A DNA stretch of 38,835 bases from Actinomycetota bacterium (lineage in GTDB: Bacteria; Actinomycetota; Actinomycetes; S36-B12), in NCBI GenBank assembly GCA_016870515.1, contig VGBL01000020.1, positions 1-38,835 of the forward strand, read 5' to 3'. Under the pieces are notes generated by a model, which worked only from the letters and a program-made list of their open reading frames with translations, had not been told where the DNA came from and did no database searches. Shown here in pieces: positions 1 to 38,835 of this stretch; position 1 is the first letter of the stretch; each line of letters begins with the position of its first letter. The position numbers and the translations under genes are program-made.

Positions 1-190
1 CTCGCGACAGCGACAGGCTGAGGTCGTCTTGAATCGTGGGAAGCGCAGGCCCGATGACGGTGCTGAACATCTGCGCGATGAGCGCTCCAAATCCCATCGC
101 CGCGAGGATCGCCCACGCCGTGGCCGAGACCTGGGGCGCAGGATCATTCGCTGCATCGCTGTGCGACGAGGAATTCACGGGTTCCGTCAT
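1..190 (-). CDS. MFS transporter, N-terminal fragment (cut by window edge)
   Basis: Only the first 63 codons are in the window; the gene runs off the left edge. The start is an ATG at 188-190 on the minus strand. A short polar N-terminus rich in Ser, Asn and Asp is followed by a hydrophobic first membrane segment (AWAILAAMGFGALIAQMFS) and then VIGPALPTIQDDLSLS. That last stretch matches the end of TM1 and the first loop of DHA2-type (EmrB/QacA-like) drug:proton antiporters, where the usual motif is similar to VALPTIQ. The substrate cannot be inferred. It diverges from the sulfatase gene across about 77 bp, which should hold both promoters. It could be another MFS subfamily, since only one helix is visible. 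Confidence 0.7.
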   Translation of the reverse strand, partial: MTEPVNSSSHSDAANDPAPQVSATAWAILAAMGFGALIAQMFSTVIGPALPTIQDDLSLSLSR

Positions 191-267
191 GCCAGCCGTC
201 CCCACGCACGGGACTTTCCGCGCAACGTAGCACCGCATGGCATGGATGCGTCTGCGAGACTTCTACA

Positions 268-1818
268 ATGCCACGCGGACGCAGCGGGAAAGTCTCTCGC
301 CTGTGGCCTGCGTCCGCCGCCGGCACCTTCGTGGTCGCGGCCCTACTCGCCTGCCCGCTCCTGACCTGGGCAGTCGCCGCTGCTCCCGAGCAAGCCGGGG
401 CGGTCGCCGCTGTCGCGGATGACACTGCGCTGCCAGGCCTAGGCGCGACAATTGGCCCGACCGGGCCGGCCGACCTGCCCAACATCGTGATCGTCTACAC
501 CGACGACCAGCGGATCGACTCGACCGCCGGCATGATGCGCCTTCGACAAGACATCGGGCGTCTTGGTGTCACCTTCTCCAATGCGCATGCCCCGACACCG
601 CTGTGCTGCCCTTCACGGGTGAGCCTGCTCAGCGGTCAGCCGTCGCAGGTCACCGGGGTGTGGAGCAATCAGGCTCCCCGCGGCGGTTTCGCCAAGTTCT
701 ACGCGACGGGCGGTGAGGCGCGCACGCTGGCAACGCAACTCGACGCAGTCGGCTACCGCACGGCGCTCATCGGCAAATACCTCAACGGTTACGGAGAGTC
801 CGCGACGCGAATCGCCACCACCGGTGATGACACCTACATCCCGCCTGGCTGGGATGCATGGCACGCATTCGCCTACCCAGTTGCGTACTCGCGGGATGGA
901 GATGCCACCGACTATCGCGACTTCTGGCTCATGCATCGCGCGGAGTCGGAGCCGGTAAACTTCCGCTACCACGGCTTCCGGTCATCCGACTACTCCACGA
1001 CAGTGCTCTCGCGGATCGCCGTCAACACGATCGAGACGACCCCCGAGACGACTCCGCTCTTCATGCTCGTGACCCCGTGGGCACCCCACGCGCCCTACCG
1101 GACGACCTCTCGATACATGACGGCTCCGGTGCCAGGTCCGCGCTACCTGCCTGTCGGGTTCGGGCGTACGACGGGCAAGCCGCCGTGGGTCACCGAGCTG
1201 CCGCGCGTCAGTGCCGAGAAGTCGCGCATGCTCCGCGCCCGGCAGATACGCGCCCTCTACCCGGTCGACGATGCCGTTGGCGCGATCGTCGACGCCCTGA
1301 CGCGCGCGGGGCGTATGGACAACACCCTCTTCGTCTATGCGTCCGATAACGGCTACACATGGGGTGAGTTCAACATCCTCGGTCAGAAGCGCTACCCATA
1401 CACGACACCCGTGCCGCTCATGATGCGCTGGGATGGCCACCTCAGTGCCGGATCGATGGACTCGCGAATCGTGAGCAACGTCGACATCACGGCAACAGCC
1501 CTCGCGGCCGCGGGCGTCGCAGCCTCAACGCCACCTGGCGGAATCGACCTCGTGACACCCGCATCTCGGGAGTCACTCCTGATCGCTTCCGCCGGCAAGA
1601 CACGCGAGGGCGCCCTGCGCGCCTACTGCGGCATCCGCACGAGCGACTGGCTCTACGTCCGGTATGCGGGTGGCTTCGAGGAGCTCTACAACGTTGCCGT
1701 GGACCCCTACTTCCTGACGAACCTCGCGTCGCGCACGGTCCACGAGGGGACCATGGCAGAGCTTCGGTCGAAGACGATGGAGCAGTGCTCGCCCACACCG
1801 CCAGGATTCACCTGGTGA
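268..1818 (+). CDS. Exported or membrane-anchored sulfatase (arylsulfatase family)
   Basis: This 516-residue protein hydrolyses sulfate esters by family; the substrate is unknown. Residues 18-39 form a hydrophobic export signal or anchor. The catalytic domain begins at about residue 70 with IVIVYTDDQR, whose Asp79-Asp80 are expected metal ligands. The sulfatase signature CCPSR lies at 113-117, and Cys113 is the residue normally converted to formylglycine. Further family residues are Lys170 (GKYLNGYG), His274 (WAPHAPY), Asp360-Asn361 (YASDNG) and Lys374. All expected active-site positions appear intact. No formylglycine-generating enzyme gene is in the window, so maturation would depend on a gene elsewhere. 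The ATG at 268 lacks a strong ribosome binding site, so the exact start is uncertain. Confidence 0.9.
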   Translation: MPRGRSGKVSRLWPASAAGTFVVAALLACPLLTWAVAAAPEQAGAVAAVADDTALPGLGATIGPTGPADLPNIVIVYTDDQRIDSTAGMMRLRQDIGRLGVTFSNAHAPTPLCCPSRVSLLSGQPSQVTGVWSNQAPRGGFAKFYATGGEARTLATQLDAVGYRTALIGKYLNGYGESATRIATTGDDTYIPPGWDAWHAFAYPVAYSRDGDATDYRDFWLMHRAESEPVNFRYHGFRSSDYSTTVLSRIAVNTIETTPETTPLFMLVTPWAPHAPYRTTSRYMTAPVPGPRYLPVGFGRTTGKPPWVTELPRVSAEKSRMLRARQIRALYPVDDAVGAIVDALTRAGRMDNTLFVYASDNGYTWGEFNILGQKRYPYTTPVPLMMRWDGHLSAGSMDSRIVSNVDITATALAAAGVAASTPPGGIDLVTPASRESLLIASAGKTREGALRAYCGIRTSDWLYVRYAGGFEELYNVAVDPYFLTNLASRTVHEGTMAELRSKTMEQCSPTPPGFTW

Positions 1819-1844
1819 CGGCCGACATCTGAGACAGTTCTCGC

Positions 1845-2770
1845 ATGACGACGCTGTCACCGGCGCAGATCATGCTCGCCGCCGCCCTCGTCGTCGGGCT
1901 GGCCACGGCGTGCTAGGTGCTGGCACCTCGGCTGCGCGTGCCCGCGCTCCTGCTGCTCTTGCCCGCGGGCTTCGTCCTCGGCTGGATTGCCCCTGAGTTC
2001 CAGATGGACAAGGTCCTCGGCCCGGCGTTCGGGGTAGCCGTCGACCTGATGGTCGCGATCATGTTATTCCAGGGGGGCTCGAGCTCGGCAACATCTCGCT
2101 ATAGCGCAACGACAGGTCCATCGTGCGCCGCCTGGTGTGGATCGGTGGGCCGATCAACTGGATCGCTTGCACGCTCCTGGCGCACTATCTGCTCGGCGTC
2201 AGTTGGCCCTTGGCTTTCCTGCTCGGAGCGATCCTCATTGTCTCGGGACCCACGGTGGTGACACCCATCCTGGATTTCGCCAGGCCCCAGCAGCGGGTGC
2301 GGGGCATCCTTCTGTGGGAAGGCACGATGCTCGACCCCATCGGCGGCATCTTCGCGATCGTGATCTTCCAGGTGGTGCGCGTCACCACCATGGAGAGCCC
2401 GCTGGATGCGATATCTCCATCGCGGCTCTGGTGCCGTCGCCCCTGGTGGGTCAGGTCGCGCACCCAGCGGTGGCGATGGCGGTGATCCTCATCCTCATCG
2501 TGAGGCCGGCTATCACCGCGTTTTCGACGGCAGGGTCGGATCTCAGTCGCAACCAGCGCACGTTCATCGCATGGATGGACCCGCGGCATCGTCGCAGCGG
2601 CGACCGCTTCGAGCGTCAGTGCCACATTGATCGCTGCCAACGTCCCGGGTGCGGGCGAATTGCTGCCGGCTGCCTTCGTGATCATCGCCGTCACGGTCTT
2701 CGCCTACGGCCTTACGGCAGCGCCGGTCGTCAAGGTGCTCGGCGTGCGCGACGACACTCCGGTCAGCTAA
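1845..2770 (+). pseudogene. Cation:proton antiporter (CPA/NhaP-like) pseudogene
   Basis: Pieces of one antiporter can be read in order but in different frames. From ATG 1845 the reading hits an in-frame TAG at 1914-1916 (codon 24). It resumes as VLAPRLRVPALLLLLPAGFV and continues to LMVAIMLFQGG. Near the G run around 2072-2077 the frame changes, and a second in-frame TAG follows at 2102-2104. That frame then reads RRLVWIGGPINWIACTLL through to the conserved-looking GPTVVTPIL and EGTMLDPIGGIFAIV. Another frame change occurs near 2412 and a third near 2585, after which RGIVAAATASSVSATLIAAN leads to the stop at 2768-2770. These motifs are typical of CPA1/CPA2 sodium/proton exchangers. Five separate lesions, while the neighbouring genes are intact, favour true decay over sequencing error. 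The end lies five bases from the tRNA-Lys gene. Confidence 0.85.
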
Positions 2771-2775
2771 CGGAG

Positions 2776-2847
2776 TGGGTCGCCCGGGGCTCGAACCCGG
2801 AACCTACGGATTAAAAGTCCGCAGCTCTACCGTTGAGCTAGCGACCC
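2776..2847 (-). tRNA. trnK: tRNA-Lys (anticodon TTT)
   Basis: On the minus strand this is a 72-nt cloverleaf. The acceptor stem GGGTCGC pairs with GCGACCC and the discriminator base is A. The D arm contains AGCTCAACGGTAGAGCT. The anticodon stem-loop CGGACTTTTAATCCG gives anticodon TTT, and the T arm is CCGGGTTCGAGCCCCGG. CCA is not encoded. It converges with the antiporter pseudogene, which ends five bases beyond its 3' end. Confidence 0.95.
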
Positions 2848-3339
2848 GGGGGGTTCCACTCTCTAGACCGCAGAACCCTCCACTAAATGCACCACTAGAT
2901 TACCCCTCGAAACCGTGCTTCATTCGTCGGCCGCCTTGAGTCACACCCTGCTGCCTCTAGCGCGTTTTGCTGTCTTAGCCCCATTCGGCAACGGCGGCTT
3001 GCACATGCGGGTGAGATGAACGCTCAGCACCGGTGAGGGCTGAATCCAGTGAGATCTCCAGTGGGGACGCTACCAACAAACCCGGTCGTTCACGGCCGAG
3101 CAGGGGACCGCACAGCCAACCGCGCAGGGCAACTGCAACCACCAGACAAGGGTCGTTCGTATAGGAAGGCGCACCCGTCGACCGGAAGACCGAACAGCAT
3201 GTGAGCTGCTGGCAGTTCGTTACTCTTGGCGCCGTTCGTGCTGATAACCGGGATCAGTCGCTGTGGCAGCGGGACTTCCTCTGCATGGGCGTGTCAACCG
3301 TTGACGACCTGGAGTAGTGGGGCCCGCGAGTCTGACGAT
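2848..3339. other. Gene-poor intergenic stretch of about 490 bp
   Basis: I find no convincing coding sequence here on either strand. Short open frames exist but lack a ribosome binding site, recognisable motifs or actinobacterial codon bias. The stretch looks visibly less GC-rich than its neighbours and directly follows the 5' side of tRNA-Lys, so its upstream part should carry the tRNA promoter. I see no tRNA-end duplication, strong hairpin or tandem repeat. It may be decayed former coding DNA. Confidence 0.5.
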
Positions 3340-3837
3340 TTAGGGAACGGGGGGGATCTGCGAGCAGGCCTCTTCGACCTGGCCACTGGTGACACCAAGC
3401 GATTGACCTGTCGGGTCAGCGGCGAGCGCCTTGCGCGATGCCTTCAGGCCCTGTTCGAGATCCCCCACGCCGGGCACGTCGGGATAGGCCGTCACGACAC
3501 CGCCGACGATGGCCATCGCTTCCTTGATCCGAGACTCCGACACCTCCGGCGGCGTGCCGGGCGCCACGGCCTCGCGCACTAGGTCGCATGCGGTGTTGAG
3601 CTCACGGGCCGCGCGTACGGTGTCACCGGCTTGACCCACCGCATCGGTGCCGGTGCCGATGACTCCGCCAACCGCATCCACGGTGTTGCCCACGGCGTCG
3701 ACCACTCCCCCCGCGGCGTCGGCGAGATTGCCGCCGGCCTCCAGGGTCTGCTGGCCGGCCTCACGCAACGGCTCGATCACCACGAATGCCGTGAAGATGG
3801 CACCCGCAGCAAGCATCAGGATCAGCAGACGTCTCAT
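3340..3837 (-). CDS. Small exported or membrane-anchored protein with an amphipathic repeat region
   Basis: I do not recognise this 165-residue protein. Residues 3-22 (RLLILMLAAGAIFTAFVVIE) form a signal peptide or N-terminal anchor after a two-Arg start. Residues about 38-80 are an Ala/Gly/Val/Asp-rich stretch with an approximate seven-residue spacing (GGVVDAVGNTVDAVGGVIG and further units). This suggests an amphipathic helix or a surface-seeking segment. The remainder is a mostly helical acidic region with two cysteines, one in the middle (NTACDLV) and one near the C-terminus (EEACSQ), which could pair. It stands alone and diverges from the split-barrel flavoprotein gene across about 60 bp. 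Codon usage fits its neighbours, so I treat it as real. Function is unknown. Confidence 0.7.
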   Translation of the reverse strand: MRRLLILMLAAGAIFTAFVVIEPLREAGQQTLEAGGNLADAAGGVVDAVGNTVDAVGGVIGTGTDAVGQAGDTVRAARELNTACDLVREAVAPGTPPEVSESRIKEAMAIVGGVVTAYPDVPGVGDLEQGLKASRKALAADPTGQSLGVTSGQVEEACSQIPPVP

Positions 3838-3898
3838 CGTCTATCACGGTACGTAGGGGCCCTAGGGCCACGCAAACGGGCGCGCTGGGATTAGATAC

Positions 3899-4351
3899 GT
3901 GATCGTGGCCACGTTGGACATCCGCTCCGGCCCCTGGGACCGCGAGGCGATCGAGGCATTCCTGCGCGACACCGTGATCCCGATTCGCCTGGCCAGTGCC
4001 GGGCGCACCTCCCCCCTCGTGCAGTCCCTGTGGTTCCTCTACGACGAGGGATCGCTGTGGTGCTGCACCCAGCGAGAAGCGGTGCTGACGCGACGGCTCA
4101 TCGCTGATTCGCGTTGCGGCTTCGAGGTATCGGGCGACCTCCCGCCCTACCGCGGTGTTCGCGGCACCGCTACCGCCGAGGTGCTGCCCGAACGTGCGGC
4201 CGATGTGCTACCGCGCCTCATCGATCGCTATCTCGGGGACGCGCCGAATCAACTGGCAAGTTGGCTGCTCTCGCGCCTCGACCGTGAAGTCGCGATCCGC
4301 CTGCACAACCTGCGCTTGACCAGCTTCGACTTCACCACGCGCATGAGCTAG
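3899..4351 (+). CDS. Pyridoxamine 5'-phosphate oxidase family (FMN-binding split barrel) protein
   Basis: This 150-residue protein resembles small split-barrel flavoproteins: RLASAGRTSPLVQSLWFLYD, then a strand-rich region with LWCCTQREAVLTRRLIADSR and VRGTATAEVLPE. That is the usual order of strands around an FMN or F420 site. Such proteins act as cytosolic oxidoreductases or ligand-binding proteins, and many are not true PNPOx enzymes. The substrate cannot be assigned. The GTG at 3899 is chosen because the following residues are in phase with the domain; a second GTG at 3905 is possible. It is monocistronic and convergent with the APH-like gene, with a perfect inverted repeat between them. 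Confidence 0.75.
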   Translation: MIVATLDIRSGPWDREAIEAFLRDTVIPIRLASAGRTSPLVQSLWFLYDEGSLWCCTQREAVLTRRLIADSRCGFEVSGDLPPYRGVRGTATAEVLPERAADVLPRLIDRYLGDAPNQLASWLLSRLDREVAIRLHNLRLTSFDFTTRMS

Positions 4352-4362
4352 CACCCCACGTC

Positions 4363-4426
4363 CGCCGAGTGTGCAGCTGTGCCAGGGCGCCCCCCATGGA
4401 ATGCCGGCACAGCTGCACACTCGGCG
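4363..4426. repeat. Perfect 21-bp inverted repeat between convergent genes
   Basis: The left arm 4363-4383 and right arm 4406-4426 are exact reverse complements over 21 bases, separated by a 22-base loop. The core is GTGCAGCTGTGCC and its complement. It sits between the stop codons of two convergent genes (4351 and 4461), so it could act as a bidirectional terminator, although no T run follows either arm. An equally good reading is a dispersed palindromic element. Only the symmetry is seen; function is inference. Confidence 0.85.
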
Positions 4427-4460
4427 ACGAGGGGATCGGGTGAAGGGTAGACCGGCGGAG

Positions 4461-5528
4461 TTAGCGACTGAGCGCGGCGATGCCCTCGCCATCGGCCATC
4501 AGCAGGCCCATCTGAGCCAGCGCATCGGTCGCGCGCGCCATGCCGTCGGCGAGGCTGCTGTCGGCGCCCAGCTGCTGGCCCGCCAGCGTGCGCTTGCGAA
4601 TCGACTCCATGATGACCGCGAGCTTGAAGCCCGACAGCGCCACGCACACATCAAGGTGCTCGACATCGCGACCGCTAACCGCGGCGTATCGGTCAACCAG
4701 TGCCTGCCTGTCCCAGAAGCCCTCACGATCGGTGACGAACGCCGCGAAGCGGATCTCATGGCGGAGCTCGTCTCCCGGGCGCGACCAGTAGACGAGGATC
4801 GTGGCCAGGTCCATGAGCGGATCACCGAGCGTGGACATCTCCCAGTCGAGCACGGCGCGTACGCGCGGATCCACCGGATCGACGATGCAGTTGTCGAGGC
4901 GGTAGTCGCCGTGCACCACCGACCACGGCGCTCTGGCAGGGATCGCGGCCACTCGCTCGTCGAGCCACGTCGCGAGGGACTCGACGTCGGGCAGGTCGCG
5001 GGTCTTGGACAACTCCCACTGCTGCCGCCAGCGCTTGACCTGGCGCGCGAGGAAGCCCTCAGGCCTGCCGAAGTCCGCCAAACCCACGGCAGCGGCATCG
5101 ATGGCGTGCAATTCGGCCAGCGTGTCCATCAGCTCGCCCGACAGGACACCCGCGTCAGCCACGGTCAGGCCCTCCGCGGCCGCGTCGCTCGACAGGATGC
5201 GCCCGGCGACGTACTCCATGACGAGGAAGCGCGCACCATTCACGCTCTCGTCATCACAGAATGCCAGCGGTTGCGGCGCGCGGAAGCCGCCGCGGGCCAT
5301 GCCACCCAGCACCGTGAACTCCCTGCCCATGTCGTGCGCGGTCGGCATGACATGACCCAGCGGTGGTCGGCGGATGACGAGCGATGTGTCGCCCTGCCTC
5401 ACCAGGAAGGTCACGTTAGACAGGCCACCCGCCAGACGCGATGCCTCGACATCGCCGTCGCCGAGTAGCCCGCGCTCGCGCAGCCACGGCACGACCGCAT
5501 CCAGCTCCAGGCCCTCGGGCGACGTCAC
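4461..5528 (-). CDS. APH-family phosphotransferase (acyl-CoA dehydrogenase-associated type)
   Basis: This is a 355-residue protein kinase-like small-molecule phosphotransferase. Visible elements are the glycine loop GGLSNVTF (34-41), a strand VIRRPP where the phosphate-contacting basic residue lies, the hinge VMEYVAGR, the catalytic loop VVHGDYRLDN (His206, Asp208, Asn213) and the metal-binding Asp228 in VLDWEMSTLGDP. The wording VIRRPP plus VLDWEMSTLGDP is typical of the subfamily linked to fatty-acid oxidation and acyl-CoA dehydrogenases, not antibiotic resistance. I chose the GTG at 5528 because the upstream extension has no conserved features and would overlap the preceding gene. It lies 53 bp downstream of the quinone oxidoreductase gene on the same strand and is probably co-transcribed. 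Confidence 0.85.
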   Translation of the reverse strand: MTSPEGLELDAVVPWLRERGLLGDGDVEASRLAGGLSNVTFLVRQGDTSLVIRRPPLGHVMPTAHDMGREFTVLGGMARGGFRAPQPLAFCDDESVNGARFLVMEYVAGRILSSDAAAEGLTVADAGVLSGELMDTLAELHAIDAAAVGLADFGRPEGFLARQVKRWRQQWELSKTRDLPDVESLATWLDERVAAIPARAPWSVVHGDYRLDNCIVDPVDPRVRAVLDWEMSTLGDPLMDLATILVYWSRPGDELRHEIRFAAFVTDREGFWDRQALVDRYAAVSGRDVEHLDVCVALSGFKLAVIMESIRKRTLAGQQLGADSSLADGMARATDALAQMGLLMADGEGIAALSR

Positions 5529-5581
5529 TCGCTGACCGTATCCGGCACGGTGCACGTCTACCGTGCTCGCGCCAGATTCGA

Positions 5582-6544
5582 CTAACCGACGGTGAGGATG
5601 ACCTTGCCGGTGGTCGCACGCGCACGGAGATCTTCGTGAGCACGCCTGGCCTCGGCGAGCGGGTACGCCGTGCCAGCGAGCGGCTTCAAGGCGCCGCTGG
5701 CCGCCATGCCGACGAGCTCCCGCAGCGGCTGAGCGACCATCCCTACCGGGTCGACCTTCATGCAATCGACGAGCCAGAATCCGATGAGCGACTTCGACCC
5801 GATCATGAGCGAGGTCGGTGGCACCGGCATAGCCGCCGTGCGCGATGCCATGCCGTAGACCACCAGCCGACCAAACGCGCCGAGGGCCGCAAGGCACGCA
5901 TCGGTGGTCGGCCCGCCGGTCATCTCCAGGACGATGTCGACGCCCTTGCCGGCGTTGGCTTCGCGCAGAACACCAGCGAGGTCATCGCTGCCGGAGTCGA
6001 CGGCCGCGTCGGCGCCAAGCGACATCGCCAGGTCGCGCTTGCCCGGGGTGGAGGCAACCGCGATCACTCGGCCCGCCCCCCACAGTTTGGCCAGTTGCAC
6101 CGCTAGCGAGCCCACCCCTCCCGCGGCAGCGATCACGGCCACGGTCTCGCCGGGCGCCATGCGGGCCGATGTGCGAAGCAGGTGCCAGGCGGTCAGCCCC
6201 TGCACGAGCAAGCTCAGCGCCGCCGCATCACTGACACCATCGGGTACGTCGAAGCAGGCGGCGGGCGCGATGAGCGCGCGTTCGGCGTACCCGCCGCCTC
6301 CGCTCGCGGTGAAGCCGCACACGCGTCGACCATCGGCCAGCGTGCCGACGACCTCGGCGCCCGGGATGAACGGCAGCGTCTGCGCGGACAGGTAGGAGTT
6401 CTCGGCGGCGTGCGTGTCGGCATAGTTGACGCCAGATGCCGTGACCGACAGGAGTTCAAGGCCGGGGATGGGCTCGGGATCGGGAAGTTCGACGGGCTCG
6501 AGGACCTCCGGACCGCCGAACTTACTGACCTGGATGGCGCGCAT
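5582..6544 (-). CDS. Zinc-independent NADPH:quinone oxidoreductase (MDR family)
   Basis: This 320-residue medium-chain reductase has the quinone reductase N-terminus MRAIQVSKFGGPEVLEPVEL. The substrate domain contains SVTASGVNYADTHAAENSY and PFIPGAEVVGTL. The NADPH-binding Rossmann fold is marked by AAAGGVGSLAVQLAKLWGA, followed by GADAAVDSGSDD and a C-terminal GKVILTVG. The structural and catalytic zinc cysteines of alcohol dehydrogenases are absent, as expected for this subfamily. It should reduce quinones or enones in the cytosol with NADPH; the true substrate is unknown. Its ATG is at 6544, and the gene precedes the APH-like kinase on the same strand. Confidence 0.9.
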   Translation of the reverse strand: MRAIQVSKFGGPEVLEPVELPDPEPIPGLELLSVTASGVNYADTHAAENSYLSAQTLPFIPGAEVVGTLADGRRVCGFTASGGGGYAERALIAPAACFDVPDGVSDAAALSLLVQGLTAWHLLRTSARMAPGETVAVIAAAGGVGSLAVQLAKLWGAGRVIAVASTPGKRDLAMSLGADAAVDSGSDDLAGVLREANAGKGVDIVLEMTGGPTTDACLAALGAFGRLVVYGMASRTAAMPVPPTSLMIGSKSLIGFWLVDCMKVDPVGMVAQPLRELVGMAASGALKPLAGTAYPLAEARRAHEDLRARATTGKVILTVG

Positions 6545-6567
6545 CCGGCCAACCTAGGGCTAGCGGG

Positions 6568-6693
6568 TCAGACGGCGCACTCGCCCCCGTCGCAGCAGGG
6601 CTGGATGTAGTAGCACTGCGGGCAGAAGTCCTTGCCGCCGCGGCGCTGCAGGTCGACCGACTCGCAGGCCGGGCACGGACCCGGGCTCCCCAT
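6568..6693 (-). CDS. Tiny Cys-rich zinc-ribbon-like protein
   Basis: A 41-residue frame reads MGSPGPCPACESVDLQRRGG, then KDFCPQCYYIQPCCDGGECA and a terminal Val. The pairs CPAC and CPQC, about 15 residues apart, form a plausible four-cysteine zinc site, and a second cluster CC...C follows. The ATG at 6693 follows a GTG one codon earlier (6696). A longer extension to 6837 would run through the palindrome and is rejected. It ends 23 bp before the quinone oxidoreductase start. The motif density argues for a real gene although the product is short. Possible roles are metal binding or a regulatory/adaptor peptide; none is shown. Confidence 0.55.
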   Translation of the reverse strand: MGSPGPCPACESVDLQRRGGKDFCPQCYYIQPCCDGGECAV

Positions 6694-6724
6694 CACGCGG
6701 ACGACGTTACGACCCCGCACACCC

Positions 6725-6821
6725 GTTGAGTGGCGGGTTGTGCTGCGCGACACGCCGTGTCGCCCGTGGCCTGGCGAGTCGGCGGAGCCGCCTGTGTCGG
6801 GCCGACAACCCGCCACTGAAC
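6725..6821. repeat. Nested palindrome between DUF2207 and Cys-rich genes
   Basis: Outer arms 6725-6741 and 6805-6821 are reverse complements at 16 of 17 positions (core TGGCGGGTTGT). Inside lie two smaller dyads: a perfect GCGACAC/GTGTCGC hairpin with a 3-base loop at 6747-6763, and a short GGCGG/CCGCC dyad near 6781-6792. Together they could fold into a three-way, Y-shaped structure in RNA or single-stranded DNA. The element follows the DUF2207 stop on the minus strand, so it may be a terminator. The nesting also fits a mobile palindromic repeat. Confidence 0.75.
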
Positions 6822-6853
6822 GAAGAGTCCGGCCCACCAGTCAACGCCGGGGG

Positions 6854-8635
6854 TTACCAGGAGCCGCCGCCTCCGCCGCCCCCACCGCCGCCGGAGAAGC
6901 CCCCGCCTCCGGAGAAGCCCGAGCCGCCTGAGGCGCGCGGCGCGGTGAAGGCCGTGGAGATCGTCGAGGTGCCGGTCGACATGAGGTTGTGGATCATCCA
7001 CGTGTTGGCGAGGTAGAGCCCCGACATGTGCAACTGCTCCTCGGTGAGGTCGGGGAACGCACCCGACCACGACTCCTCGAGGTCGAAGAGCACCGCGTAG
7101 GGCAGCATCGTCGCGTAGACGGCGTACGCCGGCAGGCCCAGCCGCTGCACCAGATCGCGTCGCGCAGCACCCGGATCGGTGTCGAGGAAGCGCTCGAAGC
7201 CCTCGATCTCCGCCTCGAACTTCGCCGTGGCCACTGTCTCGCGGTCGGGGACAAGGAATCGTGCGACATACAGACCGACGGTCGCACCGGCACACGCCGG
7301 AAGCAATCCGGCAAAGACAATGATGTTTTCGGACCACAGGCCCGCGAAGAACAGCACCACCGTGGCGACAAGGAAGAGCACGGCAACTTTGGTGAAGCGC
7401 CCACCCACGGCCTTGGCCTCGGCGTCGAACCGATCGGCAAGGATCGCCTCGCGCCGCAGGTCGGCCTGCACCCCGACCACCGCTTTCGCGAACTCCGGGT
7501 CGTAGCCCTGGAGCGTGGCTCGGTCGCGTCCTTCGAACACGGCACCCAGCATCTTCTGCTCCCACGGCCGCGTGGCATCGGTGCCCGCGCCCCACCACGC
7601 CAGGTCGATGCGCCCCGGCCGGAAGATCCCGCCGTCGTCGGAGGAGATGGTGATGTATTTGCGTGCGGCCAGGTCGAGCAGCGTCGCCAGCACCGCGCGC
7701 GCGGGCAGTTGGCCGTCCAGCCCGACGGCGATCTCCGCGGGCCGGAGGTTGTCGGGCGGACCGAACCGCACCACCGCACTCGGCACCGGCACGCGCTGTA
7801 GGCGTCGACGGAAGACCAGCACCACAAGAGAGGGAAGCACCAGCAACGCGAGCAGGGCGGCGAGCCCGTAGGGGACGAAGACATCGCCCGGACGCTCCGA
7901 CAGTGGCGCGGCCTCGACGCGCCGGACCTGCGGGCCACTGAACGCCGTGCCGGGGAACATCACGACCCCGGTCATTCCCTCGTACGACGCGAGGCCCGAC
8001 GTCGCGAACTGCACGGAGTCGTTCTGGATGCGGTCCTGGCAGGGATTGGTCTGCCCGTAGCTGCCGCGGATGCACTGCGCTGCCAGCACCGCCCCCGGCC
8101 CGGTCACGCGGACGAAGACGTCGGCCATCCACACGTCCCAGCCATCGCCGATGAAGTCCCAGTAGAGCTCGGCATCGCCGACGGAGAATCCGTAGGGGTT
8201 GCCGGCCGCGAGATCCTCCGCGGTGAGACCGCGCATCACTCCCTCGACGGAATAGGAGATGACGTATTCGTGGATGCCAGTGATCGTCGCGTCCGGATCG
8301 CCGACCTTGACCTCGAGGTAGGCGCCCGACTCCGAGATCTCGTAGGGGACGCTCCCGTTGTCCATCGTCACGTCCTGCACGCTCACCGGGTGCATCCATC
8401 GTGAGCCGTCCGACAACTCGTCCCAGACCGGGATCAGCCGGTAGATGCCATGCCGCTGCTCGAAATCGAAGTCGTAGGTGATGCGTTCGACGACCTGCAT
8501 CATCCCATCGGGGTTGACCGTCGCCTCCACGGCGAACTGGCGTATCCGCTCCTCGGCGTGGGCCGCGGGCGCCATGGCGACGACAGCAATGGCCGTGAGT
8601 ACGGCCGCTGGGAGTGCGCGTAGCGCGCGGCTCAC
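6854..8635 (-). CDS. DUF2207 membrane protein with Gly-rich C-terminus
   Basis: This 593-residue protein begins with a signal peptide (LPAAVLTAIAVVAMAPAAHA) and an extracellular beta-rich DUF2207 domain (about 30-250). That domain includes IRQFAVEATVNPDGMMQVVE and QRHGIYRLIPV. A membrane helix at about 252-272 follows (LLALLVLPSLVVLVFRRR), then a cytosolic region. Two further helices lie around 420-465 (VAVLFLVATVVLFFAGLW and the next stretch). The tail is a low-complexity run of Gly with Ser/Phe ending GGGGGGGSW, typical of the family. The function of DUF2207 is unknown; it commonly accompanies LemA, as here, where the LemA stop is 9 bp upstream. The start is GTG at 8635. The pair is probably one operon acting at the cell envelope. 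Confidence 0.9.
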   Translation of the reverse strand: MSRALRALPAAVLTAIAVVAMAPAAHAEERIRQFAVEATVNPDGMMQVVERITYDFDFEQRHGIYRLIPVWDELSDGSRWMHPVSVQDVTMDNGSVPYEISESGAYLEVKVGDPDATITGIHEYVISYSVEGVMRGLTAEDLAAGNPYGFSVGDAELYWDFIGDGWDVWMADVFVRVTGPGAVLAAQCIRGSYGQTNPCQDRIQNDSVQFATSGLASYEGMTGVVMFPGTAFSGPQVRRVEAAPLSERPGDVFVPYGLAALLALLVLPSLVVLVFRRRLQRVPVPSAVVRFGPPDNLRPAEIAVGLDGQLPARAVLATLLDLAARKYITISSDDGGIFRPGRIDLAWWGAGTDATRPWEQKMLGAVFEGRDRATLQGYDPEFAKAVVGVQADLRREAILADRFDAEAKAVGGRFTKVAVLFLVATVVLFFAGLWSENIIVFAGLLPACAGATVGLYVARFLVPDRETVATAKFEAEIEGFERFLDTDPGAARRDLVQRLGLPAYAVYATMLPYAVLFDLEESWSGAFPDLTEEQLHMSGLYLANTWMIHNLMSTGTSTISTAFTAPRASGGSGFSGGGGFSGGGGGGGGGGSW

Positions 8636-8644
8636 GACCGGCCC

Positions 8645-9205
8645 TCAGAATTGAACGCGCGGTGCCGCGCGGCGTCCTTCGTCAGGCTCGGCGTACATCT
8701 CGCGCTGGCTCACGCTGGCGAGGCCGGCGAACCACATCGACGGGATGGTGCGCAGGGCGGTGTTGAGGTTGACAACCGAGTCGTTGTAGTACTGGCGGGC
8801 GAACTGCAGTTGGCCCTCGACGTCGGCGAGCTGCACCTGCAGGGTCTGGAAGTTGGAGGTGGCAGTCAACTGGGGGTAGGCCTCGGCGACGGCGAAGAGA
8901 CGGCCGAGGGCCGACGTCAGTGCCGCGTCTGCGGACGACTTCTCGTTGAGATCCCGCGCTTCGCCGGTGCGGGTGCGTGCCGCGGTGACGGCCTCGATCG
9001 TCGATGACTCGAAGTCCGCGGCACCGCGCACTGTCTCGACCAGATTGGGGACGAGGTCGGCACGCTTGGTCAGCAGGGTGTCGATATCACCGAGGGCCCC
9101 GGTGCACAGCACGTCAAGGCGGCGCAGCCTGTTGAACTGGATGATCACGAATCCGGCCGCGATGACCACGACCAGGACGATGACCACCCACCAGATCCAG
9201 CTCAC
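8645..9205 (-). CDS. lemA: LemA family protein
   Basis: This 186-residue protein has an N-terminal membrane anchor (WIWWVVIVLVVVIAAGFVII) followed by the helical LemA domain. Recognisable parts are IDTLLTKRADLVPNLVETVR near residue 45, the middle region LFAVAEAYPQLTATSNFQTL, and ARQYYNDSVVNLNTALRTIP. The orientation is a short outside segment, one helix and a mainly cytosolic or extracytosolic coiled-coil bundle. Its role is not established in bacteria. GTG at 9205 is the start, with no strong Shine-Dalgarno at ideal spacing. It is directly upstream of the DUF2207 gene, a common pairing. Confidence 0.95.
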   Translation of the reverse strand: MSWIWWVVIVLVVVIAAGFVIIQFNRLRRLDVLCTGALGDIDTLLTKRADLVPNLVETVRGAADFESSTIEAVTAARTRTGEARDLNEKSSADAALTSALGRLFAVAEAYPQLTATSNFQTLQVQLADVEGQLQFARQYYNDSVVNLNTALRTIPSMWFAGLASVSQREMYAEPDEGRRAAPRVQF

Positions 9206-9263
9206 TCCGACAGTGTGCTCCTATACCCCACCGAAATCCACGCATTCGGACGGTCAGCAATGA

Positions 9264-9311
9264 CGAATCCCCGGGGCCGCCAGCGGGGGAAGCGGCGGCT
9301 CCGGGGATTCG
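9264..9311 (-). terminator. Hairpin downstream of the lipoprotein gene
   Basis: Arms 9264-9281 and 9294-9311 match as reverse complements at 17 of 18 positions (the exception can pair as G:U), with a 12-base loop. It lies 12 bp beyond the lipoprotein stop and before the LemA start on the same strand. It should therefore separate the two transcripts. There is no clear U run. Confidence 0.7.
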
Positions 9312-9322
9312 GTCGAGGGGCC

Positions 9323-9739
9323 CTACTGCGTCACGGAGACCGTGACGACCCACTCCTCACTGGTGTCCATGTTGGTCAAGGTGACCTCGGCGGTGCCGGG
9401 GGCCAGCGCCTCGCCACCGGGCAGGAACTGCGCGGAGCCGTCGTCCTTGCCAGCCGTGACCTTGAGGACGGCCTCATCGCTTGACGAGATCATCCACGCC
9501 ATGACGTCGTCGACGTTGAAAGTCACGACGCGACCCACGGCGACCTCGGCCGAGGTCTGCCCGGGCTCGACGATGACGGGACCGATCACCTGTGCTCCTT
9601 CGTCAGTAGGTGCGGGGGCAGCTGAGCTGGATTCGGAGCCACCACCCGAGGAGCCGCAGGCGCTGAGTACGCCGGCTCCGGCAACGGCGATGAGACCGGC
9701 GGCCGCGATCGCGATGGCCCGACGGGTGGTGCTGCGCAT
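9323..9739 (-). CDS. Secreted lipoprotein with a small beta-sandwich-like domain
   Basis: This 138-residue protein has a lipoprotein signal peptide. A basic start (MRSTTRRA) is followed by a hydrophobic core and the lipobox LSAC with Cys28 as the lipid-bearing residue. A Ser/Gly/Ala linker of about 20 residues follows. The folded part (about 48-138) is strand-rich: VIGPVIVEPGQ, AEVAVGRVVTFNVDD, ISSSDEAVLKV and a final WVVTVSVTQ. It ends in the style of Ig-like or chagasin-like beta domains, but I see no signature that fixes a family. It is a single-gene unit transcribed away from kynU and followed by a hairpin. The ATG at 9739 starts the classical signal. Function is unknown. Confidence 0.8.
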   Translation of the reverse strand: MRSTTRRAIAIAAAGLIAVAGAGVLSACGSSGGGSESSSAAPAPTDEGAQVIGPVIVEPGQTSAEVAVGRVVTFNVDDVMAWMISSSDEAVLKVTAGKDDGSAQFLPGGEALAPGTAEVTLTNMDTSEEWVVTVSVTQ

Positions 9740-9899
9740 GATGACCTCTTTCGTCTAGGGCGCCGCGAAGAGTGCGGCTTCACCAGGGTAGACGGGTGCC
9801 TCCAGCCCAGGGTTCCTCATCCGTTCGGCTGATTAGCCGGGCCCTGGACCCAAACCGGGGGTTCGCTGCCACCGGCCAGGGGCGAGGGACGAGGATCTG

Positions 9900-11207
9900 A
9901 TGGTGCGCCCCTACGACCCGGTCCTCGACGCCCGTGATCCGGGCTGGCGCGACGAGTTCTGCGTCCCGCGCTGGGGAGAACTGCCGGACCAAGGCCGGGG
10001 GTCGGCCGAAGCCCCGGGCGCGGCGTACCCCGATATCGCCTACTTCGCGGGCAACTCACTCGGCCTGCAGCCGCAGGCGACCCGGGCCGCCCTCGACCTC
10101 GAACTGGATCGCTGGGAGCAGTGGGGTGTCGAAGGTCAACTCGAGGGTCCGCGACCGTGGAAGGACTACCACGACGGCCTGAAGGGACCAGCCGGTCGAC
10201 TCGTGGGCGCGTCCCCAGACGAGGTCGTGATCATGAACTCCCTCACCGTCAACCTCCACATGCTCATGGCCACGTTCTACCGGCCTCAGGGGCGACGCAC
10301 CAAGATCTTGATGGAGCACCTGGTCTTTCCCTCCGATGGCTACGCGATCGCGTCGCAGGTGGAATGGCATGGCCTGGATCCCCGGGATCACGTCGTGCGG
10401 CTGCGCCCCCGGCCAGGGGAAGACGTCTTGCGCATCGACGACGTCATCGCGGCCATTCACGACCTGGGCGATGAGCTCCAGCAGGTCATCTTCAGCGGTG
10501 TCAACTACCTCACGGGCGAGTGGATGGACATGCCCGCCATCACGTCGGCGGCGCATGAGGTCGGGGCCGTGTCCGGGTGGGATCTTGCCCACGCGGCCGG
10601 CAATGTGCCGCTGGCGCTGCACGACTGGGACGTCGACTGGGCCACGTGGTGCTCCTACAAGTACCTCAACTCCGGGCCGGGGGCGATGGCCGGGGCCTTC
10701 ATCCATGAGCGCTACGCGAGCGACAGGCACAGGCATCGGCTCGCCGGATGGTGGGGCACCGACGCTGACATCCGCTTTGAGATGCGCGAGACATTCGACC
10801 CTCCCGCCACCGCCGATGCCTGGCAGGTCTCCAATCCGTCGATTTTCTCGATGTCGCCGGTCGAGACCTCACTGAGGATCTTCGATCGCATCGGCATGGC
10901 GGCCCTGCGGCAGCGCAGCCTGCGACTGACCGGCTACCTGCGCGAGCTCTTCACCGAGGTCATTGATGGGGTCGGCACCGATGCCATGTCGATCGTGACG
11001 CCGGCCGACCCGGCCCGGCACGGTGCGCAGCTCTCGGTGCGATTCGCCACCGACATCAAGCGGTTGGCCGCGACCCTGCGCGACGAAGACGGGGTGGTCA
11101 CCGACACGCGCAATCCCGACATCATCCGCTTCGCTCCCGTGCCGCTGTATTCCAGCTACCTCGACTGCTGGCGGGCGGCCGACGCGCTTGCCCGCCGACT
11201 CGCCTGA
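9900..11207 (+). CDS. kynU: Kynureninase
   Basis: This 435-residue PLP enzyme cleaves kynurenine to anthranilate plus alanine, and 3-hydroxykynurenine to 3-hydroxyanthranilate plus alanine, in the cytosol. Family marks are YFAGNSLGLQP (48-58), MNSLTVNLHMLM (112-123), the cofactor region GWDLAHAAGN (226-235; Asp228 and His231) and CSYKYLNSGPG, where Lys254 is the expected Schiff-base lysine. The length matches the family. ATG 9900 is preceded by a purine-rich site (AGGGACGAGG). It opens a six-gene operon and ends one base before kynB. The 160-bp region to the divergent lipoprotein gene must hold the operon promoter. A short CGGCT/AGCCG dyad there is a weak operator candidate. No regulator gene is adjacent. 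Confidence 0.97.
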   Translation: MVRPYDPVLDARDPGWRDEFCVPRWGELPDQGRGSAEAPGAAYPDIAYFAGNSLGLQPQATRAALDLELDRWEQWGVEGQLEGPRPWKDYHDGLKGPAGRLVGASPDEVVIMNSLTVNLHMLMATFYRPQGRRTKILMEHLVFPSDGYAIASQVEWHGLDPRDHVVRLRPRPGEDVLRIDDVIAAIHDLGDELQQVIFSGVNYLTGEWMDMPAITSAAHEVGAVSGWDLAHAAGNVPLALHDWDVDWATWCSYKYLNSGPGAMAGAFIHERYASDRHRHRLAGWWGTDADIRFEMRETFDPPATADAWQVSNPSIFSMSPVETSLRIFDRIGMAALRQRSLRLTGYLRELFTEVIDGVGTDAMSIVTPADPARHGAQLSVRFATDIKRLAATLRDEDGVVTDTRNPDIIRFAPVPLYSSYLDCWRAADALARRLA

Positions 11208-11208
11208 C

Positions 11209-11994
11209 ATGCGCCGCATCATCGAGCACTACGGCGAGCACCCCCGCCAATTCGGCGAGTGGTTCCTCCCCGATGGTGATGATGCGCCTTTCGTCATCCT
11301 CGTCCACGGCGGTTTTTGGCGCCCGGTGTGGAAACTCGATATCGAGGAGGCCACCGCGCTCGACCTGGCGGCACGTGGCTTCGCCGTGTGGAGCGTGGAG
11401 TACCGCACCTACGACTCCCCCTGGCCGACAACACAGCTCGACGTCGCCGCAGCCGTCGACTGGGGACTCGTGCACGCCTCTCAGCACGGCGTCGACGCAT
11501 CACGTCGCGCGATTTGCGGTCACTCCGCCGGTGGCTGCCTCGCCGCGTGGGCCACGTCGCGTCACGGCCTTCCCACCGATGCGCCCGGCAGAGATCCGGT
11601 GGCTACGACGTTCGATCTCATCGTGCTCCACGCTCCCGTTGCGTGCCTGGAGATCGGCAGTCGAGCGCACCTCGGCGACGGGGCTGTCGACACCTACCTG
11701 GGTGGTCGACCCGAGGACGTCCCGGAGAGGTACGCCGTGTCCGATCCGCTGGCTCTAACGCCCGATCCGGCCGGAAGGCGCATCCTGCTGCACGGCGATG
11801 CCGATACCGACGTGCCCGTCTGGCAGAGCGAGGCCTACCTCGCGCACCTGCGCGATCATGGTCTTCAGGCCGATCTGACGATCATCCCCGGCGACACCCA
11901 CTACGAGATCCTCGACCCGGCCTCAGCGGTCTCCGCCCTGCGCCGCGATCTGCTGATCCAGACCCTCCGTCCGGGGGCACAATGGGTGACGTGA
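11209..11994 (+). CDS. kynB: Kynurenine formamidase (alpha/beta hydrolase type)
   Basis: This 261-residue alpha/beta hydrolase should hydrolyse N-formylkynurenine to kynurenine and formate. Visible are the oxyanion motif HGGFWRP (33-39), the nucleophile elbow GHSAGG (Ser106), an acid in [10 protein letters not shown] (probably Asp199) and His231 in [10 protein letters not shown]. The HGGFW plus GHSAGG pattern is typical of esterase-like formamidases rather than of the metal-dependent KynB cyclase type. The symbol therefore marks function, not ancestry. The ATG at 11209 lies one base after the kynU stop. A longer upstream reading would overlap kynU and is rejected. The stop overlaps a possible GTG start of the next gene. 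Position in the operon strongly supports the role. Confidence 0.9.
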
Positions 11995-12407
11995 CAGCCA
12001 AGGTCGTGCCCGGCAAGGCCACTCCGCGGGGTGCCTATCCCCATGTCAAGGTGATCGGCGACCAGGTGTGGGTCTCCGGCACCAGCAGCCGACGTGCCGA
12101 CGACACCTTCGCCGGGGTCGATACCGCTGCCGATGGCACGGTGATACTCGACATCCGGCAGCAGACCCGCGCGGTCATCGACAACATCCGCGACATCCTG
12201 CGCTCGGTCGACTGCGACCTGGATGACCTCGTGCAGGTCACCACCTACCTCGTCGACATGGCCGACTTCGCCGGATACAACGACGTCTACGCGGAGTTCT
12301 TCGACTACACCGGCCCCACGCGCACGACCGTGGCGGTGCGCGAGCTCCCGCACCCGTACCTGCTCATCGAGATCACGGCGGTCGCCATCCGCCGAGGAGG
12401 TAAGTAG
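11982..12407 (+). CDS. RidA/YjgF-family deaminase, probable 2-aminomuconate deaminase
   Basis: This 141-residue RidA-fold protein has the family core: [38 protein letters not shown], and [20 protein letters not shown] with Arg114 and Glu130. Those two residues correspond to the usual ligand-binding pair. RidA proteins hydrolyse reactive enamines or imines. In the 3-hydroxyanthranilate/2-nitrobenzoate pathway, members of this fold act as 2-aminomuconate deaminase, and its place between kynB and the dioxygenase suggests that job. This is inference. ATG 11982 overlaps the kynB end by 13 bases. A GTG at 11991, overlapping the kynB stop as GTGA, is an equally likely start and would shorten the protein by three residues. 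Confidence 0.85.
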
Positions 12408-12409
12408 CG

Positions 12410-12934
12410 ATGTCCGACCTGACCAAGACGCTCAACTTCAACGCGTGGGTGGCCGAAAACGGTCCCAACCTAAAGCCGCCGGTGGCCAACAAGGAGATGT
12501 TCCCGGGCCACGACGACTTCATCGTGATGGTCGTCGGAGGCCCCAACCAGCGCACCGACTTCCACGTCGATCCCTACGAGGAGGTGTTCTACCAGGTCAA
12601 GGGCAACATGCACGTCAATCTCATGACGCCCAACGGTCCGGCACGAGTTGATGTCCGCGAGGGCGAGATGTGGGTGCTGCCGCGCTGCATGCCGCACTCG
12701 CCGCAGCGCCCCGAAGCCGGCTCTATCGGCCTGGTCTTCGAGCGCCCGCGCGAGGAGGGCACCCTCGAGAAGTTCCAGTGGTACTGCCCCAAGTGCGGCG
12801 GCAAGGTGCACGAGGTCGAGTTGCAGGTGCGCGATATAGCCGCCGACCTGCCACCCGTCTTCGAGGCGTTCTACTCCGACGAATCGGCCCGCACGTGCAC
12901 CTCATGCGGCCACCTGCATCCGGGCAAGGGCTGA
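12410..12934 (+). CDS. nbaC: 3-hydroxyanthranilate 3,4-dioxygenase
   Basis: This 174-residue cupin dioxygenase opens 3-hydroxyanthranilate to 2-amino-3-carboxymuconate semialdehyde using Fe(II) and O2. The iron ligands are visible as His52, Glu58 (FHVDPYEEVFYQ) and His96 (PRCMPHSPQRP). Substrate-contacting arginines fit Arg48 and Arg100. The C-terminus carries the rubredoxin-like metal site of the bacterial enzymes, CPKC at 126-129 and CTSC at 163-166. Length and order match the family closely. ATG 12410 has a strong GAGGAGG site at 12394-12400, two bases after the RidA stop. It is the fourth gene of the kynurenine operon. Confidence 0.97.
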   Translation: MSDLTKTLNFNAWVAENGPNLKPPVANKEMFPGHDDFIVMVVGGPNQRTDFHVDPYEEVFYQVKGNMHVNLMTPNGPARVDVREGEMWVLPRCMPHSPQRPEAGSIGLVFERPREEGTLEKFQWYCPKCGGKVHEVELQVRDIAADLPPVFEAFYSDESARTCTSCGHLHPGKG

Positions 12935-12937
12935 CAC

Positions 12938-13999
12938 TTGCCTGTCATCGACATCCATTCGCACGATGTCCCGCGCGGGTGGCCCGATCTCGCTGAGACA
13001 GCCGGCCAGCCCGACAGGGGCGGCTTGGCCGCCCCACCGGGCCAGAGCGATCCGTGGCCTCGCCTGCGCGTGGAGTCCGAGCGTGAGGCGATGATCCTCA
13101 TCGGCGATCGAGAGTTCCGGCGCATCACCAGTCAGTGCTGGGATCCCGACCTGCGCGCGGCCGACATGGATGTCGATGGCGTCGACGTGCAGGTGGTCTC
13201 CCCCACGCCTGTCTTCTTCTCGTACGCGCGGTCCGCCGACGCGGCCGCCAAGGTCGCCCGCATCTTCAACGACCTCACCCTGAAGATCTGCAGCCGGTTG
13301 CCTGACCGGCTCGTGCCCTTCTGCCAGGTACCCCTGCAGGACGTCGATGCCGCCTGCGCCGAACTCGACCGATGCCTGGAGGCGGGCCACGCGGGAGTCG
13401 AGATCGGCAACCACGTTGGCGACCGCGATCTCGACGATCCCGGTGTCGTGGAGTTCTTGCAGCACTGCGCTAGCCGCGGCGCGCCTGTTTTCGTCCACCC
13501 GTGGGATATGCCGTCATCTCCGCGGCTGGATCGCTGGATGTCGCAGTGGCTGGTGGGGATGCCCGCTGAGACGCACCTGTCGATCCTGGCCATGATCCTG
13601 GGCGGTGTCTTCGACCGCGTCGATCCGAGCCTGCGCATCTGCTTCGCGCACGGCGGGGGCTCATTCCCCTACTGGGTGGGCCGCATAGACAACGCCTGGC
13701 ATCAGCGCCCGGACCTCGTCGGCGTCTCCGCCCAGCCCCCGTCGGCCTACCTTGATCGCTTTCTCGTCGACTCCGTGGTCTTCGACGAGCGCGCACTGCA
13801 CCTGCTCGTCGACACCATGGGCGCTGATCGCGTGATGCTCGGCTCCGACTACCCCTATCCCCTCGGCGAGCGACCGGCCGGCCGTGTTGTGCGCGAGGCG
13901 ACGTTTCTTACCGACGACGACCGGGCCCGCGTGCTCGGTGGCAATGCCGAGGCATACCTGCGCCTGACGACCACATCGACCAAGGAGGTCGCCCCATGA
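12938..13999 (+). CDS. nbaD: 2-amino-3-carboxymuconate-6-semialdehyde decarboxylase (ACMSD)
   Basis: This 353-residue amidohydrolase-fold decarboxylase removes CO2 from the product of the dioxygenase and so diverts it from quinolinate and NAD toward 2-aminomuconate semialdehyde. Zinc ligands appear at His7 and His9 (DIHSHD), His187 (VFVHPWDMP), His238 (CFAHGGGSFPYWVGR) and Asp304 (GSDYPYPLGE). The start is an unusual TTG at 12938. It is supported by the need to keep the N-terminal HxH motif, by GGGCAAGGG just upstream, and by a gap of only three bases from the dioxygenase stop. The gene overlaps kmo as ATGA. Its presence marks the operon as catabolic rather than purely biosynthetic. Confidence 0.95.
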   Translation: MPVIDIHSHDVPRGWPDLAETAGQPDRGGLAAPPGQSDPWPRLRVESEREAMILIGDREFRRITSQCWDPDLRAADMDVDGVDVQVVSPTPVFFSYARSADAAAKVARIFNDLTLKICSRLPDRLVPFCQVPLQDVDAACAELDRCLEAGHAGVEIGNHVGDRDLDDPGVVEFLQHCASRGAPVFVHPWDMPSSPRLDRWMSQWLVGMPAETHLSILAMILGGVFDRVDPSLRICFAHGGGSFPYWVGRIDNAWHQRPDLVGVSAQPPSAYLDRFLVDSVVFDERALHLLVDTMGADRVMLGSDYPYPLGERPAGRVVREATFLTDDDRARVLGGNAEAYLRLTTTSTKEVAP

Positions 14000-15309
14000 G
14001 CGAGCGCACTGCGATCGTCGGAGCCGGGCTGACCGGCGCACTGCTCGCCACGATGCTGGGCCAGCGGGGCTACGACGTCACGATCTACGAGCGACGCGAC
14101 GATCCGCGCGTGACGGGCGCGGAGCGCGGGCGGAGCATCAACCTCGCTATCTCCACGCGCGGCCTGACCGCGCTGCGCCAGGTGGGCCTCGAGGACGCCG
14201 TGCTCGCTCGCGCCCTGCTGATGAAGGGTCGGATGATCCACCGCGTCGACGGCGAGCAGGAGTTCCAGCCCTACAGCTCCGATGGCGAGATGGGCATCAA
14301 CTCAATCAGCCGAGGAGAGCTCAATGCGGTGCTGCTCGACGCGGCCGAAGCACTGCCGAGTGTCACTGTGAAGTTCGACCACCGCCTCACAGCCTTCGAC
14401 ATCGACGCGTGCACGATGTCGTTTGCCACTCCTGATGGCCCTGTTGACGTGAGCGCCGATGCGATCATCGGCGCGGACGGTGCCTTCAGCGTCGTGCGCC
14501 GGGCCATGCAAGCCCGCGACGGATTCGACTACTCCCAGGACTACCTCAGCCACAGCTACAAAGAACTGTCCATCCCGCCTGTCGACGGCGACTACGCGCT
14601 CGACCCGGGTGCCCTGCACATCTGGCCGCGCGGGGCCTCGATGATGATCGCGCTGCCCAACCTCGACAAGTCCTTCACCGCCACGCTGTTCTGGCCGCGC
14701 AAGGGGCCGGCTTCCTTCGAGGACATCGACACTCCTGAGAAGGCGCGTCGCTACTTCGATGACAACTACCCCGATGCCTCCGAGCTCATGCCCCAGCTCG
14801 AGGAGGACTACGGACTGCATCCGATCGGCTCGCTTCTCACGGTGCGCTGCGACCCGTGGAACATCGGCAATGTTGCACTGGTCGGCGATGCGGCGCATGC
14901 CATCGTCCCGTTCTACGGGCAGGGCGCCAATGCCGGCTTCGAAGACTGCATCGAGTTCGTCCAACAGCTGGAGATGCACGCCGGCAGTTGGGCGCCGGCC
15001 CTCGCGGCCTACGCCGCGATACGCAAGCCGCAGGGCGAGGCGATCGCCAACCTCGCGCTCCACAACTTCATTGAGATGCGAGACCTAGTCAACACCCCCC
15101 GCTATCAGGTCGTGCACCGCACTGAGCAGTTGTTGCACAGGGCGCTCGGAGATCGCTACAAGACGCGCTACGAGATGGTGTCGTTCAGCACCACGCCCTA
15201 CGCCGAGATCGAGCCGACGGTCCGCAAGCAACGGACGCTCGCGGGTCTTGCCGCTGCTGCGGGCCTGGCCGCGCTGGCCGCCGTCGGCCTTTCGGCCCGC
15301 AGGCGCTAG
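13996..15309 (+). CDS. kmo: Kynurenine 3-monooxygenase with C-terminal hydrophobic tail
   Basis: This 437-residue FAD monooxygenase hydroxylates kynurenine to 3-hydroxykynurenine with NADPH and O2. FAD-binding elements are GAGLTG (9-14), the GADG motif (159-162) and GDAAHAIVPFYGQGANAGFED (297-317), the last being typical of KMO. The early ERGRSINLAIS segment also fits. Residues 414-433 (TLAGLAAAAGLAALAAVGLS) are a hydrophobic stretch ending in ARRR. This could be a tail anchor that places the enzyme on the membrane, as in eukaryotic KMO, or an Ala-rich helix of the fold. ATG 13996 overlaps the decarboxylase stop and follows AAGGAGG at 13982-13988. It is the last gene of the operon. Confidence 0.96.
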   Translation: MSERTAIVGAGLTGALLATMLGQRGYDVTIYERRDDPRVTGAERGRSINLAISTRGLTALRQVGLEDAVLARALLMKGRMIHRVDGEQEFQPYSSDGEMGINSISRGELNAVLLDAAEALPSVTVKFDHRLTAFDIDACTMSFATPDGPVDVSADAIIGADGAFSVVRRAMQARDGFDYSQDYLSHSYKELSIPPVDGDYALDPGALHIWPRGASMMIALPNLDKSFTATLFWPRKGPASFEDIDTPEKARRYFDDNYPDASELMPQLEEDYGLHPIGSLLTVRCDPWNIGNVALVGDAAHAIVPFYGQGANAGFEDCIEFVQQLEMHAGSWAPALAAYAAIRKPQGEAIANLALHNFIEMRDLVNTPRYQVVHRTEQLLHRALGDRYKTRYEMVSFSTTPYAEIEPTVRKQRTLAGLAAAAGLAALAAVGLSARRR

Positions 15310-15325
15310 TTACTTCACCCGCTCG

Positions 15326-15904
15326 CTACTGGACGGCGCCGGAGTCAAAGGCATAGCCGAAGCCCTTGCGCGTGACGATGCACTCGCCGATGCCGCTCAG
15401 CGCCAGGAGCATGCGTAGCCGGCGTACGTATTCGGTGACCGAACCTTCGGTGCGCCAGCTTGAACCCCAGACAGCGCGCAGGAGAGCCTCGCGACTGAAC
15501 ACAGCATCGGGGTAGCTCGCCAGATAATGCAGGAGCGAGAACTCTCGGGCCGACATTCGCACCGACGCTCCATCGACGATTACCATCCGTCGCTGGGTAT
15601 CGATCCGGAGTCGACCGATCTCGATATCCTCCTGCGGACGGCGGGACGCGGGGCCCGCGTCAGGCATCTGCGGGCGCATGACGACGATGTCGTAGCGCAC
15701 GGCTTCGGGAGGCAGCAAACCCCCCTCAACGCGATGCGACGGGGTGTGCAGGTCGACGCTCATCCCGGCCGACTCCAGCGCCTGGATGACGTCACTGACC
15801 GGCGAGCTTCGCGCATCGTCGTCGAGCACCAGGACGGTTGTGGCCCGCACGCGGCTGCCAGCAGCCTGGACACCGGATTTCGTCGTGACCTGATCGTCGA
15901 GCAC
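15326..15904 (-). CDS. OmpR/PhoB-type winged-helix regulator with shortened, degenerate receiver
   Basis: With the GTG at 15904 this is a 192-residue protein. Residues 97-188 form a clear OmpR-type winged helix: IGRLRIDTQRRMVIVDG, LSAREFSLL-like MSAREFSLLHYLAS, FSREALLRAVWG, TEYVRRLRMLL and TRKGFGYAF. The N-terminal part begins like a receiver (TVLVLDDDA). The usual phospho-acceptor segment reads YDIVVMRPQMPD, with no Asp at the expected place, and the domain is only about 70 residues long. Phosphorylation control is therefore doubtful. GGGGA lies at good distance before the GTG; a GTG at 15979 would add 25 unremarkable residues. No histidine kinase is nearby. It converges on kmo with 16 bp between stops. 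Confidence 0.8.
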   Translation of the reverse strand: MLDDQVTTKSGVQAAGSRVRATTVLVLDDDARSSPVSDVIQALESAGMSVDLHTPSHRVEGGLLPPEAVRYDIVVMRPQMPDAGPASRRPQEDIEIGRLRIDTQRRMVIVDGASVRMSAREFSLLHYLASYPDAVFSREALLRAVWGSSWRTEGSVTEYVRRLRMLLALSGIGECIVTRKGFGYAFDSGAVQ

Positions 15905-16053
15905 GTGGATTTCCCCGAATCCTTGCGGCTGAAGCCGCGAAACGCCTCGCCCTCCGTGAGCGCAGGCCCGTGGTGGCACAGTCCCTGGGATAGGGCGCCT
16001 GAAGGAGCGTCCGGAGCATCGGCGTGGAGGGGCCGGACCCGATTTCCCTTCGA

Positions 16054-16701
16054 CTACAGGCCGAGCTCGATGCGCGCCTGGTCGAAGGCAGCCCCGGGGT
16101 CGAGCACGTCGAGCAGGATGCCGCGCATCCCCACGGCCTCGCCCCCTGCCACATACGACGGGTTGTCATCGATGAACACGATCTCCTGGCACGACAGGCC
16201 GAGGAGTTCGGCGGCGAGCAGATACGGCCGCGGGTCGGGCTTGCGGATGCCGAGTTCGGAGGAGTCTACGAGCACCGGGAAGTCGGGGAACCAACTCTGC
16301 GTCTCCACCCAATCGCGCCCCTGGAAGTCCATCAACTCGTTGGTCAAGATGCCACGTGCTCGGCCTGCGGCCTTGCATTCAGCCACCAGCGCGAGGGCCT
16401 CCGGGCGCACCGGTTCGACGCCCGGCTGGTGAAACATGGCGCGCATGAGGTGCGGGTGGCCGTCCAGCGGCGCGCCGTTCGCAACCGCCCTGTCGGCGAA
16501 TGTCAGCCAGTACTCGCGTTCGGTGATCTCACCGCGGCGGTAGTGCTCCCAGGTCTCGTCGGGTGCCGTCCACTCCAGGGGCCCTCGACCCACCACCGTG
16601 CCTGGGGGCAGGCCGCGCATTCGCTCATAGTCATCGGCTATCTCCCAGGCGGACTTGAAGAGAACGACACCCACGTCGAGCAGCAGTGCCTGAGCGGTCA
16701 T
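16054..16701 (-). CDS. HAD-superfamily hydrolase (subfamily IA)
   Basis: This 215-residue HAD protein has motif I LLLDVGVVLF, where Asp9 is the nucleophile and the +2 residue is Gly11, as in YihX-like phosphatases. Motif II is LTNELMDF, motif III lies around the Lys in GIRKPDPRPYLLAAELLG, and motif IV is VFIDDNPSYVAGGEAVGM. A helical cap occupies about residues 20-85. It is probably a cytosolic phosphatase or related hydrolase acting on a small metabolite, which cannot be named. Its ATG at 16701 overlaps the stop of the acetoacetyl-CoA synthetase gene by four bases (ATGA), so the two are translationally coupled. Confidence 0.88.
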   Translation of the reverse strand: MTAQALLLDVGVVLFKSAWEIADDYERMRGLPPGTVVGRGPLEWTAPDETWEHYRRGEITEREYWLTFADRAVANGAPLDGHPHLMRAMFHQPGVEPVRPEALALVAECKAAGRARGILTNELMDFQGRDWVETQSWFPDFPVLVDSSELGIRKPDPRPYLLAAELLGLSCQEIVFIDDNPSYVAGGEAVGMRGILLDVLDPGAAFDQARIELGL

Positions 16702-18728
16702 ATCAACGACTCTATTCGAGCGACGATTGTGTCGATGGCCTCCGGATTGGCGAGCGCATCGCGGTTGCGCACCGGGCGCCCGTTGACGGCATCGGCCACG
16801 GCTATCTCGGCCAGCTTGCTGGTCATGGTGCGCGGGAGCTCGTCGACCTGGACGATGACGGCGGGCACGTGACGCGGTGATCCTCGTTCGCGCAGCGTTG
16901 CCTTGATGCGCTGGTGCAGATCCTCGTCGAGTGTCGCTCCGGGCGTGAGGACGACGAGCAGCACCATGCGGGTGTCACCCTCCCATGCCTGAGCGAATGC
17001 CAAGGCATCGATGACCTGCGGCACGTGCTCGAGCGAGGCGTAGACCTCCCCCGTGCCGATGCGCACGCCGGCGACGTTGAGGGTCGCATCCGAGCGACCG
17101 TGAATGATGAAGCCGCCGCTCGCCGTCTTGGACGTCAGGTCCCCATGGGTCCACACGCCCGGGAAGCGCTCGAAGTAGGTCGAGATCAGGCGCGTGCCGT
17201 CGTCGTCGCCCCAGATGCGCAGCGGGACCGTCGGGAAGGTGTTGCGGCAGATGAGCTCGCCGGGCTCGTCGATGGCCGCGGGAGTGCCGTCGTCGCCATA
17301 CACGTCGGCATCCATTCCCAGCGACGCTCCTGGCAGCTCGCCCGCATAGAAGGGGGCGATCGGTATACCGGCGAGGAAGGAGCCGACGAGGTCGGTGCCG
17401 CCGGAGATGGGGTTGGGCATCACCCCCGGTCCGAGCTCATCCACCAGCCAGCGCGCAGACACCTCCGACAGGGGCGATCCGGTGACCAGCACCATGCGCA
17501 GGGCTGACAGATCGCGTCCGTCGAGCAGCCGGCACGAATCGGTGCGCATCGAGTCGACCAGGCGTGCCCCCAGGCCCAGGTGGGTGAGCTCGGCAATCTC
17601 CGCGACGTCGAAGAGTACGTCTGAGGTCGGGTAGGTCGGGGCACCGTCGTGCAGTACGAGCGTGGCCCCGGCGGCCAGCGCGGAGATCTCCCAGTTCCAC
17701 ATCATCCAGCCAGTAGTTGTGAAGAAGAGGAGTCGATCGCCCGCACCGACATCAGCCTGAAGCGCGATCTCCACGAGATGCTTCAGCAGGATGCCACCGG
17801 CGCGATGCACGAGGCACTTCGGCTTGCCCGTGGTGCCAGAGGAGAAGAGGACGTAGGCCGGGTGGTCAAAGGGCAGGCGGAGGTACTGCGGCTCGGCGCC
17901 CGCGTGGCGTCGCTGCGCCTCATAGAGGAGATCAACCTGGATGAGCCGACTGCTGCCGGCCACGAATCGCGCGGCGAGTCGAGGCAGGTCCACGACATCG
18001 GGATCGACCGAGCTCGTCAGGTCGTCGGAGCCGGGCACCACGAGGACCGTCGTGACCGTTGGGAGTTCGCGCACAAGCTCCACCAGTTGGTCGCGGCGAT
18101 CATGCCGCTTGCCGTTCCATCGATACGACGTGGTTCCGACAAGCACAGCCGGGTCGAGTTGCCCGAAGCGGTCGACGATGGCAGCTACGCCGAACTCCGG
18201 TGATGCGCTCGAGACCGTTGCTCCCACAGCCAGGCTGGCGAGGGTGACGACGAGGGCGTCGATGCCGACGGGCAGCACGAGTACGACGCGGTCTTCGGGC
18301 GCCACTCCCCGGGCGCGCAGGAGAGCGGCCGTCTCGGCGACACGCGAGACGAAGTCATTGCGGTCGAGCGTCGCCACGATGCGCACGCCCTCGCCGCTCT
18401 CCGCGGTCTGCACGACCATGGGCCGCCCCTCGCGTCCGGGGACCTCCTTGAGGTAGTTCTCGGCAAGGTTGAGGCGCGCCCCGGGGAAGAAGCGAGCATC
18501 GGGCAACCCCCCAGGCTCGGCCGCCACAGGGCCGCGCTCTCCATCGACGCCCAGGAGGTCCCAGACCGCCGACCAGAACCCGTCGGGATCCTCGATCGAC
18601 CACGCGTGCAGCGCCCGAAGGTCGGACAGGTCGCGACCGACTCGCTCGCCGGCAGCCGCGGCGAAGGCCGCGACCCGTGTAGGTCGCTTCGGGTCGGGCA
18701 CCCAGGCAGGCTCGCTCACGCGCGCCAT
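16698..18728 (-). CDS. Acetoacetyl-CoA synthetase (acetoacetate-CoA ligase)
   Basis: This 676-residue ANL-family ligase activates acetoacetate to acetoacetyl-CoA with ATP in the cytosol. It shows the N-terminal FWSAVWDLLGV and ARLNLAENYL stretch, the ATP loop FSSGTTGKPK (295-304), the family signature TTTGWMMWNWEISALAAGAT and NPISGGTDLVGSF. The hinge and C-terminal domain read HGRSDATLNVAGVRIGTGEV, and LPRTMTSKLAEIAVADAVNG ends in the catalytic-lysine region. Length and these motifs favour acetoacetyl-CoA over acetyl-CoA synthetase. ATG 18728 is chosen; GTG 18719 is possible. It diverges from the WS/DGAT gene across 75 bp, suggesting shared control of carbon storage or ketone-body use. Confidence 0.93.
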   Translation of the reverse strand: MARVSEPAWVPDPKRPTRVAAFAAAAGERVGRDLSDLRALHAWSIEDPDGFWSAVWDLLGVDGERGPVAAEPGGLPDARFFPGARLNLAENYLKEVPGREGRPMVVQTAESGEGVRIVATLDRNDFVSRVAETAALLRARGVAPEDRVVLVLPVGIDALVVTLASLAVGATVSSASPEFGVAAIVDRFGQLDPAVLVGTTSYRWNGKRHDRRDQLVELVRELPTVTTVLVVPGSDDLTSSVDPDVVDLPRLAARFVAGSSRLIQVDLLYEAQRRHAGAEPQYLRLPFDHPAYVLFSSGTTGKPKCLVHRAGGILLKHLVEIALQADVGAGDRLLFFTTTGWMMWNWEISALAAGATLVLHDGAPTYPTSDVLFDVAEIAELTHLGLGARLVDSMRTDSCRLLDGRDLSALRMVLVTGSPLSEVSARWLVDELGPGVMPNPISGGTDLVGSFLAGIPIAPFYAGELPGASLGMDADVYGDDGTPAAIDEPGELICRNTFPTVPLRIWGDDDGTRLISTYFERFPGVWTHGDLTSKTASGGFIIHGRSDATLNVAGVRIGTGEVYASLEHVPQVIDALAFAQAWEGDTRMVLLVVLTPGATLDEDLHQRIKATLRERGSPRHVPAVIVQVDELPRTMTSKLAEIAVADAVNGRPVRNRDALANPEAIDTIVARIESLI

Positions 18729-18803
18729 CCTGTCACCGGGCGTAGCGTGGGCCCCCGCCACCCGGCGGCGTGCGAAACGCCGTCACTCGCATCGGAGGAC
18801 GCT

Positions 18804-20270
18804 ATGGCGGAAGCCCGCAGCATGAGCGCCCAGGATGCGCTGTGGCTGACCATGGACAGGCCCACCAACCTCATGGTGATCGATGGCGTCATGCTCGTTC
18901 GTGGGCGACCCTCGTGGGATGACGTCCTCGCGGTCGTCCGAAAGCGAGTCATCGAGCGCTTCCCAGTTTTCCAGTGCCGCGCGATGCAGGGAGAAGGCGG
19001 CTGGGTGTGGCAGCCCGATCCCCACTTCGACATCTCACGGCACCTGCGCAGCGTCGAACTGCCCGCACCCGCCGGTGTCGATGAACTTGAGGCCTACGTC
19101 GCCGAGCAACGCTCTCGACCCATCAATCGCGACCGCCCGCTGTGGGAGGTCACCTTAGTCGAGTCAGTGACACTGGACGACGGTTCCGCGGGCTCGGCCA
19201 TCGTCGCCCGCTTCCATCACGCCATTGCCGACGGGGTCCGCATGACCCAGGTCATGCTCAGCCTGTGCGACACCGACGACCCGAGCGTGTCGGCCATGGT
19301 TGGCCGGTCCCGTGGCGATCACGGGGTGTGGTCGGTGGCCACCGGCATCGCCGGCGCCGCCGCTGAAGCCGTCATCGACGGGGCCCGCGCCTTCGCGCAG
19401 GCCACATCGAGCGTCATGCGCGAAGGCACCGCGGCGGTCGAGGCGGGTCTCGAGGTCGGGCTGCAGCTGGTGCGCAATCCCGGTCGGCTCATCGACGCCT
19501 TCGACTCCATGGGCATCGACAACCGCCTGGCCAACACCACCGGTTCGGTGGCAAAACTCGCACTGCGAGGCACCAGCGTGCGCACCGTTTGGTCGGGCAA
19601 GCCCGGCATGCGCAAGGGCGTCGCCTGGTCACCCCCGCTTTCGCTTCCCGACATCAAGCGAATCGGGCGCGAGCACGGGGCCAGCGTCAACGACGTGATG
19701 CTCACCGCGGTGGCCGGCGGACTGCGTCGCTATCTGCATGCCCATGGCGACGACTCGGTGGCGGAGGTCGAGTGGATGGTGCCGGTCAATCTCGTGCCGA
19801 TCGCCGACAACCTGCCTGAGGACCTCGGCAACTACTTCGCGCTGGTCATGGCCGTCCTCCCGCTGGAACCGGCCGATCCCGTCGAGCGGCTCGCTGCAAC
19901 CCGATCGCGCATGGACCGCATCAAGAACTCCGACGAGCCGGTGCTCACCTTTGGGATCCAGCGCGGCATCTCGGCGGCCCCTCGTGCCGTGAGCGTCGCG
20001 CTCACCGACTTCTTCGCCAACAAAGCTGTCGGCGTGCTCACCAACGTCCCCGGCCCCCGATCGACCATGACCTTCGCGGGCGCCGAGGTCTCCCAGGTCA
20101 TCGGCTTCGCACCGTGCTCGGCTGACCAGCCGATGACGGCGACGATCTTCTCGTATGCCGATACCATCACCATCGGTTACGCCGTGGACGCCGATCTGGT
20201 GCCCCGCGCCCGTGACCTGGTGGAAGGCACAATGGCGGAAGTGCACCAGTTGGCGGAGACATCCTCGTGA
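18804..20270 (+). CDS. Wax ester synthase/diacylglycerol O-acyltransferase (WS/DGAT)
   Basis: This 488-residue acyltransferase transfers acyl groups from acyl-CoA to diacylglycerol or long-chain alcohols and makes storage lipids, typically at the membrane or lipid-body surface. The catalytic motif is intact: HHAIADG at 138-144. N-terminal MSAQDALWLTMDRPTNLMVI and the late NVPGPRSTMTFAGAEV with GYAVDADLVP are also characteristic. ATG 18804 has a clear GGAGGA site at 18794-18799. Upstream in-frame sequence overlaps the divergent ligase gene and is rejected. The stop overlaps the next gene as GTGA. Which acceptor is used cannot be decided from sequence. Confidence 0.93.
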   Translation: MAEARSMSAQDALWLTMDRPTNLMVIDGVMLVRGRPSWDDVLAVVRKRVIERFPVFQCRAMQGEGGWVWQPDPHFDISRHLRSVELPAPAGVDELEAYVAEQRSRPINRDRPLWEVTLVESVTLDDGSAGSAIVARFHHAIADGVRMTQVMLSLCDTDDPSVSAMVGRSRGDHGVWSVATGIAGAAAEAVIDGARAFAQATSSVMREGTAAVEAGLEVGLQLVRNPGRLIDAFDSMGIDNRLANTTGSVAKLALRGTSVRTVWSGKPGMRKGVAWSPPLSLPDIKRIGREHGASVNDVMLTAVAGGLRRYLHAHGDDSVAEVEWMVPVNLVPIADNLPEDLGNYFALVMAVLPLEPADPVERLAATRSRMDRIKNSDEPVLTFGIQRGISAAPRAVSVALTDFFANKAVGVLTNVPGPRSTMTFAGAEVSQVIGFAPCSADQPMTATIFSYADTITIGYAVDADLVPRARDLVEGTMAEVHQLAETSS

Positions 20271-20683
20271 GCGAAACGGTCTACACGCAGGCGATGACCA
20301 CGGTAGCGATGGTGTTCGAGGCCATCGCCGCGGCGGTGCTGCTCATCGGCCTGCTCTTCTTCAGTGTCTCGTCGCTGCTGCAGTGGGTCCGCATACGCAA
20401 CGGGCAGTCTGCCTACCGCCTCATGCGGCAGGGGTTCGGTGGCGTGCTGCTGCTCAGCCTCGAGATTCTCGTGGCTGGCGATCTCATCCGCACCGTCGCC
20501 GTGGCTCCTACGCTCGACAACGTCATCGTGCTCGGCATCATCGTGCTGATCCGCACATTTCTATCGTTCTCCCTCGAGATCGAGATCGATGGCGTGCCAC
20601 CGTGGCGCAAGGCCCTCGTGAGCGGTGCGATCGTCGCCGCCAACGCCCAGCGAAAGGCCAACACCGAGCCTTCGGCCTCATAG
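20267..20683 (+). CDS. DUF1622 family membrane protein
   Basis: This 138-residue protein has three hydrophobic segments: FEAIAAAVLLIGLLFFSVSS, GGVLLLSLEILVAGDLIRTV and NVIVLGIIVLIRTFLSFSLE. The pattern ALEILVAGDLIRTV, then IVLIRTFLSFSLEIEIDG, identifies DUF1622. The third segment and its LSFSLE motif are typical. The function is unknown. The GTG at 20267 overlaps the WS/DGAT stop by four bases, so the two are co-translated. A link with lipid storage is only contextual. Confidence 0.9.
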   Translation: MSETVYTQAMTTVAMVFEAIAAAVLLIGLLFFSVSSLLQWVRIRNGQSAYRLMRQGFGGVLLLSLEILVAGDLIRTVAVAPTLDNVIVLGIIVLIRTFLSFSLEIEIDGVPPWRKALVSGAIVAANAQRKANTEPSAS

Positions 20684-20819
20684 CGCCGCTCCATGTCAAC
20701 GCCCAGCGAGCCAACGGGCCCTCCTGGCCCAGGCGGAGTGATCGACCGGCGCGTGCTACCCGCTGGACATTGCCGTCATCACCCATCGGCGGGATGACTA
20801 TCGAGCTCGTTAGCCAGAG

Positions 20820-21722
20820 CTAGGCAACGGCGGCATCGATGCGCGCGGCACGACGCCGGGCATTGCGCTGCGACGGCGACTGACGCCCGAGCACCGCACC
20901 TATCGCACCCAGCAGGGCGCCCACCGCAGGCCTCGCCAGCGCTGACGGCACATTGGGCACGCCGAGCATCTCGCGATAGTGCGCGGGCAGCGTCGAAACG
21001 GCCCCGGCGACGAGCACACCGTAGGGCGCGCGCGCCGGCAGGGGCAGCGGCGCATTGCGGATGAAGTGCACCGTGCGCTCACTTGCTTCATTGCTCCTGA
21101 GCACGGGGTCGAAGTCGGCCATCTGCTTCTCCAACTCCGCCACCGACCGCGGCGGGTCTACGACGCCGACGAGTGCGCCCGCGGTGGCCCACTCGCGCAC
21201 GTATTCGTCCTCACCCCCGCGAATGGGCCCGCCCCAGACGCGGTGCGTGGCGAGGAAGGAGTCGGTGAAGGCCACGTGCACCCAGCGCAGCAGATCGGGA
21301 TCCATTGCCGAGTAGGTCGACTCGATGCCGTCGGCGTCGTAAGTGCCCTTCACCTTGCGGTGCAGGCCTCGCACGCGGGCGCACTCCCGGTCTGCCTGGG
21401 CACGGTCGCCGAAGGTGACGACGGTGAGCCACTGCGTCGTACCGGCCAGCCTGCCGAGCGCGTCGTCCTCGTAGCGCGAGTGCTGCTGGACGCCGGCCAG
21501 TGCGGCCGGGTGCAGCGCCTGCACCAGCAGCGCGCGTACGCCGCCGACGAGCGTGGCCAGGGATCCGTGGACGCCCCAGGTGGCTGACCCGGGCCCGAAG
21601 TAGCCGAGGTCGTTGCCGTGCTCGAGTTGGCGGACCCACTCGGGCTGGCCCTCCGGGTCGCCCGAGACGAGACGACGAAAGCCGCGCGCGAGCGCCTGAG
21701 CTGCCGACTCGACGGGGTTCAC
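20820..21722 (-). CDS. MpaB-like oxygenase (DUF2236, latex-clearing-protein superfamily)
   Basis: This 300-residue protein belongs to the heme-binding DUF2236/MpaB family. Recognisable are WGVHGSLATLVGGVRALLVQ, HPAALAGVQQHSRYEDDALG, RLAGTTQWLTVVTFGDRAQA and LLRWVHVAFTDSFLATHRVW. The family order GxxxT...HP...H...VHxxxTDS is present. A C-terminal helical segment rich in Ala/Gly precedes a basic tail. Members oxidise polyisoprene or unknown substrates; most in actinomycetes are uncharacterised. I chose GTG 21722. An upstream ATG at 21848 would add 42 residues of unlikely composition that overlap nothing but show no family features. It lies alone between DUF1622 and htrA-like genes. Confidence 0.87.
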   Translation of the reverse strand: MNPVESAAQALARGFRRLVSGDPEGQPEWVRQLEHGNDLGYFGPGSATWGVHGSLATLVGGVRALLVQALHPAALAGVQQHSRYEDDALGRLAGTTQWLTVVTFGDRAQADRECARVRGLHRKVKGTYDADGIESTYSAMDPDLLRWVHVAFTDSFLATHRVWGGPIRGGEDEYVREWATAGALVGVVDPPRSVAELEKQMADFDPVLRSNEASERTVHFIRNAPLPLPARAPYGVLVAGAVSTLPAHYREMLGVPNVPSALARPAVGALLGAIGAVLGRQSPSQRNARRRAARIDAAVA

Positions 21723-21871
21723 CCCAACAGCCTGCCCGGTGATGGCGACTGGCGCGACCCGGGCTGTGGACAGCCGAACCCGGGATGGCCCCACGGGTCG
21801 GCGATGCCTCCCTATTGGGCGGTGACCGCCACCGCGCCCGATCGCCATGACGGAGCAGCCCGATGGGCCAG

Positions 21872-23230
21872 CTAGTTGCGCTGCGCCGCCAGCTCGAGCT
21901 CGACGGTCCGGATCTGTCCGTCGCGCTCGATGGTCAAGGTCACCTCGTCGCCCGGGGCAAGCGAGCGGACATCGACGATGAGGTCGGTCGCGTCGACGAC
22001 GGGAATGCCGTTCAGCTCGGTGATGACATCGCCGGCCTGCAGGCCAGCCTCGCGTGCGTTGCCGCGATCAGTCAGGTCGGCGATGCGTGCACCAGGACCC
22101 TCGAAGTCCATCTGCAACTGCACGCCCAGGATCGGCGTCGATGAGCTGCCCGTGGCGATGAGCTCGGAGGCGATGCGCGAGGCGGTGTCGATCGGAATCG
22201 CGAACCCGAGCCCGATCGAGCCGGCCGCGCCGTCGAGGCCCTGGCCCAGGGTGGCGATCGCCGAGTTGATGCCGATGACCGCGCCATTGCCGTCGACCAG
22301 CGGTCCACCTGAATTGCCGGGATTGATCGCGGCGTCGGTCTGGATGGCATTGATGAAGGACGTCTCGCCCTCGCCGCCGGCCGTGACCGGACGGTTGAGC
22401 GCACTGACGATGCCGGACGTGACCGTGCCCTGCAACCCCAGCGGGGAGCCGATCGCGACGGTCGCGTCGCCGACCTTCAGCGCACCGGAAGAGCCGAGGG
22501 TCACGGCCGGAAGCCCGGTCTTGTCGACCTTGACGACCGCCAGGTCATAGCCCGGATTGGCACCCACGAGCGTGCCCGGCACCTCGGTGCCGTCACTGAA
22601 GGTCACGGAGATGTCCTTGCCACCGGCCGTGACGTGGTTGTTGGTGAGGATGTAGCCGTCCTCGCGGATGACGAAGCCCGATCCGGTGCCGCCGCCACCA
22701 TTGCCGGTCACGTTGATCTGGACGACGGAGGGCATGATGAGTTCGGCGACGGCCGCCACGCTGCCGTCGGCCGCGGGGCTCGTCGGGGTCTGGGTGCTGC
22801 CACCGAGACTTGGCGCTGCGACCACGGCGGGGGCGTTAGGGCCCGCGAGCCGGGCGGCGGAGAAGCCGACCGCGCCACCAACGGTGCCGGCGATCACGGC
22901 GGTCAGGGCGATACCCCCGGCCACGAGGGCGACCCGGCCACCGCGACCGCTGTCGTCGGTGCGCGTCGTGGTCGTCGTGGTCTGTGTCGCCGGAGCGGCC
23001 GCAACCTGCGCGCGCTCCCATGAGCCTGCGCCGTAGTAGGTGTCATAGTCCCACGCGCCATTGCCGTAGTAGGCGTCGTACTGACGGCGGTAGTCGGCAT
23101 AGGGATCAGTGGATGATTCGCCGGTCGGGAAGGCGCGCGTGTCGGCCTGGCCTGGCTGCGGCGCATACGGGTCATGCGCGCCGTAGGCCGCAGCGTAGGG
23201 ATCCCGATAGCCCGGGGTGTTGTGACTCAC
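21872..23230 (-). CDS. HtrA/DegP-like membrane serine protease with PDZ domain
   Basis: This 452-residue protein has a Tyr/Pro/Gly/Asp-rich cytosolic N-terminus (1-95). A membrane helix at about 99-122 (VALVAGGIALTAVIAGTVGG) comes next, then a Ser/Thr/Ala linker, a trypsin-like domain (158-345) and one PDZ domain (355-452). The catalytic triad is intact: His199 (TNNHVT), Asp229 (YDLAVVKV) and Ser307 (NPGNSGGP). The PDZ domain shows GARIADLTDRGNAREAGLQA and GDVITELNGIPV. It should degrade or process misfolded exported proteins outside the membrane. GTG 23230 has a very good AGGAGG site at about 10 bases. It diverges from the TPR gene across 192 bp. The architecture is typical for actinobacterial HtrA/PepD. 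Confidence 0.95.
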   Translation of the reverse strand: MSHNTPGYRDPYAAAYGAHDPYAPQPGQADTRAFPTGESSTDPYADYRRQYDAYYGNGAWDYDTYYGAGSWERAQVAAAPATQTTTTTTRTDDSGRGGRVALVAGGIALTAVIAGTVGGAVGFSAARLAGPNAPAVVAAPSLGGSTQTPTSPAADGSVAAVAELIMPSVVQINVTGNGGGGTGSGFVIREDGYILTNNHVTAGGKDISVTFSDGTEVPGTLVGANPGYDLAVVKVDKTGLPAVTLGSSGALKVGDATVAIGSPLGLQGTVTSGIVSALNRPVTAGGEGETSFINAIQTDAAINPGNSGGPLVDGNGAVIGINSAIATLGQGLDGAAGSIGLGFAIPIDTASRIASELIATGSSSTPILGVQLQMDFEGPGARIADLTDRGNAREAGLQAGDVITELNGIPVVDATDLIVDVRSLAPGDEVTLTIERDGQIRTVELELAAQRN

Positions 23231-23422
23231 GTCGTCCTCCTGGTCCACACTGCACATTGTCGTCCGGGCCCTATAGGGGCGGGATGGTCGCCCCCTGCGG
23301 CTCGGCTGCCACACCACCATGACGCCTCCGTGGGTGTGGATGTTCCCCCAGGACGCCCGCGGGCCGTTCCTCTTACACAACCCTGACACTGGGGGGCGAT
23401 ACCGCTGCGACATAGTGGAGGA

Positions 23423-24823
23423 ATGGCGGAGGACGCCCCCCAACGCGACCAGGCCGAGGCCTTCCTGGCCGACGCCCAGGCCCGACTCGCGGCCGCCCTC
23501 GCCGCCGGACAATCGGGGGCGGCCGCCCTCCAACGGGCCCGCATGGGCCAGGCCCTGCTGATCCTCGACCGATCGTCCGAGGCACTGCCGGAATTCGACC
23601 AGGCCCTGCGCTACATCGAGTTGCTGCGCGTCGACGGCGAACACGAGCGACTCCGCCTGCTGCAGAGCGTTTCGTCGAGCCTGCCAATGCCCGGCGACAA
23701 CCTCGTGGATCTCGACGCACTGGAGGCAGTCAGCCGATTCGGGCGCGCCCAGGCCCTGACGCGGCTGGGTCAGTGGCCGGCCGCGCGTGCGGCGGTTGCC
23801 GACGCACGCCCATTCGCGCGCGGCTGGACCAACCGTCGGCTGCGCAAGGCCCTCGACGACCTGGACGATGAGATCGCTCGCGCCGACGGCACCTCGCGCG
23901 AGGCGATCGGCGCCCTCGACCGCGCCATCACCGATCCGCGCACGCCCGACGCCGATCGTCGGCGCGCCCGCTACGAACGCGCGGTGCACCTCGCCGAGCG
24001 CGAGCAGTACGACGAGGCCATGCGCGAGGCGCTCCTGCTCATTCGGGATTGCGATGACGATCCGGCCCTCGCGGCACGCGCCCGCCAGGTGTTGGGGGCA
24101 GCTCTCGCCGGCCTGGGGCGTGATGACGACGCGACGGCATCGCTGCTCGCCGCCTTCGACGGATTCCGTTCGGTGGGCGATGCCTCCGCGACCCTTTCGG
24201 CCGCTCCCGGGCTCGCCTGGCGGCTCTCCGCGGCCGGTGACCCAGCAGGCGCGACTCGGGTGCTCGAGTCGGCTCTGCCGTCGGCGCGCGAACTCGGCGA
24301 CACCGCGGCCGAATCCGATCTGCAGGCGGCACTTGGCACCGCGCGCGACGAGGCCGGCGACCTCATGGGTTCGATCGCCGCCTTCGATGCGTCCATCTCC
24401 CTAGCCGAGTCGCTGCCCGATGCCGTGCGGTCGGCCGACGCCCGACACGGCGAGGCGATCACCCGCGGACGCCGACTGGATCCGCACGATGCCGTGGAGG
24501 CCCTGGCCCTTCTGGAGTCTGCCCGCGCCGCCTACGCGGCCAGTGGAATGCCCGAACGTGCGGCGGAGTGCACGCATGAGGCAGCCTCGCTACTCGGTCG
24601 ACTCGGCAGCTACGACGCCGCGGCCGTTCGCTATGCCGCCGCCCGTGACGAATACCGCGCTATCCCCGAGGTACTACGAGATGACGATCCCGGCGCGCTG
24701 GCCGACTGCGAATACAACCTCGCCGTTCTCACCGCGCTAGTCCAAACGCCACAGTCACCGCCTCCGCCGGATGCCTTCGTCTCCGGGGGCCACGGCATGC
24801 GTCATTCCAGGACGGCCGCGTGA
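23423..24823 (+). CDS. TPR-repeat protein of unknown function
   Basis: This 466-residue, Ala-rich, helical protein has no signal peptide or membrane segment. TPR-like helix pairs recur along the length, for example RARMGQALLILDRSSEALPE (39-58), VSRFGRAQALTRLGQWPAAR (about 103-122), ARQVLGAALAGLGRDDDATA, RALGTA-like LQAALGTARDEAGDLMGSIA, and HEAASLLGRLGSYDAAAVRY near the end. Spacing is irregular, so some repeats are degenerate. It is presumably a cytosolic scaffold. ATG 23423 sits directly against GGAGGA (23417-23422), which is unusually close. Its stop overlaps the Sua5 start as GTGA, so the two genes are coupled. A role with tRNA modification is not implied by sequence. Confidence 0.85.
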   Translation: MAEDAPQRDQAEAFLADAQARLAAALAAGQSGAAALQRARMGQALLILDRSSEALPEFDQALRYIELLRVDGEHERLRLLQSVSSSLPMPGDNLVDLDALEAVSRFGRAQALTRLGQWPAARAAVADARPFARGWTNRRLRKALDDLDDEIARADGTSREAIGALDRAITDPRTPDADRRRARYERAVHLAEREQYDEAMREALLLIRDCDDDPALAARARQVLGAALAGLGRDDDATASLLAAFDGFRSVGDASATLSAAPGLAWRLSAAGDPAGATRVLESALPSARELGDTAAESDLQAALGTARDEAGDLMGSIAAFDASISLAESLPDAVRSADARHGEAITRGRRLDPHDAVEALALLESARAAYAASGMPERAAECTHEAASLLGRLGSYDAAAVRYAAARDEYRAIPEVLRDDDPGALADCEYNLAVLTALVQTPQSPPPPDAFVSGGHGMRHSRTAA

Positions 24824-25857
24824 TCCCGACGACCACCGACCCGCGCGCGGCCGCGCAGGCCCTGCTCTCCGGCGGCCTCGTGCTGCTTCCGACTGAGACC
24901 GTCTACGGCCTGGCCGCGCGGGCCGACGATCCCCGGGCGGTCGCGCGCCTCTACGCGGCCAAGGGACGGCCCGCGCACCATCCCGTCATCGTGCACGTGG
25001 CCGATCCGGCCGGTGCGATCGATCCCGATGCGCCCGGCTCGTGGGTGGCCTCGTGCCCAGGCTTCGCACGCGCGCTCGCCGAGGAGTTCTGGCCCGGGCC
25101 GCTCACCCTGGTGCTGCCCAGGTCGTCACGAGCCACCGACGACATAACCGGCGGCCAAGAGGCCGTCGCGATCCGCGTACCCGCCCACCCACGCGCTCGC
25201 GAGGTACTCCTCGCCATGGACGAACTCGATCCTGCTGGCGCACCGCATGCCATCGTCGCGCCGAGCGCCAACAGGTTTGGCCGCGTCAGCTCGACGACCG
25301 TGCAGCATGCGCTCGATGAGCTGGGTAGCGCACTCGATGACGGGCGCGATGTCGCTCTCGATGGCGGGCCCTGCGACGTGGGTCTGGAGTCCACGATCGT
25401 GGATTGCAGCGCCGATGGACCGCGCGTACTCCGGCCGGGCGGAATCACGGCGGCCGATGTGGTGCGCGTCGCGGGGGCCATGACGTCGCTATCCGGCTCG
25501 TCCGCTCCGCGCGTCCCGGGCGCGCTGCCATCGCACTATGCGCCCGCGGCGCGCGTGGCCATCGCGATTGACGGTGAGGCGGCCGCGGCCTACGCTGAGG
25601 CGGTGACCGAAGGCGGCCTGGGCGACGACAGCATCGGGCTGCTGGCGCCCGCGAACGTCGCCGATATCCCCGGGGTCGCACGCCTGGCCGCCCCCGACAC
25701 CAGTGAGGACTACGCGCGGATCCTCTACTCCGCCCTGCGCGAAGCGGACGCGCGCGGAATCGAGTTCGTCGTGGTGGTGCCACCGCCCACGGACGCCGAC
25801 GGCATCGCGGCTGCTATCGCGGATCGCCTTCGCCGGGCCTCGGCACCGCGCACCTGA
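24820..25857 (+). CDS. sua5: L-threonylcarbamoyladenylate synthase, long Sua5 form
   Basis: This 345-residue enzyme makes threonylcarbamoyl-AMP from Thr, bicarbonate and ATP, the first step toward t6A37 in ANN-decoding tRNAs. The YrdC domain (about 1-205) shows LLPTETVYGLAARADD, the basic AAKGRP segment, WPGPLTLVL and VAPSANRFGRVSST. The linker SHYAP (about 237-241) joins it to the C-terminal Sua5 Rossmann-like domain, which tells it from short TsaC. GTG 24820 overlaps the TPR gene stop and is well placed for the N-terminal domain. Length fits the Sua5 type. It is an essential housekeeping enzyme in many bacteria. Confidence 0.95.
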   Translation: MIPTTTDPRAAAQALLSGGLVLLPTETVYGLAARADDPRAVARLYAAKGRPAHHPVIVHVADPAGAIDPDAPGSWVASCPGFARALAEEFWPGPLTLVLPRSSRATDDITGGQEAVAIRVPAHPRAREVLLAMDELDPAGAPHAIVAPSANRFGRVSSTTVQHALDELGSALDDGRDVALDGGPCDVGLESTIVDCSADGPRVLRPGGITAADVVRVAGAMTSLSGSSAPRVPGALPSHYAPAARVAIAIDGEAAAAYAEAVTEGGLGDDSIGLLAPANVADIPGVARLAAPDTSEDYARILYSALREADARGIEFVVVVPPPTDADGIAAAIADRLRRASAPRT

Positions 25858-25926
25858 CCGCCAACCGCCCATCGTCACAAGGGACGGGCATGAATGATGA
25901 GCCAGATGGCTCGTGAAAGGACAACT

Positions 25927-26586
25927 GTGAAGGTCATCTCAATGTTTGCAGCGGTGGCCGTTGCCGCCGGATTGCTCGTTGTGCCCGTCGCTGTTGCCCA
26001 GGCGGATGAAGGCGCAGTGTGTGGATGGACGGGCGACGTGCTTCCTCTCATGGCCAAGGCCGACCGGCGCGTGCGTTCCGAGCGCGTCACTGAGCAGATC
26101 AAGTCGCGCACGGGATACAACGCGACGATCGTCTCCTACAAGCGCATGGAGGTGGATCTACTCGCCGGCAAGGACGACAGGACGCGTCCAACCAAGGCCT
26201 CGACCCTGACCAACAATCGCGTGTCCTACAACATCGCGGTGAAGTCCGGCGGCAAGGACTCCGTCATCAGCGCCCAGGTCCGATTCTTCGGACTCTGCTA
26301 CAGGACGACCGTTGTCGTCGAGGACGCCTGGGTGGGCAGCACGGGCACCGACCAGGCCCTCACCGTCAACGCCAACGAAGCGCTTGAACTGGCCCAGGCC
26401 TACCGCAAGAAGCACTCCGCGGACTTCCCGCTCGATGCGCCGCTCGTGATGATGAACCTGATGCAAGCGACCACGGCGCCACCAGACTTCGGCAAGCTCC
26501 GCTGGTACGTCAACTACGAGCCGGCGCCCGGCGCTCGGCAGATCCTTGCTGTCTACATGAACGGCAAAGTCAGCCCGATGAACTGA
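25927..26586 (+). CDS. Exported protein of unknown function
   Basis: With GTG 25927 the product is 219 residues and starts with a clean signal peptide (VKVISMFAAVAVAAGLLVVP then VAVAQADEG). A site GAAAGGA lies just before this GTG. An ATG at 25894 would add 11 residues ahead of the signal and is less likely. The mature part is basic and has two cysteines (AVCGW and GLCYR) that could form a disulfide, a central stretch with VSYNIAVKSGGKD, and a C-terminal LRWYVNYEPAPGARQILAVY. I do not recognise a family. Its last 17 bases overlap the convergent permease gene. No operon partner is evident. Confidence 0.75.
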   Translation: MKVISMFAAVAVAAGLLVVPVAVAQADEGAVCGWTGDVLPLMAKADRRVRSERVTEQIKSRTGYNATIVSYKRMEVDLLAGKDDRTRPTKASTLTNNRVSYNIAVKSGGKDSVISAQVRFFGLCYRTTVVVEDAWVGSTGTDQALTVNANEALELAQAYRKKHSADFPLDAPLVMMNLMQATTAPPDFGKLRWYVNYEPAPGARQILAVYMNGKVSPMN

Positions 26587-27598
26587 CGGTCACGGTGTTC
26601 GGCGTCCGTCCGATGTGGCGAAACAGCGCGTAGAGGACGGCGCCGAACACCGCGCCCGCGAGGTGAGCGCCATCGCCGCCATTGAGCAGGGGGCGCGGCA
26701 CCCAGCCGAGCCAGCCCAAAGCGATGGGGTAGTCGGCCGCAATCTGATTGCCGAGCGGCGTTGCGGTGAACGGCAGTAGCAGGATGAACCCGATGAGGAA
26801 GGCAGCGGCCGCGCCACGCCACCGGCCGACCGGCCTCTTCCATGGCTTCGGGTCCTTCCATCGATAGAGGAGTTCGACGATCGCGACCCCAAACCCGGGA
26901 GTGGTGTAGTAGCCGGCGAAAGGCACGATGTCGGACGTCAATAGACCCAGTTGCGTGTTGCGACTGATCTGGCCCAGGCCCACGGCGAGGAGGAATGGAC
27001 CCACCGGGAAGCCTTCGACGCCCGGCGGCACGGGAGCCGGCGGCACCTGGGAGGCTCCGATGATCAGGCCGATGCAGATGTGAAGCATGACAGCGCTGAT
27101 GACCGTGCCCAGGACGCGCATCAACCGCACGCCGACGATCACGACGGGCACCTCGATCGCGACGACTGCCGCCAGCGCGACGAGGAAGGGAATGCCGAGA
27201 CGGGTTGCGAGCGTATCGACGCCGAAGAGGTCGTTGAGTGCGTTGTAGGCGATCAGGCTGCCGATGAGGAAGATCTGCGGGACGACGTTCAACGCACCGA
27301 ACGCCAGGCGGCCCAGGGGCATTTGCGCCATTCCCGTGCGCGGTCCACAGATCGATATGGAGCCGACCGCGAGACTGCCCAGGATCGTGCCGACGGCGAG
27401 GCCGGCGAATCCGATGGCGAGGCCGGGGTCTGCGGAGCCGCCGGCGGCGACCATGCCGGTGATGATCGTGCCTGGAGCGAGCAGCACGCCTGCCCAGGTG
27501 GCGGCCAGCGACCGCGGCGATCCGCTGCGCTGGCTCTCGTCTAGACGCGCTTCCTCGGGCCAGTCACTGTCGATGTCGGCGGTCGTGGTGGCGTCCAT
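26570..27598 (-). CDS. NCS1-like multi-pass permease, shorter than usual
   Basis: This 342-residue integral membrane protein has about eight hydrophobic segments. It starts with a charged cytosolic N-terminus (1-30), then LAPGTIITGMVAAGG, LAIGFAGLAVGTILGSLAVG and ICGPRTGMAQMPLGRLAFGA. The first third closely resembles the start of cytosine/purine/thiamine NCS1 permeases, including the GPRTGMAQMPLGRLAFG stretch. The middle keeps AVGLGQISRNTQLGLLTSDI. It lacks roughly 80-120 residues compared with normal NCS1 proteins and ends with two short helices, so it may be a divergent or shortened transporter. ATG 27598 has no strong Shine-Dalgarno. The 3' end overlaps the convergent exported protein gene by 17 bp. 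Confidence 0.65.
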   Translation of the reverse strand: MDATTTADIDSDWPEEARLDESQRSGSPRSLAATWAGVLLAPGTIITGMVAAGGSADPGLAIGFAGLAVGTILGSLAVGSISICGPRTGMAQMPLGRLAFGALNVVPQIFLIGSLIAYNALNDLFGVDTLATRLGIPFLVALAAVVAIEVPVVIVGVRLMRVLGTVISAVMLHICIGLIIGASQVPPAPVPPGVEGFPVGPFLLAVGLGQISRNTQLGLLTSDIVPFAGYYTTPGFGVAIVELLYRWKDPKPWKRPVGRWRGAAAAFLIGFILLLPFTATPLGNQIAADYPIALGWLGWVPRPLLNGGDGAHLAGAVFGAVLYALFRHIGRTPNTVTVSSSG

Positions 27599-27648
27599 GG
27601 GGCCACACCGTGGCCCCCTGCGGACTCATGACACCGGCGATTCGTCCG

Positions 27649-27999
27649 TCAGTCGTAGCCGAGCTCGTGGAGTCGGTCGTCGTCGATCCCGAAGTGGTGG
27701 GCGATCTCGTGCACCACGGTGATGTTTACCTCCTCTACGACGTCGTCGTAGGTGTCGCAGATGCGCAGCGTCGGATTGCGATAGATGGTGATGCGATCCG
27801 GCAGCGACCCGGCGTACGCCGAGTCTCGCTCGGTGAGCGCGACGCCCTCGTAGAGGCCGAGCAGGTCGGGATCGTCGTCCGGCCCCTCCTCCTCGATGAC
27901 GAAGATGACGTTATCGACCAGCACCACGAGTTCGGCCGGCACAGCCTCAAGCGCCTCGGCCACGAGCTCCTCGAAGTGGGCGGGCGAGACCTCGATCAC
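27649..27999 (-). CDS. Small zincin-like metallopeptidase family protein
   Basis: This 116-residue protein is a minimal metallopeptidase of the PF06262 type. The zinc motif is HEIAHHFG: His97, Glu98 and His101, followed by IDDDRLHELG, the conserved end. Upstream it has FEELVAEALEAVPAELVVLV, VIFVIEEEGPDD and DRITIYRNPTLRICD, the usual core. No export signal is seen, so it should be cytosolic. GTG 27999 is chosen because the longer reading to 28131 is low-complexity and unlike the family. The substrate is unknown. Confidence 0.9.
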   Translation of the reverse strand: MIEVSPAHFEELVAEALEAVPAELVVLVDNVIFVIEEEGPDDDPDLLGLYEGVALTERDSAYAGSLPDRITIYRNPTLRICDTYDDVVEEVNITVVHEIAHHFGIDDDRLHELGYD

Positions 28000-28021
28000 G
28001 CAGCCATTGTGCGCCAGCGGG

Positions 28022-29164
28022 CTATGGGGCCGACACGGGCACGGCGCGGAAGACGCGCGTATCGCTGGACATCGCCTGAATCGTGACCGTCCATATGCTG
28101 CTGGCGCTTCCCGCGGGAATGGTCCAAACACTCACGGCGCGATCGGCCTTGGCGTTGAAGCCGCGCTTGGGCACATCCGAGAAATCGTCGTACAGGTAGA
28201 CGCGGTAGGCCTTGGATGTATCCGGCAGGTGCACCTTGGCGGTGAGCGTGATGGGGGTTGCGGCCGGGGTCCGCTTCATCACCTGGTTCGGACCCCTGCC
28301 GTTTTGCTTTCCTTCTCCGTTCGCATTGGACGTCAGGCGCACGGGGATGGTCACGCCTCCCGGATCGAGGACTCCACTCACTGCCGTCCCGTAGTTCTTG
28401 GGACGATCACGCAGGGCGTAGACCGGTCCTCCGATGGCATTCGCCTCAGCGCGCGTGCGTGGGAAGGTAGCGAACTCGTAGGTGTAGAGGTAGGGAATGT
28501 TGGGCCCGATGTTGTGCAGGCCGTTGTCGCTGATGGTGATGGAGTCCGTCGGGTGGTAGCCCGAATCCTTCATGGGCGATCCGGAGCCGATGCCGAAGAC
28601 CGGGACGATGTGGTCGTAGGACAGATCGCCCTTGTACTCGGGCCATTCATTCAGGATCTTCGTGTTGTTGAGCACGCCGATGATGACCACGTCGCCAGCG
28701 AGGAAGCGCTTCTTGACCCAGCCGAGGTACTGCGGCACGGAGACCTGATCGGCACCCGAGAACGCGCGCGCATCCAGCTTCATTGCCTTCGCGGCACGCA
28801 GGTCGTTGACCTTCAGCAGCAATTGGGCCCCCGCCTTCCACTGGTCCATTCCGGGCGAAGCCAGATGCCGTGCTTTCCACTGGGAGGTGTACTGGCCGAA
28901 CCTCATGCCCGCGCTGATGAGTGCGGTCTCCCCGCAGTAGCCGAAGTTGGCATTCCACTGGAAGCGTGGCGTCATCGGCGTGCCGCGCTCCCAGTACGTC
29001 GTCGACGCCGTCTTTTGTTTCGTGTCCACCTCCCAGTACGTCGTCGGCGGCTTGGCGTGGGCGGACGTCGCCAGGACCAACGGCGAGGTGCACATCGCCG
29101 CTGCCACCGCGAGTCCTATCGAGGCTCTGCGGGAACGAAGAAGAGACATTGACGGAGGAGACAT
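28022..29164 (-). CDS. Exported papain/C39-like cysteine protease
   Basis: This 380-residue protein has a signal peptide (residues 8-37, ending SAHA). The mature start contains two TTYWE units. The catalytic pattern of papain-like C39 peptidases is visible: Gln69 in RFQWNANFGYCGETA, Cys77, His185 in SYDHIVPVFGIGSG and Asp213-Asn214 in ISDNG. The C-terminal half (about 260-380) is strand-rich with LTAKVHLPDTSKAYRVYLYD, resembling a beta-sandwich for binding or anchoring. It probably cleaves an extracellular peptide, or acts as a transpeptidase-like enzyme. ATG 29164 follows AAGGGG. It lies 53 bp downstream of the amine oxidase gene on the same strand. Proteolysis is inferred from residues only. 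Confidence 0.75.
   Translation of the reverse strand: MSPPSMSLLRSRRASIGLAVAAAMCTSPLVLATSAHAKPPTTYWEVDTKQKTASTTYWERGTPMTPRFQWNANFGYCGETALISAGMRFGQYTSQWKARHLASPGMDQWKAGAQLLLKVNDLRAAKAMKLDARAFSGADQVSVPQYLGWVKKRFLAGDVVIIGVLNNTKILNEWPEYKGDLSYDHIVPVFGIGSGSPMKDSGYHPTDSITISDNGLHNIGPNIPYLYTYEFATFPRTRAEANAIGGPVYALRDRPKNYGTAVSGVLDPGGVTIPVRLTSNANGEGKQNGRGPNQVMKRTPAATPITLTAKVHLPDTSKAYRVYLYDDFSDVPKRGFNAKADRAVSVWTIPAGSASSIWTVTIQAMSSDTRVFRAVPVSAP
28988..29046. repeat. 17-bp direct repeat inside the cysteine protease gene
   Basis: The 17 bases at 28988-29004 recur exactly at 29030-29046, 42 bases (14 codons) apart, so the reading frame is kept. On the coding strand they encode the repeated TTYWE peptide just after the signal peptide. 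It looks like a small internal duplication of the mature N-terminus. Confidence 0.8.
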
Positions 29165-29217
29165 GCGAACCCCTTAACCTCATGAGAACTCCAGTGCTTA
29201 CCACAGCCCAGCAGTCC

Positions 29218-30588
29218 CTAGGGAGAGAACGCCGCGATCAGGGCGGCCGACGCCTCCCCCACGCAGCCCTCGATCGTCGCCGGGCGCGTCCTCCCGGCTC
29301 GCCCTGCGGCGAAGCCCACCAGCGCCGGGAATCCGATGACGTCGGTGAGTGAATAGAACTCCGTCCACCGCAGGGAGGCGAGCGACCCCGCGGGTGCGCC
29401 GGGCGCACCGCCGCCCACGACGCCGTACACCTGACGGTCCCCCCACCAGGGCTCGTCGTAGCGCAGCACGACCTTCTCGAACACCCCCGTGACGAGCCCG
29501 CGGAGCGTGGCCGAGACACGTTCACCCATGTCGGGCATGCGTGGTAGGCCCGCGCGCAGAAGCGCCAACGGCACGGCCACGACGGCCACGTCGGCACTCA
29601 CCCGGCCACCTGATCGCAGAGCGACGTCCACGCGCGAGGCGCGCGACTTCACGGACTCGGCTGCCTGGCGGCGACGCACCTCGATCCCGGAGAGGAGGTT
29701 GTCGACGATGGTCGCGTAGCCATCGGCGACCATCGCGTCGCCGCCGCGATACGCGGCGCCCTCCTGAGTGGCGCGCACACCCAGGCGCGTGGGGTCGAGG
29801 GCGTAGGACTGGGTGATCTCGACCTGAGCGGCCCAGGAGTCGATGCGATCCGTGGTCCAGCCCCGGCGCGCGAGCCACTCAGCCACGCTCTGCGTGCGCG
29901 GTGGTCGCGCCTGCTCGAGTTGGCCGAGGAGGGAGTCGAGCCGGCTCCAGCGGATCTCCGCTTCGCGTGAGGGCGCACCGGTCTCGGTGTCGCGCGTGGA
30001 GTAGCTGTCGAAGTCGGTGGGCACGAGGGTCAGTCCGGCATCGCGGGCCAGCGGCACGATCGGGTTGCCGCGCGTGCCGTGGATCCACGAGGCCCCCAGC
30101 TCGACCGGCGCACCCCAGTCCTCGTTGCTCCAGATGCGCCCGCCCACGCGCTCGCGCGCCTCGAGCACGGTTACCTCGAGGCCGGCGTCGGCCAGTCGCC
30201 GCGCCGCGGCCGCGCCGGCCATGCCGGCACCGATGACCACGGCGGTCCGTGCCTTCACGCGATCAAGCAGGCGTCGCGCCGCGTGCTCACCGGACAGGTG
30301 TGCGCCCGTCGTGGTCGCGGGGTACCGGGTGCTCGCGTACTCCCCCGCGAGCACGATGCGCCCGCCGATCACCGCGTCGGCGAGGGTATGTCGCACCGCG
30401 GGCGAGGTACCCACGGGGAGAGCGGAGTAGGAGCCGCGCGACCACGGATCGGTGTCCCAGCGCGTGACGAGCGAGGCGGTGGGGGAGGGGACGGCAATCC
30501 GGCGAGCGCCACGGGCAGGTTCGGTCGTCAGCAGCGGCGGCGACACTGCAGCCATGACCCCCGCGGCGAGGAATCTGCGCCGATCCAC
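29218..30588 (-). CDS. Tat-exported FAD amine oxidase, apparently circularly permuted
   Basis: This 456-residue protein begins with a twin-arginine signal (MDRRRFLAAGVMAAVSPPLL). The FAD dinucleotide-binding fold is at 116-153: VVIGAGMAG, VTVLEARERVGGRIW, then LGASWIHG. Residues 41-109, however, read VTRWDTDPWSRGSYSALPVG, then IVLAGEYASTRYPATTTGAH and LSGEHAARRLL. In ordinary amine oxidases that segment is the very C-terminus. Here the chain ends at EASAALIAAFSP, where VTRW would normally follow. The order of parts is therefore rotated rather than the protein truncated. It should oxidise a primary or polyamine outside the cell. GTG 30588 is the start. A longer C-terminus is excluded by the TAG at 29218-29220. 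Confidence 0.85.
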   Translation of the reverse strand: MDRRRFLAAGVMAAVSPPLLTTEPARGARRIAVPSPTASLVTRWDTDPWSRGSYSALPVGTSPAVRHTLADAVIGGRIVLAGEYASTRYPATTTGAHLSGEHAARRLLDRVKARTAVVIGAGMAGAAAARRLADAGLEVTVLEARERVGGRIWSNEDWGAPVELGASWIHGTRGNPIVPLARDAGLTLVPTDFDSYSTRDTETGAPSREAEIRWSRLDSLLGQLEQARPPRTQSVAEWLARRGWTTDRIDSWAAQVEITQSYALDPTRLGVRATQEGAAYRGGDAMVADGYATIVDNLLSGIEVRRRQAAESVKSRASRVDVALRSGGRVSADVAVVAVPLALLRAGLPRMPDMGERVSATLRGLVTGVFEKVVLRYDEPWWGDRQVYGVVGGGAPGAPAGSLASLRWTEFYSLTDVIGFPALVGFAAGRAGRTRPATIEGCVGEASAALIAAFSP

Positions 30589-30624
30589 CCCGTCACACTG
30601 CCAGGTCGAGCGTGGTGTCGGTCA

Positions 30625-32640
30625 TCACGGCGCAGGGAAGGTCAGCGTGGCTGGGCCGAGCGCGCCGGTCACCCGCAGCGTGGCCAGCGCGCCGTCGGTG
30701 TCGGCGTTCCATGACCCGGTGACGGTGCGCACGCTGCTGCTCGCTGGCACCCGCAGATCAACCGACACGGACGCGGTCCTGCGATTCCATGTCACGGTCC
30801 CACTCACGGGCAGGTCTCGCACGAGCTTGACGCCGTCGAGGGTGAAGCGCACACGCTTGGTGCCGGAGTAGCGCCACTCGCCACCGCGCAGGCCGAAGCC
30901 GGTGTCGGAGTAGCCCTGCCACCATCGGTCGATGAGGTCCGCTGCGGTGTTGGCGGCGGCGACGGTCACGCGCGAGCGCTCATCATCGGCAACCCCGGCA
31001 GGCAGTTGCACGCCGGCGAGCTCGCGCGGGTAGGTGCCGACCGCGCGGATGGGCGGCGCCGTGGACGCGCACTCCTCGAGCGCGAGCGGGATCTCAATAT
31101 CTCCCGTGCGGATGACGTGCCGCACGAGCTGCGCGCCGCACGAGTCGGGACCGGCGCCCCCGACGACGTGCAGGCCGTTGGCGACGACGATGTGCCGCGA
31201 GCGGGTGAAGCGCTCAGCCACCATGTCGCCCTCGGCCGCGGTCGTGATCGTGTCGAGCTCACCCGAGAGCACGAGCGTGGGAACGGCCGGGTAGGCGCCA
31301 TCGAGCGGCCGAGGTGGGCCGAAGGACGCCCCAGCGGGAGGCCTCGGCCATTCCAGGCACATACCAAAGGAGATCCAGCCCGAGCGCTTGTACTCGCGAA
31401 TCGAGAACGGCGCATAGATGCCAGGCCGTGACTTCTCCTTGCGCGCGAGCGCCTCGCGGTATTGCTGCTGGCGCGCGCCCGGTGATCGACGCAGGTCGAA
31501 CAGCTGCGGGTAGTCGTGGCATGACACCGCAGCCTCAGCCCCGTAGCTGTATTGCCGCGGGTTGTTGGAGGTATCGCCGGTCCACCAGTACTCCGCGAAG
31601 AGTCGGCCCAGTGGTCGTGCATCGCCGTCGAGCGCAGCGCGCACGGCGCCGGTGAACTCGCGGTAGGTCGGTGAGAGATAGGTGGCGTTGTAGGCGACGC
31701 CGGCGACCGCCTCGGGGTCGAGCACGACGCGATGGAATCGGCCGTCGCCACCTGGTGCCCGCACGCTCATCGGCCTCTCGCGCAATCGGTCGAGCAGGGT
31801 CTCCAGCAGCGGCATGGGCAGTCCGGGCTCGCTGGCGCACAGCTCGCTTCGCGCGCAGACGGCGGTGAAGGCGCGGCGCAGGGCCGGGCCCTGGGTCGGG
31901 TACCACGCGGACTCGCCGTAGGTCGGGTAGGCGCCGTCGAGGATTAGAGTGCGCAGTCGGTCGCCGTGGCGGCCGGCGAAGGCCTGCGCGAAGAACGTGC
32001 CGTAGGAGTCGCCGTACATGTCGACCTGGTCGATCTCCAGCGCGTCGAGCACCGCGGCGAGGTCGTCGGCGGATGCCTCACTCCCGTAGGAGTAGGAGCG
32101 GTCGCCGAGCGAGCGGCCGCAAACGCCCACGGCGCGCACGTAGGACATCGTGCCGTTGTCGAGCGCGGGGCACGCGACGACGGCGGTGCGACCCGTGCCG
32201 CGCTGGTCGACCAGGAGCATGTCGTGATTGGACAGCAGATCGCCGTACATCTCTGCAAACCACTCTCCCGACCCCGTCGTGCTGTAGCCGGGGCCGCCTT
32301 CATGCGGCACGAGCGTGCCGATCGACCGGCCGGATGCCGCGGGAATCCAAGCGAAGCCGACCTTGAAAGTGCCGGCCACGCGGCCGGACTCATCCCAACC
32401 TCGCGTGATGTGCCCGCAGTAGGCATCACGCATCACGGGGCACGGTGTGAGCTCGACACTGCCGACGCGCAGCACCTTCGCCCCGTTCTTCGCTAGATTT
32501 AGGGCACTTTCCGCCCTGAGATTTCCCAGATACGGCGCAGCGCTGGCGCAAGCGACTGCATTCACGAGGCCGACGGCCAGAGCCGCGGCGAGGAGTCGGC
32601 GATTCCAATGCACGCCCCATGGTTGCAGCCCACCTGGCAT
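30625..32640 (-). CDS. Exported S33-type alpha/beta hydrolase (tripeptidyl aminopeptidase-like)
   Basis: This is a protein of about 671 residues with an N-terminal export signal (RRLLAAALAVGLVNAVACAS). The hydrolase core shows the oxyanion region HEGGPGYSTTGS, LVDQRGTGR, the nucleophile elbow GDSYGTFFAQAF (Ser212 with this start), an acid in LSGELDTITT and a His in VANGLHVVGG. This is the tripeptidyl/prolyl aminopeptidase family S33 with a TAP-like C-terminal part. A further strand-rich domain of about 120 residues closes the protein. Paired cysteines fit an exported enzyme. ATG 32640 is chosen; GTG 32613 would also keep the signal peptide. It is on the minus strand upstream of the amine oxidase gene, 36 bp apart, and may be in one transcript with it and the cysteine protease. 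Confidence 0.85.
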   Translation of the reverse strand: MPGGLQPWGVHWNRRLLAAALAVGLVNAVACASAAPYLGNLRAESALNLAKNGAKVLRVGSVELTPCPVMRDAYCGHITRGWDESGRVAGTFKVGFAWIPAASGRSIGTLVPHEGGPGYSTTGSGEWFAEMYGDLLSNHDMLLVDQRGTGRTAVVACPALDNGTMSYVRAVGVCGRSLGDRSYSYGSEASADDLAAVLDALEIDQVDMYGDSYGTFFAQAFAGRHGDRLRTLILDGAYPTYGESAWYPTQGPALRRAFTAVCARSELCASEPGLPMPLLETLLDRLRERPMSVRAPGGDGRFHRVVLDPEAVAGVAYNATYLSPTYREFTGAVRAALDGDARPLGRLFAEYWWTGDTSNNPRQYSYGAEAAVSCHDYPQLFDLRRSPGARQQQYREALARKEKSRPGIYAPFSIREYKRSGWISFGMCLEWPRPPAGASFGPPRPLDGAYPAVPTLVLSGELDTITTAAEGDMVAERFTRSRHIVVANGLHVVGGAGPDSCGAQLVRHVIRTGDIEIPLALEECASTAPPIRAVGTYPRELAGVQLPAGVADDERSRVTVAAANTAADLIDRWWQGYSDTGFGLRGGEWRYSGTKRVRFTLDGVKLVRDLPVSGTVTWNRRTASVSVDLRVPASSSVRTVTGSWNADTDGALATLRVTGALGPATLTFPAP

Positions 32641-32739
32641 CAGTCCAGAGTCGAACGGGCCGGGGGTGGCCCCCGGCGAATCCCTCGGCGCGCCTCCCAA
32701 TATCCTTCACTGGTCTTCGACACCGGTTCGGCGGCGATG

Positions 32740-32812
32740 GTCCCCATCGTCTAGCGGCCTAGGACTCCGCCCTTTCAAGGCGGCAGCGCGGGTTCGAATC
32801 CCGTTGGGGACA
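32740..32812 (+). tRNA. trnE: tRNA-Glu (anticodon TTC)
   Basis: A 73-nt cloverleaf: acceptor GTCCCCA pairs with TGGGGAC, discriminator A. The anticodon stem-loop CCGCCCTTTCAAGGCGG gives TTC, and the T arm is CGGGTTCGAATCCCG. CCA is not encoded. It is followed 19 bp later by tRNA-Asp on the same strand, a common Glu-Asp cluster. Confidence 0.96.
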
Positions 32813-32831
32813 CTGGTCTCAGCACCATCGA

Positions 32832-32905
32832 GGCCCCGTAGCGCAGTTGGTTAGCGCGCCGCCCTGTCACGGCGGAGGTCGCGGGTTCGAGTCCCGTCGG
32901 GGTCG
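32832..32905 (+). tRNA. trnD: tRNA-Asp (anticodon GTC)
   Basis: A 74-nt cloverleaf: acceptor GGCCCCG pairs with CGGGGTC (one G:U), discriminator G. The anticodon stem-loop CCGCCCTGTCACGGCGG gives GTC. The T arm is CGGGTTCGAGTCCCG. The bases CCA follow directly at 32906-32908, so CCA may be encoded. Confidence 0.96.
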
Positions 32906-32949
32906 CCACGCCAGCCCGCGCCACGTACCGTTTCTGGAGTTGGCGTGGC
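32905..32949 (+). terminator. Possible terminator hairpin after the tRNA pair
   Basis: GCCACGCCA at 32905-32913 pairs perfectly with TGGCGTGGC at 32941-32949. The loop is 27 bases, and a pyrimidine-rich tract with CCTTTTC follows at 32960-32966. It would separate the tRNA transcript from the solute-binding protein operon starting at 33009. The left arm begins at the last tRNA base, so it might instead be a processing structure. Confidence 0.45.
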
Positions 32950-33008
32950 ATTCGCCCCACCTTTTCGCCGGTCGGCAGGCAGACTGATAGTCGCCTGAGG
33001 AGGTCGCC

Positions 33009-34838
33009 GTGGTCGCGCTGCGCATTGTCGTCTCCGCCCTGCTCGCCGCCGCCAGCCTGACCGCCTTGCCGGCAGCCTCGGCGGCTGAGGATTCCACCCT
33101 CACCATCGGCATGACCGTGCCGATCGAGAACCCCAATATCTGGGCGATCAACTCCAGCAGCGAGTGGGCGGCTGTCACTTTGCAGTACGACATGATGTTG
33201 AAGTTCTCCGACGACGACCTCAGCGCGGCACCAAGCCTGGCCACCGGGTGCGAGCCCAGCGCCGACTACACGCGATGGACCTGCGCGATCCGCGGGGGCG
33301 CCACCTGGAGCGACGGCACGCCGCTCACCTCGCGCGACATCGCCTTCACCTACCGCTTCGTCATCGATCAGGGCTTCCCCTACTTCTCGGGGTATTTCCC
33401 CGAGGGATCGACCTTCGAGACGCCGGACGACAACACCCTCATCTGGGTCACGCCCGAGCCGAGCCGCGGGCCGGAGGTGCCGGCGTGGGTGTACATCGTG
33501 CCCGAGCACATCTGGTCGCCGTACGTCGGCAAGACCAACCGGGAGATCAAGCAGGCGCAGGCGCTCCCCACCGTCTCGTCCGGTCCCTACGTCATGACCG
33601 AGGCGGTGCCCGGGCAGAGCTGGACCTTCGAGCGCAACCCCTATTTCTGGGGGGACGAGCCGGCCTACGACCGCATCGTCTACCGCCTCTACACCAATCA
33701 GGAGGGGATGGTCCAGGCGCTGAGGAACGGCGAAATCCAGATCGCCGACGGCATCGAGAGCGCCCTACTGCCGGCCGTGGAGGCCATCCCCGATGTCGTC
33801 GTGCAGAAGGTCACAGCCGACTCCTGGACCAATCTCGCCTTTAACTTCGGCGGGCAGGACCCCGCGTCCGCACCGCTGCGAGCGCTGCAAGACCTGCGCG
33901 TGCGCAAGGCCATCGCGATGGCGATCGATAAGCAGGCCATCGTCGACAAGGCTTACCAGGGAGCAGCCTCTCCCGGGGAGACGATCATTCGGCCGCTGTC
34001 GGTCTACTGGCACCTCGACATCCCCGACGACCAGGTCATCCCCTACGACCCCGACGGTGCCAACGTCATGCTCGACGAGGCCGGCTATGCGCGTGGCGAC
34101 GACGGCATCCGCATCGACCCCGAGACAGGCGACCGCCTCGTCATCCGCATGCCCACCTCCAATGACACGCCCGGCAGCGAGATCGCGGGCAAACTCATCA
34201 CTTCCTTCCTGCAGCAGATCGGCATCGAGGTCAACGCGCAACCGGTGAGCGCGGGGAAGATCTACGACATGCAGCAGTCGGGCGACTTCGATGCCTACAT
34301 CTGGTACTGGTCTGGCGATCCTGATCCCAACTACCAGCTGTCGGTCTTCACTTCGGCCGCGTGCGGCGACCTCAGCGACGGCTGCTGGCAGGACCCGACG
34401 TACGACGCGCTCGTGGAGAAGCAAGCCGCGATCCTCGACCAGGATGAGCGCCTGGTGATCGTGCGCGAGGCGCAGCAGTACGTCTACGACCAGGTGCCGG
34501 CCATCCCGCTGGCCTACCCCAACGCCATCGTGGCCTACCGCTCCGACCTGGTCACCGGGCTCACCCCCGTCCCCGCGGGCGATGGATACCTCACGCCGTC
34601 GTACTCCTACACCAGCCTGGTGACCGCGCGTCCAGCAACGTCGGATGGCGAGGCCAGCGCACCCGCATCGCCCGGAGCATCAGCGGAGCCGGGCGCGCCC
34701 CAGGCGGCGCCCTCACTGGCGGGATCGTCAGGAGTGCCCGTGTGGATCTGGGTACTCGTCGCCGCGGTCGTCGTCGTGATCCTGGTCGTCGTCGTGATGC
34801 GAAGCCGATCAGCAGCAGATCGGCCGGACACGCATTGA
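33009..34838 (+). CDS. Peptide-type ABC solute-binding protein (family 5) with C-terminal membrane anchor
   Basis: This 609-residue binding protein has a signal peptide (VVSALLAAASLTALPAASA) without a lipobox cysteine. The family 5 (OppA/DppA-like) domain follows: PNIWAINSSSEWAAVTLQYD, IRGGATWSDGTPLTSRDIAF, the WTFERNPYFWGDEPAYDRIV segment and LQDLRVRKAIAMAIDKQAIV. After about residue 540 comes a Ser/Pro/Ala linker and a membrane helix (WIWVLVAAVVVVILVVVV) with a basic tail. The protein is therefore anchored by its C-terminus instead of a lipid. It would deliver a peptide or similar ligand to the permeases encoded next. GTG 33009 has GAGGAGG at 32997-33003. The stop overlaps the next gene's TTG start. 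Confidence 0.93.
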   Translation: MVALRIVVSALLAAASLTALPAASAAEDSTLTIGMTVPIENPNIWAINSSSEWAAVTLQYDMMLKFSDDDLSAAPSLATGCEPSADYTRWTCAIRGGATWSDGTPLTSRDIAFTYRFVIDQGFPYFSGYFPEGSTFETPDDNTLIWVTPEPSRGPEVPAWVYIVPEHIWSPYVGKTNREIKQAQALPTVSSGPYVMTEAVPGQSWTFERNPYFWGDEPAYDRIVYRLYTNQEGMVQALRNGEIQIADGIESALLPAVEAIPDVVVQKVTADSWTNLAFNFGGQDPASAPLRALQDLRVRKAIAMAIDKQAIVDKAYQGAASPGETIIRPLSVYWHLDIPDDQVIPYDPDGANVMLDEAGYARGDDGIRIDPETGDRLVIRMPTSNDTPGSEIAGKLITSFLQQIGIEVNAQPVSAGKIYDMQQSGDFDAYIWYWSGDPDPNYQLSVFTSAACGDLSDGCWQDPTYDALVEKQAAILDQDERLVIVREAQQYVYDQVPAIPLAYPNAIVAYRSDLVTGLTPVPAGDGYLTPSYSYTSLVTARPATSDGEASAPASPGASAEPGAPQAAPSLAGSSGVPVWIWVLVAAVVVVILVVVVMRSRSAADRPDTH

Positions 34839-35776
34839 GGTCAGGCGCGCTCGACCTGCGCTTCGTCGCGCTCAGGGCGGGCTACGCGCTGCTGACCCTC
34901 GCCTTCATCCTCGCGGTCAACTTCTTCCTCTTCCGGATCATGCCGGGCGATCCGATCGCGCTGCTGGCGCGCAGCCAGCGGCTCTCCCCGGAGGCACTGG
35001 AGGAGCAGCGACGGGCGTTCGGACTCGACCAGCCACTCCTCGTGCAGTTCGTCGTCTACTTGCGCGAGACGCTCACCGGCCAGCTCGGAGTCTCCCTGGT
35101 CTCCGGCGTGGACGTTGTCGACCTCATCGCCTCGCGCTTGTGGCCGACCATCCTGCTCGTCGGCGTCGGCACCCTGCTCGCCGCGGTCATCGGCGTGCTC
35201 ATCGGAATCCGTGGGGGCTGGCGGCGCGGGAGCACCTTCGACTCGAGCAGCCTCTACTCCTCCCTCGTGCTCTACTCCACGCCCGAGGGCTGGCTCGGCA
35301 TGCTGCTCCTGCTGCTCTTCGCCGGCTGGCTCCGCTGGTTCCCGGCAGGCGGCTTCTCCAGCGCCGCCAGCCTGGCCCTGCCCGTGCTCGCCCTGTCGCT
35401 GGGCTACGTCGGGCAGTACGCGATCGTCATGCGCTCGAGCATGATCGAGGTGAAGGCGCAGCCCTACATCACCCTCGCGCGCGCTAAGGGACTGTCCGAT
35501 CCCGACGTGAGGCGCCGCCACGCGGTGCCCAACGCCGTGCTGCCGACGTTCACGCTCGTCGTGCTCAGCGTGGGCTTCATCCTCGGCGGGGCGATCGTCA
35601 TCGAGACCGTCTTCTCCTGGCCCGGCATCGGGCTGCTGACATATGAGGCCATCAACACCCTGGACTACCCCGTGCTGCAGGGCGTCTTCCTGGTAAGCAG
35701 CGCTGCCGTGATCCTCGCGGCGTTCATCGCCGACATTGCCTACGGCGCGATCGACCCGCAGGTGCGGCAGTCATGA
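34835..35776 (+). CDS. ABC transporter permease, DppB/OppB type
   Basis: This 313-residue permease has the N-terminal ALLTLAFILAVNFFLFRIMP, then GDPIALLARSQRLSPEALEE, which is characteristic of DppB. It continues with about six membrane helices and the coupling loop YITLARAKGLSDPDVRRRHA, followed by the VPNAVLPTFTLVVLSVGFIL end. The start is TTG at 34835, overlapping the binding protein stop as TTGA. An upstream GTG at 34742 would extend into the previous gene with a polar, Arg-rich stretch and is rejected. Its stop overlaps the next gene as ATGA. Confidence 0.93.
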   Translation: MRSGALDLRFVALRAGYALLTLAFILAVNFFLFRIMPGDPIALLARSQRLSPEALEEQRRAFGLDQPLLVQFVVYLRETLTGQLGVSLVSGVDVVDLIASRLWPTILLVGVGTLLAAVIGVLIGIRGGWRRGSTFDSSSLYSSLVLYSTPEGWLGMLLLLLFAGWLRWFPAGGFSSAASLALPVLALSLGYVGQYAIVMRSSMIEVKAQPYITLARAKGLSDPDVRRRHAVPNAVLPTFTLVVLSVGFILGGAIVIETVFSWPGIGLLTYEAINTLDYPVLQGVFLVSSAAVILAAFIADIAYGAIDPQVRQS

Positions 35777-36666
35777 CGACGATCGCGTGGCAGCGCCGAC
35801 GCAGGTCCTGGGCGACGACGTGGGCGCTGTTTCGCCGCAACCGACGCGGCACGGTCGGCCTCGTCATCCTCATCGTCTTCGCCGCATTGGCGCTGCTGGC
35901 GCCCCTGCTGGTCGCGCCGGCCGATATCGATCCCGCGCTCGCCCCCAACAGCCCGCTGCAGCCGCCGGGGCAGGCGCCCCCGCTGGGGACCGACCTCTTC
36001 GGCCGCGCCGTGATCGACATGCTCATCGTGGGCAGTCGCGTGTCCCTAACGGTCGGCGTGCTCGCCACACTCGGCGCCGTGGTCATCGGCGCGACCATGG
36101 GCCTGTTCGCCGGCTACTACTCTGGTCGCTCCCTCGGCACGATGCTCACCGCGCTGACCGACTGGTTCCTGGTGATCCCCTGGCTGGTCCTGGCGATCGT
36201 GCTCGCCGCTATCCTCGGCCCCAATCTGCTCAATGTCATCGTCGTCATCGCGGTCACGTCGTGGGCGCTGACGGCCCGGCTTGTGCGGGCGCAGACGCTC
36301 GTGGTGCGGGAGCAGCCCTTCGTCGAGCGGGCCCGCGCCCTGGGCGCGGGCGACGCTGCGATCATCACGCGTCAGGTCCTGCCCTCGGTGGCGCCGGTGA
36401 TCGTCGCGCAGGGCGTGCTCACCGTGGCTGTGGCGATCCTGTCCGAGACGACCCTGGCACTGCTGGGCCTGGGGGATCCGGACTCCCTGTCGTGGGGCCG
36501 TATGATTCAGGAGGCCTTCAACGCCGGTGCCATGTCCAACGGCTACTGGTGGTGGATCCTGCCTCCCGGGATCTGCGTGATCCTGGTGACAATGGCGTTC
36601 ACGCTCGTTGGCTATGCCCTGGAGGAGATTTTGGACCCCCGACTAAGGAACAGTAAGACGCGGTGA
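35773..36666 (+). CDS. ABC transporter permease, DppC/OppC type
   Basis: This 297-residue permease begins WALFRRNRRGTVGLVILIVF, the OppC N-terminal domain. PPLGTDLFGRAVIDMLIVGS and GLFAGYYSGRSLGTMLTALT follow, with the coupling loop FVERARALGAGDAAIITRQV and a late WGRMIQEAF. Five to six helices are visible. It pairs with the DppB-like permease in the membrane. ATG 35773 overlaps the previous stop by four bases, and its own stop overlaps the PHP gene start. No ATP-binding subunit follows, so the ATPase must be supplied by another locus. Confidence 0.94.
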   Translation: MTTIAWQRRRRSWATTWALFRRNRRGTVGLVILIVFAALALLAPLLVAPADIDPALAPNSPLQPPGQAPPLGTDLFGRAVIDMLIVGSRVSLTVGVLATLGAVVIGATMGLFAGYYSGRSLGTMLTALTDWFLVIPWLVLAIVLAAILGPNLLNVIVVIAVTSWALTARLVRAQTLVVREQPFVERARALGAGDAAIITRQVLPSVAPVIVAQGVLTVAVAILSETTLALLGLGDPDSLSWGRMIQEAFNAGAMSNGYWWWILPPGICVILVTMAFTLVGYALEEILDPRLRNSKTR

Positions 36667-37625
36667 ACCCCTTCGATGCGCCCGGCGAGTGGCTGAAGTC
36701 TGCCCTGCACACGCACTCCACCGTCTCCGATGGCACATTGCCACCGGACGCCCTCGTCCAGGCGTACGTCGAGGCCGGATTCGACCTGGTGGCCATCACC
36801 GACCACTGGCGCTTGGCAACCCCGGCCCTGCGCGACGATGTCGTGCTCCTACCGGGAGCGGAGTTGGGCTTCGACATGGTGAGCCCGACCTATCCCCGGC
36901 AGTCTGCGGAGTTCCTCGTCTACGGACTCGACCATGTGCCCGACGACCCGGGGGGCAACCGCGACAATTGGCTTGTCAATGAGGTCGAGAACTGGGAGGT
37001 GCGCACCTTCCCCTCACTCACCGTCGGGATGGACTGGGTCGCGTCCATGGACGCCGTCGCCTACGTCGCGCATCCCTACTGGAACCACCTGCCCCAGGTC
37101 GAACTCACGTCTATGAGCGGCTTTGCTGGCATCGAGGTGCTCAACGGCGGCGCCCAGGCCGAGTGCGGACGCGGTGACTCCTCGCCCTGGTGGGACACCC
37201 TCCTCGGCCAGGGCCGCACAGCCTTCGGCATCGCCACCGACGATCAGCACTATCCGCTCTACGAACTCGGGCTGGCGTGGACGATGCTGCGGGTGCGGGA
37301 GCGCTCGCCGGAGGCCGCGCTGGAGGCCCTACGCACGGGCGCGGCGTACTTCTCCGAGGGCCCCGCGCTCTACGAGATGGCAGTGGTCGATGGCGGGGTC
37401 GAGGTCGCGTGCTCTCCGTGTCGCTCGGTGCTCGTGCAGGCGGAGGAGGAGTGGGGCACGTCGGTGAATGCCGGGCGCGACGGTCGTAAGCAGGGGCGCA
37501 TCCTCCAGACCACCGGCGATGGACTCATCACCCGCGCACTCGTGGAGACGCCACCCAATCTTCGCTACCGCCGCGTCACGATAGTGGACGCGGCAGGGCG
37601 ACGTGCCTGGAGCAATCCGCTCTGA
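36663..37625 (+). CDS. PHP-domain metal-dependent phosphoesterase, in transporter operon
   Basis: This 320-residue cytosolic protein has a PHP domain. Metal-binding positions are ALHTHSTVSDG (His16, His18, Asp23), AITDHW (Asp47, His48), LLPGAELGFD (Glu67), VAHPYWN and GIATDDQHY. Such proteins hydrolyse phosphoesters, for example of nucleotides or phosphorylated small molecules. The specific substrate is unknown. The last third is strand-rich without a clear family. GTG 36663 overlaps the permease stop (GTGA), so it is translated with the transporter. Its job may be to process the imported compound. A tRNA-Phe gene follows 46 bp later. Confidence 0.9.
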   Translation: MNPFDAPGEWLKSALHTHSTVSDGTLPPDALVQAYVEAGFDLVAITDHWRLATPALRDDVVLLPGAELGFDMVSPTYPRQSAEFLVYGLDHVPDDPGGNRDNWLVNEVENWEVRTFPSLTVGMDWVASMDAVAYVAHPYWNHLPQVELTSMSGFAGIEVLNGGAQAECGRGDSSPWWDTLLGQGRTAFGIATDDQHYPLYELGLAWTMLRVRERSPEAALEALRTGAAYFSEGPALYEMAVVDGGVEVACSPCRSVLVQAEEEWGTSVNAGRDGRKQGRILQTTGDGLITRALVETPPNLRYRRVTIVDAAGRRAWSNPL

Positions 37626-37671
37626 GAGCCAGCCGCCGGCCCTGCTAGCCTCTGCTGGCCCCGAAGGGCAC

Positions 37672-37745
37672 GGCCAGGTAGCTCAGTTGGTACGAGCGTC
37701 CGACTGAAAATCGGAAGGTCGGCGGTTCGACCCCGCCCCTGGCCA
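37672..37745 (+). tRNA. trnF: tRNA-Phe (anticodon GAA)
   Basis: A 74-nt cloverleaf: acceptor GGCCAGG pairs with CCTGGCC, discriminator A. The anticodon stem-loop CCGACTGAAAATCGG gives GAA, and the T arm GGCGGTTCGACCCCGCC is intact. CCA is not encoded. Its last 31 bases are repeated in degenerate form at 38746-38776. Confidence 0.96.
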
Positions 37746-37781
37746 CACTCCAAGAGCCGCTTCACGTGAGGGGATCAAACC

Positions 37782-37813
37782 GCCCCCCGGGACACCATCA
37801 CAGCCCTGGGGGC
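37782..37813 (+). terminator. Hairpin followed by a pyrimidine-rich tract, downstream of tRNA-Phe
   Basis: GCCCCCCGGG at 37782-37791 pairs with CCCTGGGGGC at 37804-37813 at 9 of 10 positions, with a 12-base loop. TTCGTCTCTC follows. It is a reasonable terminator for tRNA-Phe and any read-through from the transporter operon. Confidence 0.6.
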
Positions 37814-38166
37814 TTCGTCTCTCACGACATCTCATAAACGTCTCCCAATGGGCCCGAAGTGCCTCGTACTGCGTATCACTCGCAGCCTCCTGTGTCACGC
37901 TGCTGCCATGTCCTCGGGGGACTCGATCCGCGCATTCGGGATGGAGCCACGCGGATACCGCGTCAACTCCCGGGGCACGCACGTACTGTCCTCATGCGAG
38001 GCCCACAGGACCCGGCGACTGGCGCGGATCACCGGATTGGGCCCGTGGACATTCGCGAAGGTCATCGCGTCACGACCGAACAGAATCGCCGCCGTCAGCA
38101 TCGGCACACCCTTTACGTTCCCGAGTGGGGGATGCGTGAGGAGCCGTCGAATCGGGAGGATGGGTC
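37814..38166. other. Gene-poor stretch between tRNA-Phe and the cupin gene
   Basis: Short frames occur on both strands (for example 37848-38186 plus and 37895-38107 minus). None has a good ribosome binding site, domain motif or consistent codon use, and those reading into the tRNA give the familiar spurious tRNA-antisense peptide. I see no gene I can support. The composition looks a little less GC-rich than the flanking operons, consistent with foreign or decayed DNA. Confidence 0.4.
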
Positions 38167-38673
38167 ATGCTCAGAGGTCGTCGTGATCTGAATTCGTTCG
38201 TGGGGGCGCTCGTGATGGCCACTGTTGTGGCGGGCTGCTCCGCTCAGTCGTCCTCGGACCATGATGGGCATGACGGCGAGTCGGTCCTGACGATCAATGG
38301 GGAGATTCCGCCGAACAAGCCGACTCCGTTGACGGAGTCGACCGTCGTCGTCGACGTCGTCGAAGCCGGCCAGCGGCACGTCGTGTTCCGTGACGAGCGC
38401 CCAGCCGGGACTCGATCCCCGATCCATCTGCATCCGTACGGCGGCGTGACCTGCATGGTGTCCGGGGAGATGACGCTGTACCTGGAGGGGTCGGAGCCGC
38501 AGAGGGCGGGCCCCGGCCAGTGCTACTCGATGCCGCCCGGCAGGCCCATGACTGGCGTGAACACCGGTGACGGCGTCGCCATCCTATTCGACATCTTCAC
38601 AGTGCCTGAGGGCGAGGCGGTGTGGAAGGTCGTCGAGGAGGGCCAGCAGGACCTGCAGGAGAGTTTCGGCTAG
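38167..38673 (+). CDS. Cupin-domain lipoprotein
   Basis: This 168-residue protein starts with a lipoprotein signal (MATVVAGCS, Cys24 in a VAGC lipobox). A short Ser/Asp/His-rich linker follows. The cupin barrel occupies about residues 55-155: GTRSPIHLHPYGGVTCMVSG with His87 and His89 as likely metal ligands, then EMTLYLEGSEP and the second motif PGQCYSMPPGRPMTGVNTGD. It may bind a metal and a small ligand on the outer face of the membrane; catalytic activity is not evident. ATG 38167 has GGAGG at about 38155-38159. It lies alone inside the possible tRNA-Phe-flanked segment. Confidence 0.85.
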   Translation: MLRGRRDLNSFVGALVMATVVAGCSAQSSSDHDGHDGESVLTINGEIPPNKPTPLTESTVVVDVVEAGQRHVVFRDERPAGTRSPIHLHPYGGVTCMVSGEMTLYLEGSEPQRAGPGQCYSMPPGRPMTGVNTGDGVAILFDIFTVPEGEAVWKVVEEGQQDLQESFG

Positions 38674-38745
38674 CAACCTGTCCTCCCGAGACGGGCGGAC
38701 AAGGGCATGGCGTCGCACACAGCTTTCGCGAGCGTGCCCGGGCTC

Positions 38746-38776
38746 AAGGTCGGCATTCGACCCCGCCCCGGGCCAC
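38746..38776 (+). repeat. Degenerate copy of the tRNA-Phe 3' end (attachment-site candidate)
   Basis: AAGGTCGGC, then ATTCGACCCCGCCCC and GGGCCAC, match the tRNA-Phe 3' end at 37715-37746 except for one missing base, one G-to-A change and one T-to-G change. The copy is in the same orientation, as expected for an att site. The GAGCGT just upstream (38730-38735) also resembles the tRNA D-arm region, so it may be a longer decayed tRNA copy. The remaining bases to the window end hold no gene I can see. Confidence 0.6.
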
Positions 38777-38835
38777 CCCCGGCGCCCACGGTCCACCTCA
38801 ACCGGTCCAGGAGTCCCCAATAATCTGACTCCATG

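Follow-up and report, generated by a model that had tools for sequence, protein, structure and literature searches.

A natural and conserved circular permutation of the flavin amine oxidase fold in bacteria

A flavin amine oxidase gene with crossed segment order

The window analysed here is a 38,835-nucleotide stretch of an Actinomycetota genome (contig VGBL01000020.1). On its minus strand, from 30588 to 29218, it carries a GTG-initiated frame of 456 amino acids plus stop that is open throughout, as a sequence-only reading of the region had maintained. The encoded protein comprises a Tat-like signal, a segment (B) that is normally the C-terminal FAD segment of flavin amine oxidases, a short junction and a segment (A) that holds the parts that normally come first (Table 1). 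Segment B reads TRWDTDPWSRGSYS ... AGEY..YPATTTGA..SG..AARRLL, and the translated frame has GAGMAG at the residues given for it in that reading. The flanking genes, all on the minus strand, encode a TAP-like alpha/beta hydrolase (30625-32700) and a 380-residue protein (28022-29164) with a hydrophobic N terminus and no Pfam match, after which comes a zincin-like metallopeptidase (PF06262). The 380-residue protein also adjoins the permuted gene in loci L021, L024 and L025. When 20 loci were compared, parts of the window gene order recurred in L021-L025, the closest relatives only, so the neighbourhood points to no clear function or substrate. Five loci (L034-L037 and L024) have, close to the permuted gene, a distantly related amine oxidase in normal order (Table 1).

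Table 1 Coordinates of the permuted gene and its parts in the window, and of normal-order oxidases near permuted genes at other loci
Feature	Position	Strand	Basis or remark
Circularly permuted flavin amine oxidase, whole gene	29218..30588	-	frame, PF01593, LSD2 alignment
Tat-like signal, residues 1-29, DRRRFLAAG then hydrophobic stretch	30502..30588	-	motif test, pLDDT <50
Segment B, residues 33-108, normally C-terminal FAD segment	30265..30492	-	PF01593 369-443/443, LSD2 699-772
Junction, residues 109-114, end of B to Rossmann strand 1	30247..30264	-	model helix/loop/strand; profile-match gaps
Segment A, residues 115-456, normally N-terminal and central (Rossmann fold, substrate and catalytic parts)	29221..30246	-	PF01593 1-320/443; VIA-align to LSD1 277..737
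GAGMAG dinucleotide-binding motif, residues 120-125	30214..30231	-	GxGxxG glycines in 74/74 permuted proteins
K372, catalytic-type lysine position	29473..29475	-	alignment to LSD2 lysine
Nearby normal-order oxidase	L034:3531-4796, L035:5351-6790, L036:5353-6792, L037:5372-6643	-	convergent, immediately downstream
Nearby normal-order oxidase	L024:5042-6640	+	~1.1 kb downstream, same strand

Flavin amine oxidases, among them MAO, LSD1 and the polyamine oxidases, are some of the most studied flavoenzymes. The window protein matched the profile of this superfamily, PF01593, in two stretches at 169.6 bits (gathering cut-off, 19.8). Scanned alone, residues 30-111 matched profile positions 369-443 of 443 (aligned residues 33-108) and residues 112-456 matched positions 1-320 (E 1.8e-35; residues 123-415 in the whole-protein scan), such that the C-terminal part of the profile precedes its N-terminal part, which bears out the circular permutation that had been proposed. 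Chance similarity of the N-terminal segment is ruled out by the E value of that fragment on its own, 1.5e-15. The earlier reading had put the last-type segment at residues 41-109; it is indeed there, ahead of GAGMAG, but starts earlier, at about residue 30-33. A phmmer comparison with human LSD2 (4gu0) was crossed in the same way, with query residues 112-188, 278-414 and 32-106 aligned to LSD2 335-412, 520-654 and 699-772, respectively, the last of these pieces alone with an i-Evalue of 7.2e-10. The C-terminal FAD segment of PF01593 is therefore present and the customary N-to-C segment order is absent. That order is what is customary in described members of the family and is no criterion of homology, and a crossed order in a PF01593 member makes the window protein a permuted variant, which homology places in the superfamily and whose architecture is new.

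LSD2 (KDM1B) 4gu0 was the best sequence match of the window protein (phmmer E 7.4e-39), followed among the enzymes compared by spermine oxidase (7oxl, 1.6e-30), N1-acetylpolyamine oxidase (5lae, 5.5e-21) and maize polyamine oxidase (1b37, 3.1e-20). Spermine and polyamine oxidases are ordered A then B, whereas the window protein is ordered B then A; relative to LSD1 and LSD2, it is permuted, bacterial and preceded by a Tat-like signal. In LSD1 and LSD2, a SWIRM domain adjoins the oxidase domain; for the window protein, the 15 Pfam families listed (E <= 0.01) did not include SWIRM. Two normal-order bacterial oxidases, L107 and L100, share 37% identity with it over the matched A part and carry a Tat-like signal too, but are built signal-A-B where the window protein is signal-B-A. 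Comparing six proteins with NCBIfam gave no family at its cut-off among the matches listed (for L107, the best 25 of 29).

Conservation of the order among relatives

Scanning a single genome for each species and adding relatives of the window's genome yielded 31 distinct permuted proteins, namely the window protein and 30 relatives at 42-85% identity, with contiguous B-A order throughout. In group A1, which includes the window protein, 31 of 31 match PF01593 at E <= 1e-10. Normal-order orthologues, which the earlier reading had named as a sign of artefact, did not emerge: the closest relatives are all permuted, and the normal-order homologues are more distant genes.

Frames of the collected loci were classified with separate B and A profiles. 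Across 172 loci, with locus duplicates counted, 91 frames were permuted, 33 were normal, 61 held A only and 4 held B only; further searches brought the distinct, filtered sets to 74 permuted and 77 normal-order proteins. A full-length profile built from 26 normal-order relatives gave a crossed match in 71/71 permuted proteins. Rotating these sequences in silico produced a single co-linear match covering >85% of the profile in 70/71, and raised the best-domain score in all 71 (median gain 86.7 bits, minimum 66.6). In every one of the 74 permuted proteins, 5-11 residues separate the B profile match from the A profile match. A second, C-terminal copy of the segment, the other sign that would have spoken against permutation, turned up neither in the classified frames of the 172 loci (score cut-off 8 bits) nor at a threshold of 1e-2 in a 236-locus set. 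A and B occupy two overlapping frames at locus L139 only, the other stand-alone B cases being short B-like frames. Such frames occur at L105:3654-3980, L127:1-327 and L129:1-300, in genomes of family f9, where they score 24-26 bits near normal-order amine oxidases and are possibly the ends of neighbouring paralogues.

Flavin site, export signal and predicted fold

Across the 74 aligned permuted rows, G120, G122, G125, E143, G149, G150 and R151 (the GxGxxG, E and GGR elements) are invariant, and G82-E83 of segment B, which we take to contribute FAD contacts, is kept in 71/71. K372, the counterpart of LSD1 K661, aligns with the catalytic-type lysine of LSD2; a lysine occupies this position in 47/74 permuted and 59/77 normal-order rows. 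The window protein also has W168, H170, N175 and P176, and its GASWIHGTRGNP stretch resembles the active-site stretch WIHG...NP of SMOX and APAO. Because the WIH-stretch histidine is present in 72/77 of the normal-order relatives compared, it is not diagnostic of polyamine oxidases.

Given that the FAD motifs and K372 are kept, we read the window protein as a putative Tat-exported amine (perhaps polyamine) oxidase. It is probably FAD-dependent and of the LSD1/spermine oxidase/polyamine oxidase fold, and it is circularly permuted to signal-B-junction-A. One FAD would be held jointly by GxGxxG and GGR of segment A and GE..PATTTGA of segment B, and an amine would be oxidised outside the cytoplasm with H2O2 as the by-product. 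A protein that retains the flavin site as a pseudoenzyme, or uses it for another chemistry than amine oxidation, is the strongest alternative, although still an unlikely one. In its favour, among the 39 permuted rows that remain once the window's group and L096 are set aside, the lysine is present in 14, His170 in 11 and Trp168 in 18, with the checked FAD-site residues invariant, and some of the wider permuted family may therefore be other than canonical oxidases. For this protein the window's own group speaks against it: of its 31 rows, 29 have the lysine (arginine in the other 2), 29 His170 and 31 Trp168, and the window protein has all three. It thus has the equipment of an amine oxidase. 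A working Tat-exported oxidase is what its sequence most likely encodes, and the permuted rows that lack lysine and histidine possibly form a subfamily with another chemistry. L111 and L112 belong to the 39 outside rows, 25 of which are without the lysine and 28 without the WIH histidine while the FAD-site residues are kept.

The Tat signal that had been proposed passes a test that combines a twin-arginine expression with hydropathy and takes shuffled sequences as the expectation. Such a signal precedes B in 71/74 permuted proteins (shuffled expectation 0.5) and A in 28/77 normal-order proteins (0.3). The three permuted misses are L098, L197 and L198, of which L197 and L198 are permuted genes from the Pseudomonadota-centred sample described below. 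A lipobox-like pattern follows the Tat motif in 42 permuted and 8 normal-order proteins. In a thinned set of 45, Tat-like signals occur in 18/21 permuted versus 13/24 normal-order proteins (Fisher p 0.028, uncorrected for relatedness), a contrast that relatedness may explain.

The native-order chain was modelled by AlphaFold2 from a 31-sequence alignment with a pLDDT of 86.8 and a pTM of 0.86; pLDDT drops under 50 in residues 1-29 only, and segment B and the junction are modelled confidently. The elements of B are strand 38-41, a broken bridge at 56-59, helix 64-71, strand 78-80 and helix 93-110, from which a four-residue loop leads to the Rossmann strand at 115-119. The prediction that permutation would make the two FAD-contacting parts neighbours is thus reproduced in the model. 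A normal-order control, L107, was modelled with similar confidence (pLDDT 86.1, pTM 0.87), its B elements being strands 382-387 and 398-403, helix 407-414, strand 420-422 and helix 435-452.

The top Foldseek match of the permuted model was LSD2 7xe3_A (E 4.0e-21), and the top VIA-align match was LSD1 (KDM1A) 2z5u (Z 27.4; 331 residues; rmsd 2.4; 108..456 against 277..737). The L107 model aligned to the same structure with Z 45.0 over 414 residues (33..453 against 279..829), and among the matches listed, 50 solved entries align co-linearly with this normal-order relative. These ranges denote only the first and last aligned residues. Beyond the signal, the stretch that the sequential aligner left out of the permuted protein is the moved segment, and the C-terminal part of LSD1 that is absent from the match is its counterpart; none of residues 30-107 was placed on a solved C-terminal segment by sequential aligners. 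That B sits in its usual place in space is suggested by the confidence of the model. The junction joins the former N and C termini, close neighbours in this fold, and the new termini fall within the loop that connects the last helix of A to the first strand of B; the chain would close into the usual fold. A segment-swapped dimer, in which B completes the FAD site of the partner chain, is very unlikely: the model of one chain is of high confidence through B and the junction (pTM 0.86), and a junction of 5-11 residues fits the adjacent termini of the usual fold.

Selection, distribution and origin of the permuted order

Estimates of dN/dS in six partly overlapping pairs of relatives were 0.05-0.21 for B and 0.08-0.22 for A; the same pairs gave 0-0.35 for the junction and up to 1.15 for the signal, on few sites. 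Both B and A are under purifying selection. A misjoined or misbinned contig could also yield a crossed order, and the window's genome assembly does consist of 61 contigs, but separate assemblies of many genomes show the same order and the same kind of junction (among them that of G158, listed with one contig), and with purifying selection on either side of that junction an artefact is, for practical purposes, ruled out. Because the permuted order is kept in dozens of bacteria, the rearrangement is real: flavin amine oxidases exist in a natural, conserved, circularly permuted form.

Of 59 genomes searched, including that of the window, 20 have loci classed as permuted (L001-L020), with partial matches in G058 and G033 left unclassed. 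The G033 match (L094) covers part of A with an in-frame stop, and the gene looks decayed. In the actinobacterial family f39, 35/120 genomes match at E <= 1e-40 and all 30 fetched loci are permuted; in an even draw of Actinomycetota, 26/396 match at this threshold and at least 11 of the 396 have a permuted gene. A Pseudomonadota-centred sample (around the L042 genome, Acetobacteraceae) gave matches at E <= 1e-40 in 17/249 genomes and permuted genes in at least 3. Samples centred on the L041 genome (titled Holophagales) and the L046 genome (Anaerolineae) gave 19/199 and 13/151 at the same threshold, with the permuted order seen in 0 of either. These genome counts are lower bounds, because scoring was limited to the top candidates of each genome, of which only a part became loci. 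A plasmid search matched 11 records, and the single locus fetched (Haloarcula) is in normal order. The permuted L201, from the Pseudomonadota-centred sample, lacks roughly 45 profile positions from the central part of A. Four loci (L027, L029, L038 and L039) come from records titled Bifidobacterium breve that are probably mislabelled bins; the L039 protein is identical to the L015 protein, whose genome belongs to the window's family, and the other three group alongside in the tree.

In the best trees, the deep branches are weak and permuted proteins are scattered over several groups, interspersed with normal-order relatives; the permuted rows form one group in 0/200 bootstrap trees. The starred branches force two changes of order in one quick tree (64 rows out of the 151 passing score and length filters) but only one in the careful trees. 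AU tests did not reject a single permuted clade, either for 57 rows, drawn from 97 after the long rows L042 and L140 and near-copies were dropped (lnL difference 16.7, p 0.22), or for 45 rows, a subset of the 64 (42 plus 3 outgroup; lnL difference 18.1, p 0.173).

Duplication and fission-fusion are described as routes to circular permutation in the review literature (PMC3320104), in the main text of which saposin and swaposin and the transhydrogenases appear as natural permutations of the same rearrangement type and the words oxidase, flavin and FAD have 0 occurrences. No description of a permuted amine oxidase was found among the matches listed from the part of the open-licence PMC literature that was covered, and the permuted flavin amine oxidase is apparently an undescribed version of a very well studied fold. 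About half of the thinned normal-order relatives carry a signal, so export may already have been in place in the ancestor. We infer that a Tat-exported normal-order oxidase probably gave rise to the permuted order by duplication and trimming behind a kept signal, a route that would be favoured because the signal stays in front; duplication intermediates with extra copies were absent from the frames of the 172-locus and 236-locus sets. Such a rearrangement would have taken the export signal or lipid anchor off Rossmann strand 1 and attached it at a different loop. More speculatively, and rather doubtfully in our estimation, the fold was permuted more than once at one loop, in Actinomycetota and Pseudomonadota and mostly in Tat-exported or lipid-anchored proteins, the driver being a signal or anchor freed from Rossmann strand 1 and a full FAD cradle made contiguous at the N terminus before folded export.

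Automated annotation probably hides the permutation, because profile matches are reported irrespective of how their pieces are ordered. As a natural and widely conserved permutant, the family indicates that the flavin amine oxidase fold accepts new termini, and it offers ready-made scaffolds. It also makes testable the idea that moving the signal off the first FAD-binding strand aids passage of the cofactor-loaded protein through Tat.
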